From NCBI GenBank assembly GCA_022825705.1, contig JAJDWH010000036.1:186001-250000 (forward strand): a stretch of DNA of 64,000 nt, read 5' to 3'. Each line of letters opens with the position of its first letter. The stretch's first letter is position 1. This document shows, piece by piece, positions 1 to 64,000 of the stretch. The notes under the pieces were generated by a model. The model saw nothing but the letters and a program-made list of their open reading frames with translations. It did not search any database and was not told where the DNA came from. Position numbers and translations under genes: made by a program. The stretch is from Alphaproteobacteria bacterium. Lineage in GTDB: Bacteria; Pseudomonadota; Alphaproteobacteria; TMED109.

Positions 1-1
1 C

Positions 2-502
2 GCAACCCGAACCGTGTTTGCCGACGGCAATCCGGAAGCGGGGTTGATGCTGATCGGCGAGGCCCCCGGTCGCGAAGAAGACCGAATCGGTCTCCCGTTC
101 GTCGGATCCGCCGGCAAGCTCCTTGACCAGATGCTGGCCGCAATCGGCCGCGACCGGACCAGCGCGTACATCACGAACGTTGTGTTCTGGCGCCCCCCCA
201 ACAACCGGACCCCCACCGACGAGGAAATGGCCACCTGCCTGCCGTTCGTGCGGACTCACGTCGCCCTGGTCCGCCCGCAGGCAATTCTTCTGCTCGGGGC
301 GGCGGCGGCCCGTGTCCTGCTCGGGACCCGGCTGGGGATCAGCAAGTTGCGTGGGCAGTGGCGGGAGATTCCGATCGAAGGCATTCCGCCTGTCCCGGTG
401 CTCCCGACGTTTCACCCGGCTTTCCTGCTACGTCAGCCGGCTCGGAAAGCAGATGCCTGGGATGATCTTCGAAACTTGAAACGGCGGCTGGATGGGCCGT
501 GA
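2..502 (+). CDS. Uracil-DNA glycosylase, family 4-like (5' end outside window)
   Basis: Base-excision repair enzyme that removes uracil from DNA. The reading frame is open to the window edge and the first residues (ATRTVFADGNPEAG) read like the middle of a longer protein, so the start lies upstream; the GTG at 14 is probably internal. Visible family motifs are GEAPGREED with LPFVGSAGKLLD (uracil pocket), NVVFWRPPNNRTP, and a late FHPAFLLR carrying the HP motif. Members of this family that bind a 4Fe-4S cluster usually have a cysteine in the NVVKCRPP segment; here that position is tryptophan, while the later cysteine (CLPFV) remains. The cluster may therefore be absent, but the upstream cysteines cannot be seen. 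The family call is firm and the subfamily less so. Confidence 0.88.
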   Translation, partial: ATRTVFADGNPEAGLMLIGEAPGREEDRIGLPFVGSAGKLLDQMLAAIGRDRTSAYITNVVFWRPPNNRTPTDEEMATCLPFVRTHVALVRPQAILLLGAAAARVLLGTRLGISKLRGQWREIPIEGIPPVPVLPTFHPAFLLRQPARKADAWDDLRNLKRRLDGP

Positions 503-936
503 GCCCGGCGCACGATAAGCCGCTCCGACACGTCCTGACGGTCTGAAACTCCGCAGTTGCCTGAGTCGATCCCGGCAACGGTACAGGCGGTGCACGGCAT
601 GGCTCCCGGACAAGGTCTGGGTCGGGGCGCTGCCGCCGAGCATGGTCATCATGCCGAGCATGCGGAACCGGCGCCGGCCCCGGGGCACGATGAGGATCAC
701 GAGGACGTGGGTCGCGGGAGGGACGCGGCCGACGACCACGAGACCTACCCGCAGCAGGCTGCCGCCAGTCTTCGGCCCGCGAAATCACGGCACGTCCCAC
801 TGATCGTTTCCCGCCGATGGCGACCGTCTTGTTACCGCGTGAGATCAATCAGTCGACGCTAACTCAAGCGGCGTGCCCGGCGCTCCGAGTCCGACGCCGG
901 TTTCGGCTTGTCGGGTTCGGTGCCGACGCGGTGCGC
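503..936. other. Non-coding stretch after udg with a His/Asp/Glu-rich reading frame
   Basis: No convincing gene. One plus-strand frame (about 641-740) reads as a His/Asp/Glu-rich run (AEHGHHAEHAE, then GHDEDHEDVGRGRDAADDHE). Because an FtsX-type permease remnant follows directly, this may be a decayed periplasmic part of the same gene, but no conserved motif ties them together. Confidence 0.3.
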
Positions 937-1285
937 GCGTTCACGGCCATCCTGATGGTTGGAGGAGTCTTGTGCCTGTTTGCCGCGCCCGTTCAGGTAC
1001 TCTAGGAACGGCGGGTGGACCTTGCCGTCACGCGGGTGCCGGGCGCTACCCAGTTGCGGCTGTTCTGGCAGATTATGGCCGAGAGCCTTATATTGACGGT
1101 CGCTGGTGCAGGTCTCGGCTTGGCCACAGCCCACCGCGTGGCCCGGGGCGCGGGCCTGTGGTTGTGGGGAGCACAAGCAACTCCTGGTGCCCTTGGCCTG
1201 GGGTGACGGCGAGGCCCTGCTGGTCCTGACAGTACTTGGGCTCGGCGTCCTCGGGGCGCTGCCGACCGGGCGGCCTGAACCGACA
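937..1285 (+). pseudogene. Degraded C-terminal part of an FtsX/MacB-type ABC permease
   Basis: Pieces of the C-terminal FtsX domain are recognisable in order but in broken frames. A first helix (AFTAILMVGGVLCLFAAPVQVL) ends at an in-frame TAG (1003-1005). The same frame continues with ERRVDLAVTRVPGATQLRLF and the helix MAESLILTVAGAGLGLA, matching the conserved RRxELAxLRxLGATRxxLF segment plus the next transmembrane helix. The last helix (ALLVLTVLGLGVLGALPTGR) lies in a different frame, implying a frameshift between about 1171 and 1187. No intact ABC ATPase gene is nearby. The order of elements makes chance similarity unlikely; the family call rests on motif memory, not alignment. Confidence 0.6.
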
Positions 1286-1333
1286 TTCCACGGGTATTGT
1301 CTGGTGGTTGAGGCGGTAGTACGGAGGCCAGGC

Positions 1334-1699
1334 ATGCAGCGATCTCGATTATTCCTGGTTTCCGGATTCGCGGTGCTGTTCATGTGGGGGGCGGTTTCAG
1401 TCTCCGCGCAGCATGACGGGCAGGAGTACGCGGACCCCACGACGGTGGAGGCGCCCGCTGACGGTTCCAAGATCCCGCTCGCCAGTTCCGACCGCAGACT
1501 TCTCCTCAGCCTGATTGCTCCGCCGCGCCCCCTCTCCGGGCCCGGCGGGCCGGAGACCATGGTCGAGGTGGAAGCGCGGGAAGGGATCGACGGGGCATTG
1601 GAGCCGATCATGCCTGACGGGGCGTTCGAACTGGTCGGCGACGGGGTGTCGGCCGGACCCTGCTCTTACCGTCTGACCGACGCCCGTCGAGTTTCCTGA
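1334..1699 (+). CDS. Small predicted secreted protein, possibly a decayed DUF3299-type gene
   Basis: The frame opens at ATG 1334 with a good signal peptide (MQRSRLFLVSGFAVLFMWG, cleavage near VSA-Q) and runs 121 residues. The rest is low-complexity and not obviously folded. The tail (SAGPCSYRLTDARRV) resembles the C-terminal end of DUF3299 proteins, which often follow FtsX-type permeases in proteobacteria, and a permease remnant lies directly upstream. The middle lacks the rest of that domain, so this may be the ends of a gene with its centre deleted, or a short unrelated exported protein. No clear ribosome binding site beyond GGAGGCCAGGC. Confidence 0.35.
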   Translation: MQRSRLFLVSGFAVLFMWGAVSVSAQHDGQEYADPTTVEAPADGSKIPLASSDRRLLLSLIAPPRPLSGPGGPETMVEVEAREGIDGALEPIMPDGAFELVGDGVSAGPCSYRLTDARRVS

Positions 1700-1715
1700 T
1701 CGGCCGATCCTGGTC

Positions 1716-2492
1716 GTGTCTGTCCCCAGCAGTGAGTCCCATCGCGGGCGCGTCGGCCTGTTCGTGACCTGCCTCGCCGACTTGTTCAGGCCGTCGGTGG
1801 CTTGGGCGTCGGTGAAACTGCTGGAACGGGCGGGGTTCCGGGTGGAAGTCCCGGATCGTCAGACCTGTTGTGGCCAGCCCGCGTACAATTCAGGGGACTT
1901 GCGCACAGCTCGCCGCGTTGCCCGCGGGATCTTGGATGCCTTCGAGCCATTCGAGTACGTCGTCGCGCCGTCAGGGAGTTGCGCGGGCATGCTGCGGCTG
2001 CACTTGGGTCGGCTGTTCGCGTCGGAGCCGGACGAGGCAGCGCGCGCCGAGAGGCTTGCCGGTCGAACCCACGAACTGACCAGCTTTCTGGTGGACGTGG
2101 CCGGTTGGACCGACATTTCAGCCACGTTTCCGCAACGCGTGACCTATCACGACTCCTGCTCGTCGCTGCGCGAGATGGCGGTGCGTGACCAGCCTCGTGC
2201 CCTGTTGGCGCGGGTGGACGGGCTGGAACTCGTGGAACTTCCGGATCGCGACGCGTGCTGCGGGTTTGGCGGCACGTTCTGCGTCAAGTACCCGGACATC
2301 TCCACGAAGATGGTCTCCGACAAAACGGCTTCGATTGCCGGAACCGGTGCGGAGACCGTGCTTGCCGGAGATCTCGGCTGCCTCCTGAACATTGCCGGGA
2401 GACTGGCGCGTGAGGGGCGGCCGATCGCTTGCTTGCACGTGGCCGAAGTGCTGGCTGGCGCGGAGAACACGGACCCCGTCGTCCCGGTTTGA
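1716..2492 (+). CDS. lutA: L-lactate oxidation iron-sulfur subunit LutA/LldE
   Basis: Cys-rich (CCG-domain) subunit of the LutABC/LldEFG L-lactate dehydrogenase complex, which oxidises L-lactate to pyruvate and passes electrons to the respiratory chain. Two CCG modules are visible: an N-terminal one with TCLADLFRP and TCCGQPAYNSGD, and a second with YHDSCSSLREM and ACCGFGGTFCVKYPDIS. The length (258 residues from GTG 1716) is normal. The lutB ATG begins 2 nt after its stop, the usual order, and lutC follows. In Bacillus the operon is controlled by a GntR or FadR-type repressor; none is encoded nearby. Product confidence is high because all three subunits are present. Confidence 0.93.
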   Translation: MSVPSSESHRGRVGLFVTCLADLFRPSVAWASVKLLERAGFRVEVPDRQTCCGQPAYNSGDLRTARRVARGILDAFEPFEYVVAPSGSCAGMLRLHLGRLFASEPDEAARAERLAGRTHELTSFLVDVAGWTDISATFPQRVTYHDSCSSLREMAVRDQPRALLARVDGLELVELPDRDACCGFGGTFCVKYPDISTKMVSDKTASIAGTGAETVLAGDLGCLLNIAGRLAREGRPIACLHVAEVLAGAENTDPVVPV

Positions 2493-2494
2493 TC

Positions 2495-3916
2495 ATGTTC
2501 GACGGACGCGAGATCGCGCAGTTTCCCGAAGCGAGCGTTCGGGCTCTCGGAGACGAAAATCTGCAGGCAGCGCTACGGCTGCTGGGGGAAGGATTCCAGG
2601 CCCGCCGCACCGATGCAGTGGAGCGGTTCTCCGAGTTCGAGGATGCGCGCGACGCGGCCGTGGATGCGAAGACGCGCACCCTCCGTCAGCTGCACCTGCA
2701 TCTGGAGAACTTCGAGGCGCGCTGCCAGGAACAGGGCGGGGTGGTGCACTGGGCAGAAACCCCTGCAGACGCTCGCCAGATCGTGCTGGAGCTGCTGACC
2801 TCCCGCGGCGTGCGGGTGCTGAGCAAGGGCAAGACCATGGTGGCCGAGGAAATCGGCCTCAACGGCTTCCTGGAGGAACATGACATAGAGGTGGTCGAAA
2901 CCGATCTCGGCGAATACATCATCCAGCTCGCCGAGGAGGTGCCGAGCCACATCATTGCTCCGGCCATCCACAAGACGATGCCGCAAGTCGTCGAACTCTT
3001 CCGGCAGCACCACGACCAACACAAGGCGGAGCCGTTCCCTCGTCACACGCCCGCCGATCTGGTCGCCGAGGCGCGCGCCGTGCTGCGACGGCGGTTCCTG
3101 GAGGCGGATGCCGGCCTCACCGGCGCGAATTTCCTGGTCGCCGAGACGGGGAGTTCGGTCATCGTTACGAACGAAGGCAACGGCGACCTAACCCAGACGC
3201 TCCCGCGTTTGCACATCGTACTGGCCACGATCGAGAAAGTGGTACCGACGCTGGCCGACGGCGCGGCCATTCTGAGGGTCCTGGCCCGGTCCGCCACCGG
3301 TCAGGACATGTCCGCCTACACGACGATCTCGACTGGGCCCAGGCGGTCGACCGATGTCGACGGGCCGTCGGAATACCATGTGGTCCTGCTGGACAATGGC
3401 CGGTCAAGCCTCCTGGGCACACCCGCCGAGGAAGTGCTGCGCTGCATCCGTTGCGGGGCCTGCATGAACCATTGTCCCGTGTACGGCGCCGTGGGCGGTC
3501 ACGCGTATGGCTGGGTGTATCCCGGCCCGATCGGTGCGGCGTTGACCCCTGCCTTGCTCGGCGTCGAAGCCGCCCGTCATCTTCCCAATGCCTCCAGTCT
3601 GTGCGGGCGCTGCGAAGAGGTGTGCCCGATGCGGATCCCGCTTCCGAAGATCTTCCGGTACTGGCGGGCGAAGGAACACGAAGCGCGCCTGAACACGGTC
3701 CGGGCGCGGTTGGCGCTCGCACTCTGGGGCTGGCTCGCCGCACACCCTCGGCTGTATCGGCTGGGGACGGGGGCGGCAATGTGGATACTGTCGCAGCTGG
3801 CCGGCCGGTCCCGGCGTTATCGGAACCTGGTCCTGGCGAACGGGTGGACCCGATCGCGCGACTTTCCTGCGCCTGCCGGCAGAACGTTTCTCAACAGCTG
3901 GAACCGCCGGTCATGA
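2495..3916 (+). CDS. lutB: L-lactate oxidation iron-sulfur subunit LutB/LldF
   Basis: Large subunit of the LutABC lactate-oxidising complex. The ATG at 2495 gives 473 residues, the usual length; longer openings in the same frame overlap lutA heavily and were not used. The N-terminal two thirds form the LUD-like domain (SKGKTMVAEEIGLN, DLVAEARAVLR, TNEGNGDL). Two 4Fe-4S motifs follow: C317xxC320xxC323xxxCP and C370xxC373xxxCPMRIPLPK. The C-terminal part (about 390-473) is basic with a possible membrane-associating helix (ALALWGWLAAHP). The stop codon overlaps the lutC ATG, so translation is probably coupled. Confidence 0.94.
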   Translation: MFDGREIAQFPEASVRALGDENLQAALRLLGEGFQARRTDAVERFSEFEDARDAAVDAKTRTLRQLHLHLENFEARCQEQGGVVHWAETPADARQIVLELLTSRGVRVLSKGKTMVAEEIGLNGFLEEHDIEVVETDLGEYIIQLAEEVPSHIIAPAIHKTMPQVVELFRQHHDQHKAEPFPRHTPADLVAEARAVLRRRFLEADAGLTGANFLVAETGSSVIVTNEGNGDLTQTLPRLHIVLATIEKVVPTLADGAAILRVLARSATGQDMSAYTTISTGPRRSTDVDGPSEYHVVLLDNGRSSLLGTPAEEVLRCIRCGACMNHCPVYGAVGGHAYGWVYPGPIGAALTPALLGVEAARHLPNASSLCGRCEEVCPMRIPLPKIFRYWRAKEHEARLNTVRARLALALWGWLAAHPRLYRLGTGAAMWILSQLAGRSRRYRNLVLANGWTRSRDFPAPAGRTFLNSWNRRS

Positions 3917-4521
3917 GTGCGGCACGCGAACGGATTCTGGGCCGTCTTCGGGATCGTCTGGGGGAGGGATCGGAGGAGTCCCCGCACCCATCGGCGGCCG
4001 CGTCGGCGCGCGCCGGCGACGTGGGCGTGTTCTGCCGGCGTCTGGAGGCGGCCGGAGCGACCGTCGAGCGAATTCCCGAAGACGCGGTTCCACAGGCAGT
4101 TGCGCAATATCTGACGCAGCGCAACCTGGCTGCACGGGTCAAGGTGTCCCCGGCGCTGGAGAAGCTCGGCTGGGATGCCGAGCCGCTGTTGGAAACCGCT
4201 TTCGGAATCGCCGATCTCGACGATGCTGCAGCGGTCGTCCCAGCGGTCCTGGGGGTCGCCGAAACGGGCAGTCTTGTCCACGTTTCGGCCGGCGACAACC
4301 CGACCACCAACCATTTCCTGCCCGATCACGCGATCGCGGTGGTGGCCGAAGACGCGGTGTGCGCCGACCTCGAGGCCGCGTTTTCGGCGGCGTCGGACAC
4401 GGCGATGCCGCGCACCGTCTGTCTGATTACGGGGCCATCCCGAACCGGCGACATCGAGCAGCGCATCGAGCTCGGAGCGCATGGTCCGCGATCGCTTCAC
4501 GTCTTGGTGACCAGGAAATGA
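3913..4521 (+). CDS. lutC: LUD-domain lactate utilization protein LutC/LldG
   Basis: Third member of the lactate-oxidation complex, a LUD-domain protein without iron-sulfur cysteines. The ATG at 3913 overlaps the lutB stop as ATGA and gives 202 residues, matching the family. Diagnostic segments are GIADLDDAAA (the family's usual xGVTxADxAIAETG region), GVAETGSLVH, LPDHAIAVV and CLITGPSRTGDIEQ near the end, with the final LHVLVTRK. The stop codon in turn overlaps the ATG of the smr gene. Its exact biochemical role in the complex is not settled in the literature. Confidence 0.93.
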   Translation: MSAARERILGRLRDRLGEGSEESPHPSAAASARAGDVGVFCRRLEAAGATVERIPEDAVPQAVAQYLTQRNLAARVKVSPALEKLGWDAEPLLETAFGIADLDDAAAVVPAVLGVAETGSLVHVSAGDNPTTNHFLPDHAIAVVAEDAVCADLEAAFSAASDTAMPRTVCLITGPSRTGDIEQRIELGAHGPRSLHVLVTRK

Positions 4522-5039
4522 CGCGCTTCAAGCGCCGCACGTCCTCGATCGCGACTCCGGAGGAGATTGCGGAATTCGAGGCCAGCCTGAAGCGGCCGCA
4601 CTCGCAGGCGGCGCGCGGCAGTCTCCTCGTCCCCGCCGCCCCCGGCACGCCCCCGGTGCGCCCGACGGTGATCAAGCGAGCCGCGGTTTCGAAGCGGCCG
4701 CACAATGGGATCGATCGATCGACGCGCCAGAAACTTCGGCGGGGCCGGATCGCACCGACCCGAACGCTCGACCTGCACGGCTTTCGCGTGTCAGAGGCGT
4801 GGGTAGCCGTACGTGAATTCGTGCTGGACGCCCAGGCAGGAGGGCACCGCTGCGTCCGCGTGGTGACCGGGCGGAAGCTCGGGGAGGCCGGCCCCACCGG
4901 AGCGCTCAGAGAAGCCCTTCCGGAGATCGTCCGCTCGCCGGCACTCCGCGGGGTAGTGCTGGGTTGCGAACCGGCGCCGACACGTCACGGGGGTGACGGG
5001 GCATTTCACCTGCTCATCCGAATCCGCCCAACCCGGTGA
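4518..5039 (+). CDS. Smr/MutS2-C domain protein
   Basis: Small protein of 173 residues with a basic, probably disordered first half (several KRP/RR clusters) and a C-terminal Smr domain. Signature elements are [12 protein letters not shown] at the domain start, [13 protein letters not shown] at the usual TGKG-like position, and a final [13 protein letters not shown]. Smr domains nick or bind branched nucleic acids; in bacteria free-standing copies have been linked to DNA repair and, in some cases, RNA cleavage. The HGR/TGKG residues are only partly canonical (TGRK). Its ATG overlaps the lutC stop and its stop overlaps the parA GTG, so it is embedded in one transcription unit. Confidence 0.88.
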
Positions 5040-5839
5040 CCCGTCCGTCGGGACCGGCTCCCGGCCACGGGCGGGTGGTCGCGATCGCCAACCAGAAAGG
5101 AGGCGTTGGCAAGACCACGACGGCCGTCAATCTCGCCACGGCTTTTGCCGCTGCGGGGCGACGGGTGTTGCTGGTGGACATGGATCCACAGGGGAACGCG
5201 TCGACCAGCCTCGGGGTGGCGCTGAGAGACCGGAACCCCGGCGTCACGGAACTCCTGGAGGGCCGAACGGGACCGGCCGACGCAATCCGTTCCACGCTGG
5301 TCGACGACCTCCAACTTGTGCCGGCCACTTCCGCTCTGGCCCGGGTCGACGAGGTCCGTCCGCAGATCGATGCAGGACACCTGGGATCCGCGGTGGCCGC
5401 CTTTCGCACCACGCATACCGATATTTTCTTCGACTGTCCGCCGTCGTTCGGCTGGCTGACGCTCGGAGCGCTGGCGGTGGCCGACGGTGTCATCATTCCG
5501 CTGCAGTGCGAGTTCTTGCCGATGGAGGGACTCGCACAGGTGCTGGAGACGATCGAATTGGTGCGGGCGGGACCCAATCGGAACCTTGCGCTGGATGGCG
5601 TGCTCTTGACCATGATCGATGGCCGCACGAATCTCGCACGCGACGTAGAGCGCGATGTGCGCGAGCACCTTCGATCCAAGGTGTTCAAGACCGAAATCCC
5701 TCGGAGCGTGCGGGTTGCCGAAGCGCCTTCGGCCGGCGAGCCCGTACTCCTGTACGATCGGAACTCGCCTGCGTCGCAGGCCTACGTATCGCTCGCCCGA
5801 GAGCTGTTGACACACGAGGCGTATCGGATGCGGCCGTGA
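5036..5839 (+). CDS. parA: Chromosome partitioning ATPase ParA (Soj)
   Basis: Walker-type ATPase that moves ParB-parS complexes during chromosome segregation and influences replication initiation. 267 residues from GTG 5036. The deviant Walker A motif is KGGVGKTT (residues 21-28), followed by [13 protein letters not shown] (Walker A') and [11 protein letters not shown] (Walker B). The short N-terminus without a helix-turn-helix indicates the chromosomal (type Ib-like/Soj) class rather than a large plasmid ParA. The GTG overlaps the smr stop as GTGA and the gene overlaps parB the same way. In many alphaproteobacteria parA follows rsmG/mnmG; here it follows lactate genes. Confidence 0.95.
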
Positions 5840-6732
5840 CCCAGAAGACCGGTAGGACGCGGATGCGCCGAGGCCTCTCTCGTGGGCTCGAGTCCCTGGT
5901 GGCGGAGCGGGCGGCGACCGTAGACACCCGCACGGCGCCGGAAACCCGCGGGGCCGAGCCGGGGACGGCCCCGGACGCCACACTGCCCATCACCGACCTG
6001 GTCCCGAACCCGTTTCAGCCGCGTTCCGACTTCGATCCGGATGACCTCAACACGTTGGCGAGCTCGATCCGGCGTTCGGGCATGCTGCAGCCGATCCTGG
6101 CCCGCCCCGATCCCGTACAGTCCGGCCGCTATCAGATCCTGGCCGGCGAACGGAGATGGCGGGCCGCTCAGAAGGCTGGCCTGCACCGTGTCCCGGTACG
6201 GATTCGGGCTGCAAGCGATCAGGAGGCCGTGGGCCTGGCGCTGATCGAGAACATGGAGCGGGCTGACCTCAACGCGATTGAGGAGGCCGGCGGCCTGTCC
6301 CGTCTCATGGACGAATTCGGCTTTACGCAGGCGCAGGCGGCCGAAACGGTAAGTCGAAGCCGGAGCTACGTAGCCAATTCCGTTCGGCTGCTGTCGCTTC
6401 CGGAACCGGTACAGCAAATGATCCGCAGCGGCGAACTGAGTGCGGGCTCGGCCCGTCCGCTCATCGGGTCACCGGACGCGTTGAAACTGGCTCGCGTGAT
6501 CGTGCGGCGCGGTCTCAATTCCCGTGCCGCGGAGCAGCTCGTACGTCGTGAGCGTCGTGGCCGCACGCCGCCCCAGCGGGATCCGAATCTGGAGGAACTC
6601 GAACGGGAGCTCCAGGAAACGCTCGGAATGGAAGTGGCGGTGCGGGCCAGAGGTAACCGCGGCGAAGTCAGGATCCGCTATCAGCGCAGCACGCAGCTGG
6701 AAGAAATCCTCAGACGTCTGCGGCGCGAATAG
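5836..6732 (+). CDS. parB: Chromosome partitioning protein ParB (Spo0J), CTPase and parS-binding
   Basis: CTP-dependent DNA clamp that loads at parS. GTG 5836 overlaps the parA stop and gives 298 residues, normal for chromosomal ParB. The N-terminal ParB/Srx domain contains PNPFQPR and the CTP-binding GERRWRA (104-110), with [16 protein letters not shown] next. The central helix-turn-helix (about 165-190, [19 protein letters not shown]) recognises parS. The C-terminal dimerisation region includes [16 protein letters not shown] and ends in [11 protein letters not shown]. No perfect parS (TGTTTCACGTGAAACA type) was seen in the window; a partial match lies inside ftsK. Confidence 0.95.
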
Positions 6733-6748
6733 GCGCTGGAGGCCGCGG

Positions 6749-7756
6749 TCAGGGCCCAGCGATGCGGGCAATCCGGAGCACGGTTTCCCGCACGACTTCC
6801 CGGCCCGGCGTTCCGGTCCGCTTGCACGTCTCCTCGGCGCGCCCGAGGAGCCGCAACACGTGCTCAACGCGTTGCGTCGACCACTGTCTGGCTTGCTTTT
6901 CGACGGCCGATTTGCGTTTGAAATGGACGGGAGGCTGAAGGCTTCTGACGGCCTGAAGTGGATCCGCTGCCGCCGTAACGATGTGCAGGCTCTGAAAGTG
7001 ACGGAGCAGACGTCGGATCACCGCGATTTCACTCAGTCCTTCCTCGTGCAGTCGCCGGAGGGCCCGAAATGCGTCTCCGGCCCGGCCCAGCCCGACCGCA
7101 TCGGCGAGCGCGTCCGCCCCCAACATCGCATTGTCGCCGGACAACGCGGCGGCGGCTTCATAGTCGAGGGTGCCGCCATCTCCCGCGAACAGCACGAGTT
7201 TCTCAAGCTCGTTTCTGGTGACGCCGCGGTCACGCCCAAGGCGGACAACCAGGTAGGCGTAGGCATCCGGGTCGATCTTGAGGCGGTGCGCTTCCTGAAC
7301 GTCGCGCAGCAGCCGCTCGATCGTCCGGCTGTCATCCGCGTAGCAGGGCGCCGCTGTCGCGCCCTTGGCGCGTTCAAAGAGCTTGCGGAGGCCGGACCTG
7401 GGTCCGAGGTCGCCGCCCTGAACCAGGACCACTGCGTCCTCTCCCCCGGAATCGAGAAAAGACTCCAGGGCGGTGGTCACGGAATCGCCGGCGTGGCGGA
7501 TCCGGATGACGCGCCGCGTACCGTCGAGTGATATTTGTGCAGCTTCATCCATGAAGCGCACCATATCGGATGCGACGTCGTCGCCATCGAGGGAGACCAC
7601 CTGGAACGGATCATCCAGATCGGACGCAAGCGCTAGCGAAATCTGCTCAAACCGCTCGGCAACGAGACCCTGGTCAGGCCCGTACAGCAGGATCGCTCGT
7701 GGTTCCGGCGAGGGGTTGGAACAAAACCCCTCGACTTGATGGGCTTGCAGCTTCAT
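6749..7756 (-). CDS. holA: DNA polymerase III subunit delta
   Basis: Clamp-loader subunit that opens the beta sliding clamp. 335 residues with typical delta-subunit segments: AILLYGPDQGLVAERF near the N-terminus, DAVVLVQGGDLGPRSGLRKLFE in the middle, APCYADDSRTIERL, and VTRNELEKLVLFAG preceding the third domain. Its ATG overlaps the lptE stop (ATGA), and it is the last gene of the leuS-lptE-holA run, an order common in alphaproteobacteria. It converges on parB with only 16 bp between stop codons and no obvious terminator. Confidence 0.93.
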   Translation of the reverse strand: MKLQAHQVEGFCSNPSPEPRAILLYGPDQGLVAERFEQISLALASDLDDPFQVVSLDGDDVASDMVRFMDEAAQISLDGTRRVIRIRHAGDSVTTALESFLDSGGEDAVVLVQGGDLGPRSGLRKLFERAKGATAAPCYADDSRTIERLLRDVQEAHRLKIDPDAYAYLVVRLGRDRGVTRNELEKLVLFAGDGGTLDYEAAAALSGDNAMLGADALADAVGLGRAGDAFRALRRLHEEGLSEIAVIRRLLRHFQSLHIVTAAADPLQAVRSLQPPVHFKRKSAVEKQARQWSTQRVEHVLRLLGRAEETCKRTGTPGREVVRETVLRIARIAGP

Positions 7757-8259
7757 CCGGGCTGATCCGCACGAATCAACAGTGCGGCATCAGTCGCAAT
7801 GACGTTTGCAAGGACGTTCGCGGCGCGCTCCAGAGCTGCGTGCGAACCGATGAGCGTGCCGTAGATCTCATTGGGGATCACGCCGTGATTGGCGTGGGCA
7901 TCCCGTTCCGCGCCGCCGACCTCGCGGCCGGTGGAAATCTCGATCAATTGGTATTGCGCCTGCAAATGAACGTCGTAGCGGCGGACAAACGTCGACTGGT
8001 CGATGACCAGTGGTGTGCTCGTGGACAGCAGCGTCACCTCCAGTCGGTAGGTAGGGGCCGACGATTTCCCCGCGGGATGCAACCGTTCGACCAGCGCCCG
8101 GTATACCAGTTCGCCGGGCCCGCCTTGGATGGGAGAGACGTCGACCGCGCTGAGCGCAGCGTTGACAGAGGCCCCGTGAAGAGGTTCGAATCCACACCCT
8201 GAGGTTGCCGCGGCGAGCACGGTGGCCGCAGCCAGGCTCCTGAAGATCCTACCGGGCAA
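7753..8259 (-). CDS. lptE: LPS-assembly lipoprotein LptE
   Basis: Outer-membrane lipoprotein that plugs LptD and helps insert lipopolysaccharide. 168 residues from a TTG at 8259, chosen because it puts a short basic start (MPGRIFRSL) before the hydrophobic stretch and the lipobox ATSGC. The cysteine is followed by GFEPLHG, a very common start for mature alphaproteobacterial LptE. The mature part is beta-rich and ends in a helix ([28 protein letters not shown]). It overlaps the end of leuS by 11 bp and the start of holA by 4 bp. Identification rests on the lipobox, size and context, since LptE sequences are poorly conserved. Confidence 0.85.
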
Positions 8260-10810
8260 CGACGTTGACTACCCTGTCCGGAACAACGATCACTTTGCGC
8301 ACCTCCGCACCCTCGATCGCACGGATCACGTTCGGCAACTGGAGTGCCGCTTCCCGAGTGTCCGCCTCGCCGGCCCCGAGGGCAAGTTCGATCGTGCCCC
8401 GAAGTTTACCGTTCACTTGTACCGCGATGGTCGCCCGCTCCTCGGCAAGCAGATCGGGGTCAGCTTCCGGCCAGGCATCCTGGCAGATGAATCCGTCGCG
8501 TCCCAGGCGCTGCCAAAGCTCTTCCGCGAGGTGCGGAATCAGGGGGGCAGACAGCCGCACGAAGGTCTCCAGCGCCTCCCGCAGCGCCCACGCGCCGCCG
8601 GTTCCGGCGGCTGCCGCATCGAAACGAAGGAATGCGTTGGACAGGGTACGCAGGTGGGCGACGGCCCGGTTGTGGCGGAATGCCTCGATGTCCTCTTCCA
8701 CCGCGCGGATCGTGCGGTGGGTGGTCTGCCTCAGCGCGTGGGCGGCCGGGGCAAACCGAGGCGGCTGGGCAGCTCCGACCGGTCCGGGCTCAAGTTCGTC
8801 GAACGCTCGCCAGATTCGCTGCAGGTAGCGGGCGGCGCCCTCCACGCCGGAAGTTGTCCATTCGAGATCGCGCTCGGGCGGGCTGTCCGAAAGCATGAAG
8901 AGGCGCGCGACGTCGGCCCCGTAGGTGGCGATGATGTCGACGGGATCGACGACGTTGCGGCGCGACTTCGACATTTTTTCGACTCGCCCGGCAACGACCG
9001 GCACCCCGTCGGAACGGCGCCGGAAGCCGCCGTTCCCGCTCGCCTCGACCTCTTCCGGATAGAGCCAGGTTCCGTCCTCGGGTTCCCGATAGGTTCGGTG
9101 GCAGACCATGCCCTGGCAGTAGAGGCCGTCGAACGGCTCGTCGAAGGGGAGTTCGCCGATATCGCGAAGCGCGCGCGTGAAGAAGCGCGCGTACAGGAGG
9201 TGGAGAATGGCGTGTTCGATGCCGCCCACGTACTGGAACGTCGGGCACCATCGGGCAACCGCCTCGCGGTCGAGCGGCTGATCGGCGTGGGCGGAAATGT
9301 ACCGGTAGTAGTACCAGGCGGAATCGACGAAGGTGTCGAGGGTCTGGGTCTCGCGCTCTGCGACCGAGCCGCAGGCCGGGCACTCCACCGTCTTCCATGC
9401 CGCGTGCCGCTCCAGTGGATTGCCCGGCCGGTCGAACTTGACGTCATCGGGCAGCGTTACCGGAAGATCGGCCTCAGGCACCGGCACGACGCCGCAGTCC
9501 TGGCAGAACACGACCGGCACAGGGCAGCCCCAGTAGCGCTGGCGCGACGCGCACCAATCGTGGATTCGGTACTGAATGCTGCGTTCTCCGTGCTCTCCAA
9601 GTCGGTCGATGACCGCTTGTTTCGCCGCGGCCACGTCGAGTCCGTCGAGGAACTCGGAATTCTTGAGCGTGCCATCGCCGACGTACGCCTCGTCTGGCCC
9701 GGGGTGCTCGACGTCGGGCGGCGGGTCCACGACGGGAACCACATCGAGTTCGTGGGCGCGGGCGAAATCGAGGTCGCGCTGGTCGTGTGCGGGCACCGCG
9801 AAGATGGCGCCGGTGCCGTATTCCATCAGGACGTAATCGGCGACGAAGACGCGGAGGGAGCGCTCAAGGAAGGGATGCTGTACGCGGAGTCCCGTGTCGA
9901 CGCCGGTCTTTCCGGCAGGGCCCGCCGCCTCCCGGTTCCGCCGGCCGGGATCGCGCGTGCATTCCTGAATGAACGCGGCCACGGTCGGATTCGTGTCGGC
10001 ACAAGTACTGCTGAGCGGGTGATCCGGGGACAGCGCTAAGAAGGTGGCCCCAAAGATCGTGTCCGGCCGCGTCGTGAAAACCTCGATTTCTTCGTTCCCG
10101 CCCAGAACTTGAAAGCGCAGCCGGGCCCCCTCCGACCGCCCGATCCAGTTCCGCTGCATGGTTTTCACTCGCTCCGGCCACCGCGGCAGATGATCGAGTG
10201 CATCAAGGAGTTCGCCCGCGTAGCGGGTAATGCGGAAGAACCATTGCGGCAGCAGACGCCGTTCGACCAGTGCTCCTGAGCGCCAGCCCCGGCCGTCAAT
10301 CACCTGTTCGTTGGCAAGGACCGTGTGCTCGACGGGATCCCAGTTGGCCCACGCCTCGGCCCGGTAGATCAGGCCAGCGTCCAGCATCTTGAGAAAGAGA
10401 CGCTGCTGTTCGCGCATGTACACCGGGCTGCAGGTCGCCACCTCGCAGTCCCAGTCGTAGCTGAGGCCCATTGAGCGGAGCTGTGCGCGCATCGTGTCGA
10501 TGTTGGACCACGTCCACTTTGCCGGATGGATGCCGTGCTCCATGGCGGCGTTCTCGGCGGGGAGCCCGAAGCCGTCCCAGCCCATCGGATGCAGCACGCT
10601 GTACCCGCAGGCCCGAGAGTACCGGGCGAGCACGTCCCCCAGCGTGTAGACCCGGACGTGACCCATGTGGATGCGACCCGATGGATACGGGAGCATCTCC
10701 AGGACGTACCGGTCCGGTGCGCCCGACGGCGGCGGCGTGCGGTAGACCTCCGCCGCTTCCCAAGCCTCTTGCCACTTGGCTTCAAGTTCAGCGGGATTGT
10801 AAGCGGACAT
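8249..10810 (-). CDS. leuS: Leucyl-tRNA synthetase
   Basis: Class I aminoacyl-tRNA synthetase charging tRNA-Leu. Starting at ATG 10810 ([14 protein letters not shown]) gives 853 residues; an upstream in-frame opening would add an atypical N-terminus. Class I signatures are [17 protein letters not shown] (HMGH at 48-51) and [12 protein letters not shown] (about 612-616). The CP1 editing domain is present ([20 protein letters not shown], then [17 protein letters not shown]), so proofreading is expected. The zinc-ribbon-like CPACGSV segment is also seen. The upstream thiE-like gene overlaps the start by 23 bp. Confidence 0.97.
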
Positions 10811-11471
10811 ACGTTCGGAACCGTCGTGCGTCGCGCGGATTCGCGGGCCGGACCTGAGGTCGGCTGGAGGGCGGCCCACACCATACACGGAGCCCGGCCA
10901 ATTCTCTGTGAGCGCCTGCGTGCGCGAACAGACCGCTCCCGCAAAGTGCGTAGACCCGCAGACCCGTCAGACGGCGTGCCGATACCGGTGTGATGCCACC
11001 CAGCGCGGCGACCGGACCCGGGAGACGGCGAGCAAGCAGCCCCAGGCGTAGCGGCCCGAGCGGAACAGCCTCCGGATGCGCTTCGGTGCGGAACACTGGC
11101 GCGACGATGAACAGGTGGGCGCCGCTGGCCCGGGCCCGGCGCACGTCGCCGGCCCGATGCACCGACAGCGTGACCAAACCTCTGGCGCGCGGCGGATGTC
11201 GGGCCCAGCTCGGGACATGCACGCCTGCGGACACCGATGACGACGAACGGGGTTTCGACATTCCGGCGAGCAGCACCAATCCCTTTCGTCGGCATAGTCG
11301 GGCAAGCTCGCGGGCGCGGTGACGTCGCTCAGGATTGCGGTAGTCCCGATAGATCACGCCTGTGCCGCGGGGCAGCGTGGGTACGATCTGACGGGATTCG
11401 ATGCCGCGCTCCTCGGCGCTGAGAAACCACAACCGAGGCAGGTGGGGAGGTTTGCTAAAGTCGGTCGTCAT
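10788..11471 (-). CDS. Thiamine-phosphate synthase-like protein (ThiE/TenI superfamily)
   Basis: 227-residue TIM-barrel protein with features of the ThiE/TenI family: [13 protein letters not shown] at the start, [29 protein letters not shown], the GVHVP step, [24 protein letters not shown] (cf. the family's SPVFxTxSHPGxxxLG) and [15 protein letters not shown] near the phosphate site. True ThiE couples HMP-PP and THZ-P to thiamine phosphate; the region corresponding to the ThiE pyrophosphate-binding residues is only partly conserved, so a TenI-like or unknown role is possible. The last 35 residues are unusual and extend over the start of leuS. No other thiamine genes are nearby. The start lies 20 bp from the divergent yggS start. 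Confidence 0.75.
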
Positions 11472-11490
11472 GGCGCTCGCAATCTAGGTC

Positions 11491-12177
11491 ATGCGTGTTC
11501 GGTCTGCCGCTGCCTCTGCGCTTGTCTCGCGCTGGCAATCGGTGCTGGCCACCATCCGCGCAGCAGAGCAGGAGGCTGGGCGAGACCCCGACGGCGTCTC
11601 CCTGGTTGCCGTCTCGAAGGGCGTGGCCGCCGAAACCGTCGAGGCACTGCTGGCAGCCGGCCATCGCGCCTTCGCCGAAAACCGCGTCCAGGAAATGCAG
11701 GCCAAATGGCCGCCGCTTCTGGAGCGCTACCCAGCTGCTGAACTCCGTTTCGTAGGACGGCTGCAGTCCAACAAGGTCATGGCTGCAGCCGGGCTCGCGC
11801 ACGTCATCGAAAGCGTGGATCGCGAATCCGTGGCTCGCGCCTTGTCGAACTGCAGTGCGGTTCGCGACCGTGCCGTGCGGCTGCTGGTCCAGGTCAACGT
11901 CGGTGAGGAGCGCCAGAAGGGCGGCTGCCCGCCGGCCGAAGCCGATCGCTTCATCACTTGGTGTCAGGCGGAGCTGGGGATGCGGGTTTCGGGTGTCATG
12001 GGCATCCCCCCCAGAGATACGGATCCGGTTCCGTACTTCGGGCTGTTACGGACCTTGCGGGACCGCATCGGCCTGGCAGAACTGAGTATGGGAATGAGCG
12101 CCGACTACGAGGCCGCGATTCAAATGGGTGCGACCCATGTCCGGGTCGGAACCGCCGTGTTTGGCCCACGGACATAG
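11491..12177 (+). CDS. YggS/PLPBP-family pyridoxal-phosphate homeostasis protein
   Basis: 228-residue alanine-racemase-fold protein that binds PLP but has no known catalysis; it buffers PLP and affects amino-acid pools. The PLP lysine lies in LVAVSKGVAAETVEALL, followed by FAENRVQEMQAKW, LRFVGRLQSNKV (usually HxIGxLQxNK), ESVDRES, and LSMGMSADYEAAIQMGATHVRVGTAVFGPR at the C-terminus, all diagnostic. The HxIG histidine is replaced by phenylalanine in RFVGRLQ. The start is ATG 11491 with little space to the divergent thiE-like gene, so promoters must lie inside the neighbouring coding region. Confidence 0.92.
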   Translation: MRVRSAAASALVSRWQSVLATIRAAEQEAGRDPDGVSLVAVSKGVAAETVEALLAAGHRAFAENRVQEMQAKWPPLLERYPAAELRFVGRLQSNKVMAAAGLAHVIESVDRESVARALSNCSAVRDRAVRLLVQVNVGEERQKGGCPPAEADRFITWCQAELGMRVSGVMGIPPRDTDPVPYFGLLRTLRDRIGLAELSMGMSADYEAAIQMGATHVRVGTAVFGPRT

Positions 12178-12605
12178 GTCCTGGACTGGTCACCAGTACC
12201 GCTCGAGTGTTGGCGCACGTACGCCGACGGCGCCACGCTTTGGCGCTTCTGCGAGCGCCCAGGGATATAATTGCTCATTTATTCATCATCAATGAATATA
12301 GACTGTCTGTAAATTAGTCATTTGTAAAGTTGGCGGCGCTCGCCAGCGCGCTCCGGCAATTTGGCATGATTCTTGTTTGTGACTATTGCGGGGGCTCGCA
12401 CCCGCTCACACGTGCCCTCTGCCGCGAACCCGCGGTCAACTGAACCGGGCTCTTCTGCGGCTCGGCCGCGGAAAGCCTTTGCTGGGCGCTGGGCATTGTC
12501 ACGGAGTTTTGGTCATCCAAGCCGGAATCGGAACGGAGGCGGCCAGTCGATTGGCGCCTCTCTTCGTCGCGCGAGCGGAGTTCCGGGGATGTGTTGGAGA
12601 ATCGC
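12178..12605 (+). other. Regulatory region upstream of the first ammonium transporter gene
   Basis: 428 bp without a gene, with an AT-rich core at about 12261-12330, the lowest-GC patch in this part of the window. It contains the inverted repeats GGCGCT-N6-AGCGCC (12242-12259), ATTCAT-N5-ATGAAT (12281-12297) and GCGCT-N4-AGCGC (12336-12349), and a sigma-54-like promoter at 12362-12376. The layout (inverted repeats upstream of a -24/-12 element) is that expected of an NtrC-controlled gene, but the repeats are not the NtrC consensus. Confidence 0.5.
12362..12376 (+). promoter_or_regulatory. Sigma-54 (RpoN)-like promoter for the first amt gene
   Basis: TGGCATGATTCTTGT matches the -24/-12 consensus TGGCACGN4TTGC in spacing, with GG at -24 and TTG at -12. 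There are two mismatches: C to T in the -24 block and the final C of the -12 TTGC. Nitrogen-regulated ammonium transporter genes commonly use this promoter type. The transcript would have a leader of roughly 220 nt before the ATG at 12606. Confidence 0.45.
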
Positions 12606-13910
12606 ATGAAAATATTCCTCGTTTCCGGGGTGGCCGCTGCGGCCGTCTTGTTTGGACCTGCTGCGGCCCTAGCGGCGCCCTCGCCAGAAGAGGCGGCCTT
12701 CATTTTCAACACCCTGTCGTTCCTCGCGAACGGAGCCCTGGTGTTCGCGATGGCCATCGGCTTTTGCATGCTCGAAGCCGGCATGGTGCGGTCGAAATCA
12801 ACGAGCGCGATTTGCGTCAAGAACATTGGGCTGTTTTCGATCGCCGGCGTCACGTACGCGATCGTCGGCTACAACCTCATGTACAACGGGGTCGACGGCG
12901 GCTTCATCGGGTCTCTGGGTCTCTTCGATACGCCAGACCCGGCTTCCGAAGCTTCCGATGGCGGTTATGCGGCGGCGTCGGACTGGTTCTTCCAGGTCGT
13001 GTTTGTGGCGACGACCGCTTCGATCGTGTCAGGGTCTGTCGCCGAGCGGGTTCGGGTGATTCCGTTCGTTCTGGTGATTGCCGTGCTGGTGGCCGTCATC
13101 TACCCGATTCAGGGTGCGTGGTCATGGGGCGGCGGCTGGCTGAGCGAATTGGGTTTCTCCGATTTCGCCGGCTCCACGATTGTGCACTCCGTTGGCGGCT
13201 GGTGCGCGTTGGCCGGGATCATCCTGCTCGGCGCACGGCGGGGGAAGTTCGCGGCCGACGGCAAGGTCAATCCGATGCAGGCATCGGCCATTCCGCTGGT
13301 CGCGCTTGGCACCTTCGTGCTGTGGATCGGATGGCTGGGCTTCAACGGCGGCTCGCAGCTGGCCTTGGGGTCGGTTGAGGACGCCAGCGCGATGTCGCGG
13401 ATCTACGCGAACACGTACCTCGCCGGATGCGGGGGGGCGCTCGCGGCAGCGGCGACGTACTTCGCCGTTTTCCGGAAGCTCGACATCACGCTGATTCTCA
13501 ACGGAGTGCTTGGCGGCCTGGTCAGCATCACGGCGGAGCCTTTGGCCCCGTCATTCGTACAGTCGATCTTGATCGGCGCCATTGGCGGCGTGATCGTGGC
13601 GGTCGGTGTGCCGTTCCTCGACCGAATCAAGCTTGATGACGTGGTCGGGGCGGTTCCCGTCCACCTGTTTGCCGGAGTGTGGGGAACCATCGCCGTTTGC
13701 CTGACCAATCCCGAGGCAAGCCTCGTATCCCAGCTGATCGGCATCGTCGCCATCGGTGCGTTCGCTTTCCTTGCGAGCCTGCTGGTGTGGTACGTGGTCA
13801 AGCTCGTCATGGGCATCCGCCTCGATGAGGAGGATGAGATGCACGGTTCTGACCTAACCGAAGTCGGAGTGGCGTCGTACCCCGAGTTCGTCGCCGGCCG
13901 CTCCGGGTGA
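12606..13910 (+). CDS. amt: Ammonium transporter, Amt/MEP family (copy 1)
   Basis: Trimeric inner-membrane channel for ammonium uptake. The start at ATG 12606 is set by GGAG 8-11 nt upstream and by a clean signal peptide ending ALA-A; the GTG at 12591 is less likely. 434 residues. About eleven helices follow, with GFCMLEAGMVRSK after the first. The pore twin histidines are His194 (STIVHSVGG) and His353 (PVHLFAGVWGT). The cytoplasmic tail (LDEEDEMHGSDLTEVGVASYPEF) has the LDxxxExxGxD motif that touches PII proteins in AmtB. No glnK/PII gene is adjacent, unlike the usual glnK-amtB pair. A second copy lies 3.4 kb downstream. Confidence 0.96.
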   Translation: MKIFLVSGVAAAAVLFGPAAALAAPSPEEAAFIFNTLSFLANGALVFAMAIGFCMLEAGMVRSKSTSAICVKNIGLFSIAGVTYAIVGYNLMYNGVDGGFIGSLGLFDTPDPASEASDGGYAAASDWFFQVVFVATTASIVSGSVAERVRVIPFVLVIAVLVAVIYPIQGAWSWGGGWLSELGFSDFAGSTIVHSVGGWCALAGIILLGARRGKFAADGKVNPMQASAIPLVALGTFVLWIGWLGFNGGSQLALGSVEDASAMSRIYANTYLAGCGGALAAAATYFAVFRKLDITLILNGVLGGLVSITAEPLAPSFVQSILIGAIGGVIVAVGVPFLDRIKLDDVVGAVPVHLFAGVWGTIAVCLTNPEASLVSQLIGIVAIGAFAFLASLLVWYVVKLVMGIRLDEEDEMHGSDLTEVGVASYPEFVAGRSG

Positions 13911-13923
13911 CCCCGGCGGCCGG
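13894..13923 (+). terminator. GC-rich hairpin over the stop codon of amt copy 1
   Basis: A 12-bp stem (CCGGCCGC plus CGGG on the left arm, with a 2-nt TC bulge) and a 4-nt loop overlaps the stop codon. There is no T-run after it, so it is more likely an RNA-stabilising or pausing structure than a terminator by itself. Confidence 0.4.
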
Positions 13924-13961
13924 GACGGCCCTTGGGACCGACCAACCGACGTGAAGGCATG

Positions 13962-13993
13962 GCGCCGGATGAGGGAATCTCATCCGGCGCTTT
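13962..13993 (+). terminator. Rho-independent terminator of amt copy 1
   Basis: Perfect 12-bp stem GCGCCGGATGAG / CTCATCCGGCGC with a 5-nt loop (GGAAT), immediately followed by TTT. It lies about 50 bp after the stop codon. A good terminator candidate despite the short T-run. Confidence 0.7.
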
Positions 13994-14374
13994 CGGTGCG
14001 ACGGTCCGGATGCCGGGAAGCGTCGGGCCCGCGTGCGGATTGTCGGAAGGAGTCGCGAGCGGTGCGCGCAGGGCGCGTCGGCACAGCCTTCGGTGGTCGT
14101 CGCGTTCCGCCGTTCGTGATGGCGCGGCTCAGGTGCCCGTCGGACATGGAGCCAGATCGGCGTCGGGCGGCGGGAGGTAGCCAGGAACCGCAGTCGCGAA
14201 GGACGTCGCGCTTTGTCGAGAGCTGCACAGCGTCATAGACATCATTCGGGGTCCCGGCCAATCCAGGATCTGGTCAACGGCCTCCGCAATACGCGCGTCC
14301 GGTTGGCGATGGTTCGCGCAACCAGTTGCTTCGTTCGAACGGAGCCCCGTCCTGCGATCTGATGGAACGCCGTG
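13994..14374. other. Intergenic region, no gene recognised
   Basis: 381 bp between the amt terminator and the methyltransferase gene. Reading frames in both strands are arginine/serine-rich shadows without motifs. No repeat, tRNA or convincing promoter was seen. The base composition resembles the surrounding chromosome, giving no direct sign of a recent insertion. Confidence 0.4.
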
Positions 14375-15676
14375 ATGGCTGAACCCAACTGGAAGAATCG
14401 GACGTTTTTCCTCGGTGACAATCTGGGGTTCCTGGAGGCGATGAACAGCGAGTCCGTTGACCTCATCGCAACCGACCCACCGTTCAACAAGGGTCGCGAT
14501 TTCCGCGCCACGCCTGACAGCCTGGCGGCGGGTGCGAAGTTCCAGGACAGATGGTCATGGGATCAGGACGTGCATCGGGACTGGGTAGATCAGATCACCG
14601 ATAGCCATCCGGGTCTCATGCCCGTCATTGCCGCCGCGAGGGACACGTACAGCGACGGCATGGGAGCATTCCTGTGCTTCATGGCCATGCGTCTCTTGGC
14701 CATGCGGCGGATCCTGAAGCCGACCGGGAGCGTCTACCTCCACTGCGATCCGACTGCGAGCCACTACCTCAAGCAACTCATGGACGCGGTGTTCGGGCGC
14801 CGGAACTTCAAGAACGAGGTCGTCTGGTGCTACAAGTCGGGGGGAGCGAGCAAACGGCAATTTGCCAGGAAGCACGACATCATCCTGTTCTACGCCAAAG
14901 CGGAAAAACTCTGTCGTTTCAACGTTCTCAAGGTGAAGTCGTACGGCCGAACCGGTGGCGGGCAAGGCGGCGCCGTAAAGTATTTCCGCGATGGCCAGGG
15001 CACGTATTCGGTCGTTTCTGCTCGGGACTGGTGGGACATATCGATGCTCTCCACGACGCACGGCGAGCGCCTCGGCTATCCCACGCAAAAACCCATCGCC
15101 CTCTATGAACGCATGATCCTCGCCAGCAGCGATGAAGGGGACATGGTTCTCGACCCCTTCGCCGGATGCGCGACCACGCTGGTGGCCGCCGAGCGGCTCA
15201 AGCGACAATGGGTCGGCATTGATATCTGGGGCAATGCCAAGGCCGTGGTCCTCCAACGACTGGGCCGCGAGGGCCTTCTTGCCGAAGAGACCGCGGGCCA
15301 ACGCCGTCTGTTCACCGAGGACGTGACGTTTACGACCGATCTGCCGGAGCGCACCGATGACGGCCGGCCGGCCGCTCCCGCGCAGCCGTCGAGACAGCAT
15401 GGCAGCGGACCCGACGGCCTGGAATTGAGTCGCGCGGAGATGCAGGCATCGCTGCTGTCCCAACAAGGGATCAAGTGCCAGGGGTGCGACAGGAAGTTCG
15501 ACGACCCGCGTTACCTGGAAGTAGGTCACGATACCCCGTGTTCGGACGGCGGATCGAACCACCTGTCGAACCGGGTACTCCTGTGCTCGCCCTGCGCGCG
15601 CGCCAAGGGCAGCCGGTACACGCTGCGCGGCCTGCGCCGGTTGAACCGCAGCAAGGGCTGGATGGCGCAACCCTGA
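14375..15676 (+). CDS. Beta-class DNA methyltransferase fused to a C-terminal HNH nuclease domain
   Basis: 433 residues from ATG 14375 (a GTG lies one codon upstream). The N-terminal domain is a DNA amino-methyltransferase: catalytic motif IV DPPF (34-37) comes first and the AdoMet-binding FAGCATT (262-268) last, the permuted order of beta-class N6-adenine or N4-cytosine enzymes. PTQKP precedes motif I; residues about 150-230 would hold target recognition. After a linker (about 310-350) comes a treble-clef HNH domain: CQGC (368/371), VGHDTPC with His385, GGSNHLSN, and CSPC (404/407) with a following lysine. No separate restriction endonuclease gene is adjacent. A single-chain restriction-modification enzyme is possible; alternatively the HNH part may be inactive or only help bind DNA. 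Flanked by long gene-free stretches between the two amt copies. Confidence 0.85.
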   Translation: MAEPNWKNRTFFLGDNLGFLEAMNSESVDLIATDPPFNKGRDFRATPDSLAAGAKFQDRWSWDQDVHRDWVDQITDSHPGLMPVIAAARDTYSDGMGAFLCFMAMRLLAMRRILKPTGSVYLHCDPTASHYLKQLMDAVFGRRNFKNEVVWCYKSGGASKRQFARKHDIILFYAKAEKLCRFNVLKVKSYGRTGGGQGGAVKYFRDGQGTYSVVSARDWWDISMLSTTHGERLGYPTQKPIALYERMILASSDEGDMVLDPFAGCATTLVAAERLKRQWVGIDIWGNAKAVVLQRLGREGLLAEETAGQRRLFTEDVTFTTDLPERTDDGRPAAPAQPSRQHGSGPDGLELSRAEMQASLLSQQGIKCQGCDRKFDDPRYLEVGHDTPCSDGGSNHLSNRVLLCSPCARAKGSRYTLRGLRRLNRSKGWMAQP

Positions 15677-16123
15677 CCCCGAGACGCCGGTTTGCCCGCC
15701 GGCCCGCTTGGTCGTCGACGCACGTCTCGTGACCATGCCGACTCTTGTCCAGGGGCACTTGTCGAAGGCCTTCGACCGCACGGGTCCTGATGCGTGGGCG
15801 ATCCCGGCTGGATCGCACTTCCCGGAAACCGGCCGCCCGGCCGATGGGGCACCCCGTCGGGACCGATCGCTTGCGCTGCCATCTGCACTCGTGCCGGCGG
15901 GAAGCCGGTCGGCATGGGGCTGTCGAGTCACGGTCATCCCAACCAGGAAACCGCACGATGGACGGCTTTGCTCCTGGTGGCTAGCTGGCTGCAGGAGGGC
16001 GGCTGGCCTTCGGCCATGTGGTGGAGCGGCATACGGTGATGTGCTAGACCCGTTCCGACGTCGGATCAGGCGCGGGGCCGCTTCCGGGCGCCGACGAACC
16101 GCGCAGATGGGGGAACACTGACC
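15677..16123. other. Intergenic region, no gene recognised
   Basis: 447 bp between the methyltransferase-HNH gene and the hydrolase gene. Several short open frames exist, but none shows a motif, plausible start with ribosome site, or codon pattern like its neighbours. No inverted repeat or transposase remnant was found. It may hold degraded sequence. Confidence 0.4.
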
Positions 16124-16957
16124 GTGGGCCATGCAACCGCGCGCGACGGGGTCAAGCTGTACTACGAAGAGACCGGTACCGGAGTGCCGATCCTGTTCAT
16201 TCACGAGTTCGCAGGCGACTACCGCGCGTGGGAACCGCAATTGGGGCATTTCGGTCGACGGCGACGATGTATCGTCTATTCGGCACGCGGCTACCCGAAT
16301 TCCGACATTCCGCCGGACTCTGGAAGCTACTCGCAGGAACTGGCCCGCGATGACGCGCTTGCCGTCCTGGACCACTTGGAAATCGAGCGCGCACATATCG
16401 TCGGGCTGTCGATGGGCGGGTTCGCCACGCTTCATTTTGGTTTGGCCTATCCCGACCGCGCTCTGTCGCTCACGGTCTGTGGCTGCGGCTATGGTGCGGA
16501 GCCTGACACACGCGACGAATTCCGGGCCCTCTCGCTGGAAGTGGCAAGCAGCTTTGAGAAGCAGGGGGCGGCGGGATTCGCCGAGGAATACGGATCGGGG
16601 CCCGGGCGGGAGAACTTCATGCGGAAGGACCCGCGCGGTTGGCGGGCCTTCGTTGCACGACTTGCCGAGCACTCGGACGCCGGGTCCGCGCTGACACAGC
16701 GAGGCGTCCAGGCGGAGCGTCCCGGCCTATGGGACCTCGAAGATCGAATTCGAGCCATTCAGCTTCCGACGCTGATCGTTTCCGGGGATGACGACCAGCG
16801 ATGCCTGGTCCCGGGTTTGTTCCTGAAGCGGTGTATCGGCAGGGCGCGCCTGTTCGTGATGCCGGATACAGGTCATGTACTCAATCTGGAAGATCCGGCG
16901 CTGTTCAACATGGTGCTTGAAGGCTTCTTGACAGACGTCGAGATCGGCAAGACCTAG
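16124..16957 (+). CDS. Alpha/beta-hydrolase fold protein
   Basis: 277 residues from GTG 16124, preceded by GGGGGAACACTGACC. The fold is clear: LFIHEFAGDYRAWEPQ (oxyanion loop region), nucleophile elbow GLSMGG with Ser96, acidic residue in LIVSGDDDQ (Asp222-224), and catalytic histidine in DTGHVLNLEDP (His251). A cap region lies between about 120 and 205. The closest named relatives by motif are 3-oxoadipate enol-lactonase-like hydrolases, but no aromatic-degradation genes are nearby and the substrate cannot be assigned. Probably cytoplasmic, as no signal peptide is seen. Confidence 0.88.
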   Translation: MGHATARDGVKLYYEETGTGVPILFIHEFAGDYRAWEPQLGHFGRRRRCIVYSARGYPNSDIPPDSGSYSQELARDDALAVLDHLEIERAHIVGLSMGGFATLHFGLAYPDRALSLTVCGCGYGAEPDTRDEFRALSLEVASSFEKQGAAGFAEEYGSGPGRENFMRKDPRGWRAFVARLAEHSDAGSALTQRGVQAERPGLWDLEDRIRAIQLPTLIVSGDDDQRCLVPGLFLKRCIGRARLFVMPDTGHVLNLEDPALFNMVLEGFLTDVEIGKT

Positions 16958-17288
16958 CGGACGCTGCCCGCGCGCCGGCGGCACAGGTACCGCAACTTGG
17001 CGCGTGAACGGTGCCGTGATCCCCGCGTGCTGTATCGCGCCCCAGGATGATCGTGCCCGATGCCGAGGACGGGTGCGCCATGCGAAGGGTGTCCCGGGCT
17101 CGGCGTCCCGTCCCCGATCAGGGGAAGACAGCTCTCAAGTGCCAGGTCGGATAGACCGGGACGGGATTTCCCAACTAGAGTAGGCACCTCTGGGCGCTGG
17201 TTCCGCCAACCGTCGTGACGTGTCGACGATAGTTGTGCTCTGGCCCGATTTTCCAGTTTGTCAAAAGCTCTTTCCATCGGAGTATCGC
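16958..17288 (+). other. Upstream region of the second ammonium transporter gene
   Basis: 331 bp without a gene. A TGGCCCG at about 17241 resembles a -24 half-site but lacks a -12 TTGC, so it is not called a promoter. The GGAG box 8-11 nt before the GTG at 17289 mirrors that of the first copy. The AT-rich block and inverted repeats found before the first copy are absent, so the two copies are probably regulated differently. Confidence 0.4.
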
Positions 17289-18593
17289 GTGAAAACATTT
17301 CGTGTGTCCGGAATGGCTGCTGCTGCCGTTCTGCTCGGGCCGACCACGGCCCTCGCCGCACCGTCACCGGACGAGATGGCATTCATATTCAACACGATGT
17401 CGTTTCTGGTGAACGGGGCGCTGGTGTGCGCAATGGCCATCGGCTTCTGCATGCTGGAAGTCGGCATGGTGCGTACCAAGTCAGCTGGCGCCATCTGTAT
17501 GAAGAAGGTCGGGCTCTACTCGCTTGCCGCCGTTACCTACGCGCTGCTGGGTTACAACCTGATGTACGACGGGGTCGACGGCGGGTACATCGGCTCATTG
17601 AGCTTGTTCGAAGTCGCGGATCCCGCGTCGGAGACGGCCGAGGCCTCCTATTCGGTCGCATCCGACTGGTTCTTCCAGATGGTGTTTGTGGGCACCGTGG
17701 CATCGATCGTGTCCGGAGCGGTGGCGGAGCGCGTCAAAGTGTCCGGGTTCCTGTGGGTAGCGTTCGTGATCGTTGCGCTGATCTACCCGATTCAGGGAGC
17801 GTGGTCATGGGGCGGCGGCTGGTTGAGCGAATTGGGATTCTCCGATTTCGCCGGCTCCACCATCGTGCACTCCGTTGGCGGCTGGTGCGCGCTTTCAGGC
17901 GTGATCCTGCTGGGCGCGCGTCGTGGCAAGTATTCGGCGGACGGCACCGTAAACCCGATGCAAGCGTCGGCCGTGCCGTTGGTCGCACTCGGTACCTTCG
18001 TGCTCTGGCTCGGCTGGCTCGGCTTCAACGGCGGCTCGCAGCTGGCCTTGGCGTCAGTTGAGGACGCCAGCGCGATGTCGCGCGTCTATGCGAACACCTA
18101 CCTGGCCGGTTGCGGCGGGGCGCTGGCAGCGACCGCGGTGTACTACGGGTTCTATCGCCGTCTTGACGTCACACTGATTCTGAATGGTGCGCTGGGCGGC
18201 TTGGTGAGCATCACGGCCGAACCTCTGACGCCCACATTCATTCAGGCGATTCTCATCGGCGGTGTCGGTGGAGTGATCGTCGCCGTTGGCGTTCCGTTCC
18301 TGGACCGGCTCAAGCTGGACGATGTCGTCGGCGCCATTCCCGTGCATCTGTTCTGCGGGATCTGGGGCACGATCGCGGTTTGCATCACCAATCCCGACGC
18401 CAGTTTCGGCGCCCAGCTGACCGGGATCGTCGCTGTCGGGCTATTCGCGTTCCTCGTGAGCATGCTGGCCTGGTACGTGGTGAAGCTCGCCATGGGAATT
18501 CGTCTCGATGACGAGGACGAGATGCAGGGTTCCGATGCGGTGGAAATCGGACTCGTGTCTTACCCAGAGTTCGTGCCGGGTCGCGCCACGTAA
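17289..18593 (+). CDS. amt: Ammonium transporter, Amt/MEP family (copy 2)
   Basis: Paralogue of the gene at 12606, with the same length (434 residues), same signal-peptide layout and the same pore histidines (His194, His353). The start is GTG 17289, whose surroundings (GGAGTATCGC-GTG) are nearly identical to the first copy's GGAGAATCGC-ATG. Differences cluster in the membrane helices (for example VSGFLWVAFVIVALIYP) and the tail (LDDEDEMQGSDAVEIGLVSYPEF), which keeps the PII-contact motif. Several DNA stretches are almost identical to copy 1 even at silent sites. The two may differ in affinity or expression; sequence alone does not say which is the high-affinity channel. Confidence 0.96.
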   Translation: MKTFRVSGMAAAAVLLGPTTALAAPSPDEMAFIFNTMSFLVNGALVCAMAIGFCMLEVGMVRTKSAGAICMKKVGLYSLAAVTYALLGYNLMYDGVDGGYIGSLSLFEVADPASETAEASYSVASDWFFQMVFVGTVASIVSGAVAERVKVSGFLWVAFVIVALIYPIQGAWSWGGGWLSELGFSDFAGSTIVHSVGGWCALSGVILLGARRGKYSADGTVNPMQASAVPLVALGTFVLWLGWLGFNGGSQLALASVEDASAMSRVYANTYLAGCGGALAATAVYYGFYRRLDVTLILNGALGGLVSITAEPLTPTFIQAILIGGVGGVIVAVGVPFLDRLKLDDVVGAIPVHLFCGIWGTIAVCITNPDASFGAQLTGIVAVGLFAFLVSMLAWYVVKLAMGIRLDDEDEMQGSDAVEIGLVSYPEFVPGRAT

Positions 18594-18645
18594 TCGGCTA
18601 AGCCGGCCGGAACCGGTTATCCGAATCCGGGGCTGCGACAGCGTC

Positions 18646-18680
18646 CCGACGCCGGCCGGGCAGGACCCGGCCGGCGTCGG
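18646..18680 (+). terminator. Strong 15-bp hairpin after amt copy 2
   Basis: A perfect 15-bp stem (left arm CCGACGCCGGCCGGG, right arm CCCGGCCGGCGTCGG) with a 5-nt CAGGA loop lies 52 bp after the stop. It is the strongest inverted repeat noticed in the window. No T-run follows, so it may terminate inefficiently or act as a processing barrier. Confidence 0.6.
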
Positions 18681-18731
18681 TCCGGCGAGAGCCCAGTACC
18701 TTGACGAAGTGACCTGCACGCGGCCTTGCTG

Positions 18732-19919
18732 ATGTCTGTACCCGTCAATCCCCGCCTGTCCCGGTTGGTCGACTATCCGTTTAGGCGGCTGGATCGATTA
18801 CTGGAGGGATTGGCGCCTGCAGCCGATCGCCAAATCGTGATGTCGATCGGCGAGCCGCAGCACTCGCCACCACCTGTTCTTGTCGAGACGTTGCAACGGC
18901 ACGCAGGCGAGTGGGGCCGCTACCCTCCGACCCGCGGGACCGACGCGCTTCGGGCAGCCTGCGCAAACTGGCTGACGCGGCGGTATCAGCTCCCCGCGGG
19001 CATGATCGACCCTGATCGACATGTGTTGCCGGTGGGAGGTACGCGCGAGGGACTGTTCGCGGTGGCCCTAGCTGCAATGCCGGAACACAAGGGCGGCGAA
19101 ACGCCGCTGGTCTTGATGCCGGACCCGTTCTATCAGGTGTACCGGGGCGCCGCGGTAGTCGCCGGCGCGGATCCCGTGTTCCTGCCTTGCAACCGGGCTA
19201 GCGGGTTTCTGCCGGATCTTGACGCGATACCGCAGGGCGTGTGGGAGCGCGCGGCGCTCTTTTATCTCTGTTCGCCGGCCAATCCGCAGGGTGCGGTGGC
19301 TGACGGCGAATATCTGAGGCGATTGATCGGGCTAGTACGGTCGGCCGGCGCGCTCCTGGTCATGGACGAGTGTTATGCCGAAATCTACTGCGATACGCCG
19401 CCGTTCGGCGTGATGGAAGCTGCCGGGGAGCTTGGGGGCGACCTTGCGAACGTGGTCAGTTTTCACTCCCTGTCCAAGCGCTCAAACGTCCCAGGACTGC
19501 GCTCCGGATTTGTCGCCGGGGATGCGGCCTTCCTCGAGGCCTTTCTGCGGATGCGTACCTATGGCGGGGGTCAGCAGCCTCTCCCGGTGCAGGCCGCCGC
19601 CACCGAGCTTTGGAACGACGATTCCCACGTCGAAGACAACCGAGCCCTCTACCGACAGAAATTCCAAGCGGCTGGAGCCATCTTGGCGGGCCGATTCGAG
19701 TTTTATCAACCGGAGGGCGGGTTCTTTCTCTGGCTCGATGTCGGCGACGGTGAGGAAGCCGCTCGGACTCTCTGGGGCTCCGCCGGCGTGAAGGTGATGC
19801 CGGGAGGCTTCCTCTCCAGTGAAGCCGGGGAAGCAGACCGCCACATTCGCGTGGCGTTGGTGCCGCCTGCCGGTGTCGTACACAAAGGCCTGGAACGCTT
19901 GTCCGAGGCGCTCGGGTGA
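18732..19919 (+). CDS. PLP-dependent aminotransferase, class I/II (DapC-like)
   Basis: Fold-type I aminotransferase of 395 residues from ATG 18732. Recognisable parts: SIGEPQHSPPP (substrate loop), YPPTRGTDALRAA, LPVGGTREGLFAVALA, YLCSPANPQGAV (Asn binding PLP), LVMDECYAEIY (Asp/Tyr), SFHSLSKRSNVPGLRSGF with Schiff-base Lys249, and a C-terminal RVALV with the carboxylate-binding arginine. The overall pattern resembles N-succinyldiaminopimelate aminotransferases of alphaproteobacteria, which would place it in lysine and peptidoglycan-precursor synthesis. No dap genes adjoin it, so substrate assignment is tentative. Confidence 0.85.
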   Translation: MSVPVNPRLSRLVDYPFRRLDRLLEGLAPAADRQIVMSIGEPQHSPPPVLVETLQRHAGEWGRYPPTRGTDALRAACANWLTRRYQLPAGMIDPDRHVLPVGGTREGLFAVALAAMPEHKGGETPLVLMPDPFYQVYRGAAVVAGADPVFLPCNRASGFLPDLDAIPQGVWERAALFYLCSPANPQGAVADGEYLRRLIGLVRSAGALLVMDECYAEIYCDTPPFGVMEAAGELGGDLANVVSFHSLSKRSNVPGLRSGFVAGDAAFLEAFLRMRTYGGGQQPLPVQAAATELWNDDSHVEDNRALYRQKFQAAGAILAGRFEFYQPEGGFFLWLDVGDGEEAARTLWGSAGVKVMPGGFLSSEAGEADRHIRVALVPPAGVVHKGLERLSEALG

Positions 19920-20095
19920 GCGGAAATCAATGAGTCCGCGCCGCCCGCCGGGCGACGGTCGCACTTGACGGAAGCGTTCCGTAGGCGCACCTTGCGACGA
20001 GGGAAATGAACGGGTTTCCAGCACACTGGGACTACGGCTCGTCAGAGTTTTCGCCGGATGCTCATTCGGCGAGCCGCGTTCGATTGTAGGTCGAG

Positions 20096-22390
20096 TTGAC
20101 GGATACTGCGGCGAACAAGGCAGGTCGAAACAAGTGGCGCCGTCAGTGGACCGACCCCGTATGGGGGTTGATGCGGCGGTTGCTGGGAATCTGCCTGTTG
20201 GCGATCGGCGGAGTCCTGTTGCTCACGCTGATCTCGTCGGACCCAAGCGATCCGTCAAGGCTGGTCCACGTGGACCGGGCGCCCGTCAACTGGTTCGGCA
20301 AGCCCGGTGCACTGGTAAGCGCGGAGCTCAGAACGTGGATCGGCATGCCCGCCGCATTGGTGGCGACGTTGGCAGTGCTGGCCTGGGGTTGGCGGATGGT
20401 TCGTTCGCGATCGCTGGGCCGGTTTGGTTGGCGGCTGCTGGCGCTGGCGCTTGCCTTGGTACTCGCGACCCTGACAGCTGCGTGGTTTCAGCCTGGTGAA
20501 GGGTCGAGTTCCGCGGTGTTGGGCGCCGCGGAAGTTGTGGGAGCATTCAGGGCGCAGGTCGGGACCGAACTGGCCGATACATCATGGTTTCAGGCGATCA
20601 TGGTCACGACCTGCATGGTGCTGGCTACGATCGCCTGGCTATACGCTTCTGCCCTGCAGGCGTCGGACTGGGCGGGATTGGTCAAGGGAGTCCGTGCGTT
20701 TTACGCAGCTGCCCGAAGACTGACTGCCGGTATTTCCAGTGACGAGGCAAGCGCCCCAGCGCAACGGGTTGCTCCGACCCTGGGGCCCACGATGGAGACC
20801 CCCAAGGAGCGACCACCCAAGAAAAAACGCCGGCGGGTTCAGACTGCCAGCCCGCCGCGCGTAGGCCAGCGTGAGGATGATGAACGGCAAGCCACGCTGG
20901 GGATGGACGAGGAGGGCTACCGTCTCCCACCGCTTGGCTTGCTGCGCAAACCGCCGAGAGCTGTTCGTGGTACCGCCGAGGGCCAGGAGGCGAACGCGCG
21001 GATGCTGGAGACGGTGCTTGCGGAATTCGGGATCGCTGGCGTCATCGAGCGGATTCTGTCCGGGCCCGTCGTCACCCGCTACGATTTTGAGCCGGAGCCA
21101 GGGATACGGTCGCGTCGGGTGATTTCGCTGGCGCCGGATATTGCCCGGTCGATGTCGGCGCAGGCGGCACGGGTGTCGGTGGTGACCGATCGCAACGCCA
21201 TCGGCATCGAACTCCCGAATGCCAAGCGAGAGACCGTTTACCTTCGTGAGATTCTCGGCTCAGAGTTGTTCGAAAAACAGCGCGGCAGCCTGATCATTGC
21301 GTTGGGCAAGGACATCAATGGCGAGCCCGTCACCGCCGACCTGGCGGGAATGCCACACCTGCTGATTGCCGGCACGACCGGGTCGGGGAAATCGGTCGGC
21401 GTGAACGGAATGGTCTTGTCTTTGCTCTACCGGCTTCCCCCGGATCAGCTGCGACTGATCATGATTGACCCGAAGATGCTTGAGTTCACCGTGTACGAGG
21501 GGATTCCGCATCTTCTGCACCCGGTGGTGACAGACCCGAAGAAATCGGTTGCCGCGCTGCGCTGGGCGGTGCGTGAAATGAATTCGCGCTATCAGACCAT
21601 GTCGCTGCTGCAGGTCCGCAACGTCGAAGCCTACAACCGCAAGGTCGAGGAAGCTGTCGCGCGCGGACGAAAGCTGTCGCGGGAGGTACAGACCGGATTC
21701 GATGCCGAGACTGGTAAGCCCGTCTACGAGACTCAGACCATTGAGCCCGAGCCATTTCCATATCTCGTTATTGTCGTAGACGAAATGGCTGACTTGATGC
21801 TCAGCGCCGGTAAGGACTTCGAGCTTGCCATTCAGGCGCTGGCGCAGAAAGCACGCGCTGCCGGGATCCACTTGGTCGTCGCAACCCAGCGGCCGTCAGT
21901 GGACGTCGTGACCGGCACGATCAAGGCAAACCTTCCCTACCGGATCAGCTTTCAGGTGTCGTCCGCCACCGACAGCCGAACTGTTCTCGGAGACCAGGGA
22001 GCCGAACAACTGCTCGGGAAGGGCGACATGCTCTATCTGCAGGCCGGCGGAAAAATGCAGCGGGTGCATGGGCCGTTCGTCAGTGACGAAGAGGTCGAAC
22101 GGGTAGCCGACTTCCTCAGGAACTTGGGAATATCGACGGAATACAACCTCGAAGTAACCGAAGAAGTCGGCGATGCTCAAGCCTTGGACTCCTCCGAGGA
22201 AGCCGGGCGCGATGCCCTCTACGATGACGCAGTCGCCCTGTTGCGGCAAAAGGGCAAAGCCTCGACCAGTTTTCTGCAACGCCACCTCCAGATCGGGTAC
22301 AACCGAGCCGCCCGCATGATCGACCAACTCGAGAGCGACGGGATCGTGAGCCCGGCCGACCACACGGGCAAGCGCGAGGTGATCGGGTGA
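20096..22390 (+). CDS. ftsK: DNA translocase FtsK/SpoIIIE
   Basis: Divisome-associated motor that pumps chromosome ends apart at the septum. 764 residues from TTG 20096. The N-terminus carries about four transmembrane helices (residues 25-185). A basic linker follows (KERPPKKKRRRVQ), then the FtsK alpha domain, and the motor with Walker A GTTGSGKS (426-433), IMIDPKMLEFTVYEGIPHL, Walker B LVIVVDEMADLM, and HLVVATQRPSVDVVTG. The C-terminal gamma winged helix (YDDAVALLRQKGKASTSFLQRHLQIGYNRAARMID) reads KOPS orientation sequences. lolA follows 13 bp after, as in many Rhodospirillales. Confidence 0.96.
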   Translation: MTDTAANKAGRNKWRRQWTDPVWGLMRRLLGICLLAIGGVLLLTLISSDPSDPSRLVHVDRAPVNWFGKPGALVSAELRTWIGMPAALVATLAVLAWGWRMVRSRSLGRFGWRLLALALALVLATLTAAWFQPGEGSSSAVLGAAEVVGAFRAQVGTELADTSWFQAIMVTTCMVLATIAWLYASALQASDWAGLVKGVRAFYAAARRLTAGISSDEASAPAQRVAPTLGPTMETPKERPPKKKRRRVQTASPPRVGQREDDERQATLGMDEEGYRLPPLGLLRKPPRAVRGTAEGQEANARMLETVLAEFGIAGVIERILSGPVVTRYDFEPEPGIRSRRVISLAPDIARSMSAQAARVSVVTDRNAIGIELPNAKRETVYLREILGSELFEKQRGSLIIALGKDINGEPVTADLAGMPHLLIAGTTGSGKSVGVNGMVLSLLYRLPPDQLRLIMIDPKMLEFTVYEGIPHLLHPVVTDPKKSVAALRWAVREMNSRYQTMSLLQVRNVEAYNRKVEEAVARGRKLSREVQTGFDAETGKPVYETQTIEPEPFPYLVIVVDEMADLMLSAGKDFELAIQALAQKARAAGIHLVVATQRPSVDVVTGTIKANLPYRISFQVSSATDSRTVLGDQGAEQLLGKGDMLYLQAGGKMQRVHGPFVSDEEVERVADFLRNLGISTEYNLEVTEEVGDAQALDSSEEAGRDALYDDAVALLRQKGKASTSFLQRHLQIGYNRAARMIDQLESDGIVSPADHTGKREVIG
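20262..20277. other. parS-like palindrome inside ftsK
   Basis: TGGTCCACGTGGACCG contains a perfect 14-bp palindrome and matches the parS variant TGTTCCACGTGGAACA at 13 of 16 positions. It lies about 14 kb from parAB. The mismatches and the coding location make function uncertain. Confidence 0.25.
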
Positions 22391-22403
22391 CCGGGATGCG
22401 AAC

Positions 22404-23078
22404 GTGAGGCCGGTCCTCGGCGCACTGCTGCTGTGCTGGCTGCTTGGCGGCGGCCATGTCGAGGCCGCGCAGGCCGACTCGCGCCTAGATCGGGTCTGGT
22501 CATTCCTCGAGACGCTTCCGCCACTGACCGCTCGGTTTATCCAGCAAGATCCTGACGGAACGCTCCGAAAGGGCTGGATCGCGGTATCCCCGCCAGGGCG
22601 AGCCCGCATCGAGTACGAGCCTCCCGACAACACTGTTCTGGTGGCCAACGGAACATACCTGGTCTACCACAATCCCGATGCAGGCCAGACGGCACACTTC
22701 TTGTTGGACCAATTGCCGTTGCGGGTACTGTTCGAAGGCCGGCGTCCGACCGCGGACGACAACCTGCAGATCTTGCAGGTTGCTGAACGCAATGAGTTTC
22801 TTGTCGTTCGGATCGCCGCGCTGGATGATGACGGCGTCCAGATTCCTGGCTGGATTGAACTCGTGTTCCTGCAGGAGCCCTTTGGCCTCGCCGGTTGGAA
22901 GCTGGTTGACGTGCAGCAGCGCTCGACGGTCGTGGTTCTGGAAGACCTGGCGGCGGCCGAATTCGCTGCGCACGACATGTTCAGCCTGTCGGACGACATG
23001 ATTCAGCGGGGCGATCTCTGGCGCGGGCCGTGGGCCCAGCGGAGGGTATTGCCGAGTAACCCTCGGGGCATCCGCTAG
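22404..23078 (+). CDS. lolA: Outer-membrane lipoprotein carrier protein LolA family
   Basis: Periplasmic chaperone that ferries lipoproteins from the LolCDE transporter to the outer membrane. 224 residues from GTG 22404 with a signal peptide ending near VEAAQA. The fold is marked by TLPPLTARFIQQDPDGTLRKGWIAVSPPGRARIEYEPPDNTVLVANGTYL split over successive strands, YHNPDAGQTAHFLLDQLPLRVLF, and a C-terminal VDVQQRSTVVVLEDL strand. Its position just after ftsK supports the call. The window shows no lolCDE. Confidence 0.88.
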   Translation: MRPVLGALLLCWLLGGGHVEAAQADSRLDRVWSFLETLPPLTARFIQQDPDGTLRKGWIAVSPPGRARIEYEPPDNTVLVANGTYLVYHNPDAGQTAHFLLDQLPLRVLFEGRRPTADDNLQILQVAERNEFLVVRIAALDDDGVQIPGWIELVFLQEPFGLAGWKLVDVQQRSTVVVLEDLAAAEFAAHDMFSLSDDMIQRGDLWRGPWAQRRVLPSNPRGIR

Positions 23079-23097
23079 ACGCCGGACGCAACGCGTG

Positions 23098-23122
23098 GGC
23101 GGCTCAGCACCTGAGTGCCGCC
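23098..23122. terminator. Hairpin between convergent lolA and aapP
   Basis: GGCGGC-TCAG / CTGA-(GT)-GCCGCC, a 10-bp stem with a 2-nt bulge and 3-nt loop, 20 bp after the lolA stop. It could end lolA transcription and shield the convergent aap operon. There is no T-run. Confidence 0.4.
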
Positions 23123-23331
23123 ACCAACGCCGCGATCAAGCCCGTGAAGCAATGCTCCCGGCCGGCGTGGTATTCGCTGCCTGATTGCGCACGGGTCGCG
23201 CCGGCCGGGCGTACGTTCGCGCCGAATCATCCGGTTGGCGTTCGCGATGTTGCCGAATATCGCCGTCAGGGCAGCGTCGGACAGGAACTCAGGAGCACGC
23301 CAGCGACGGAACCGGCTTCAGGCGCGGCGCC

Positions 23332-24105
23332 TTAGTGTCTGAGAATTTGGCTGAGGAACAATTTCGTCCGGTCAGACTGCGGATTGTTGAAGAAAGCGTC
23401 CGGGGTGTTTTCCTCCACGATCTGCCCGTCATCCATGAAGATCATGCGATCGGCGACTTGTGCAGCAAACCCCATTTCGTGCGACACGATGATCATCGTC
23501 ATGCCGCTTTCGGCCAAGTCCGTCATGACATCGAGGACTTCCTTGATCATTTCGGGATCCAGCGCTGACGTCGGCTCGTCAAACAGCATCACGCGCGGTT
23601 CCATGCACAGAGCCCTGGCAATGGCTGCTCGTTGCTGCTGGCCTCCCGAGAGCTGACCAGGATACTTGGTGGATTGGTCGAGAATTTGCACGCGGTCAAG
23701 AAGTCTCTTGGCGGTCTCTTCAGCCTCCTGACGCGGCATGTGCCGAACCCAAATCGGACCAAGAGTGCAGTTCTCGAGAACGGTCAGGTGCGGGAAGAGA
23801 TTGAACTGCTGGAATACCATCCCGATATCGCGCCGAACCAGATCTATGTTCTTGAGGTTTCGCGTCAGTTGCGTGCCATCGACGAGAATGGAACCTTCTT
23901 GATGGTCTTCCAGCCGGTTGATGCACCGAATCAGCGTCGATTTTCCGGATCCCGACGGACCGCAGATGACGACGCGTTCCTGGGATGCGATTGACAGGTT
24001 GATGTCGCGAAGGACGTGGAACGCTCCAAACCACTTGTTGAGGTTCGAGATCTGGATAAGCGGGGCGGCCGGCGCATTGGAGGACTCGGGGGTTGCGGTC
24101 GACAT
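23332..24105 (-). CDS. aapP: General L-amino acid ABC transporter, ATP-binding protein AapP
   Basis: ATPase of the Aap transporter, which takes up a broad range of L-amino acids in alphaproteobacteria. 257 residues. It shows Walker [11 protein letters not shown]-loop [14 protein letters not shown], signature LSGGQQQR, Walker [13 protein letters not shown] and the switch histidine in IVSHEMGFA. The sequence class (HisP/GlnQ/AapP) is set by the [13 protein letters not shown] start and the polar amino-acid transporter pattern. It is the last gene of aapJQMP, 12 nt after aapM. Confidence 0.94.
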
Positions 24106-24117
24106 GGCGCGGCGCTC

Positions 24118-25230
24118 CTAGTGACGGTCCTGGCTCAGCTGCTTTTCCAGTGAGACCGAATAACGAGACATGAGGAAGCAAATGACGAAGAACACCGCGG
24201 CCGAGAACAAGTAGGCCTCATGGTCGACGTCACCGATCCAGTCCGGATTGGTCTGCAGCAAGCGGGCATGGCCCAGGAGATCAAACAGGCCGATGATGAT
24301 AACCAGCGTGGTGTCTTTGAATAAGCCGATAAACGTGTTGACGATCCCCGGAATTGAGATCCGTAGCGCCTGCGGAAGAACGATGAGCCGCATCGTCTGC
24401 CAGTACCCCAGCCCTACGGCCTGTGCTCCCTCGATCTGCCCTTTTGGAATGGCCTGCAGGCCGCCGCGCACGACTTCCGCCATGTAGGCCGAGGCAAACA
24501 GCGTCACCATGATGATCACCCGCAGCAGCTGATCGAGCGATACTTCCGGTGGGAGGAACAGCTGCAAGAGCACGATGGCGACGAACAGGAGCGTAATCAG
24601 CGGGACGCCCCGAACGGCCTCGATGAAAGTGATCGAGAGAAGTCGGATGACCGGCAGGCGCGACTGGCGTCCCAGTGCCAGCAGAATTCCGACGGGAAGA
24701 GACAGCACGATGCCGGTAAGCCCGACGACCATGTTGAGCATGAAGCCGCCGAATTTGTCTGTCGAAATTACCTCGAGGCCAAAACCGCCGACGAGGAGAT
24801 AGGCCGCAAGCAGCGGGTAGACATACGAGAACCAGCGCCCGAACTTGGCCCCCGGCAAGTTGTCGACCAGCACATACAGCAGCGCGGGAACGAGGAGCAA
24901 TGCGGTGACATTGACCCGCCAGTGCGCGTCAGCTGGGTAGAACCCGTAGAAGAACTGTCCGAGACGCTGATCAAGCCAGGCCCAGCACGCGCCAATTCCG
25001 GAGCATGCGGCCCCGCTGTCACCGGAGAACTGCGCGTCGATCAATCCCCAGGAGACGAATGGCGGAATAATCAGCACGAGCAGTGCCAGCGAAACCAGCG
25101 TCAATGCCGCGTTGCCATAACTCGAGAACAGATTGATGCGGAGCCAACCGATGACGCCGACCTCCGTGATCGGCGCCGGGCGCTCAGGAAGCATTTCGCT
25201 TTGGTCTCGGAAAAACATCCGGTCGTTCAC
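24118..25230 (-). CDS. aapM: General L-amino acid ABC transporter permease AapM
   Basis: Second membrane subunit of the Aap transporter. The start is placed at GTG 25230, which overlaps the aapQ stop as GTGA; ATG 25218 is an alternative four codons in. About 370 residues, typical of AapM, which is longer than ordinary HisM-type permeases because of an extra N-terminal membrane and periplasmic region (CSGIGACWAWLDQRLGQFFYG). The permease core has EAVRGVPLITLLF and the EAA loop EGAQAVGLGYWQTMRLIVLPQALRISIPG, with the final YSVSLEKQL segment. It pairs with AapQ in the membrane. Confidence 0.93.
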   Translation of the reverse strand: MNDRMFFRDQSEMLPERPAPITEVGVIGWLRINLFSSYGNAALTLVSLALLVLIIPPFVSWGLIDAQFSGDSGAACSGIGACWAWLDQRLGQFFYGFYPADAHWRVNVTALLLVPALLYVLVDNLPGAKFGRWFSYVYPLLAAYLLVGGFGLEVISTDKFGGFMLNMVVGLTGIVLSLPVGILLALGRQSRLPVIRLLSITFIEAVRGVPLITLLFVAIVLLQLFLPPEVSLDQLLRVIIMVTLFASAYMAEVVRGGLQAIPKGQIEGAQAVGLGYWQTMRLIVLPQALRISIPGIVNTFIGLFKDTTLVIIIGLFDLLGHARLLQTNPDWIGDVDHEAYLFSAAVFFVICFLMSRYSVSLEKQLSQDRH

Positions 25231-26411
25231 CGCTCGCGCACCAAGGCGGTGCGCTTGTTGTACCAATTCATCAAGACCGAGGTTAAGAGACTGAGGGTCA
25301 GATAGAACGCCATGTAAATCGAAATGACTTCAAGGGCTTGGCCGCTTTGATTCAGGACGGTTTCCCCAATGGACACGATGTCCTGATAGCCGATTACCAC
25401 CGCCAGCGAAGAATTCTTGGTCAGATTCAGGTACTGGTTCGTGAGGGGCGGAATGATGACGCGCAGGGCCTGCGGGAGAATGATCTTGCGAGTTCTCAGA
25501 CCGGGCGGCAGTCCCACGGCTCGCGCCGCTTCAATTTGTCCCTTGTCGACCGCAAGTATGCCTGAACGAACGACTTCAGAGATGAATGCTCCGGTGTAGA
25601 GGGACAGCGCCAGCCACAGTGCAATCAATTCCGGGGTGACATTGAACCCGCCCTCGAAGTTGAATCTTCCCAGAAGGGGGATGTCCAGATCGACCGGCAG
25701 TCCGACAAACAGGGTTGACAAGGCCGGGAGTCCGAAGATCAGGCCGATCGCGCTCCAGCCAACCGGAAATGTCCTTCCTGTCAGATCGTGCCGTTTTCGA
25801 GCCCATCGAGCGAGGACAAACGTGCCGATACATCCGGCTACGAAGAGTGCGAGGATGAACTGAAACGCGTCCTCGAATATTGGTTGCGGCATTCGGATGC
25901 CGCGATTGTTGAGAAACACGACATCCGCGACAGAAATGCTGTCGCGGACCCTTGGTAGGGCCAGGATGACAACCCACCAGAAGATGATCTGCAGAAGCAG
26001 CGGGACGTTGCGGGTCAGCTCGACGTAGACCGTGGCGATACGGCTTACTAGGAAATTGGTCGAAAGCCTCATCAGGCCGACGACAAAACCGATAAATGTC
26101 GCCGCCGCGATTCCGAGCGCAGCGACGAGAACCGTGTTGAGCCCGCCCACGAGAAATGCCCGCCCGTAGCTCGACGTCGACGTGTAGTCGATGAGCCGCT
26201 GGTTGATGTCGAACGACGCGGGGTCTAGGAGAAAGCCGTATCCGGACGCAAGACCGGCGTGTTTCAGATTGGCAGCGGTGTTCCAGATAATGAACGCGAA
26301 GAAGAGCGCGAGGCCAGCAACCGCGAGGACCTGAAAGGCGATCCCCCGAAGCCGCTCATCGGTCCAAAGATAGCCAAGCTGTTCAATTCGGGTGCTGGAC
26401 GGGGCGGCCAT
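25227..26411 (-). CDS. aapQ: General L-amino acid ABC transporter permease AapQ
   Basis: First membrane subunit of the Aap transporter, 394 residues from ATG 26411. Long AapQ-type N-terminus, with helices at LAVAGLALFFAFIIWNTAAN and the GYGFLLDPASFDINQ periplasmic stretch, then the core with VELTRNVPLLLQIIFWW and the EAA loop EAARAVGLPPGLRTRKIILPQALRVIIPP. It overlaps aapM by 4 bp. It is separated from aapJ by 92 bp that contain an 11-bp hairpin, which would reduce read-through from the binding-protein gene. Confidence 0.94.
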   Translation of the reverse strand: MAAPSSTRIEQLGYLWTDERLRGIAFQVLAVAGLALFFAFIIWNTAANLKHAGLASGYGFLLDPASFDINQRLIDYTSTSSYGRAFLVGGLNTVLVAALGIAAATFIGFVVGLMRLSTNFLVSRIATVYVELTRNVPLLLQIIFWWVVILALPRVRDSISVADVVFLNNRGIRMPQPIFEDAFQFILALFVAGCIGTFVLARWARKRHDLTGRTFPVGWSAIGLIFGLPALSTLFVGLPVDLDIPLLGRFNFEGGFNVTPELIALWLALSLYTGAFISEVVRSGILAVDKGQIEAARAVGLPPGLRTRKIILPQALRVIIPPLTNQYLNLTKNSSLAVVIGYQDIVSIGETVLNQSGQALEVISIYMAFYLTLSLLTSVLMNWYNKRTALVRER

Positions 26412-26440
26412 TACCTGTTTCGATCCGGCTCACATCACGT

Positions 26441-26475
26441 TGGCTGCCGAGAGTCGCCTGGACCCTCGGCAGCCA
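26441..26475 (-). terminator. Intercistronic attenuator hairpin between aapJ and aapQ
   Basis: Perfect 11-bp stem TGGCTGCCGAG / CTCGGCAGCCA with a 13-nt loop. It lies directly after the aapJ stop in the direction of transcription and has no T-run. Such hairpins after binding-protein genes typically stabilise the upstream message or lower downstream expression. Confidence 0.6.
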
Positions 26476-26503
26476 CGACAATGTTATGCCGTTGATCGTA
26501 TCG

Positions 26504-27547
26504 TCAACGGAACGGAGGAGAGTACAGGATCCCGCCCGCGGAGTACAAGGCGTTCAAGCCACGCTCCAAACCGAGCCGAGTGTCGGGTCCGAGGTGGCGT
26601 TCGAAAATCTCGCTGTAGTTGCCAACGGCCATGATGGCTCTGGCCGCCCAGTCGGCATCAAGACCCAACATGGCGCCCATGCTGCCTTCGCTACCGAGAA
26701 GGCGCTGGACTTCCGGATTGTCAGACCCGCCGTCTTTCTGTGCCAGTGCCTCGACGTTCGCCTGAGTAACGCCCAATTCCTCTGCCGAGATGAGAGCGTT
26801 GAGCACCCAGCGAGTGATATCTGCCCATTGGTCGTCGCCTTGGCGCACCACTGGTCCGAGCGGCTCTTTCGAGATGATTTCGGGAAGAACCATGTGATCG
26901 TCCGGATTGTCGAACGTCGCCTTCGTGGCGGCTAGCCCTGACGCGTCAGAGGTGTAGACGTCACACCGGTCGGCCTCGTACGCGGCACGGGCTTCAGAAT
27001 TGGTCTCGATGGGAACGGGCTCGTACGCCATGTTGTGCGTTCGGAAAAAGTCCGCCAGGTTCAGCTCGGTCGTCGTGCCGGTTTGAATGCAAACCGATGC
27101 ACCATCGAGTTCCGTCGCGCTGGAAACACCTAGGCTCTTCGGCCCAAGGAAGCCCTGACCGTCGTAGTAGTTGACCCCGACGAACGTCAACCCCAGGTCT
27201 ACGTCACGCGAAAATGTCCAGGTGGTGTTCCGTGCCAGCACTTCGATCTCACCTGCCTGCAACGCTGGGAAGCGGTTCTTCCCCGTGAGGCTGACGTACT
27301 GGATCTTGCTGGCATCTCCCAGCACGGCAGCAGCCAGCGCCTTGCAGTAGTCGACATCGAACCCTACCCAGTTTCCAGCGTCATCGGTGTTCGCGAAACC
27401 GGCGAGGCCGGTGTTGATTCCGCATTTCAACTCATCGGCAGCGCGGACGTCGTCAAGCGTGGCCCCATGGGCTGAGCCCACGATTCCCGGCAACGCGAAG
27501 GCGGCCAACACTGCACAAGACAACACACGTCGTGTCGTTGCGATCAT
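26504..27547 (-). CDS. aapJ: General L-amino acid-binding periplasmic protein AapJ
   Basis: Substrate-binding protein that feeds the AapQMP permease. The start is ATG 27547, with TGGAGAAC upstream and a clean signal peptide (IATTRRVLSCAVLAAFALPG, cleavage near AHG-A); 347 residues. AapJ-type landmarks: DDVRAADELKCGINTGLAGF, GFDVDYCKALAAAVLGD, LQAGEIEVLARNTTWTFSRDV, CIQTGTTTELNLADFF and the later DDHMVLPEIISKEPLGPVVR. A sigma-70-type promoter precedes it and a hairpin follows it. Confidence 0.95.
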   Translation of the reverse strand: MIATTRRVLSCAVLAAFALPGIVGSAHGATLDDVRAADELKCGINTGLAGFANTDDAGNWVGFDVDYCKALAAAVLGDASKIQYVSLTGKNRFPALQAGEIEVLARNTTWTFSRDVDLGLTFVGVNYYDGQGFLGPKSLGVSSATELDGASVCIQTGTTTELNLADFFRTHNMAYEPVPIETNSEARAAYEADRCDVYTSDASGLAATKATFDNPDDHMVLPEIISKEPLGPVVRQGDDQWADITRWVLNALISAEELGVTQANVEALAQKDGGSDNPEVQRLLGSEGSMGAMLGLDADWAARAIMAVGNYSEIFERHLGPDTRLGLERGLNALYSAGGILYSPPFR

Positions 27548-27645
27548 CGTAAGTTCTCCATATCGCGCGAAGATTGCCTGCGGTTGACGAGCTTCTGCTT
27601 CAAACGCTTCCATGCCGCTTGACAGAAGCTGTCCAAGACGAGCCA

Positions 27646-27674
27646 ACCATAGGGAATTTCGTACTTAATGTCAA
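27646..27674 (-). promoter_or_regulatory. Sigma-70 promoter of the aapJQMP operon
   Basis: On the minus strand TTGACA (27674-27669) and TATGGT (27651-27646) are separated by 17 bp: a perfect -35 and a 4/6 -10. It sits in the AT-rich block upstream of aapJ and would give a leader of about 90 nt. The surrounding AT-richness (27660-27770) stands out sharply from the high-GC chromosome. Confidence 0.7.
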
Positions 27675-27859
27675 CATAGTTATATCTATTGTCACAATGC
27701 TGATATCGTCAGAACTGGTACAATACGGCAATTGAATATAAACTTTCCTTTATTCCTTTGTCATACTAATTGAACAGGATTGACAAGTGTTCTATCTTCC
27801 GGTCGGTGGCGTCATCTGACAATGCCGAAGTCCGATACTTCGTGATAGAAGAAAAGATC

Positions 27860-28294
27860 GTGCGACGACTAGACCAATGCTGCTGGCTGGCAGCAGTCAT
27901 GTTGATCGTGACAGTGGGCATCTCGCCTCATGCGCGCGCGGATGACGGCGTCGAGAAATGTCCGGAGGGGACGGAGCAATTCACGGAGTATCGCCTGTAT
28001 TTCGGCCGTAACCTCGGGAACGTCGAAGTCGTGAGCGATGCGGCCTGGCGTGCTTTCCTGTCAGATGAGATTACGCCGCGTTTTGGCGACGGCCTGACTG
28101 TCGTCGATGCTGCCGGGCAGTGGCGCGACAAAACAGGCGTCATGGTCCGGGAAAAGTCCAAGCTTGTCGTGATCCTTACCGGGGCCGAAGACTCGGGATT
28201 TCAGCATACCGACGAGATTGTGCGGGCGTACAAGGAAGCATTTGACCAAGAGGCCGTGCTGCGGACGATCAGCAGCGTTTGCGCGTCGTTCTGA
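27860..28294 (+). CDS. Secreted DUF3574-domain protein
   Basis: 144 residues from GTG 27860, chosen because it follows a purine-rich AGAAGAAAAG and starts a good signal peptide (MRRLDQCCWLAAVMLIVTV, cleavage near ARA-D). An upstream TTG at 27770 would put 30 polar residues ahead of the signal. The mature part is the DUF3574 fold: YRLYFGRNLGN, VSDAAWRAFLSDEITPRFGDGLTVVDAAGQW, REKSKLVVIL. The function of this family is unknown. It is divergent from the aap operon and shares its AT-rich intergenic region. Confidence 0.8.
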   Translation: MRRLDQCCWLAAVMLIVTVGISPHARADDGVEKCPEGTEQFTEYRLYFGRNLGNVEVVSDAAWRAFLSDEITPRFGDGLTVVDAAGQWRDKTGVMVREKSKLVVILTGAEDSGFQHTDEIVRAYKEAFDQEAVLRTISSVCASF

Positions 28295-28631
28295 CGGGGT
28301 CAGCGACTTCGGAGGCGGGAGTCGAGATCATGTGCGAGAGCGCCATGGCGCGTGTTCGCATACTTGTGTGCTGACACGATTTGCTCCCGGAGACGGCTTC
28401 CGGCAGCGTCCGTCAGAGTCGCGGCTCCGACGTCGCCTCGGTCTCGGATACATGAGCGCGACGTGACCGGAAGCGATCCACGGTTTCGTGTCGTCCCGTT
28501 GCGCGAACGTGGCCACACCGTCTGGCAGCTTGGACTGCGACCGGCCGAACCGGCTGTGGCGAGGGCTTCCGACGGTTCTGGTTGTCTCGGGCGACGTTGG
28601 CCGCACCTGTGAAGCGGCGGACCCCCTCGCG
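28295..28631. other. Intergenic region, no gene recognised
   Basis: 337 bp between the DUF3574 gene and the end of the Nudix gene. The reading frames are arginine-rich shadows. No terminator-type hairpin or tRNA was seen. Confidence 0.4.
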
Positions 28632-29039
28632 TCAGGCCACCAGGTCCAGGGCGCGCCGGAGAGCTACTTGCTCGGGTTCGGCCACGTCCTCCGCGCCAAA
28701 CAGTGCCCGTGCCTCGACAAACCGGAGGGGAAGAAATTCGGGCGGTTGCGGGGCAGGCTCGCCATCCGCCGCAACGGCGTAGTACAGCGGCGTATACGGC
28801 GCATTTGTCCAGGGCGACATGAGTGTCCCTGGCGCGTGGAGCAGCTGAAGTACCTGCGCCTCGAGACCGGTTTCTTCCAGGAACTCCCGCACCACGGCTG
28901 ATTCCGGCGTTTCGCCGTCCTCGACGCCGCCGCCCGGGAATTTCCGCGCCAGCACCGGGCCGACCATTTCCCGAGCGATCAAGACTTGAGCTTCGCGTAC
29001 CAGCAGACCGTAGGAACGAAGATTGGCAGGTCCTCGCAT
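28632..29039 (-). CDS. Nudix hydrolase
   Basis: 135-residue pyrophosphohydrolase that cleaves a nucleoside diphosphate linked to another moiety. The Nudix box is complete: GGGVEDGETPESAVVREFLEETGL (about residues 36-59), with all three metal-binding glutamates, split here as GX5EX7REUXEEXGU. No extra domain is present, so substrate (ADP-ribose, oxidised nucleotide or other) cannot be set. It starts only 5 bp after the prpE stop and is likely co-transcribed with it. Confidence 0.88.
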   Translation of the reverse strand: MRGPANLRSYGLLVREAQVLIAREMVGPVLARKFPGGGVEDGETPESAVVREFLEETGLEAQVLQLLHAPGTLMSPWTNAPYTPLYYAVAADGEPAPQPPEFLPLRFVEARALFGAEDVAEPEQVALRRALDLVA

Positions 29040-29044
29040 GGGCG

Positions 29045-30943
29045 CTATTCGTGAGGAAAGCCAACGGCTCCCAATGCGGACTTGATGCCGTCAAGGACGG
29101 TCGGATCCTCGATCGTCGGCGGGACCTTCGGAGTTCGCCCGTCCGCGATGGCCGCAATGACGTTTCTCAGAATCTTGCCCGAGCGCGTCTTGGGAAGCTG
29201 CTGCACGACAGCGGCCGTCCGAAACGACGCAACTGCGCCGATCGCATCCCGTACCATTTGCACGGTCTCCGCAGCGATCGCCTCCGACTCCCGGGTCACG
29301 CCGGCATTGAGGACCAGCAAGCCGATCGGAACTTGCCCCTTGAGGCGATCGTGCACGCCCACGACGGCGCATTCAGCGACATCCGCATGCTGGGTCAGCA
29401 CTTCTTCCATGGCGCCCGTGGATAACCGGTGTCCGGCGCAATTGATGATGTCGTCGGTCCGCGCCATGACCCACACGTAACCGTCCTCATCGATCATTCC
29501 GGCGTCGGCGGTGCTGTAGTAGCCGGGAAACACGTCCAGATAGACCTTGCGAAAACGTTCCTGATTGCCCCACAGGGTCGGACTGAAGCCGGGCGGCATC
29601 GGCAATCTCGCGGCGAGGGCCCCGATTTCACCGGCCGGAACCGTCTGCCCGTCGTCATCCAGCACTTCCAAGGCGTACCCTGGTGCCGGCTTGCCGGCGG
29701 AGCCGGGGCGCACCGCAAAACCCTGGGTTCCCGCAAAATAGCCCGTGATCGACCAGCCGGTTTCCGTTTGCCACCAATGGTCGAGTACCGGAACCCCCAA
29801 GACCTTTTCCGCCCAGCGGACGGTGTCGGGATCGGCCCGTTCCCCGGCCAGAAACAGGGCGCGAAAACTGTCGAGGTCGTACTCCTGCAGCAGCTTTGCT
29901 TCGGGGTCCGCCCGTCGGATTGCCCGGAACGCCGTTGGGGCCGTAAACAGCACCGAGACATTGTGTTCGGAAATCACGCGCCAGAAGGCGCCCGCGTCGG
30001 GGGTACCCACGGGTTTGCCTTCATAGAGAATGCTGGCGCAACCGTGGAGGAGCGGCGCATAGACGATATAGGAATGCCCTACCACCCACCCGACGTCGGA
30101 AGCGGCCCAGAACACCTCGCCGGGATGGAGTCCGTAGGTCATCGCCATACTGTTGGCCAACGCCACAGCGTGCCCGCCTTGGTCCCGGACAATCCCCTTG
30201 GGGTCGCCGGTCGTGCCTGACGTATAGAGGATGTACAGCGGGTCGACGGCAGAGACCGTCACGCAGTCCGCGCGGTCGGCAGTCGCGAGCGCCTGGTCCC
30301 AATCCAGATCACGGCCCTCGATCATGGTGGCCGGCGAAGCTTCCCGCTGTTTGATCAGGCAGTGGGCCGGGGCGTGCTCAGCCAACTCCAAAGCCTGGTC
30401 CAGCATCGGCTTGTAGGCCACGACACGATTCGGCTCGATCCCGCAACTTCCCGCGACCACGAGCTTGGGGGTTGCGTCGTCGATCCGGGAAGCAAGCTCG
30501 GGCGCCGCGAACCCTCCGAATACTACCGAGTGAACGGCGCCGATGCGGGCACAGGCCAGCATTGCGATCACCGCTTCCGGAATCATCGGCATGTAGATCA
30601 AGACACGATCCCCTCGGTCTACACCAAGGTCCCGGAACGCGCCGGCTGCACGGGCTGCGCGGTCGAGCAGCTCGCTAAACGTAAAGGTCTGCTGGGTTCC
30701 GGTTACGGGACTGTCGTAGATCAATGCCGGGCGGTCGCCGTAGCCTGCCTCTACGTGCCGGTCCAGGCAATTGTGACAAGTGTTCAGTTCGCCGTCCGGG
30801 AACCAGCGGTAGAAGGGCGGGTCGTCGGCGTCCAGCATGCGACTCGGGGCCCGGCTCCAGTCGAGCAGGGGGACCCGCTCGGCCCAGAACGCTTCCATGT
30901 CGGCCACCCAGCCCTGGTAGAGCGCCTCATACGAACCGGACAT
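29045..30943 (-). CDS. prpE: Propionate-CoA ligase (propionyl-CoA synthetase)
   Basis: AMP-forming acyl-CoA synthetase that activates propionate. ATG 30943 is preceded by a strong GGGAGGA; 632 residues. It carries the AMP-binding P-loop ILYTSGTTGDPKG, MPMIPEAVIAMLACARIGAVHSVVFGGFA in the acetyl/propionyl-CoA synthetase style, WWQTETGW, RTDDIINCAGHRLSTGAMEE and the acetylatable lysine in LPKTRSGKILRN. PrpE rather than Acs is favoured by the SYEALYQGW start, the RWFPDGELNTCHNCLDRH segment and VRDQGGHAVALA. No methylcitrate-cycle genes are nearby. Confidence 0.9.
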   Translation of the reverse strand: MSGSYEALYQGWVADMEAFWAERVPLLDWSRAPSRMLDADDPPFYRWFPDGELNTCHNCLDRHVEAGYGDRPALIYDSPVTGTQQTFTFSELLDRAARAAGAFRDLGVDRGDRVLIYMPMIPEAVIAMLACARIGAVHSVVFGGFAAPELASRIDDATPKLVVAGSCGIEPNRVVAYKPMLDQALELAEHAPAHCLIKQREASPATMIEGRDLDWDQALATADRADCVTVSAVDPLYILYTSGTTGDPKGIVRDQGGHAVALANSMAMTYGLHPGEVFWAASDVGWVVGHSYIVYAPLLHGCASILYEGKPVGTPDAGAFWRVISEHNVSVLFTAPTAFRAIRRADPEAKLLQEYDLDSFRALFLAGERADPDTVRWAEKVLGVPVLDHWWQTETGWSITGYFAGTQGFAVRPGSAGKPAPGYALEVLDDDGQTVPAGEIGALAARLPMPPGFSPTLWGNQERFRKVYLDVFPGYYSTADAGMIDEDGYVWVMARTDDIINCAGHRLSTGAMEEVLTQHADVAECAVVGVHDRLKGQVPIGLLVLNAGVTRESEAIAAETVQMVRDAIGAVASFRTAAVVQQLPKTRSGKILRNVIAAIADGRTPKVPPTIEDPTVLDGIKSALGAVGFPHE

Positions 30944-31009
30944 GCCAGTCCTCCCTGGAGCGAACTCGTCAACGATGGGCAGAAAGGACGATCCGCAAGC
31001 CCCGGCCAA

Positions 31010-31033
31010 CGGCGCTTCCGTCGGGAAGCGCCG
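31010..31033 (-). terminator. Hairpin after the Bax-inhibitor-like gene
   Basis: Perfect 10-bp stem CGGCGCTTCC / GGAAGCGCCG with a 4-nt loop, about 45 bp past the gene's stop on the minus strand and upstream of prpE. Only a short TT follows the stem. A probable terminator or barrier between the two genes. Confidence 0.55.
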
Positions 31034-31077
31034 AGCGGCCGAGCGTGCCTGCTAGCGTGCGCCTTGCTTCGCCCGAG

Positions 31078-31821
31078 CTATTCCCGGTTTCCGAGAAGCT
31101 GCAGCAGGAACACGAAGATCATCAGGAAGTCCAGGTAGAGACTCAGCGCACCCATGACCGCCTGTTTGACTGCCAGCTCACCTGACTGTCCGGCGACGTA
31201 CATCTCCTTGAGCTTCTGCGTGTCGTAGGCAGTAAGTCCCGCGAAGATCAGTACCCCAAGCACCGAGATCATGAACTGGAGTCCGCTGGATGCGAGGAAC
31301 AGGTTCACCAGCATCGCAATGAAGATGCCGATCATGCCCATGAAGAGGAACGACCCGAGACCGGAGAGCGACCGCTTGGTCGTGTAACCCCAAACCGACA
31401 TTGCGAGGAACATGGACGCCGCAATGAAGAAGACGCGAACGATGCTCTCGCCGGTGTAGACGAGGAAAATCGAGGAAAGCGAAACGCCGTAGCAGGCCGC
31501 GAGGACCCAGAACAGCATCTGTACTGTGGCGGCCTGCAACCGGTGCACGCGGAAGCTCATCAACAGGACCACACCCAGCGGCGCAAACATCACGATCCAT
31601 GCGAGCGGCGGCGTGTAGAGCGCGAGGCCAACCGATGTCAGCTGCCCGTCGCTGACGGCCAGGGATGAAATTGTCAGCGCGACGACGCCAGTGATGCCGA
31701 GACCCGCGGTCATGTAGCCGTAGATCCGCAGCATGTAAGACCGCAGGCCCGCATCGACAGCAGACAGCTGCGACGCCTGCTGGCGAACGAAGGAATTGTT
31801 GGTGTAGTGGCCTAAGGCCAT
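31078..31821 (-). CDS. Bax inhibitor-1 family (YccA/YbhL-like) membrane protein
   Basis: 247 residues from ATG 31821, which is preceded by GGGAG. Seven transmembrane helices with the BI-1 pattern: LRIYGYMTAGLGITG near the first helix, WIVMFAPLGVVLL, SSIFLVYTGESIVRVFFIAASMFLAMSVWGYTTKRSL split across helices 4-5, and FAGLTAYDTQKLKEMY, whose Asp is part of the pH-sensing pair. In other bacteria relatives modulate the FtsH protease or leak calcium; the role here is not known. The aspS start lies upstream, separated by 119 bp. Confidence 0.9.
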   Translation of the reverse strand: MALGHYTNNSFVRQQASQLSAVDAGLRSYMLRIYGYMTAGLGITGVVALTISSLAVSDGQLTSVGLALYTPPLAWIVMFAPLGVVLLMSFRVHRLQAATVQMLFWVLAACYGVSLSSIFLVYTGESIVRVFFIAASMFLAMSVWGYTTKRSLSGLGSFLFMGMIGIFIAMLVNLFLASSGLQFMISVLGVLIFAGLTAYDTQKLKEMYVAGQSGELAVKQAVMGALSLYLDFLMIFVFLLQLLGNRE

Positions 31822-31940
31822 GGGCACGCTCCCAGGAAATTTGACAGGGCTGCGCAAGCGCACGATTCGGATCGCGACCGCTAGCGATTGCGCTCCGAAG
31901 TATATGGTAGCGGCCTGCTGAACAGACAACGTGGCCGCCG

Positions 31941-33722
31941 TCACGCCGGCGGTGTGACAGCGCGGAGATGGACTTCCCGGAGCTGCTGGGCGGAGATCGG
32001 CCCCGGCGCGCCCATCAGCAGGTCTTCCGCCTGCTGGTTCAACGGAAACGGGATGACTTCGCGGATGTTCGGCTCATCGGCGAGCAGCATCACGATCCGG
32101 TCAATGCCGGGAGCGATGCCGCCGTGCGGCGGAGCGCCGTAGCGGAAAGCCTGAAGCAAGGCGGGGAAACGCCGCTCAAGTTCGTCCAGGCTGTATCCGG
32201 CGATGGCGAACGCCTTGACCATGATGTCTGGCCGGTGGTTTCGGATTGCTCCGGAGGAGAGTTCGACGCCGTTGCAGACGATGTCGTACTGCCAGGCCAG
32301 GATGTCTTCCGGATCGGCCGCAGTTTCCAGCGCTTCAAGGCCCCCTTGGGGCATCGAGAACGGATTGTGGCTGAACTCGATCTTGCCCGTGTCCGCGTCA
32401 CGCTCGTACATCGGAAAATCTACGGTCCAGCAGAAACGAAAGGCGCTGTCATCGATCAGATCGAGTTCCTCGCCGAGCTTGGTGCGGGCGACGCCCGCGA
32501 AGGCCGCCGCCCGGGCGGGCTGGTCGCACACGAAGAAGACAGCGTCTCCGGGGCCAACCCCGGTCGCATCGCAAATCGCTGCCTCGGCTTCGGGCACCAG
32601 AAACTTCGCGATCGGGCCCTTGCCGCCCTCCTCGTCGTAGATCACATAGCCAAGCCCGGCCGCGCCCTGCTCTCGGGCCCAGCGATTGAGCCCATCGAAA
32701 AAGCTCCTTGGACGCTGGGCTGCGTTCGGGGCGGGAATGCCACGCACGACGGCGCCCTTTTCGATTTGGCTCCGGAACGCGCGGAACGTGACCCCCTCGA
32801 GCTCGAACGCAGCGGTAACGTCGGCGATTTCCAGCGGGTTGCGAAGGTCGGGCTTGTCAGTTCCGTAGCGCAGCATCGCGTCACGCCACGCGATCCTCGG
32901 AAAGCGGCCGCCAGCAACGGGACGGCTCCCGTATTCGGCGAACACGTCGCGCAGGAGCGGCTCCACGGCCTCGAACACGTCATCCTGCGTCGCGAACGCC
33001 AGTTCGACATCGAGCTGATAGAACTCTCCCGGACTTCGGTCGGCCCGGGCATCTTCGTCCCGGAAGCAGGGGGCAATCTGAAAGTAGCGGTCGAAACCGG
33101 AGGTCATCAGAAGCTGCTTGAACTGCTGTGGAGCCTGCGGCAGGGCGTAGAACTGCCCCGGGTGCAAACGGCTCGGGACCAGAAAGTCTCGGGCGCCTTC
33201 CGGTGAAGAGGCGGTGAGGATCGGTGTCTGGATCTCGAGGAAGCCCTGTTCGGTCATGCGCCGGCGGATCATCGCGATGACGTCGGCTCGCAGGCGCAGG
33301 TTCCGCTGCATCTTCTCGCGGCGGAGGTCCAGGAAGCGGTACGCGAGACGGACCGATTCGCCGGCATCCTGCCCGCCCGCCACCTGAAGCGGCAGCGTTG
33401 CGGCAGGCGATTCAACGTGGAACGTCTGGATCCGGACTTCCACGTCCCCCGTCTCGAGCGTCGGGTTCACCGTGTCCTCCGAACGGGCGACGACCGGACC
33501 GGTGACGATCACCACGCTTTCGACACGTACGGCTTCGATGGCGGCGAAGAATTCGGCGTCGGCCGCCACCACGATCTGGGTCAAACCGTAGTGGTCGCGA
33601 AGATCCACGAACAGCAGCCCGCCGTGATCACGTTTCGAGTGCACCCATCCCGACAGGCGCACAGTCGTGCCGACGTGTTCGGCGCGGAGTTCGCCGCAGT
33701 TGTGGGTCCGGTACGGATGCAT
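31941..33722 (-). CDS. aspS: Aspartyl-tRNA synthetase
   Basis: Class IIb synthetase of 593 residues, the bacterial type with an inserted GAD domain. The N-terminal OB-fold starts [18 protein letters not shown] and has [23 protein letters not shown]. Motif 2 is [30 protein letters not shown], seen in pieces; motif 3 contains [13 protein letters not shown]. Downstream [14 protein letters not shown] and HNPFSMP are AspRS-specific. Whether it is discriminating or also charges tRNA-Asn cannot be decided here; no gatCAB genes are in the window. Confidence 0.97.
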
Positions 33723-33827
33723 GGCGAGGTTCCCCGTGGGCCGTCCGCTGCTAGGGCGCGCCGATGATAGGGCTGTCGGGCACTGCCGCCACCGGTGGCA
33801 GCTGCAGACCGGGAACCAGGGCCGCCC

Positions 33828-35027
33828 CTAGTTCGTCCAATGCCGGTCCGCGCTCGGCCGCGGCGGGTGCGCGCGAACAGCCTCTTCGTTTACTTCCGTG
33901 CCCCAGCCAGGCTCCTTGGGAAGCACCAGCTTGCCGTCCCGGATAACGGGCACGGTCGTTACCAAGTCATCCTTCCACGGAACCTCGTCGATGTCGATTT
34001 CCATCACCCGGAAGTTCGGGACGGTGGCCGAGAAGTGCGCGCTGTGCAGCGTCGAGAGATGTCCGTAGAAGTTGTGCGGCGCGACGTTGATTTCGTACGC
34101 ATCCGCCATGGTCGCGATCTTGAGGCTTTCGGCGAGGCCGTTCCAGACCACGTCGATGATGCAGACATCGACGGCGCGACGTTCGAAGAACGGCTTGAAT
34201 TCACGCCGGCGGTAGAGCGACTCGCACGAGGCGATCGGCGTGCTCACGGCTTCGCGGATACCGGCCAGTGCCGTCGCGTCGAAGAGGTCGATTTCGGCCC
34301 ACATCAGGCCCAGATCGTCGAGGGCCCGGACGATGCGCCGATAGCCCTCCGGCCGGTAATTGAAGTTCAGGTCCACGAGGATTTCGACATCCGGTCCGGC
34401 GCCCGCGCGAAAGGCTTCCACCTGGGCGCGGAGCGCGCGCTCGACGGAGAGGTCGGGAGAGAGCTGGGGGCTGCTTGCTCCCACCCCGAAGCCGGGCATG
34501 TAGAGTTGCGGCCGCTCGCCATCGAACAGGAATATGTTGGTCTTGAGTGCGGTGAAGCCCTCGCCGCGGACGCGCGCGCCCAAGGTTTCGACGTCGGCGA
34601 GACTGGTCAAGGGAGGTTGGCCGATCAAGTCCGCGTGCCCCAGCAGATACGTGCCGCAATGGGACCAGTAAAGACGCAGCTCTTCGCGCACCGGACCACC
34701 GAACAGCTCACAAACGCGGACGCCCAACGCACGCGCCTTGATGTCGAGCAGGGCATTCTCGATGGCGGCAATCGCCTGCTGGTTGACACCTCCGGGAGCC
34801 TGGCGAGTGCGCGCGTACAGGATCGCGCTGTGCCGCTCGACCGGGCGTGGGTCCTTGCCGACCAGGTGTTGTCCGAGTGCCATGATCACGGCGCTGAGGC
34901 CGGCGCTTCCGTAACTCTCGTTGAACTCCGCCCAGCCAGTGATTCCTTCGTCGGTAGTGGCCTTCAGGAACGACAGTACGCGCCACCCGCCGTCCGCGTG
35001 GAGAATCTCGAAACCAGTGAGCTTCAT
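33828..35027 (-). CDS. Mandelate racemase/muconate-lactonizing-type enolase-superfamily enzyme
   Basis: 399 residues. Typical two-domain enolase-superfamily layout: the N-terminal cap (GITGWAEFNESYGSAGL) and a barrel with a lysine in GFTALKTNIF, metal ligands in VDLNFNYRPEG (Asp), WAEIDLF (Glu) and ASCESL (Glu), and a histidine in NVAPHNFYGHLS. This HxxxxG/S-type histidine and KxN pattern suits an MR-subgroup acid-sugar dehydratase. The substrate cannot be named. The neighbours (YihU-like reductase, other oxidoreductases) suggest a sugar-acid or sulfonate catabolic patch, but this is inference. Confidence 0.85.
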   Translation of the reverse strand: MKLTGFEILHADGGWRVLSFLKATTDEGITGWAEFNESYGSAGLSAVIMALGQHLVGKDPRPVERHSAILYARTRQAPGGVNQQAIAAIENALLDIKARALGVRVCELFGGPVREELRLYWSHCGTYLLGHADLIGQPPLTSLADVETLGARVRGEGFTALKTNIFLFDGERPQLYMPGFGVGASSPQLSPDLSVERALRAQVEAFRAGAGPDVEILVDLNFNYRPEGYRRIVRALDDLGLMWAEIDLFDATALAGIREAVSTPIASCESLYRRREFKPFFERRAVDVCIIDVVWNGLAESLKIATMADAYEINVAPHNFYGHLSTLHSAHFSATVPNFRVMEIDIDEVPWKDDLVTTVPVIRDGKLVLPKEPGWGTEVNEEAVRAHPPRPSADRHWTN

Positions 35028-35247
35028 GGCAATTCAGTCCGTTCAGATTGGAATTTCCGGCGGCCGTCCGCGGGCATGCCAGCCGCGAACGTCCTCTGAG
35101 CCCATCCTACGTCATGGTTCGCGACCCGCCACGCGCGGATATCGGCAATGGCCGACGGCGTCCGACCGCGCCGACGAATCCAGCCGACCAGACCAGGACC
35201 GCCGGCACCGGCAATCTGCGCGGCCGGCAGCGCCGCTGCGGTGCGGG

Positions 35248-35517
35248 TCAGAGACCCGGGATGATGCCGGCGTAGACGAGCATGGTGAGAATCACGCAAA
35301 TACCGCCTACCACGCCGATCACGTCACCGGCCCGCAACAGAAACATTCCCCGCTCCAGGATCCGGTCCGCCTTCTCGAACCCGGCCGTATCGTCTTCACG
35401 ATCGGGAATCTGCAGCCGTTGCAGCGTCATTCTTCCGCAAAAGATCAAGATGAGCCCGGCGGCGAGGATCGTGCCACTGACGATGGCGAGAATATGCGGC
35501 TGCAAAATAGCTGACAT
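35248..35517 (-). CDS. Small two-helix membrane protein of unknown function
   Basis: 89 residues from ATG 35517; longer openings add an implausible arginine-rich lead. Two hydrophobic helices (ILAIVSGTILAAGLILIFCG and VIGVVGGICVILTMLVYAG) flank a charged segment (LQIPDREDDTAGFEKADRILERG). No known family recognised. Its overall look, a short membrane protein with an acidic cytoplasmic or periplasmic loop, fits a conserved hypothetical. It is divergent from the reductase at 35796. Confidence 0.6.
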   Translation of the reverse strand: MSAILQPHILAIVSGTILAAGLILIFCGRMTLQRLQIPDREDDTAGFEKADRILERGMFLLRAGDVIGVVGGICVILTMLVYAGIIPGL

Positions 35518-35795
35518 TGCGGGTTTCCGGACAGTCCGTCGCGCTCGGTCGCGCCCGCGCAATCTTACGGAGTTTTCGCTCCACGTTGTGTTGCGCGATT
35601 TGGTGTCCGCAAGCCCCGGGTTACTCGGCTTGACGCCGACGGCCTGGTTGCCGCCCTGATATCGGGGCGGTCGCGCCCATCGGCCTGCCAACGCGATACG
35701 CCCGATCCCGCGGTGATGCAGTCTGACCTCCGGAGCGCTAGGGGGCCCCATCGTCTACGCTGCGCCGCCCGGGGTGTTGCCCAGGAGAAACATGC

Positions 35796-36710
35796 ATGGA
35801 CCGGATCGGTTTCATTGGGCTGGGGCGGATGGGCCGCCCGATGGCCTCCAACCTGCAGCGCAAGGGTTTTGGGCTTGTCGTCTTTGATATCGCCCGTTCG
35901 CCGTGCGATGCGCTCGCGGAGCTTGGCGCTTCGGTTGCGGACTCCGTCGCAGGCGTCGCGAAGGAGGTACGCACCATCTTCACCTGTCTACCTTCGCACG
36001 TCGAAGTGGAGGGCGTCATCCTGGGATCCGACGGTCTGATCGCACACGCTGCACCCGGTACCACCGTCGTGGAAATGAGCACCATTGATCCCGAGGTCAC
36101 CGATCGCTGTGCCGCAGCCCTTGCCAGTTCGGAGATGCACTGCATCGATGCCCCGATCGGGCGGCTCGCCAGTCACGCGGATGCCGGCGAGAGCCTCTTC
36201 ATGGTCGGTGCCGAGGAAGCCGAGTTCAACGCCATCCGGCCGATGCTTGAAGCAATGGGGACGTCCATTCACCACTGCGGCCCGGTCGGCACCGGTATCC
36301 GCACCAAGCTGGTAAACAACTACCTCGCCATCACGCTTTGCCAGATCAACGCGGAGGCGCTCGCGCTCACGCGCCGCTTCGGGCTGGAACTGGAACGTAC
36401 CCTGGAGGTCCTGCACGGCACGACCGCGACGAACGGTCAATTGCGGATCAACTACGCCACCAAGGTCCTCAAGGGCGATATCACACCGGGGTTTCAGATT
36501 GATCTCGCCCACAAGGACCTGTCTCTCGTGACGCAGGCGGCGAATGCCAACCGCGTGCCAATGCCGGTTGCGGCCGCGGCGCGCGAATGCCTCAGCCTTG
36601 CCCGGGCGCGCGGCTGGGGCGGCCAGGATTTTTCTGCCCTGCTGGATGCTCTCTGCGAGAGCGCCGGCATCGAGCCGGTACGCTTTTCCGACCGCGGCGG
36701 TGCGGACTGA
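35796..36710 (+). CDS. NAD(P)-dependent beta-hydroxyacid dehydrogenase, close to sulfolactaldehyde reductase YihU
   Basis: 304 residues of the 3-hydroxyisobutyrate dehydrogenase family. The Rossmann motif is FIGLGRMGRPMASNL; the substrate-binding DAPIGRLASHADAGES replaces the more common DAPVSGG; the catalytic lysine is in GTGIRTKLVNNYLA. The DxPxGR segment and the C-terminal run (NYATKVLKGDITPGFQIDLAHKDL, VPMPVAAAARECLSLARARG, WGGQDFSALL, each recognised separately) follow E. coli YihU closely, as I recall it. YihU reduces sulfolactaldehyde in sulfoquinovose breakdown. No other sulfoglycolysis gene is present in the window, so a related substrate such as tartronate semialdehyde is possible. 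Confidence 0.8.
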   Translation: MDRIGFIGLGRMGRPMASNLQRKGFGLVVFDIARSPCDALAELGASVADSVAGVAKEVRTIFTCLPSHVEVEGVILGSDGLIAHAAPGTTVVEMSTIDPEVTDRCAAALASSEMHCIDAPIGRLASHADAGESLFMVGAEEAEFNAIRPMLEAMGTSIHHCGPVGTGIRTKLVNNYLAITLCQINAEALALTRRFGLELERTLEVLHGTTATNGQLRINYATKVLKGDITPGFQIDLAHKDLSLVTQAANANRVPMPVAAAARECLSLARARGWGGQDFSALLDALCESAGIEPVRFSDRGGAD

Positions 36711-36781
36711 TCGGATGACCGATGGAACGCAAGAGCCGCCAGCGGCCCGGCCGAAGCCGAATGTCGGAACCCCCGCCTTGG

Positions 36782-36815
36782 GTCAGGCCGGCTCTGAGCC
36801 GGGGAGCCCCCTGAC
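36782..36815 (+). terminator. Nested inverted repeat after the YihU-like gene
   Basis: GTCAGG...CCTGAC encloses CCGGCTC-T-GAGCCGG, giving a compound hairpin about 70 bp after the stop. There is no T-run. A weak terminator candidate. Confidence 0.35.
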
Positions 36816-36958
36816 GGGCCCGGATGACCGGAACCGGCCGAGCTGACGAACCATGCAGAACGGGCGGGTGGGTGCCGGCGCCGGGTGCAGGCCGTGCAAT
36901 GAACGGGGTCGCCCGGCCTGACGGCGCGGTCCCGGCCGCGCCCTAGAGGGGCTGATCC

Positions 36959-38017
36959 ATGTCGCAGCCAAAATTGATGATCTACGGCGCCACGGGCTAC
37001 ACCGGCCAGTTGGTGGTGGCTGAGGCCGTGGCGGGCGGGCTGCGGCCCGTGCTGGCGGGACGCAGCGCGAAAAAACTTGCTGCGCTGACCCGGTGGTCGG
37101 CGCTCGACAAGCGAACCGTGGCAGTGGGTGATGCGGATGGGCTGACCTCCGCCCTGGAGGACATCACCGTGCTTGTGAACTGTGCGGGGCCGTTCTCGCG
37201 CACGGCCGAACCGGTGGTCGAAGCGTGCTGCAAGACAGGAACGCACTACTTGGACATCACGGGGGAACTGGCGGTCTTCGAAGCACTGGCGGCCCGTGAT
37301 GCCGCGGCCAGGCAGGCGAAGATCATGGTCCTGCCGGGCGCAGGATGTGACGTAGTGCCGAGCGATTGCCTGATCGCCGACCTAGCAGCGCGGCATCCCG
37401 GAGGTCGCTGTCTCCGGCTTGGCCTCGCAGCACACAGCGGTTTCTCCCAGGGCACGTTGCGCACGGTCCTTGACGGCCTCAACGATTTTCGCATTCGACG
37501 CGACGGGGTGATCGTGCGGGTCGAGGCCGGCAGTCTCCGACACGACTTTGACTTCGGGGAGGGGCCGAATGCTGCCTTGGGCAGCGTGTTGGGCGATGTC
37601 GCGACCGCCTATCGGTCAACCGGAATCGCCAATATCGAAACCTACACCCAGACGTCGAGGCCGGTCGAACTGCTGACGTGGACGGCGCGCTGGCTCGGAG
37701 GGTTGCTGACCATGCGGTTGCCGCGGCGCCTGCTGGACGCGGTGATCCGGCAAGGGCCGGCCGGTCCCGGCGAACGGGAGCGAGGGACCAGTCATGCCAC
37801 CTTCGTGGCCGAGATCGAGGACGCCAACGGTGAACGCGTGACGGCACGCCTGCGTGTGGCCGATCCGTACGGGTTCACCGCGGCGGCAGTGGTCGCCATT
37901 GCCGTGCGGGTCCTGCAGGGCGACGTCAGGCTCGGCTACCAGACGCCTTCCTTGGCCTACAGCGCTGACTTCGTTCGCCAATTCGACGGCGTGGAATGGG
38001 ATCGGCCGGATGGATAG
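36959..38017 (+). CDS. Saccharopine dehydrogenase-like NAD(P)-binding oxidoreductase
   Basis: 352 residues from ATG 36959. The N-terminal Rossmann fold is clear: MIYGATGYTGQLVVAEAV, RPVLAGRSAKKL, and LVNCAGPFSRTAEPVVEACCKTGTHYLDITGE, seen in pieces, as in the trans-acting enoyl reductase/saccharopine dehydrogenase-like group. This is followed by GAGCDVVPSDCLI and AAHSGFSQGTLRT. The C-terminal half is less conserved. Members of this group are mostly uncharacterised; a lysine-pathway role is unlikely. Preceded by 248 bp without a gene. Confidence 0.8.
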   Translation: MSQPKLMIYGATGYTGQLVVAEAVAGGLRPVLAGRSAKKLAALTRWSALDKRTVAVGDADGLTSALEDITVLVNCAGPFSRTAEPVVEACCKTGTHYLDITGELAVFEALAARDAAARQAKIMVLPGAGCDVVPSDCLIADLAARHPGGRCLRLGLAAHSGFSQGTLRTVLDGLNDFRIRRDGVIVRVEAGSLRHDFDFGEGPNAALGSVLGDVATAYRSTGIANIETYTQTSRPVELLTWTARWLGGLLTMRLPRRLLDAVIRQGPAGPGERERGTSHATFVAEIEDANGERVTARLRVADPYGFTAAAVVAIAVRVLQGDVRLGYQTPSLAYSADFVRQFDGVEWDRPDG

Positions 38018-38173
38018 CGCGGCGTCACCGGAGACCCGGCTGCCCGGGCCTCGGGAACGGCCGCAGCCGACCGGTTCGGTGCTCCCCGTGGTGACATGGA
38101 CCCGGCCTCAGCCTGCGGGCGCGTACGGGAGTCCAAGCTTGCAACGGTCCTTGGCAGCGGCCTATGTTGAGCC

Positions 38174-38533
38174 GTGCGGCTTGTCCAGATCAGTGAGCGC
38201 TCCGAACGGTGCCGGGTGTTGGTCGCGCCGGAGGACGGAGACGGGCTCCTGCTTCGCGGGGCAGCGGAATTCGCACGCACGCGGACTCTGGCCGCGTTGC
38301 GGTTGATGGGCGGCAAGGCGGCGGCCTCAGCCGCGCCTGAGACCGATGACTGCGATCAGTTCCTGACCGACGCTCGGATGCATCTGCCACGGCCCCTTCC
38401 GGCGGTGGTGCCATGCCCGAGCACTGAGCACCGAACCGTGGGGAATTCGATTCGGCCTCCGGCGCTCCTCGCTCGTCGGAAAGCCGGCGCCTGCGCCCAG
38501 AAGCACTTGGGAACGTGGATGGTTCCGTCATGA
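38174..38533 (+). pseudogene. Decayed N-terminal fragment of an AraD1-like/fumarylacetoacetase-fold gene
   Basis: A 119-residue frame starts MRLVQISERSERCRVLVAPEDGDG, which resembles the opening of AraD1-family proteins (usually about 330 residues, acid-sugar dehydratases of the fumarylacetoacetate hydrolase fold). A later FLTDARMHLPRPLPAVV matches their expected next segment. The similarity then fades and the catalytic part is missing. A truncated remnant is the best reading; a chance open frame cannot be excluded. Its proximity to the enolase-superfamily gene would fit a lost sugar-acid pathway. Confidence 0.4.
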
Positions 38534-38651
38534 CACATTCCGGTGGGCGCCGAGGAAATTACGGCCGGGCAGCCGTCCCTCCTCTCACGCGTTCGGTTCA
38601 GGACCCATTGACCGCAGCATCGGATCAAGCACTGGTTGTGGTGCGCTCGCC

Positions 38652-39839
38652 TTGAAGTCACGGAGCGGTCGGCGGCACCCTTCTGCCCGAGATCTGCTGA
38701 TCAGCGAGACGGCCGAACTCGAACGGCTTTGCGAACATCTCGCCGATGAGCCGTTCATCTGCGTCGACACCGAGTTCCTGAGCGGCCAGACGTTCTGGCC
38801 GAAACTGTGCTTGGTACAGCTCGCGGGCTCGGATGGCGAGGGGCACGCGGTTGATGCCCTGGCCGAGCTGGACCTTGCACCACTCTACCGCCTGCTGAAC
38901 GATGCATCGCCGATCAAGGTGTTTCACGCTTGCCGACAGGACGTCGGCATCTTCTTTCTGGCTACGGGCCGCGTACCCACGCCTCTGTTCGATACGCAGG
39001 TAGCGGCGATGGCATGCGGCTACGGAGAAGCGGCCAGCTATGCAAACCTTGCGCAGGCCATTGCGGGTGTGACGATCAGCAAAGCTGATCGCTACACGGA
39101 CTGGTCGCGCCGGCCCCTGTCGCCGGCTCAATTGGCATATGCGCTAGCGGACGTGACCCACTTGCCGGCCATCTACCGAAAGCTTGCCGACCGGCTTGAC
39201 GAGGCGGACCGCTGGGAATGGCTTGACGAGGAGATGGAGACGCTGACGGATCCGGACTCGTACCAGCTGCGGGCAGAAGAGGCGTGGCGACGCGCCAAGC
39301 TGCCGCCATTGCCGCCCCGACAGCAGCTGGTCGCTCAGTTCCTGGCGGCAGCTCGGGAAGAGATGGCCAAGAAGGCGGATCGCCCGCGACGATGGATCTT
39401 GTCGGACGAGGCCCTGGTGCAGATAGCACGAACCGGCCCTTCCAGCGCGGGAGAACTCGCGGAGATCAGGGGTGTTTCCGAGACGGTCGCGCGGGGCCGG
39501 ACTGGCAGCAGGCTCCTGGAAGCCGTGCGGGAAGGTCGGGCAGCAACGCTTCCGAAGGCCGAAGGCCGTCCAAAGTCAAGACACAAGTCGCCCGCGGCGG
39601 CCGTATTGCTGCGAGCGCTCATTCGCCAGGTGGCGGCCGAGCACGGCATCGCGCCGAAGCTGCTGGCGAGCACGGAGGAGCTTGACCGCATTGCGGCCGG
39701 TGACCGGGACATGGCGGCATTTCGGGGCTGGCGAAACCGGGTGTTCGGGGAGCGGGCGGCGGCGCTCTGCGAAGGGCGGATCGCATTGGGCGTGGACGGC
39801 GGCAAGTTGCGGGAGATCCCGCTCGACGAGCAAGGCTGA
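38652..39839 (+). CDS. rnd: Ribonuclease D
   Basis: 3'-5' exoribonuclease trimming tRNA precursors, 395 residues from TTG 38652 (no ATG or GTG suits the N-terminus). The DEDDy catalytic set is visible: FICVDTEFL (Asp, Glu), KVFHACRQDVGIFF (Asp), and YALADVTHLPAIY (Tyr/Asp). Two HRDC-like helical regions follow, about residues 215-295 and 315-380 (RRWILSDEALVQIAR, LLASTEELDRIAAG). It converges on ppx with 2 bp between stop codons. Confidence 0.93.
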   Translation: MKSRSGRRHPSARDLLISETAELERLCEHLADEPFICVDTEFLSGQTFWPKLCLVQLAGSDGEGHAVDALAELDLAPLYRLLNDASPIKVFHACRQDVGIFFLATGRVPTPLFDTQVAAMACGYGEAASYANLAQAIAGVTISKADRYTDWSRRPLSPAQLAYALADVTHLPAIYRKLADRLDEADRWEWLDEEMETLTDPDSYQLRAEEAWRRAKLPPLPPRQQLVAQFLAAAREEMAKKADRPRRWILSDEALVQIARTGPSSAGELAEIRGVSETVARGRTGSRLLEAVREGRAATLPKAEGRPKSRHKSPAAAVLLRALIRQVAAEHGIAPKLLASTEELDRIAAGDRDMAAFRGWRNRVFGERAAALCEGRIALGVDGGKLREIPLDEQG

Positions 39840-39841
39840 CT

Positions 39842-41338
39842 TCAGGCGTAGACGATGTGATGCCTTTGCCCAAGCGCCTGGGCGAGGGTCTTGAGACGCG
39901 CTCGCACGACCAGGGCATCAAGGCAATGCGGCAGGGTGAGGGTCAGGACGCCTCCGCGCAGCTCGAGTCGGCACGCCTCCAGCGTGTGTGTTGCTCCCCC
40001 GCCTATCGTCATGGCGAGGCGCAGGGCCAGCCCCACGATCCGTGACCAGCGTGCGTGCGAGTCCGGAATGAGCTGGGCAATCGACCGCATCCGTCCGGTG
40101 ACCGCGGCGCCCGTGTAGCGAGCGTGCAGCGCCAACGCCATGCGGATGCGAATCGTTTGGCTGACCGGCAGGAGCGGGCGCAGTGCCACGCGATCGAACG
40201 CATACCGAGCCCGGTGTTCCGGGTGTTCATTCCAGGCAAGATCGACGAGGCGGGCGCAGGCAGCCAGAAACTCGCCGTTCTTGTTGACGAAACCCGCGTC
40301 CCCCAGGATGGGCTGAATCCAGTTGGCGATGGTGTCGGGGTCGCCGACGAAGGGCCGGTTTGCGGGTTCCAGCGAGGCGGTGGCCTCCAGAAGCGGCGAA
40401 ACCGGCTGGCCCGCAGGCTCCTCGAGCAGTTCGAGGAGAATCCCTTCCCGCAGGCCGAATCCGGAGAAGACTACCCTTGACGGTCGGACTGCCTTCATCA
40501 CCGCCAGCATGGCTGCGGCGGCAAACGGCAGCCCCGCTCGGCGGTGGCTCGGAATGGAATGCGGAAGCTTCCGGGCAGGCAGATGGATGAGTTCGGTTAG
40601 ATGGTCGACCAGCTCACGTCGGTCCAGCCGGTACCCGTGAATGATCGGGAGCGGATGCTTGGTGCGGCTTTGCAGCGCGCGCGCCAGGGCCCGCCAAGAT
40701 CCGCCGATCGCGAAGAAGGGCCGCCCGCGCCCCTCCTTGAGCCAGTCGAGCGGCCTCAGTTCGCGTGCCAGCACGCGTCCGGCGTCGGCGGCGACGCGAC
40801 GACTCATGTCCATGAGGCGGAGCATTCCCGCAGGCAGTGATCCGTCCGCCAGCACGTTCCCCTTGCAGACGCGCGCGAACTCGATGCTGCCGCCCCCCAT
40901 GTCCCCGAGAATCCCGTTGGCACCGGGAATTCCGGCCATCAGCCCGCTTGCGGCCAGCCGAGCCTCCTCGCGGGCGTCCATCACCTCGACATCGATACCG
41001 GTGCGCTTGCGGATCGATTCGATAAGTGGCCCGCTGTCGGCCGCGTCCCGGATGGCTGCGGTGGCCACCGTGCGGATGTGCCGGGCGTCCATGGCTTTGG
41101 CCAGGCGGTGGAACCGCAGGACGGTTGCCAGCGCGACGTCGCGTCCACGGCGCTGCAGTTTTCCGGTGCTGCCCAGGGTCCGGGCAAGTCCCACGATCAC
41201 GCGTTCGTTGTAGAGAACCACCGGTGCGCGGGCGGGCGGGCGGTAGACCACCAGGCGAAACGAATTGGAGCCCAGGTCGGCCACGGCCACCGGGCGGTCG
41301 AGCCCGTCTCCGGACCCGAACGTCCGCTGATCGGTCAT
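39842..41338 (-). CDS. ppx: Exopolyphosphatase / Ppx-GppA family phosphatase
   Basis: Degrades polyphosphate from its ends or hydrolyses pppGpp. 498 residues with ASKHA-type domains: VADLGSNSFRLVVY at the N-terminus, MDARHIRTVATAAIRDAADS, DVEVMDAREEARLAASGLMAG, GILGDMGGGSIEFARV, and a C-terminal HD-like domain (HEHR-type residues around DLAWNEHPEHRARYAFD). It directly follows ppk with a 17-bp gap, the usual polyphosphate pair. Confidence 0.92.
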   Translation of the reverse strand: MTDQRTFGSGDGLDRPVAVADLGSNSFRLVVYRPPARAPVVLYNERVIVGLARTLGSTGKLQRRGRDVALATVLRFHRLAKAMDARHIRTVATAAIRDAADSGPLIESIRKRTGIDVEVMDAREEARLAASGLMAGIPGANGILGDMGGGSIEFARVCKGNVLADGSLPAGMLRLMDMSRRVAADAGRVLARELRPLDWLKEGRGRPFFAIGGSWRALARALQSRTKHPLPIIHGYRLDRRELVDHLTELIHLPARKLPHSIPSHRRAGLPFAAAAMLAVMKAVRPSRVVFSGFGLREGILLELLEEPAGQPVSPLLEATASLEPANRPFVGDPDTIANWIQPILGDAGFVNKNGEFLAACARLVDLAWNEHPEHRARYAFDRVALRPLLPVSQTIRIRMALALHARYTGAAVTGRMRSIAQLIPDSHARWSRIVGLALRLAMTIGGGATHTLEACRLELRGGVLTLTLPHCLDALVVRARLKTLAQALGQRHHIVYA

Positions 41339-41355
41339 TGCGAGTGCGACCGGGC

Positions 41356-43560
41356 CTAGTTGGCGGACTTATCGAGCGGCACGGAGCGGGGTGCCCCAGT
41401 GCGCAGTGCCTTGCCGCGTCCGGAGAGCGAGGGATTGTCCATGAAGTACTGGTGCGCCGACTCCGATTTGGCGTCGCCCTGCATCGGTCGGTAGGTCCCG
41501 TCGCCCTGCATTTCCCAACTCTGCGTGCGGTCGTTCAGGTTGGCCACCATGATCTGATCGAGGACCTGCTGGTGCACGGTGGGATTCAGGATCGGCACCA
41601 TGGTCTCGCAGCGACGATCGAGGTTGCGTGGCATCAGGTCGGCCGAGGAGATGAAGACCTTGGCGCGGCGCGACGGCAGTTTCCGACCGTTGCCGAAACA
41701 ATAGATCCGGGCGTGCTCAAGGAAGCGACCGACGATGCTCTTTGCGCGAATGTTGTCGGACAGGCCGGGGACCCCGGGGCGCAGGCAGCACACGCCGCGA
41801 ACCACGAGCTCGATGGCGACGCCGGCTTGCCCGGCGCCGTACAGCGCATCGATCACCTCCGGATCAACCAAGGCGTTGGCCTTGATCCAGATCGATGCGG
41901 GGCGGCCAGCGCGAGCATGCGTGACTTCCTGTTCGATCAGACCGAGCAGCGTTCTTCTGAGGTGAGCCGGCGCCACCTTGATCGCTTGCCAGGTTTCGGG
42001 TTCGGCGTAGCCGGTCAGCAGGTTGAACAGTGCGCCGGCATCGCGTCCGATGACGGGATCGCAGGTGAAGAGTGACAAATCGGTGTAGATCTTCGCGGTC
42101 GCGGGATGGTAGTTCCCGGTCCCGAAGTGGACGTAGCTGATGGGGCCGTTGGGCTCCTGCCGGATCACGAGCGAGGCCTTTGCATGGGTCTTCAGTCCCA
42201 TGAAGCCGTACACCACATGAACCCCGGCGCGCTCCATGTCACGCGACAGCTTGATGTTCGCCTCTTCGTTGAACCGGGCCTTGAGTTCGACCAGGGCCGT
42301 CACCGACTTCCCGGCCTCGGCGGCCTCGATCAGGGCGTCCACCACCGGGGAGTCCTCGCGCGGCGTTCGGTAGAGCGTCTGCTTGATCGCCAACACGTCC
42401 GGGTCGCGTGCCGCCTGACGCAGGAACTGGACGACCACGTCGAAACTCTCGTACGGGTGGTGGACGATCAGGTCCTTCTTGCGAATGGCGGCAAAGCAGT
42501 CATCGCCCGTGTTCCGGATCCGCTCGGGAAACCGCGGCTCGAAGGATTCGAAACGCAGTTCATCCCGGCCGCACTCCACAATCTCGGCGAGGGCGGCGAC
42601 CCCGATGATGCCGTCAGCTTCGACGACGTTGGCCGGATCCACGCGCAATTCCTGGAGCACCGTTTCCCGGAGATCCGGCGGCATCTGCGCATTGATCTTG
42701 AGCCGCACGACATTGCCGCGCCGCCGCTTTCGCAGCAGCGTCTGGAATGACCGAACGAGGTCTTCCGCTTCCTCGTGCAATTCGATCTCGCTGTCACGGA
42801 TGATCCGGAACGTGCCGTAGCCCAGCAGTTCGCAATTGTTGTAGATCCGGTCCACAAAGGTCCGGATCACGTCCTCCAGCATCACGAACCGCAATGGCGA
42901 ACCGGGTAGCCGAATGAAGCGCGGGAGCACGGCGGGAATCGGGATGAGCGCGTGCAGGTTGCGGACGCCGGCCATGCGCGGCCGCAGGCTCATCACCAGC
43001 GCGAACCCGAGATTGGCAATGAACGGGAACGGATGGGCGGGATCGATCGCGAGCGGCGTCAGCATCGGAAAGATCTCGCTCCCGAAGTGGTCGGACAGCC
43101 AGTCATGCTCGCTCGCCGTGAGCTCGTCGGGGTCGATCACGTGCACGTCGGCCGCCGCCAGTTCGGCGCGCAGCTGTCGCCAGCAAGCCTGCTGTTCGGC
43201 CATGAGCTGGGCGGCTGCGGCATTGACCTCAACCAGGGTTTCGGCCGGCGACCGTCCATCCGGCGACCGCCGATTCACGCCGGCGGAAATCTGGCCCATC
43301 AGCGCCGCCACCCGGACCATGTAGAACTCGTCGAGGTTCGTGCCCGAGATCGAGAGGAAGTTCACGCGCTCCAGCAACGGGTGATGAGGCTTGCTGGCTT
43401 CGCTGAGGACACGCCGGTTGAACGCGATCCAAGACAGTTCCCGGTTCACGAACCGGTCCGGGCCGAGCCCGATTGCCGGAAGCGGGCTCTGCTCTGTCTG
43501 CGGTCGCCGTGTCCGTGACACGGCAACGGGTTGCACAGCTACAGCAGTCTCAGCCTGCAT
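41356..43560 (-). CDS. ppk: Polyphosphate kinase 1
   Basis: Makes polyphosphate from ATP reversibly, at the inner membrane. ATG 43560 follows AGGGG and gives 734 residues. Four domains: N-terminal RFVNRELSWIAFNRRVL; head domain with NFLSISGTNLDEFYMVRVA; C1 with GLKTHAKASLVIR (autophosphorylated His) and YVHFGTGNYHPATAKIYTDL; C2 with WIKANALVDPEVIDALYGA and SSADLMPRNLDRRCE. Whether a Pho box controls it was not evident; the pho module lies 11 kb away. Confidence 0.96.
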   Translation of the reverse strand: MQAETAVAVQPVAVSRTRRPQTEQSPLPAIGLGPDRFVNRELSWIAFNRRVLSEASKPHHPLLERVNFLSISGTNLDEFYMVRVAALMGQISAGVNRRSPDGRSPAETLVEVNAAAAQLMAEQQACWRQLRAELAAADVHVIDPDELTASEHDWLSDHFGSEIFPMLTPLAIDPAHPFPFIANLGFALVMSLRPRMAGVRNLHALIPIPAVLPRFIRLPGSPLRFVMLEDVIRTFVDRIYNNCELLGYGTFRIIRDSEIELHEEAEDLVRSFQTLLRKRRRGNVVRLKINAQMPPDLRETVLQELRVDPANVVEADGIIGVAALAEIVECGRDELRFESFEPRFPERIRNTGDDCFAAIRKKDLIVHHPYESFDVVVQFLRQAARDPDVLAIKQTLYRTPREDSPVVDALIEAAEAGKSVTALVELKARFNEEANIKLSRDMERAGVHVVYGFMGLKTHAKASLVIRQEPNGPISYVHFGTGNYHPATAKIYTDLSLFTCDPVIGRDAGALFNLLTGYAEPETWQAIKVAPAHLRRTLLGLIEQEVTHARAGRPASIWIKANALVDPEVIDALYGAGQAGVAIELVVRGVCCLRPGVPGLSDNIRAKSIVGRFLEHARIYCFGNGRKLPSRRAKVFISSADLMPRNLDRRCETMVPILNPTVHQQVLDQIMVANLNDRTQSWEMQGDGTYRPMQGDAKSESAHQYFMDNPSLSGRGKALRTGAPRSVPLDKSAN

Positions 43561-43591
43561 GGGCACCCCTAATCCGGACAACCCCGGGCTG

Positions 43592-44377
43592 TCAGAACGT
43601 ACCCGGGTAGCCGCCGCCGTCCAGCAGGAGATTCTGCCCCGTGATGTAGCCGGCATGGGCGCTGCACAGGAACGCACAGGCGGCGCCGAACTCTTCGGGA
43701 GTCCCGAAGCGGCCGGACGGATTGCTGCCGGCGCGTTCGGCGGCCACCACGTCGACGTCGGTCTGCCGCTTCTTGGCCTCGAACTCGATCGTCCCGCGCA
43801 GCCGGTCGGTGTCGAATGGCCCCGGGAGCAGATTGTTGATGGTCACGTTGTAGGCAACGGTCTTGCGGGCAATGCCGGCGACGAAACCGGTCAGCCCGCT
43901 GCGCGCCCCGTTCGACAGCCCGAGAATGTCAATCGGTGCCTTGACGGCGCTCGAGGTGATGTTGACGATCCGCCCGAATCGCCGCGCCGTCATACCGTCG
44001 ACGGTGGCCTTGATCAGCTCGATCGGCGTGAACATGTTGGCGGCGCAAGCAGCGGTCCAATCCTTGCGCGTCCAGTCACGGAAGTCGCCGGGCGGCGGTC
44101 CACCGGCGTTGTTCACCAGGATGTCAGGGTCGGGGCAGGTCTCGAGCAAGGCGGTCTGGCCCTCGGGAGTGGTCACGTCGGCGGCGACCATTTTGACCGT
44201 GGCGCCCTGTGTTGCGACCTTGGCCACGTCGGCTGCCGTCCGTTCAAGTGTCTCCGGGTCGCGGCCGTTCAGGACGACGTGCACGCCTTCTTCGGCGAGA
44301 GCTAGTGCACAGCCACGCCCCAATCCGCGGCTGGAGGCGCACACGATCGCTGTGCGCCCGGCAATATGAAGATCCAT
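43592..44377 (-). CDS. Short-chain dehydrogenase/reductase
   Basis: 261 residues from the ATG at 44377; an upstream ATG would overlap the end of hdaA. Cofactor motif CASSRGLGRGCALALAEEG (the usual TGxxxGxG with Ala-Ser at the front), NNAGGPPPGDF, active-site Ser/Asn, but the usual YxxxK tyrosine region reads LSNGARSGLTGF, so the catalytic tyrosine is replaced (asparagine/glycine) and lysine by arginine. A C-terminal ITGQNLLLDGGGYPG is standard. The atypical catalytic pair resembles the group of SDRs annotated as 3-oxoacyl-ACP reductase-like or non-classical. It interrupts the hdaA-ppk order. Confidence 0.85.
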   Translation of the reverse strand: MDLHIAGRTAIVCASSRGLGRGCALALAEEGVHVVLNGRDPETLERTAADVAKVATQGATVKMVAADVTTPEGQTALLETCPDPDILVNNAGGPPPGDFRDWTRKDWTAACAANMFTPIELIKATVDGMTARRFGRIVNITSSAVKAPIDILGLSNGARSGLTGFVAGIARKTVAYNVTINNLLPGPFDTDRLRGTIEFEAKKRQTDVDVVAAERAGSNPSGRFGTPEEFGAACAFLCSAHAGYITGQNLLLDGGGYPGTF

Positions 44378-44406
44378 GCGTGTCTCCCAGCAGTCTTGCG
44401 GTCGTG

Positions 44407-45087
44407 TCAGGCGTGTCGGTTCACGGTGTCGGCGAACCATGCCCGCACGAACGGGATCGTGAGTTTGCGACGACGCGCAAGGGCGGCAGCATCGAGTTCT
44501 GCGACCAGCCGCCGGGCCGCAACGAAGGACCGCTGCATGCGCCGCAGGAGGAAGAGTATCACTTCGTTGTCGACGCGTACCCCGCGGTCACCGAACTGTT
44601 TCTTGATCACGCGGCCGAGCAGCTCGTCGTCCGGTTGACCCAGGAAGACCGATTGCATGGCGCGAAGCCGTGACAGGAGGTCCGGCACGCGCAGGCCCAG
44701 TTGCGCCGGTGGACGCTGGCAGGTCACGAGCAGGTGGCCGCGCGCCTCGATCATCGCGTTGACAAGGCGAAACAGGTTGTCCTCATCGGCGGCGTCATCG
44801 ACATCCTCGATCAGAAGCGCCCGGGCGCCCCCCCGCGCGGCCTCGAGTGCCGGGTTCAGCCCCGCCGCCGGGTGCCGGGCCGCGCCCGAGCGACCGCACC
44901 ACACGGCACCGAGATGCGATTTTCCGGCGGCCGGCGGGCCGATCAGAACGAGGCCGGGCGGCTGCCAGTCGGGCCACCGGTCCACCCAGGCGACGGCGGC
45001 CGCATTCGCCGGGCCGACGACCAGATCGTCACGGTCCTGCGCCTCGCGCACGTCGAAGGCAAACGTGTATTGGAACTCTGGCGTCAT
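44407..45087 (-). CDS. hdaA: DnaA-related regulatory protein HdaA
   Basis: 226 residues from ATG 45087, which overlaps the stop of the upstream permease as ATGA. AAA+ fold related to DnaA domains III: FAFDVREAQDRDDLVVGPANAAAVAWVDRWPDW, seen in pieces, GLVLIGPPAAGKSHLGAVW (Walker A), ALLIEDVDDAADEDNLFRLVN (Walker B region, DVD for DDxD), and LLVTCQRPPAQLGLRVPDLLSRLRA. It lacks a DNA-binding domain IV. In Caulobacter HdaA, with the sliding clamp, promotes hydrolysis of DnaA-ATP. The extra N-terminal 11 codons of an alternative start were not used. Confidence 0.9.
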   Translation of the reverse strand: MTPEFQYTFAFDVREAQDRDDLVVGPANAAAVAWVDRWPDWQPPGLVLIGPPAAGKSHLGAVWCGRSGAARHPAAGLNPALEAARGGARALLIEDVDDAADEDNLFRLVNAMIEARGHLLVTCQRPPAQLGLRVPDLLSRLRAMQSVFLGQPDDELLGRVIKKQFGDRGVRVDNEVILFLLRRMQRSFVAARRLVAELDAAALARRRKLTIPFVRAWFADTVNRHA

Positions 45088-46151
45088 GTCTCCCGGTAGA
45101 ACCCGCTCTCGCGGTACCACGCCAGCGCGGACCGAAGCAGAACCGCGATGACGGCTGCAGCCGGCACGGCGACCAGAATTCCGACGAAGCCCAGGAGGGC
45201 ACCCCCCGCGAAGAGGGCAAAGATGGTGCCGACGGGGTGCAGGCCCAGGCGTTCGCCGACCAGCCGGGGGCGTAGCACGTAGTCGTCAACCAGCTGACCA
45301 GCGGCGAAGACGATGCCGGCGACCACGGTCTGCCATGCGGCGCCGAACTCCAGGGCGGCCAGGCCCACCGAAAGCAGCAGGCCGAGGATCGTCCCGACGT
45401 AAGGCACGAAGGAAATGAGGCCCGCGAACAGGCCGATGAGCACGCCGTTCGGGACGCCGATCAAGCCGAGCGCAAGGGCATAGAAACCCGCAAGGAGGGC
45501 GCAACTCGTCGATTGTCCGCGGACGAACCCGGCCAGGACCTGGTCGATTTCGGCGAAGCGGGCGCGCGCGGCCGCCAAGTTGCGGCGCGGCAGCAGCGCG
45601 TCGATGCGCGCCACCAGTTCGTCCCAATCCCGGAGCAGGTACCAGGCCACCAACGGGGTTACCAGCAGCAGCCCGGTGACGTTGATGATGGCCGCGCCGG
45701 ACCGAAACAGGTTTTGCAATGTCGTAAGCGCCCAGACGCCGATCTCCCCACCGAGGAGCGGCAGCAGGTCGTGCGCGCTGCTGCCAAGCTCCCAGCCGAA
45801 GCGATCCGTCAGCAGGTGTCGGATCTGGTCCAGCCACGCCAGGATCCGTCTGATCCGGTCGGGCGCCGTGTCGGCGAACGATTGCGCCTGGTCGACAACC
45901 ACGGGGAGGAGCAGACCGGTGACGGCGAACGCCGCCAGGGTGGCGACGATCAGGACCAGCGTGGTGGCGAGGCTGCGCCCCAGCCCCAGGTCCTCGCACC
46001 GGTCGACGACAGGATCGAGCAGATAGGCGATGGCAGCGCCGAGGATGAACGGCAGAAGAATGGAGGAGAACAGCCACAGGGTTGCGGAGACCGCCACGAA
46101 AAACGCCAGCCAGATCGCGATCACGCCTCGGGGGCCGGACACGAGGGACAT
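45084..46151 (-). CDS. AI-2E transporter family (PerM-like) permease
   Basis: 355 residues from ATG 46151; a TTG three codons upstream overlaps the previous stop. About eight helices: VIAIWLAFFVAVSATLWLFSSILLPFILG at the start, and LYALALGLIGVPNGVLIGLFAGLISFVPYVGTILG, seen in pieces, which includes the conserved PYVG signature. The C-terminal LVGERLGLHPVGTIFALFAGGALLGFVGILVAVPAAA region is also family-typical. Known members export various compounds; the AI-2 link is not general. Confidence 0.92.
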   Translation of the reverse strand: MSLVSGPRGVIAIWLAFFVAVSATLWLFSSILLPFILGAAIAYLLDPVVDRCEDLGLGRSLATTLVLIVATLAAFAVTGLLLPVVVDQAQSFADTAPDRIRRILAWLDQIRHLLTDRFGWELGSSAHDLLPLLGGEIGVWALTTLQNLFRSGAAIINVTGLLLVTPLVAWYLLRDWDELVARIDALLPRRNLAAARARFAEIDQVLAGFVRGQSTSCALLAGFYALALGLIGVPNGVLIGLFAGLISFVPYVGTILGLLLSVGLAALEFGAAWQTVVAGIVFAAGQLVDDYVLRPRLVGERLGLHPVGTIFALFAGGALLGFVGILVAVPAAAVIAVLLRSALAWYRESGFYRET

Positions 46152-46156
46152 GGGAC

Positions 46157-47344
46157 TCAATCGACGACGGGCGGCGCCGGTGGCTCAGGCTCGACCGGCA
46201 CATCGGGAACGGGTGCTGCGACGGGCGGGGGGGCCTCCGTGGCCGCGAACCGCAGCAGCCACGGGTCACCGGCGGTTTCGACCTCCAGTCCGATGGCTGT
46301 CAGAGCTTCACGCACGGCATCAACGGTGCCGCTGTAATGGAGCAAGAGGTCCGAGTGCCGCGTGGTCAGGCGCCGGATCGTGACGTGGGCAAGGCGACTG
46401 GAGCGCTGGACCTCGGTCAGCAGGCGACGCCACTCGCGGAAATCTCCGAACTCGGCGCGTACGGCGACGATCCCGTCGGCGGCGCGCCGGTCACGAACCG
46501 ACTGGATCCAGAGATCCGCTGCCGCCCGGGCGGTGGTCATGGCCGTGCGCCCAAGAAAGTCTGCGCCCGATTCATCGACAGCGCGGCGCAACTGGAACCG
46601 CAGCGGGTCCCCGATCGGCTGCCCCCGATCGGTCAGGATTACGGACACGGTCACCTGCCTCCCTTCGGCAACCTGGTCGGCCCGGATCAGCAGGGCGTGG
46701 GTTACACCGTAGCGTCGGGCGAGTCCCGCGATCCGGTCCGTCTGTCCGCCGGCAGCTTCGGCAACGGAAAGCGCGGAGACATCGCCGAGCTCGCCGTGTG
46801 GGACCAGCAGCGGGATGAAGTCACCTGCACTCGGTCGGTTTGCCCAGATGTCGAGCCACGGATTGTTGTCCCACAGGGTCAGTTGGCCGCCTTGGCCGAG
46901 GAGCGGGATCAGCAGGTGGGTGGGGGGACGGTGTTCCTCGAAGATGAGATCCAGCTCGCCCATCAGGTTGCGCACCCGGTCGCGATCGAACTGCACTTCA
47001 ATCGTTGCGCGGTAGCGATTGGCCGCGATCCGCTCGTTCTGCACCGAATAGCCGGTGACGAACCGGGACGGGTTTGCGCGGACATCGTCAGGGATCCGGG
47101 CCACATCTTCTTTCAGGAGCAGCCACTGCAGCAGTCGGTCGAACGCCACACGCTCACCGGAGCGGAGTGCGGCGGCTCGCGCCGTACTGCCGTCCGTTCC
47201 GGTCTCGTCGACCGCGATGCCCCCGACCGTGTAGATGTCGGCGGCATCCTGGGCTGCAGCGGGACTGCAGACGCTTCCCGCCATCCAGAACAGCCAGGCG
47301 CCGACAAGCGTCGGAAGCGCTCGACTACGCGTCAAATTTTGCAT
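46157..47344 (-). CDS. Exported DUF2066 domain protein
   Basis: 395 residues from ATG 47344 with a signal peptide (RSRALPTLVGAWLFWMAG, cleavage near AAAQ-D). The DUF2066 part begins YTVGGIAVDETGTDGSTARAAALRSGERVAFDRLL, seen in pieces, and includes NRYRATIEVQFDRDRVRNLM. A C-terminal part (about 200-360) looks like a second alpha-beta domain with VEVETAGDPWLLRF near the end, then a proline-rich tail (PPPVAAPVPDVPVEPEPPAP). The function of the family is unknown. Its adjacency to purM, the PerM-like gene and hdaA is a known alphaproteobacterial arrangement. Confidence 0.85.
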   Translation of the reverse strand: MQNLTRSRALPTLVGAWLFWMAGSVCSPAAAQDAADIYTVGGIAVDETGTDGSTARAAALRSGERVAFDRLLQWLLLKEDVARIPDDVRANPSRFVTGYSVQNERIAANRYRATIEVQFDRDRVRNLMGELDLIFEEHRPPTHLLIPLLGQGGQLTLWDNNPWLDIWANRPSAGDFIPLLVPHGELGDVSALSVAEAAGGQTDRIAGLARRYGVTHALLIRADQVAEGRQVTVSVILTDRGQPIGDPLRFQLRRAVDESGADFLGRTAMTTARAAADLWIQSVRDRRAADGIVAVRAEFGDFREWRRLLTEVQRSSRLAHVTIRRLTTRHSDLLLHYSGTVDAVREALTAIGLEVETAGDPWLLRFAATEAPPPVAAPVPDVPVEPEPPAPPVVD

Positions 47345-47444
47345 GGCATCAAATATAAATGCATGGTGATTCGCCGGTGGCTGCGCCGCCGGCCGACGCC
47401 AGCCTAGCCCTTTGGGGATCTCCACGGAGTGACCACGTGCGTCG

Positions 47445-48512
47445 ATGACAGGTTCCAAGCAGTACACCTACTCAGGGGCGGGCGTCGACACCAGCGCCGC
47501 TGAGCGGCTGCTGGCCCGGCTGGCGCCGCTGGTCCGCACGACTGCCCGGGCCGGGACGACCGGCGACCTCGGCGGCTTCGGCGCGGTCTACGATCTCCAG
47601 CGCGAGGGATTCCGGGACCCGTTGCTCGTGGCCGCGACCGACGGGGTTGGGACCAAGCTGCTGCTCGCGGAATCGGTCGGCAGGCACAACGGAATCGGGA
47701 TCGACCTCGTTGCGATGTCCGTCAATGATCTCCTGGTGCAGGGCGCGCAGCCGCTCTTCTTTCTCGATTACTTCGCGACCGGCCGCCTCGACCCCGAGCA
47801 CGCGTTCCAGGTGCTGCAGGGGGTGGTTGAGGGTTGCCGACGGGCCGGATGTGCGCTGGCGGGTGGCGAAACGGCCGAACTGCCTGGCCTCTACTCGGGC
47901 CGGACCTACGACCTTGCCGGTTTCGCAGTGGGGGCGGTTGAACGGGACCGCGTGCTCCCTCGCCATGATCTCGAGCCGGGGGATATCGTGCTGGCGCTGG
48001 AGAGCGACGGACTGCATGCCAACGGCTTCTCGCTGGTGCGGGCGATCGTCGGCGGGGAACGACTCGACCTGGCCGGCCCAGCCCCCTTCGCGCCAGACCG
48101 GTCCCTGGGCGAGGCGCTCCTCGATCCGACCCGGATCTACGTGCGCGAACTCCTGCCGGTGCTGGCCACCGGCACCGTCAAGGCGTTGGCGCATATCACC
48201 GGCGGCGGCATCACCGCCAATCTGGCGCGCGTACTCCCGACCGGCACGCAGGTCACGCTCGACGGCGCCGCCCTGCGCCTGCCACCGCTGTTCGACTGGC
48301 TCCGCGCGGCCGGCGGGTTGAACGCCGACACCCTGTTCGGCACGTTCAATTGCGGCGCCGGGATGCTGCTCGTCGCGCCATCCGCCGCGGCCGAGCGGAT
48401 CCGGCAAGACCTCGAAGGGAACGGGGTGCGTGCCTGGCCGGTGGGAACGGTGAGCGCGGGCGATGGGCCGGCAGTGGCCATCGAGCGCCCGGAGTCCGCG
48501 TGGCAGTACTGA
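47445..48512 (+). CDS. purM: Phosphoribosylformylglycinamidine cyclo-ligase (AIR synthetase)
   Basis: Fifth step of purine synthesis: ATP-dependent ring closure of FGAM to AIR. 355 residues from ATG 47445. Motifs: YTYSGAGVDTSAAERL, GFGAVYDLQREGFRDPLLVAATDGVGTKLLLA, seen in pieces, MSVNDLLVQGAQPLFFLDYFATG, CALAGGETAELPGLYSG, ITGGGITANLARVLP and NCGAGMLLV. The 100-bp region shared with the divergent DUF2066 gene holds an AT-rich patch with the heptamer TGCATGG twice. purN overlaps its end. Confidence 0.96.
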   Translation: MTGSKQYTYSGAGVDTSAAERLLARLAPLVRTTARAGTTGDLGGFGAVYDLQREGFRDPLLVAATDGVGTKLLLAESVGRHNGIGIDLVAMSVNDLLVQGAQPLFFLDYFATGRLDPEHAFQVLQGVVEGCRRAGCALAGGETAELPGLYSGRTYDLAGFAVGAVERDRVLPRHDLEPGDIVLALESDGLHANGFSLVRAIVGGERLDLAGPAPFAPDRSLGEALLDPTRIYVRELLPVLATGTVKALAHITGGGITANLARVLPTGTQVTLDGAALRLPPLFDWLRAAGGLNADTLFGTFNCGAGMLLVAPSAAAERIRQDLEGNGVRAWPVGTVSAGDGPAVAIERPESAWQY

Positions 48513-49150
48513 ACGTGGCCGTGCTCGCCTCCGGGCGCGGCTCCAACCTGCAGGCGCTGCTCGACCGGGCCGCCGTCGCGGCCGGTGCCGGGTTTCGGAT
48601 TGCTCTCGTGGTGTCTGATCAGCCGGGTGCGGCGGCGCTTGAGCGCGCCGCGACTGCAGGTGTTTCCGCGGTGGCCATCGAGCCCGCGGCGGGTGAGCGG
48701 CGCGCGGCATTTGACGCCCGGCTTTCCGTCGTCCTTGAACGCGCGGGCGCGGAGCTGATTTGCCTGGCGGGCTTCATGCGGATTCTCGGTCCGGCCTTTG
48801 TCGATCGCTGGCGCGGCCGCCTGATCAACATCCATCCATCACTGTTGCCGGCGTATCCCGGGCTGGACACGCACGCACGCGTGCTGCGTGACGGCGGCGT
48901 TCGACGTCACGGGTGCACGGTGCACTGGGTCCGCTCGGAGGTGGATGCCGGTCCCGTCATCGCCCAGGCGGCAGTACCGGTTCGGCCAGGCGACGATCCG
49001 GCGACTCTGGCCGCCCGTGTCCTGTCTGCCGAGCACGGGCTCTATCCGGAGGTGGTGGCCGCTATCGCGGCCGGTCGGCTCAGCGATCCTGGAGGAATCG
49101 GGCCGGGTGGGCCGGTTCAGCCAACGATGTCGAGCGCGGAGAAGAAGTAG
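48500..49150 (+). CDS. purN: Phosphoribosylglycinamide formyltransferase (GART)
   Basis: Adds the formyl group from 10-formyl-THF to GAR in purine synthesis. GTG 48500 overlaps the last 13 bp of purM and gives 216 residues; GTG 48515 is a possible later start. Landmarks: [34 protein letters not shown], catalytic [17 protein letters not shown] (Asn, His), [24 protein letters not shown] (catalytic Asp). The C-terminus ([19 protein letters not shown]) runs 34 bp into the 3' end of the convergent holC-ndk gene. Confidence 0.95.
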
Positions 49151-50100
49151 GCGATCTCGCGGGCGGCCGACGCAGGCGAATCCGACCCGTGGATCGCGTT
49201 CTGCTCGATCGAGGATCCAAAGTCCTTCCGAAGCGTCCCGGGGTCGGCGTCGCCCGGATCGGTGGCACCCATCACCTGGCGGTTGCGCACGATCGCGTCC
49301 TCGCCTTCCAGGACCTGGACCACCACCGGTCCGGAGGTCATGAAGTCGCAAAGCGACTGGAAGAACGGGCGCTCCTGGTGCTCCGCATAGAAGCCCTCGG
49401 CAGCGGCCCGCGTCAGCTGGAGGCGTCGCTGTGCGACGACCCGCAGACCCGCCGCCTCCAGCCGGGCAACGATGCTTCCGGTCACGTTGGCCTGCGTGGC
49501 GTCGGGCTTGATGATCGACAGGGTGCGTTCGACGGACGCCGGCTCTCGGCGGGGCGGCCCGTCGTCGCCGGAGCTAGTGGCCGCGGCATCGTCGGTGTCG
49601 GACTCGTTAGCCTCGGGCCCTTCCGTCGCGGCCGCGGGGGCAGCCTCGGCCGACGCTGCCGCGCGCTCCCACCGGCCCTCGTCGGTCTGGACCGACCACT
49701 GCAGGCCGCCGGAATCCGAGCGGGCCCGTCCGAACGCCTCGGCCGACCGCGTGGCTTCCGGGTCGGTCGCGTCGTAGAGCATGCAGACCCGCTGGAACGC
49801 GTCGGCATCCGAATCGTCCGCACCGTCCAGCAGCACCAGCAACTGCGCATGGTTGGGCACGCCCGTGGTCGTGGTGAGGAAGACAGGCAGCTCCTCGGGA
49901 TGATCGTCGCCGTCCGCACCATGTGGAAGGAACGCGGTTCCTCCCTCCCACAGGCTGGCATTGAGCGCCTCGATCCGCTCCGCATCCGGGGAGCGGACCA
50001 CGGCCCGCATGTCCTGCCGCAAGGCCGCGTGCAGCAGCTTCGGGACTACCGATCCGACGGGCTGCGTGCAGCCGTAGAGGTGGATCTGCGGTCCACTCAT
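49117..50100 (-). CDS. Fusion of DNA polymerase III subunit chi (HolC) and nucleoside diphosphate kinase
   Basis: One uninterrupted frame of 327 residues joins two enzymes usually coded separately. Residues 1 to about 146 are HolC-like: the opening [62 protein letters not shown], and [14 protein letters not shown] with [12 protein letters not shown]. Residues 147-187 form an Ala/Glu/Asp/Ser-rich linker. Residues 188-327 are Ndk: [38 protein letters not shown], and the phosphoryl-accepting NAIHGSDS (His304). All key Ndk residues seem present, so both activities are plausible. Upstream pepA overlaps by 4 bp. Alphaproteobacteria often have pepA, holC and ndk adjacent, which explains the origin of the fusion. 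Unusual. Confidence 0.9.
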
Positions 50101-51593
50101 TCAAGGTTGTCCGCGACGTAGCGATCCAGCAGGCGCACGCCGAAGGCGGTCCCTCCGGGAGGAACCAGGGGCCGTCCGCGGGTCCGCCAGGTGACGCCGG
50201 CGATATCCAGATGGGCCCACGGGATGCCGTCGATGAAGCGCTCCAGGAGCTTGGCGCCGGCGATGCTGCCGGCGTAGCGGCCGGAGCCCACGTTTTTCAT
50301 GTCGGCGATACGCGACTCGATGTGCCGGTCATATTCACTGTCGAGCGGGAAACGCCAGATCTTCTCATTCACCGCGTCGCCGGCAGCACCGAGGCGGTCG
50401 GCCAGCTGGTCATCGTTGCAGAACAGCCCGGCCCGCTCCTGACCCAGCGCCACGAGGATGGCGCCGGTCAGCGTCGCGAGGTCGATCACCGCCTTCGGCT
50501 TGAACTTCTGCTGTGCGTACCAAAGGGCGTCGGCGAGCACGAGCCGGCCCTCCGCGTCCGTATTGATCACCTCGATCGTCTGGCCGTTCATGGTGGTGAC
50601 GACATCGCCAGGACGCTGTGCCGTGCCGGACGGCATGTTCTCCACCAGTCCGACCACGCCCACGACATGCGCTTTCGCCTTCCGGCCCGCGATCGCCTTC
50701 ATGGTGCCGAGCACCACGCCGGCGCCCCCCATGTCCCACTTCATGTCTTCCATCGATGCCGACGGCTTGATCGAGATCCCGCCCGTGTCAAATGTCACGC
50801 CCTTGCCGACTAGTGCGAGATCGGGTCGTGTGGTCCGGCGCCCGCGCCAGCGGAGAGTCACCACCCTCGGCTCGTTGGCGCTGCCCTGGGCCACCCCGAG
50901 CAAGGCGCCCATGCCCAGCGCTTTCAACCGGGCCGGCGCCAGCACGTCCACCTCGACCCCGAGCGGGCGCAGGCTGCGGGCAGCCGCGGCGAGTTGCACG
51001 GGGGTCAGGATGTTGGCCGGTTCGGAGACCAGGTCGCGCGTGAAGAAGACCCCGTCGGCGATCCGGTCGAGTGCCGCAAAACGTTTTTCCGCTGCGCCGA
51101 CCGGGTCGGCCGTCACGGCGACGGCGTTGGTGACGGGTTTCTGCTCGTCCTTGAGCCGGGTGTGGTACCGGTCGAAACGGTAGCTCTGCAGGCGGATGCC
51201 GTAGGCGATCTGGGCGGCGGCCTCCGGCGCGTCCACCGACACCCCGGCCGGCAGGTCCGCGAACACCGTCGCCCGGGCCACCCGGTGCCGGTCAAGCGCC
51301 TGCGCAATGGCCGCGCCGATCCGCGCCATGGCTTCCGCATCGACTTTCGCAACATCGTTCAGTCCGACCAGCATGACGCTGTCCGCCGCGATTCCGGCCG
51401 GTGCCGGAAACAGCATGGTCTTGCCGAAGCTCGCCTGGAAGCGGTGGGCCTTGGCCCCTTTCAGCAGCGCACCCTTGAGGCGCCGGTCAAGGTCTCGACC
51501 GCTGGCGGAAAGCTTGCCGCCTTTGCCGACGGCGACGACAACCGCACCGCTCCGGGGCAGCGACGGCTTGATGAAACTTAAGTCAATGGACAT
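50097..51593 (-). CDS. pepA: Leucyl aminopeptidase (M17)
   Basis: Cytosolic zinc/manganese aminopeptidase; in some bacteria also a DNA-binding accessory factor. ATG 51593 gives 498 residues. The N-terminal macro-like domain ([27 protein letters not shown], seen in pieces) precedes the catalytic domain with [30 protein letters not shown], seen in pieces, [17 protein letters not shown] (metal ligands and signature) and [14 protein letters not shown]. The stop overlaps the holC-ndk ATG, so the two are translationally coupled. Confidence 0.96.
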
Positions 51594-51641
51594 GGGCGAG
51601 GTTCCGATGGTGGGCCGGGAGGTGTCCGGCACGTTCCGGGG

Positions 51642-51749
51642 TCAGTAGTTGAGGACCTGTACCAACACGTAGATGGCCGCTGCGGCGAACACGATCGTGC
51701 CGATTGTGACCCAAACCAGGCTCCGGTCGTTGGAAGGTGAATTAGCCAT
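51642..51749 (-). CDS. Very small single-helix membrane protein
   Basis: 35 residues from ATG 51749: a short polar start (MANSPSNDRS) and one hydrophobic helix (LVWVTIGTIVFAAAAIYVLV) ending QVLNY. It is 48 bp upstream of pepA on the same strand. It is too small to assign to a family; the clean helix and start favour a real gene over chance, but codon evidence is minimal. Confidence 0.5.
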   Translation of the reverse strand: MANSPSNDRSLVWVTIGTIVFAAAAIYVLVQVLNY

Positions 51750-52159
51750 GAGAGGTTCCCTGTCATCGGCGTTGCTGCGTGGTACGGCTCGCCCGGCAGA
51801 CGGGGCCAGCGGTTCGCAGAATGGAAGCCGGGGCCGCAACTTTCAAGACACGTTGCCGCGCCACGAAACCGCCGTGCCCCGGATCGCGACGTTCATGTTC
51901 GTGACGAGCGACGCCGCCCGGCGACACGCGACGCGCAGGACGGGCACAGTAGCCGAACGCGCGCCGGTCGGCAGGGAAGTGGAGATTTCGCTACGATGCA
52001 AGATGCAATGAGGCGCTTGGGCCGGATACGGTTGCCTGCCTGCTCTGAAGGCGGATGTGCGACCATTTTCCGCGCGTTGTACCCGGGCACCCAGGATTCT
52101 CCCAAGACAGGACAGGGCACGGGTGCGGCCAGCTTGGCCCGATGCGCCCGGAATCGCAC
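51750..52159. other. Divergent intergenic region upstream of maeB
   Basis: 410 bp between the small membrane protein and maeB. A short repeat (ATGCA-AG-ATGCA) lies near 51996-52007. No clear promoter, operator or RNA gene was recognised. Long open frames on the minus strand here are shadows of high-GC sequence. Confidence 0.35.
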
Positions 52160-54433
52160 ATGACCGACCAGACGCCGCTTCACAGCTACACCACCGAGGA
52201 GGCGCTCGAGTTTCATCGTCGCGGCAAGCCGGGCAAGTTGGAAATCGCTCCCACCAAGCCGCTGGTGACGGCCCGCGATCTCTCGCTCGCATATTCGCCC
52301 GGCGTCGCCATTCCCTGCCTGGAAATCGAGCGTGACCCCAGCGCGGCCTTTGACCTGACGTCCAAGGGCAACACCGTGGCCGTGATCTCCAACGGCAGTG
52401 CGGTGCTCGGTCTCGGCAACCTCGGAGCCCTGGCCTCGAAGCCCGTCATGGAGGGCAAGGCCGTCCTGTTCAAGCGCTTTGCGGACATCGACGCGATTGA
52501 TATCGAGGTGGACACCGAAGACGTGGACGAGTTTGTCCAGACCGTTCGGACGGTTGCCCGGAGCTGGGGCGGGATCAACCTCGAGGACGTCAAGGCGCCG
52601 GAGTGCTTCATCATCGAGCAGCAACTGTCCGCCGCGCTCGATATTCCCGTCTTTCACGATGACCAGCACGGCACGGCGATCATCGCGGTTGCCGGGCTGC
52701 TGAACGCACTCGATTTGACCGGTCGGACCCTCGAGAATACGCGCATCGTCATCAACGGCGCCGGAGCGGCGGGGATCGCGTGCGCCGAATTGCTCCAGGC
52801 TATGGGGTGCCAGCCGGGCAGCACCGTGCTCTGCGACCGCTCCGGTGTCATCTACCAGGGTCGGGACGGGGTCAATCAGTGGAAATCCGCCCATGCCGTC
52901 CGCACCAGCGACCGCACGCTTGCGGATGCCCTGAAGGGGGCGGACGTGGCGTTCGGGTTGTCGGCCAAGGGAGCGTTCACCGCGGACATGATGCGGTCGA
53001 TGGCCGAGAAACCGGTCGTCTTTGCGATGGCCAATCCGGACCCGGAGATTCGGCCGGAGGACCTGGCCGAGGTGCGGGAAGACGCGATCGTCGCGACCGG
53101 CCGTTCCGATTACCCGAACCAGGTCAACAACGTTCTGGGATTCCCGTACATCTTCCGGGGCGCGCTCGACGTGCGGGCCTCGACGATCAACATGGAGATG
53201 AAGATTGCCGCGACCGAGGCCCTCGCGGCGCTCGCGCGCGAGGACGTCCCTGACGAGGTGGCGGCGGCCTATGCCGGCCGGACCCTGCGTTACGGTCCGG
53301 AACACATCATTCCCAAGCCATTCGATCCGAGGCTGATTACGCAGATTCCGCCGGCGGTGGCCCAGGCGGCCATCGCCTCCGGCGTTGCCAACCGCCCGAT
53401 TCGTGATGCAGTCGAGTACCAGCGCACACTGGCCACGCGGCTCGACAGGACGGCGTCATTCATGCAGGTACTGGGTGACCGGGTGCGCGCCACGCCGCGG
53501 CGCATGGTGTTTGCCGAGGGGGACGAGAGCCGGATGATCCGCGCGGCTGCGCGCTGGCGGGACGAGGGCTACGGCACCCCGGTGCTCGTGGGCAACGAAG
53601 AGCGCGTGCTGGCGAGCATGGACCGGTTGGGCATCCGGTCGGCCGCCGGCCTGGAAATCCTCAATGCCGCCGTCAGCACGCGTACCGACGCCTACACGGA
53701 CTTTCTGTACGGGCGCCTCGCCCGCAAGGGCTACCTGAGGCGCGACTGCCAACGTCTCGTCAACCGCAACCGCAACGTGTTCTCCGCCTGTGCGGTCGCG
53801 CTCGGCGATGCGGATGCGCTGGTTACCGGCACCACGCGCAATCAGTATTCGGCGCTGGCCGACATCCGCCGGGTCATCGATCCGCCGGCCAACGGCGAGA
53901 TCTTCGGTCTTTCGATCGCGGTGACCGGTGGGCGGACGCTGTTCATCGCCGACAGCACGATCCATGAGACGCCGACGCCGACCCAGCTCGCCGACATCGC
54001 GGTTGGCGCGGCGTCGACTGCGCGCCGCTTCGGTCATGAACCGAAGGTTGCCCTGCTGTCGTTCGCAAACTTCGGTCAGCCCATGAGTCCGGAAACCGAG
54101 CGGGTACGACGGGCTGTCGAGATTCTGGACGAGCGCGAAGCTGATTTCGCCTACGACGGCGAGATGGCGCCGGATATCGCGTTGCGCACCGATCTGCAGG
54201 AGCATTACCCGATTTGCCGACTGGACGGGCCGGCCAACGTGCTGGTAATGCCGGGGTTGCACGCCGCCAGCATTGCCGTCCACCTGTTGTGCGAGACAGG
54301 CGGGTGCCAGATCCTTGGTCCGATGTTGACGGGCCTGACGCATTCGGCGCAAATCACGCGGATGGGCGCACGCGTGTCGGAGATCGTCACGGCCGCCATC
54401 CTGGCGGCGCACGGGGCTGTAGACGGAGACTAG
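52160..54433 (+). CDS. maeB: NADP-dependent malic enzyme with phosphotransacetylase-like C-terminal domain
   Basis: Decarboxylates malate to pyruvate, giving NADPH. ATG 52160 (MTDQTPLHSYTTEEAL) gives 757 residues; an earlier GTG/ATG would add a cysteine-rich lead. N-terminal malic-enzyme domain: LEFHRRGKPGKLEIAPTKPL, YSPGVAIPCLEI, VISNGSAVLGLGNLG, NLEDVKAPECFIIE, VFHDDQHGTAII, INGAGAAGIACAELL. The C-terminal PTA-like domain (about 430-757) has MVFAEGDESRMIRAA and GNEERVLASMDRL. That domain regulates rather than catalyses in studied MaeB enzymes. Separated by 18 bp from phoR. Confidence 0.96.
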   Translation: MTDQTPLHSYTTEEALEFHRRGKPGKLEIAPTKPLVTARDLSLAYSPGVAIPCLEIERDPSAAFDLTSKGNTVAVISNGSAVLGLGNLGALASKPVMEGKAVLFKRFADIDAIDIEVDTEDVDEFVQTVRTVARSWGGINLEDVKAPECFIIEQQLSAALDIPVFHDDQHGTAIIAVAGLLNALDLTGRTLENTRIVINGAGAAGIACAELLQAMGCQPGSTVLCDRSGVIYQGRDGVNQWKSAHAVRTSDRTLADALKGADVAFGLSAKGAFTADMMRSMAEKPVVFAMANPDPEIRPEDLAEVREDAIVATGRSDYPNQVNNVLGFPYIFRGALDVRASTINMEMKIAATEALAALAREDVPDEVAAAYAGRTLRYGPEHIIPKPFDPRLITQIPPAVAQAAIASGVANRPIRDAVEYQRTLATRLDRTASFMQVLGDRVRATPRRMVFAEGDESRMIRAAARWRDEGYGTPVLVGNEERVLASMDRLGIRSAAGLEILNAAVSTRTDAYTDFLYGRLARKGYLRRDCQRLVNRNRNVFSACAVALGDADALVTGTTRNQYSALADIRRVIDPPANGEIFGLSIAVTGGRTLFIADSTIHETPTPTQLADIAVGAASTARRFGHEPKVALLSFANFGQPMSPETERVRRAVEILDEREADFAYDGEMAPDIALRTDLQEHYPICRLDGPANVLVMPGLHAASIAVHLLCETGGCQILGPMLTGLTHSAQITRMGARVSEIVTAAILAAHGAVDGD

Positions 54434-54451
54434 TTCGGGAGCCGCAGCTCT

Positions 54452-55810
54452 GTGCCGATTGCCGAGGTATTCCGAGCGGTCCTGCGCACCGCCTCGCCGC
54501 CGAGCGTGGTGCTGCTGGGGGCGGTCGCCACGGCGCAGCTGGACTGGCAGGCCGCTTTCGCAGTTTGGGGCGCCACGCTCGTGCTCGGGGTCGGCGTTGC
54601 CCTCTTGGAGGTTCGCGATTCCCGTCGGCTGGTCCGGCGGGTCCGGGCCATGCGCGACGGGGATTCAGGAGCGCAGGCGGAGGTCTTCGGTGGAAGTCTT
54701 CGCGAGCTTTCCCGGCACCTCGGCCAACTGGAATCCGAGGTGGGCCGCATCCGGTCCGGTGTCGCCGACCGTGACCGATTCCTTGACGGACTCCTGCTCG
54801 CGCTGCCGATGGCGGTGCTGACGCTGAATCCCGACGGCAGGGTGACCTTCGCCAATGCCGCCGCCGCGAAACTGTTCCAGAAGACCCCGCCCGGCCACGC
54901 GCTCCCCGAGCTCACTCGGGTGCCAATCTGCCTGCAGGCGTTCGACGCGGCCGGGCGTGAACGTACGGCGCAGACGGTCCAGTGCCGCCTTCCGGCTCAG
55001 GACGGCAGCCTGTACCAGGTGTCGGTGCATCCGTTCGAGGCGGATCCCGGTGAACTGCCGCGCCGGGTCATGGTTTGCTTCGAGCTCGCCGATTCCACGC
55101 CCCGCGAGACGGCCCGGACGACGTTCCTCGCCAACGCCAGCCACGAATTCCGGACGCCGCTGACGGCGATTCTCGGCATGGTGGAAACTTTGCAGGGGCC
55201 CGGGCGCGACGACCCCGAAGTGCAGACCCTCTACCTGGACCGGCTCGGCAAGCAGGCGAGCCGGATGGTGACGCTGGTCGACGACATGATCCATCTGTCG
55301 GCCGTCGAGATGAGCGAGGCATTGCCGCCCGACGGCCGGGTGGATCTGGCTCCGCTGGCCCGCGAGGTGACGGAGGACCTGACGTGGCAGGCTGCGGTCC
55401 GGTCGATGCAGGTCAAGGTGGCGGTACCGGCCGACCCGGTTGAAGTCACCGGCGACGTCGACCAACTGCGCCAGCTGCTGACCAACTTGCTGAGCAACGC
55501 GATCAAGCATGGCAGGGAGGGCGGGAGCGTTCGCGTCGAGGTGGGTCCGAAGCCGGCCCGGATCACGGTGACCGATGACGGCGAAGGCATTCCGCCGGGC
55601 GAAACGGAACGCGTGTTCGAGCGGTTCTACCGATCTGCCCAGGCCCGCAACCGGCGCATCCCCGGCCACGGGCTGGGGCTCGCAATCGTGAAGCACGTTG
55701 CCCGCCGACACGGGGCCGTCCTTGATGTGCAGAGCGAACCGGGCGTCGGCTGCGCGATCAGCGTGACATTCGAAGGCCTGCCGCCGCCGCTCGACCCGAC
55801 TGTCACATAA
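54452..55810 (+). CDS. phoR: Phosphate-regulon sensor histidine kinase PhoR
   Basis: Membrane sensor kinase controlling PhoB. GTG 54452 after GGGAG gives 452 residues. One or two N-terminal helices (about 18-52), a PAS-like region (about 105-215, DRFLDGLLLALPMAVLTLNPDGRVTFANAAAAKLF, seen in pieces), then the H-box ASHEFRTPLTAILGMVETLQ with His231, N-box LLTNLLSNAIKHGREGGSV, G1 TDDGEGIP, F-box RVFERFYR and G2 GHGLGLAIVKHV. The order phoR-pstSCAB-phoU-phoB identifies it. PhoR here starts the cluster while phoB ends it. Confidence 0.93.
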   Translation: MPIAEVFRAVLRTASPPSVVLLGAVATAQLDWQAAFAVWGATLVLGVGVALLEVRDSRRLVRRVRAMRDGDSGAQAEVFGGSLRELSRHLGQLESEVGRIRSGVADRDRFLDGLLLALPMAVLTLNPDGRVTFANAAAAKLFQKTPPGHALPELTRVPICLQAFDAAGRERTAQTVQCRLPAQDGSLYQVSVHPFEADPGELPRRVMVCFELADSTPRETARTTFLANASHEFRTPLTAILGMVETLQGPGRDDPEVQTLYLDRLGKQASRMVTLVDDMIHLSAVEMSEALPPDGRVDLAPLAREVTEDLTWQAAVRSMQVKVAVPADPVEVTGDVDQLRQLLTNLLSNAIKHGREGGSVRVEVGPKPARITVTDDGEGIPPGETERVFERFYRSAQARNRRIPGHGLGLAIVKHVARRHGAVLDVQSEPGVGCAISVTFEGLPPPLDPTVT

Positions 55811-55817
55811 TCTTCGT
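55800..55817 (+). promoter_or_regulatory. Possible Pho box upstream of pstS
   Basis: CTGTCAC-ATAA-TCTTCGT begins within the last codons of phoR and has the 7-4-7 layout of a PhoB-binding site. The first half matches CTGTCAT in six of seven bases; the second matches only three of seven. It lies 95 bp before the pstS ATG. Confidence 0.35.
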
Positions 55818-55911
55818 ATTCCATACACAATTGGTGATGACGGCATCCCGTACCAATGGCGGAAACGGGGCCGGTTCTGGCCCTGCATCCTCTCCAGGAG
55901 CATTCCGCACC

Positions 55912-56961
55912 ATGCACACTCGTCTCGTCGCCGCAGTTTTCGTCGCCGGTGCCGTAGCCGTCGCGGCGGGTGCCGCTCAGGCACGCGACCAGATCAACAT
56001 CGTCGGATCCTCGACCGTCTACCCCTTCGCGACCGTGGTCGCGGAGAACTTCGGCCGGGGATCGGACTTCAAGACCCCCAAGATCGAATCCACCGGATCC
56101 GGGGGCGGCATGAAGCTCTTTTGCGCCGGCCTCGGAACCGACCATCCCGACATCACCAACGCCTCTCGCCGCATGAAGGGCAGCGAGCTTGAGAAATGCC
56201 GCGCGAACGGCGTCCAGGACGTCGTCGAGATCAAGATCGGCTACGACGGCATCGTCATCGCCAACGCCAAGACCGCCCCGGAGATGCACCTCACGTTGCG
56301 CCATCTGTTCCTTGCCTTGGCGAAGCAGGTACCGGAAGGCAATCAGGAAGGCGGCAAGCTGGTCGACAATCCGAATCGGACGTGGGCGGACGTCGACCCT
56401 GACCTTCCCAACGTTGCCATCGAGGTGCTGGGCCCGCCGCCGACCTCCGGCACGCGCGACGCCTTCAACGAGCTCGCCGTCGAGGGCGGTTGCAAGACGT
56501 TCCCGGGGCTGAAGGCCATCAAGAAGGAAGACAAGAATCGCTACAAGGCGATTTGCCGGGGTATTCGAGAAGACGGGGCCTACATCGAGGCGGGCGAGAA
56601 CGACAATCTGATCGTGCAGAAGCTGGCCGAAAATCCCAACGCGTTCGGTGTCTTCGGCTTTTCGTTTCTCGACCAGAACCGTGACGCCGTGCAGGGCGCA
56701 TCGATCGACGGGGTTCCCCCCGAGTTCGAGAACATCGCGACGCGGGCCTACCCGGTGTCCCGGCCGCTCTACTTCTACGTGAAGAAAGCGCACGTCGACG
56801 TGATCCCCGGAATCCGCGAGTACATTTCCGCCTTCACCAGCGATGACGCCTGGGGCGACGAGGGCTACCTGACCGACCGCGGCCTGATTCCCCTCCCGAC
56901 CGACGAGCGGACGAAGTTTGGCGACGATGCCGCTAATCTAACTCCGCTTGAGAGCCTCTGA
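55912..56961 (+). CDS. pstS: Phosphate ABC transporter, periplasmic phosphate-binding protein
   Basis: High-affinity phosphate receptor. ATG 55912 follows CAGGAG by 11 nt and begins a signal peptide cleaved near AQA-R; 349 residues. Phosphate-binding loops: IVGSSTVYPFATVVAENF, ESTGSGGGMKLFCAG, ITNASRRMKGSELEKC, and PPPTSGTRDAFNELAV. The insertions and the KTFPGLKAI segment fit the alphaproteobacterial PstS type. A hairpin separates it from pstC. Confidence 0.95.
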   Translation: MHTRLVAAVFVAGAVAVAAGAAQARDQINIVGSSTVYPFATVVAENFGRGSDFKTPKIESTGSGGGMKLFCAGLGTDHPDITNASRRMKGSELEKCRANGVQDVVEIKIGYDGIVIANAKTAPEMHLTLRHLFLALAKQVPEGNQEGGKLVDNPNRTWADVDPDLPNVAIEVLGPPPTSGTRDAFNELAVEGGCKTFPGLKAIKKEDKNRYKAICRGIREDGAYIEAGENDNLIVQKLAENPNAFGVFGFSFLDQNRDAVQGASIDGVPPEFENIATRAYPVSRPLYFYVKKAHVDVIPGIREYISAFTSDDAWGDEGYLTDRGLIPLPTDERTKFGDDAANLTPLESL

Positions 56962-56974
56962 TCGCAACCTGGAC

Positions 56975-57009
56975 GGGGGCGGCCCAGGCTTTCGCGCCGC
57001 CCCCTTCGT
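56975..57009 (+). terminator. Intercistronic hairpin between pstS and pstC
   Basis: Nine-bp stem GGGGGCGGC / GCCGCCCCC with a 12-nt loop, followed by TTCGTTT, lies just after the pstS stop. It probably causes partial termination or stabilises the pstS message so binding protein exceeds permease. Confidence 0.6.
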
Positions 57010-57014
57010 TTCCC

Positions 57015-58367
57015 ATGTTGCTGTCGTACCTCCCTCTCCTGATCATCGCCCTGTTCGGCGTCGGCGCGTTCTACGCCTCGCGCGCGCGGATCAGCGCGGC
57101 GCCACAACGGGCGTTGCCGGGACTTCCGGGGCACTACGGTTGGTACGGGACGCTCTGGACGGTGGTGCCGGCAGCCCTCGTCTATGCGGTATGGACCATC
57201 ATCGACGACCAGGTCATCCGCAATATCGTCCTCTCCGACTTTCCGGAACTGTCAGGTGCGGCGGCGACGCTGCTCTACGTCTCGATCGAGAATGCCGCCG
57301 CGGGCGTGATGACCGACGATGTTCCGATGGCGTCGGTGGAACTGCTGCTGAACCTTGAGAATCTCAGCGCAGCGGCGCGCTTCGCCCTGGTAACAGCAGT
57401 TTCCGTCCTCGGTTTCTTCTGGGGCTGGCGGCGGATTCGCCCGGAGCTGACGGCCCGCGACCGGGTCGAGACCGCGCTGCTCGTCGCGCTGTTCATTGCG
57501 TCGATCATCGCGATCCTGACGACCGTCGGGATCGTGCTGTCCCTGGTGGTCGAGACCTTCCGGTTCTTCCAGCTGGTCTCGCCGTTCGAATTCTTCTTCG
57601 GTCTCGAATGGTCTCCGCAGATTGCTCTGCGTGAAGACCAGGTCGCCGCATCCGGTGCCTTCGGGGCCGTGCCGGTGTTCGCCGGTACCCTGCTGATCAC
57701 GGTCATCGCGATGCTGGTGGCCGGCCCGATCGGCCTGATGTCGGCCATCTATCTCGCGGAGTACGCCCATCCCCGGGTTCGCGCCGTGATCAAGCCGCTG
57801 CTCGAAATCCTCGCCGGGATTCCGACCGTCGTGTACGGGTTCTTCGCGGCGCTCGTCCTGGCGCCGAGCCTGCGCAACCTGGGTGTGGACCTGGGGCTCA
57901 CCATCTCCTCGGAAAGCGCGCTTGCGGCCGGACTGATCATGGGAATCATGATCATTCCGTTCGTGTCGTCGCTCTCCGACGACATCATGACCGCGGTGCC
58001 GATGTCGCTTCGCGAGGGCTCGTACGGCCTCGGCGCCACGGCGTCGGAAACGATCAAGCGCGTGATCCTGCCGGCCGCCACCCCGGGCATCGTTGGCGGC
58101 TTCATGCTGGCGATCTCGCGGGCCATCGGCGAGACCATGATCGTGGTAATGGCGGCGGGGCTGGCGGCCAACCTGACCGCGAATCCCTTCGAGGCCGTGA
58201 CGACGGTCACCGTCCAGATCGCCACCCTGCTGGTCGGCGACCACGAGTTTGATTCCGAGAAGACCATGGCGGCATTCGCACTGGGGCTCACGCTGTTTTT
58301 CGTGACCCTGGCCCTCAACGTTGTCGCGCTTCGGGTCGTCCAGAAATACAGCGAACGGTATGAGTAG
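57015..58367 (+). CDS. pstC: Phosphate ABC transporter permease PstC
   Basis: One of two membrane subunits for phosphate import. 450 residues from ATG 57015, longer than E. coli PstC by about 130 residues because of an N-terminal extension with two helices and a long hydrophilic stretch (about 60-110) before the core. Core landmarks: VPVFAGTLLITVIAMLVAGPIGLMSAIYLAEYAHP, seen in pieces, LLEILAGIPTVVYGFFA, and the EAA loop EGSYGLGATASETIKRVILPAATPGIVGG. It overlaps pstA by 8 bp. Confidence 0.94.
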   Translation: MLLSYLPLLIIALFGVGAFYASRARISAAPQRALPGLPGHYGWYGTLWTVVPAALVYAVWTIIDDQVIRNIVLSDFPELSGAAATLLYVSIENAAAGVMTDDVPMASVELLLNLENLSAAARFALVTAVSVLGFFWGWRRIRPELTARDRVETALLVALFIASIIAILTTVGIVLSLVVETFRFFQLVSPFEFFFGLEWSPQIALREDQVAASGAFGAVPVFAGTLLITVIAMLVAGPIGLMSAIYLAEYAHPRVRAVIKPLLEILAGIPTVVYGFFAALVLAPSLRNLGVDLGLTISSESALAAGLIMGIMIIPFVSSLSDDIMTAVPMSLREGSYGLGATASETIKRVILPAATPGIVGGFMLAISRAIGETMIVVMAAGLAANLTANPFEAVTTVTVQIATLLVGDHEFDSEKTMAAFALGLTLFFVTLALNVVALRVVQKYSERYE

Positions 58368-59628
58368 CTCCGTTCCCACGACGATCAGCTCCCAGGCGGC
58401 GGCCAATCGGCTGCTGCTGCGCCGCAAGCGGGCCGAACGCCGGTTCCAGCTGTACGGAATTCTCGCCATCTCCGCTGCGGTGGGGTTCCTGGTCGTGTTT
58501 CTCGCCAGCATCGTCAGCCGCGGTTACATGGGCTTCGTGCAGACCGAAATCCGGCTGACGGTCAACTTCGAGCAGGAACTGGTCGAGGCCGGGAGCTACC
58601 GGAAGATCCTGCGCACCAGCCTGGCGGAACTGTTTCCCGAGGCCGGCAGTTCGCGGGCAGAGCGCCGCGCACTGGCGGGCCTGGTGAGCGCGGGCACGGT
58701 GTTCGTCCTGCGGGAGACCGTCGAGGCGGAGCCTGCCATCGCCGGTACCGTGCAGGACGTATGGGTGCTGGCGTCCGATCCGGTGGATCAATTCCACAAG
58801 GGACGCATCGACGCCTCACTGCCGGAAGAGGAGCGCCCGATCTCGGACGCCTCTCTGGCCCGCATCGCCGCGCTTGAACAGGACGGGCGCCTCGAATTGC
58901 GCTTCAACCGAAGCTTCTTCTCCCGCGGTGACAGCCGCAATCCAGAGGAAGCGGGGATTCTCGGTGCCATAGTGGGTTCCGCTCTGGCGCTGGTCGTGAC
59001 GCTGGTGGTGTCGTTCCCGATCGGCGTGATGACGGCGGTGTATCTCGAGGCGTTCGCACCACGGAACCGGATTACCCGGCTGATCGAGATCAACATCAAC
59101 AATCTGGCGGCCGTGCCCTCGATCGTCTTCGGGCTGCTGGGTCTCGCGGTATTCCTGAATGTGTTCGGGCTGCCGCGATCAGCGCCGATCTCCGGCGGTC
59201 TGGTGCTGAGCCTGATGACGCTGCCCACCATCATCATCTCCTCGCGGGCGGCCATCCGGGCGGTACCGCCGTCGTTTGCCGAAGCGGCGATCGGGCTGGG
59301 CGCGAGCCGGGTCCAGGCCATCTTCCACCACGTGCTGCCGGTGGCGGCCCCGGGCACGCTGACGGGAGCCATCATCGGCATGGCCCAGGCGCTTGGCGAG
59401 ACGGCGCCGCTCCTGATGATGGGTATGGTTGCCTTCGTCGTGGAGGTCCCGGGCGGATTCACCGACCCGTCCACGGTGCTGCCGGCCCAGGTCTACTTGT
59501 GGGCCGACAGTCCGGAGCGGGGCTTCGCCGAGAAGACCGCGGCCGCGATTGTCGTGCTGCTCGGGTTCCTGCTGGTCATGAACGGGCTCGCGGTCTATCT
59601 CCGTCGGAAGTTCGAAAAGCAATGGTGA
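58360..59628 (+). CDS. pstA: Phosphate ABC transporter permease PstA (with long N-terminal region)
   Basis: Second phosphate permease. ATG 58360 overlaps the pstC end; 422 residues. The N-terminal 190 residues contain one helix ([20 protein letters not shown]) and a large periplasmic segment ([40 protein letters not shown]) of the DUF3333 kind found in alphaproteobacterial PstA. The core has [60 protein letters not shown], seen in pieces, and [16 protein letters not shown]. It overlaps pstB by 7 bp. Confidence 0.94.
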
Positions 59629-60407
59629 ACGCAAGCACGGCTTCCAGCCCGCAGCCCAAACTGGTGGCCCGGGAGGTGTCCGTCTTCTACGGCGAGAAGC
59701 AGGCGGTCTTTGACGTCGATCTGGACATCATGCCGCGCGAGGTCACCGCGTTCATCGGCCCTTCCGGCTGCGGAAAGTCCACCTTGCTCCGCTGTTTTAA
59801 CCGTATGAATGACCTGATCGAAAACTGCCGGATTACGGGAAGCATGCTGCTTGATGGCGGTGATATCGCCGGCTCCGACGTCGATGTCGTCCAGTTGCGG
59901 ACGCGGATCGGCATGGTGTTCCAGAAACCGAATCCCTTCCCCAAGTCGGTCTACGATAATGTTGCCTACGGGCCGCGGCTCCATGGCGTGGCGCCGACCC
60001 GGAGCGAGCTCGACGAACTCGTCGAGACGAGCCTGCGGCGGGCCGGGATCTGGGATGAGGTCAAGGACCGGATCGACCAGCCCGGGACCAGCCTGTCGGG
60101 CGGTCAGCAGCAGCGCCTTTGTATCGCTCGGGCGATCGCCATACGTCCTGACGTGCTGCTGATGGATGAGCCGTGTTCGGCGCTTGATCCGATCGCCACG
60201 GCGACGATCGAGGAGCTGATCGACGAACTCAAGTCCGAGTACACGATCATCATCGTGACCCACAACATGCAACAGGCAGCCCGCGTCTCGCAAAAGACCG
60301 CCTTCCTGAATCTGGGCCGGTTGATCGAGTTCGACGAGACACAAAAAATCTTCACCAATCCTTCCGAACCGTCGACCCAGGACTACATCACGGGTCGCTT
60401 CGGATAG
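59622..60407 (+). CDS. pstB: Phosphate ABC transporter ATP-binding protein PstB
   Basis: ATPase of the Pst system. ATG 59622 (7 bp inside pstA) gives 261 residues. Walker [10 protein letters not shown], the PstB-typical [17 protein letters not shown]-loop [20 protein letters not shown], signature LSGGQQQR, Walker [13 protein letters not shown] and switch THNMQQA. It ends with the usual [10 protein letters not shown]. Also needed, with PhoU, for phosphate sensing by PhoR. Confidence 0.96.
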
Positions 60408-60422
60408 CCTCAGGAGCCACGC

Positions 60423-61145
60423 ATGCCTGCCGAACATACGGTCAAAGCCTTCACCGAGGATCTCGACAAGATCGAGCGCAGCTTGCTCGAGATGGGCGGC
60501 TTGGTGGAGGCCCAGATTGCGCGCGCCGTTACGGCGGTCGCTCAGCGCGACAGCGAGTCGGCGCCGCGGATTATCGAGCAGGATTCAGAGATCGACCGCT
60601 ACGAGCAAGACATCCAGGATCAGGTCGAACGGCTGTTTGCGCTCCGCCAGCCGGTCGCACAGGATCTCCGCATGACGATCTCGGCGATCCAGATCGCGGG
60701 CTATCTGGAACGCGCCGGGGACCTCGCGGCCAGCATGGCGCGACGATCCATCGTCCTCTGTGAAACGAGGGAGGTGCCGGGGCTCTACGCGCTTCCGAAA
60801 TTGGGAGATGCTTCGCACACGATGCTCAAGGATGCACTGGATGCATACCGCGACCGGAACGTTGACCAGGCGAAGTCGATTCGGCATCGCGACCGGGAGC
60901 TCGACGACATGTACGTCGCCCTGTGCCGGGAGCTGCTGACCCACATGCTGGAGGACCCGCACCGCATCACGCCGGGCGTCCACCTGCTGTTCGTGGCCAA
61001 GAATCTCGAACGCATCGCGGATCACGCGACCAACATTGCCGAGCTCGTGGACTACGTGACGACCGGGACCCGGGCGTCCGAGGACCGCCCCCGGGGGCGG
61101 GGCTTCCTCATGGAGGGCGCGCCGTCACCTGACGATTCGACATGA
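60423..61145 (+). CDS. phoU: Phosphate signalling protein PhoU
   Basis: Negative regulator linking Pst flux to PhoR. 240 residues in two repeated PhoU helical bundles: first LDKIERSLLEMGGLVEAQI with EQDSEIDRYEQDIQ, second LKDALDAYRDRNVDQAKSI with RDRELDDMYVALCRELL. Metal-binding E/DxxxD motifs are seen in each, and LERIADHATNIAELVDYV is the family's C-terminal signature. Its stop overlaps the phoB ATG. Confidence 0.95.
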   Translation: MPAEHTVKAFTEDLDKIERSLLEMGGLVEAQIARAVTAVAQRDSESAPRIIEQDSEIDRYEQDIQDQVERLFALRQPVAQDLRMTISAIQIAGYLERAGDLAASMARRSIVLCETREVPGLYALPKLGDASHTMLKDALDAYRDRNVDQAKSIRHRDRELDDMYVALCRELLTHMLEDPHRITPGVHLLFVAKNLERIADHATNIAELVDYVTTGTRASEDRPRGRGFLMEGAPSPDDST

Positions 61146-61840
61146 CCCACCGCGTTCTGGTCGTCGAGGACGACGACGAGATTCGTGATCTGATCCGTTA
61201 CAACCTGGTGGCTGGCGGCCTGGAAGTCGACGAAGCGGACGACGGCGCCCAGGCGCTCGACATGCTTCGCAGGAACCTGCCGGATCTGGCGGTGGTTGAC
61301 TGGATGCTGCCTACCGTTTCCGGCGTGGACATCTGCCGCGCGGTCCGGCGCGAGCCGTCGACCAGCAAGCTCCCCATCCTGATCCTCACCGCCCGCAAGA
61401 CGGAAAAGGACATGTTGCAGGGGTTCTCCGGCGGCGCGGACGACTACATGGTGAAGCCGTTTTCGACGGCGGAGCTGCTGGCGCGGGTGCGCGCGCTCCT
61501 GCGGCGCAGCCGCCATGCTTCCGACGAGCACGAGGAATCGTACTTCTACCACGATCTCGAGTTGAGCCCGGTGACCCATCGAGTTAGTCGGGCCGGCCGG
61601 CGGGTTCACCTGGGGCCGACCGAGTTCCGCTTACTGCGCAAGCTGATCGAGGTTCCGGAGCGCGTGTTCACGCGCCAGCAGCTGCTCGACTCGGTGTGGG
61701 GCGAGAACATCTACGTCGAGGAGCGCACCGTCGACGTGCACATCCGGCGGCTGCGAAAGGCCCTCAACGAAGGCGGCGGCCCAGACCTGATTCGAACCGT
61801 GTGGGCCACCGGCTACGCGCTGGACGTCGACAGCACGTAG
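61142..61840 (+). CDS. phoB: Phosphate-regulon response regulator PhoB
   Basis: OmpR-type regulator activating Pho genes under phosphate starvation. 232 residues from ATG 61142, overlapping phoU as ATGA. Receiver domain: acidic VVEDDDEIRDL, phosphoacceptor Asp53 in VVDWMLP, LTARKTEKD and MVKPFS (Lys). Winged-helix domain from about 130: LGPTEFRLLRKLIE, VFTRQQLLDSVWGENIYVEERTVDVHIRRLRKAL, seen in pieces. The last gene of the phosphate module. Confidence 0.95.
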   Translation: MTHRVLVVEDDDEIRDLIRYNLVAGGLEVDEADDGAQALDMLRRNLPDLAVVDWMLPTVSGVDICRAVRREPSTSKLPILILTARKTEKDMLQGFSGGADDYMVKPFSTAELLARVRALLRRSRHASDEHEESYFYHDLELSPVTHRVSRAGRRVHLGPTEFRLLRKLIEVPERVFTRQQLLDSVWGENIYVEERTVDVHIRRLRKALNEGGGPDLIRTVWATGYALDVDST

Positions 61841-62017
61841 TTCCGGCCGGGCCGACCGCTCGGGTGCCGGCGTTAACGCAGCCGTTGCGGTGGCGGCTCT
61901 GACGTTGCCCCAAGCTGGCCGCCAATCGTTGCAATTCGACCGTCAAGCTGGAATGGTGCGGTCCGCTTGCGACTGTGGTCCGGCGATCCCCGGCGTGTTG
62001 TTTCAGGAGGTCCGCAC

Positions 62018-63109
62018 ATGCGGAATGCAATCCTTTTTGGCCTGGCGGGAGTTGCCGTCGGCGTACTGATCACGTACTTCGCGGGCGGCGGCGGCGAGCC
62101 GGTTCCCCAGACGGAGGAAGCCGCGCCGGCGCCCGTCGTACAGGACACCGTGCGCTGGAAGATGGCGAGCACATTCGCCGGGTCGCTCACGCAGTTGGGA
62201 TCACTCGGCATTCGGGTTCAGGATCAGGTCGAAGCCGTCTCGGACGGTGCCGTGCAGATCAAGTTCTTCGATCCCGGCGCGCTGGTGCCGGCGCTCGAGA
62301 TCTTCGATGCGGTGTCCAGCGGCGGGCTCGACGCCGGCTGGTCGACGCCGGGTTACTGGGCCGGGAAGGTGCCTGCGTTACAGCTCTTTGCGGCGGTTCC
62401 GTTCGGGCCGCCGGCCAACGAGTACATGGCCTGGTTCTACTTCGGCGGCGGCAAGGAGCTGTTCGAGGAAATCTACGCCCGGCACAACATCCGCGGCATC
62501 CTGTGCGGCGTGATCCCGCCCGAGGCATCCGGCTGGTTCCGGCAGCCGATCGAAAGCGTGGACGACCTGCAGGGTCTGAAGATGCGGTTTTTCGGCCTGG
62601 GCGCGAAGGTGATGGACCGGGTCGGTGCTTCCACGCAGCTGCTGGCGGGCGGCGACATCTTTCCAGCTCTTGAGTTGGGCACTATCGACGCGACCGAATT
62701 CTCCATGCCGGCGATCGACTTGAACCTCGGTTTCTACCAGGTGGCCAAGCACTACTACTTTCCCGGCTGGCATCAGCAGTCCACGAACTTCGAGTTGATG
62801 ATCAACATGGATCGCTGGAACAGCATTTCACCGCTCCGGCAGACGCAGATCGAAACGGTCTGCGGGGACAATTTCCGGCACTCGATCGCGGAGGGCGAAA
62901 CCATCCAGATCGCTGCGCTCGAGGAACTGCAGCGCAAGGGCGTGACGATCCACACGTGGCCGGAAGACATGCTGGCGACGTTCCGCTCCGCCTGGGAGGA
63001 AGTCGTGGCAGCGGAGGCCGCGGCGGATGCGGACTTCGCGCGCGTCTGGGAGTCGCTAACGACGTTCCGGGAGCGGTACAAGCTCTGGCGGGATCTCGGC
63101 TACCTCTAG
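62018..63109 (+). CDS. TRAP transporter substrate-binding protein (DctP family)
   Basis: 363 residues from ATG 62018, following a strong CAGGAGG. An N-terminal hydrophobic helix (AILFGLAGVAVGVLITYFAG) without a lipobox or clear cleavage site suggests a membrane-anchored or signal-peptided receptor. DctP landmarks: WKMASTFAGSLTQLG, GALVPALEIFDAVSSGGLDAG, KMRFFGLGAKVMDRVGAS, LELGTIDATEFSMP and HQQSTNFELMINMDRW. It resembles the group binding alpha-keto acids or lactate. No DctQ/DctM membrane genes are beside it, so it must work with subunits coded elsewhere, or be orphaned. Confidence 0.88.
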   Translation: MRNAILFGLAGVAVGVLITYFAGGGGEPVPQTEEAAPAPVVQDTVRWKMASTFAGSLTQLGSLGIRVQDQVEAVSDGAVQIKFFDPGALVPALEIFDAVSSGGLDAGWSTPGYWAGKVPALQLFAAVPFGPPANEYMAWFYFGGGKELFEEIYARHNIRGILCGVIPPEASGWFRQPIESVDDLQGLKMRFFGLGAKVMDRVGASTQLLAGGDIFPALELGTIDATEFSMPAIDLNLGFYQVAKHYYFPGWHQQSTNFELMINMDRWNSISPLRQTQIETVCGDNFRHSIAEGETIQIAALEELQRKGVTIHTWPEDMLATFRSAWEEVVAAEAAADADFARVWESLTTFRERYKLWRDLGYL

Positions 63110-63115
63110 TCCGTA

Positions 63116-63913
63116 TCAGCGATCGGTCGCGACCGTGTTCTGCCCGGACACGTCGCGACCGCGCACCTGGTACAGGTCCCGCTTCGCGAACTGGACGGCG
63201 CCCGATCGCTCTTCCAGGATCTTGCCGAGTTCACGGTCCCACACCGACGTCGTCGGCATGTAGCGGCAGACGAATCCGGCCCGCCGCCGGCCCGACCGGT
63301 TCGGCGCGCTGCCGTGCGCCAGGAAGACATCGTGAAAGGAGATCTGGCCGGCCTCGAGGACAATGTCGCGCGCGGTCGTGTAGTCGACCGACGGATCGCA
63401 CAACTCCTCGTTCAGGGTGATGTCCTCGCCCTTGCGCCGGTGATGCTGGAGGATCTGGCGGCCGCGATGGGTGCCCGGAAGCACGCGCAGGCAGCCGTTT
63501 TCCGGCGAGGCGTCGTCGATTGCGATCCAGGCCGAACAGCTGGCAAGCGGGCGAATGGGCCAGTACTCCCCGTCTTGGTGCCAGGGCGTTTCCTTGCCCA
63601 CGCTCGCGGGTTTCCCGAACACCGTGGAGCCCCAGAGCAGAAAGTCGGGCCCGATCAGCTGCTCCACCATGTCGAGCACCTCGGGGATGCGGGCGAATTC
63701 CAGCCAGGCGTCGTCGCCTTCGAGTCCCTGCGTGCCCGCCTTCCGGAGGTGCGGGCAAAACATGTTGTCGCTGGTCATGTGGCCGTTGGCGTCGACAAGC
63801 CTGTCGAGCGCCCTGCGCATCGCTTCGATGGTCTCGGCGGGCAAGCGCCAGTCGGCGGTGACGTGGCCGTCGCGCCGGTAGGCTTCCACCTGCCCATCTG
63901 AAAGTCCTGCCAC
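63116..63913 (-). CDS. Phytanoyl-CoA dioxygenase (PhyH) family oxygenase
   Basis: Fe(II)/2-oxoglutarate-dependent oxygenase of 265 residues. GTG 63913 is preferred because GGGAGGA lies just upstream; an ATG at 63952 would add an arginine-rich lead. The cupin core has the iron-binding HxD in PWHQDGEYWPI, the second histidine in FHDVFLAHGSAPNRSGRRR with the 2-oxoglutarate arginine, and ENGCLRVLPGTHRG between. Bacterial members hydroxylate many substrates, including ectoine and phosphonates; the substrate here is unknown. It converges on the TRAP gene with 6 bp between stops. Confidence 0.88.
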   Translation of the reverse strand: MAGLSDGQVEAYRRDGHVTADWRLPAETIEAMRRALDRLVDANGHMTSDNMFCPHLRKAGTQGLEGDDAWLEFARIPEVLDMVEQLIGPDFLLWGSTVFGKPASVGKETPWHQDGEYWPIRPLASCSAWIAIDDASPENGCLRVLPGTHRGRQILQHHRRKGEDITLNEELCDPSVDYTTARDIVLEAGQISFHDVFLAHGSAPNRSGRRRAGFVCRYMPTTSVWDRELGKILEERSGAVQFAKRDLYQVRGRDVSGQNTVATDR

Positions 63914-64000
63914 GGCGTCCTCCCGCCAGCGCCGGCACCGATTCCGCCGCAACCTGGGCCGTCCGGACGCTGGTGTGGGAAGGTAGGTCAGATGCGCCGG

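Follow-up and report, generated by a model that had tools for sequence, protein, structure and literature searches.

Nucleoside diphosphate kinase (Ndk) assembles as a tetramer or hexamer. For the chi subunit of DNA polymerase III (HolC), binding to SSB is a well-documented property (PMC3290774, PMC4636137). Chi residues V117, R128 and Y131 of Escherichia coli are reported to be essential for this binding, which the substitution R128A is reported to abolish (PMC4636137), and disruption of the chi-SSB contact by R128A is also reported in work on an engineered psi-chi fusion (PMC13213242). Two further residues of E. coli chi, W57 and F64, are reported to be needed for binding of psi and of YoaA (PMC8378479). 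According to a review from 2012, chi may bind tau directly or act outside the clamp loader if the distributions of chi and psi truly differ (PMC3290774). In the accessible text of a Zymomonas study, recovery of GST-HolC failed and partners of HolC are not reported (PMC4004385). The idea that enzymes of dNTP synthesis work at the replication fork is itself old (PMC2826317).

Here we describe a locus where chi and Ndk are encoded as one protein. It lies in a 64,000-nucleotide stretch of an alphaproteobacterial genome (contig JAJDWH010000036.1, positions 186,001 to 250,000), referred to below as the window.

A conserved holC::ndk fusion in one genus

A single open frame on the minus strand encodes a chi domain, a linker of 42 residues (126 nt) and an Ndk domain (Table 1); the computed mass of the product is 34.6 kDa and its pI 4.5. 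The Pfam model for DNA polymerase III chi matches residues 12-125 with 63.9 bits (cut-off 25.4) and the Pfam NDK model matches residues 191-323 with 183.1 bits (cut-off 27). The Ndk half also exceeds the cut-off of the NCBIfam equivalog NF001908 (198.2 against 155). Among the chi equivalogs of NCBIfam the best, NF004347, reaches 102.4 and stays below its cut-off of 132, the others scoring lower still. Judged by these scores, the chi half is a recognisable but divergent HolC.

Table 1. Position of the fusion gene, its parts and its neighbours in the window
Feature	Coordinates	Strand	Basis and remarks
holC::ndk fusion gene, 327 aa	49117..50100	-	Open frame and Pfam; stop codon included
HolC (DNA polymerase III chi) domain, residues 1-146	49663..50100	-	Pfam PF04364, dN/dS, profile match to 1em8
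Acidic linker, residues 147-188	49537..49662	-	Variable; net charge -8
Complete nucleoside diphosphate kinase domain, residues 189-327	49120..49536	-	Pfam PF00334, NF001908, dN/dS, alignment with 6aes
Codon of E121, aligned with R128, the SSB-binding arginine of E. coli chi	49738..49740	-	Alignment
Codon of W51, matching W57 on the psi/YoaA face of E. coli chi	49948..49950	-	W in 7/7 fusions
Codon of F57, matching F64 on the psi/YoaA face of E. coli chi	49930..49932	-	F in 7/7 fusions
Codon of H304, histidine of NAIHGSDS, which we take to be the catalytic histidine of Ndk	49189..49191	-	Invariant in 7 fusions
pepA (M17 aminopeptidase), directly upstream of the fusion	50097..51632	-	Pfam
ORF convergent with the fusion, presumably purN	48350..49150	+	ORF list; 5' boundary is the ORF limit, start codon may differ
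ORF in the common neighbourhood, presumably purM	47445..48512	+	ORF list

Structural comparison was uneven for the two halves. Residues 2-137 of the 139-residue Ndk domain align with the solved Ndk 6aes. A chi profile built from 2 fused and 17 unfused sequences, E. coli being left out, matches E. coli chi (1em8) at 1.2e-10; phmmer with the fused chi half alone gave no match among solved structures. An AlphaFold2 monomer model, computed from a five-row alignment, has a mean pLDDT of 43, too low for judging the chi fold or the packing of the domains.

The gene was followed through seven genomes of the genus, that of the window included. In all of them it is an open frame of 327-331 aa, and each genome holds one PF04364 match and one PF00334 match, both within this frame. 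A separate holC or ndk was found in none of the seven with these two profiles, nor in the window genome with the whole protein as query. As the genomes are 92-97% complete, a second copy could have been overlooked in one of them, but hardly in all seven. The six relatives are 93, 95, 80, 80, 79 and 93% identical to the protein of the window. Four of the genus sequences also occur in records JAJEGJ010000052.1, VXPW01000100.1 (Rhodospirillales bacterium SB0662_bin_7), JAGWAT010000003.1 and JAJDYI010000073.1, all of them metagenome-assembled genomes.

Comparison of substitution rates separates the linker from the two domains. Chi has a mean dN/dS of 0.13 and Ndk one of 0.11, against 0.64 in the linker (pairwise Nei-Gojobori, 21 pairs of the seven genus sequences); both domains are under strong purifying selection and the linker is not. 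In six aligned genus sequences, insertions and deletions occur nowhere but in the linker and preserve the reading frame. All seven fusions carry NAIHGSDS or NAVHGSDS. The seven share no possible start codon (ATG, GTG or TTG in frame) close to the Ndk domain; between residues 101 and 215 the only such codon present in every fusion is ATG107, which lies inside chi and could start a product of 221 aa (chi tail, linker and Ndk) unlike normal Ndk. At this position (49780-49782), where all seven fusions have ATG, most unfused chis have D or E, as judged by eye.

The first-pass annotation, made from the window alone, had described one frame with a HolC-like domain, an acidic linker and a complete Ndk carrying NAIHGSDS, without naming the strand, and the open frame, Pfam and NF001908 bear this out, with a linker of 42 aa. 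It had also considered that a missing stop or frame error might join two genes, and that a separate holC or ndk might lie elsewhere in the genome. No such error came to light: the frame is open in 7/7 genus genomes with both domains under purifying selection, and no holC or ndk other than the fused ones was found in the genome. That an assembly or frame error joins the two genes could be suspected from the nature of the records, four in the genus being metagenome-assembled genomes and the rest draft assemblies. We reject this explanation and give it a negligible probability, since the frame reads through in all seven genomes, whose relatives are 79-95% identical, and the linker indels preserve it. 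Evidently, holC::ndk is a true, conserved fusion in one alphaproteobacterial genus, and it is fixed there as far as the genus has been sampled.

Intact fusions outside the genus were sought in two overlapping samples, one of 385 genomes from the class and one of 398 from the phylum. Among the matches listed for the class, a model of the fusion found an intact full-length frame in the four sampled members of the genus only. Sixteen other class genomes carry holC and ndk in one frame, matched across both and with one to three stops between them. Among the phylum matches listed, the window genome, the only genus member in that sample, has the only intact frame; in three others a single stop interrupts a match of almost full length, and a further two match in part. 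No intact fusion outside the genus thus appeared among the matches listed for either sample; genomes below these matches score like Ndk alone, and among them a fusion whose chi has diverged strongly might have escaped the search.

Since reported frame lengths can span stops, as seen at one locus, 140 loci were re-read from stop to stop: 76 from relatives, 26 from the class, seven from other genera of the family, 11 from the phylum and 20 further ones, these last being all listed Ndk matches with a frame of at least 280 not yet included, plus one HolC match. None of the 140 had one frame matching both profiles. For the other long HolC frames in the class list, which were not among the 140, the ndk that could be placed is out of frame, distant or on another contig. 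Of the best 80 of 179 relatives of the protein, 76 match in the Ndk part only and four over the full length; these four are the same sequences as in four of the genus genomes. A full-text search of the open-licence literature gave no title or opening of an abstract that describes a holC-ndk fusion, as the first-pass annotation had supposed. Of the literature found, PMC8378479 bears most closely on the two genes.

Gene neighbourhood and origin of the fusion

The fusion starts within the end of pepA: the TGA of pepA overlaps its start codon in the sequence ATGA (50097-50100), and the bases of this junction are identical in 7/7 genus genomes. At the opposite end, the 3' ends of the fusion and of the convergent ORF overlap by 34 nt (49117-49150).

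Unfused holC and ndk are themselves close neighbours in many members of the class. Both genes were placed in 95 class genomes, in 77 of them on one contig, among the matches listed. In 33 of these 77 genomes the two genes share a strand and ndk follows holC at less than 300 nt, in agreement with the earlier claim that the two genes adjoin in many alphaproteobacteria, and in 37 more it lies within 10 kb downstream. Class-wide, 70 of the 77 same-contig genomes listed have ndk after holC in the same orientation. The pairing of a replisome gene with the gene of a nucleotide kinase is a long-lasting one in the class.

The order pepA>holC>ndk><purN recurs in 15 of 26 class loci compared, a set picked by high score with the fusion model and biased to adjacency by that choice. 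In 30 re-read loci with both genes on one strand, 27-150 nt separate the stop of holC from the ndk domain, a range into which the 126-nt linker of the fusion falls. These comparisons strongly suggest that the fusion arose by stop loss between neighbouring holC and ndk. Within a pepA-holC-ndk order of the common kind, the stop or stops separating the two genes would have been lost and the short spacer would have become an in-frame linker. Stop loss would account for the fusion since the gene pair is common and the 16 class genomes noted above have both genes in the same frame with stops; derivation from neighbouring genes, as first assumed, agrees with this.

Genomes of other genera in the same family present a different picture. 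None of 21 (three of them at least 90% complete) gave a PF04364 match, and in 18 of the 21 Ndk is normal, with a frame of 138-154 aa. At seven loci that were read, pepA is followed after 10-70 nt by ndk, which faces purM, and neither chi nor purN was matched at this spot in any of the seven. HolC absence from these genera is not unusual in the class, as 48 of 385 class genomes have no HolC match.

A tree of PepA and Ndk from seven genus members, seven of the 21 genomes of other family genera and 14 outgroups splits the three groups apart with support of 100, 98 and 99. Under midpoint rooting the family is not monophyletic, and the genus has a support of 67. The tree is compatible with more than one root, order of events and sister relationship, and with a fusion that arose before the family diverged or afterwards; an older fusion, from which the other family genera later deleted the chi half, is possible.

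The chi half and its candidate partners

Residues of E. coli chi (sequence from NC_000913, numbering checked) were located in the fusions by alignment. The equivalent of R128 is E121 in 7/7 fusions. In contrast to this, all 62 well-conserved unfused HolCs of the class have arginine at this position, as E. coli does. These 62 comprise 22 picked by motif search and 40 from the better-scoring class HolC matches listed; the motif contains the F57-H60 region, which partly builds in the counts for F64, and R128 lies outside it. The Y131 equivalent is G in 7/7 fusions, or F under another gap placement, and the position is aromatic in 61/62 of the well-conserved unfused HolCs. Both the V117 and the Y131 equivalents depend on where gaps are placed.

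The face for psi and YoaA is preserved. The equivalents of W57 and F64 (W51 and F57 in the fusion) are kept in 7/7 fusions, and W51, F57, P59 and H60 are invariant across the seven fusions, E. coli and 22 unfused HolCs, these last picked by the motif that includes F57-H60.

Loss of the arginine appears, from the alignment, to be a trait of divergent chis, the fusion's among them, and is not peculiar to fusions. Among 30 divergent unfused HolCs, hand-picked from the weak end of the class table and not strictly the weakest, 10 keep the arginine and four are gapped at this position, several of the alignments being uncertain. The R-to-E change therefore weighs less as a fusion-linked trait, and it may simply mark a fast-evolving chi. 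The same 30 sequences keep W57 in all cases and F64 in 26, as if the psi/YoaA face mattered in divergent HolCs where SSB binding does not.

As to partners, the window genome has four SSB matches. The best-scoring one, of 155 aa, ends in DADFDEEVPF and so, by its sequence, carries the standard acidic tail. Two more ORFs with an SSB domain end in DWA, without an acidic Pro-Phe tail, and the fourth match is partial. HolD was not found in any of the seven genus genomes, and Helicase_C_2, the helicase domain of DinG and YoaA, was not found in any of 28 genomes of the order. The latter absence is weak evidence, because 49 of 115 class genomes lack the domain as well. The partners known from E. coli for the W51/F57 face, psi (HolD) and DinG-type helicases, thus went undetected here.

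Possible roles of the fusion and comparison with known systems

The fusion product would be an oligomer of Ndk in which every subunit bears a flexible chi head. If Ndk assembles as in its relatives, as tetramer or hexamer, the particle would bear several chi heads, which would give the new replisome stoichiometry proposed in the first-pass annotation. We favour, at a little less than even chances, a model in which these heads use the W51/F57 face to bind a partner and so hold Ndk there. This conserved face would then have taken over from contact with the SSB tail as the main way in which chi acts; the first candidate for the partner is tau, in the clamp loader. Ndk would be held wherever the partner of chi sits, and the last step of dNTP synthesis would take place beside it by avidity. 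Points in favour are the intact frame, the lack of other copies of either gene, the low dN/dS of both domains, the W57 and F64 equivalents kept in 7/7 fusions, the replacement of R128 by E in all of them, and the failure to detect HolD (0/7) or Helicase_C_2 (0/28). Against it, loss of the arginine does not look specific to fusions, as only 10 of the 30 weak-scoring HolCs retain it; moreover, the W51/F57 face may be retained for folding. The contribution of chi may also be small in this family, because the 21 genomes of its other genera have no HolC match.

The strongest rival to docking is a nearly neutral read-through: a stop was lost in one ancestor, the halves work independently and their joining brings no gain. 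We consider this quite possible, though on balance we incline against it. The gene order suits stop loss, with ndk less than 300 nt from holC in 33 of the 77 same-contig genomes listed and both genes in one frame in 16 class genomes outside the genus; the linker evolves almost freely (dN/dS 0.64), and the fusion is seen in one genus only among the matches listed. The constant total length (327-331 aa in 7/7) and the want of a start codon near ndk common to the seven speak against such a neutral join, but both would also be expected if re-splitting were rare. A different objection to docking would be that chi has lost its function and persists only as a relic at the N-terminus of Ndk. The missing HolC matches in the other family genera (0/21), the changed residues of the SSB site and the failure to find HolD or DinG-type helicases would suit such a relic. 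It is nevertheless very improbable, as dN/dS of chi (0.13) is about as low as that of Ndk (0.11), and W51, F57, P59 and H60 do not vary in the fusions, E. coli and the 22 unfused HolCs (a set picked with a motif including F57-H60).

The first-pass annotation had proposed that the fusion could tether dNTP supply to the fork. The fusion on which this proposal was built is real; its SSB route is weakened by E at the R128 position in 7/7 fusions and, in the alignment, by the change at Y131. In such an arrangement the chi half would bind the C-terminal tail of SSB at the fork and tie Ndk to SSB-coated DNA, as the documented chi-SSB interaction (PMC3290774, PMC4636137) and the DADFDEEVPF tail of the best-scoring host SSB would allow. 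We regard it as unlikely. The R128 and Y131 equivalents are E and G in all seven fusions by alignment (the second is F with another gap), and the change at the R128 position, shared as it appears to be with other divergent chis, still counts against SSB tethering in this genus. The net charge of the chi half, -12, would likewise be unfavourable for binding an acidic tail, but some unfused chis are nearly as acidic (-10, -10 and -11). The changed residue predicts little or no binding to the SSB tail, a prediction that separates the models.

Returning to docking through the W51/F57 face, a more far-reaching form of it would be that chi is no longer an adaptor to SSB and serves as a docking handle: its psi/YoaA face would attach the Ndk oligomer, with several chi heads, to the clamp loader or to some other partner in the replisome, and a covalent dNTP-finishing module would result there. 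This we hold to be doubtful, with some chance of being correct. If it is true, the frequent pairing of unfused holC and ndk suggests a functional, perhaps physical, link between psi-less chi and Ndk. Physical coupling of dNTP-making enzymes to the replisome has long been argued, and the fusion, as the sole copy of both genes found in the genus, offers a clean test object for it. The role of chi in alphaproteobacteria, which have no recognised psi, is a second question that the fusion can probe.

Compared with HolC proteins (PF04364), the fusion retains a complete chi domain with the W57/F64 surface, and its gene adjoins pepA as holC does in E. coli K-12. It differs from them in being joined to Ndk, in having E in place of R128, in scoring below the chi cut-offs of NCBIfam and in belonging to a genus where no HolD was found. 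Compared with Ndk (PF00334, NF001908), its domain is complete, exceeds both cut-offs, keeps HGSDS and aligns nearly end to end with 6aes; here, however, the only Ndk found is the C-terminal half of a 35-kDa protein. The order of genes is that of the pepA-holC-ndk loci with convergent purN-purM, with an open linker in place of the holC stop and the intergenic stretch.

Two described systems resemble the fusion in part. In the replication hyperstructure of E. coli, the enzyme co-localised in the available account is ribonucleotide reductase (NrdB), not Ndk, and the association is non-covalent, whereas the fusion would be a covalent link between a dNTP enzyme and the replisome (PMC2826317). The engineered psi-chi fusion of E. 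coli also joins chi by a linker to another protein, but it is man-made, its partner is psi and not an enzyme, and R128 is kept unless mutated; as reported, the fused chi was in the soluble fraction and R128A relieved a small-colony defect, indicating that the strength of chi-SSB binding matters (PMC13213242). The gene described here brings two known families together in a new fusion.
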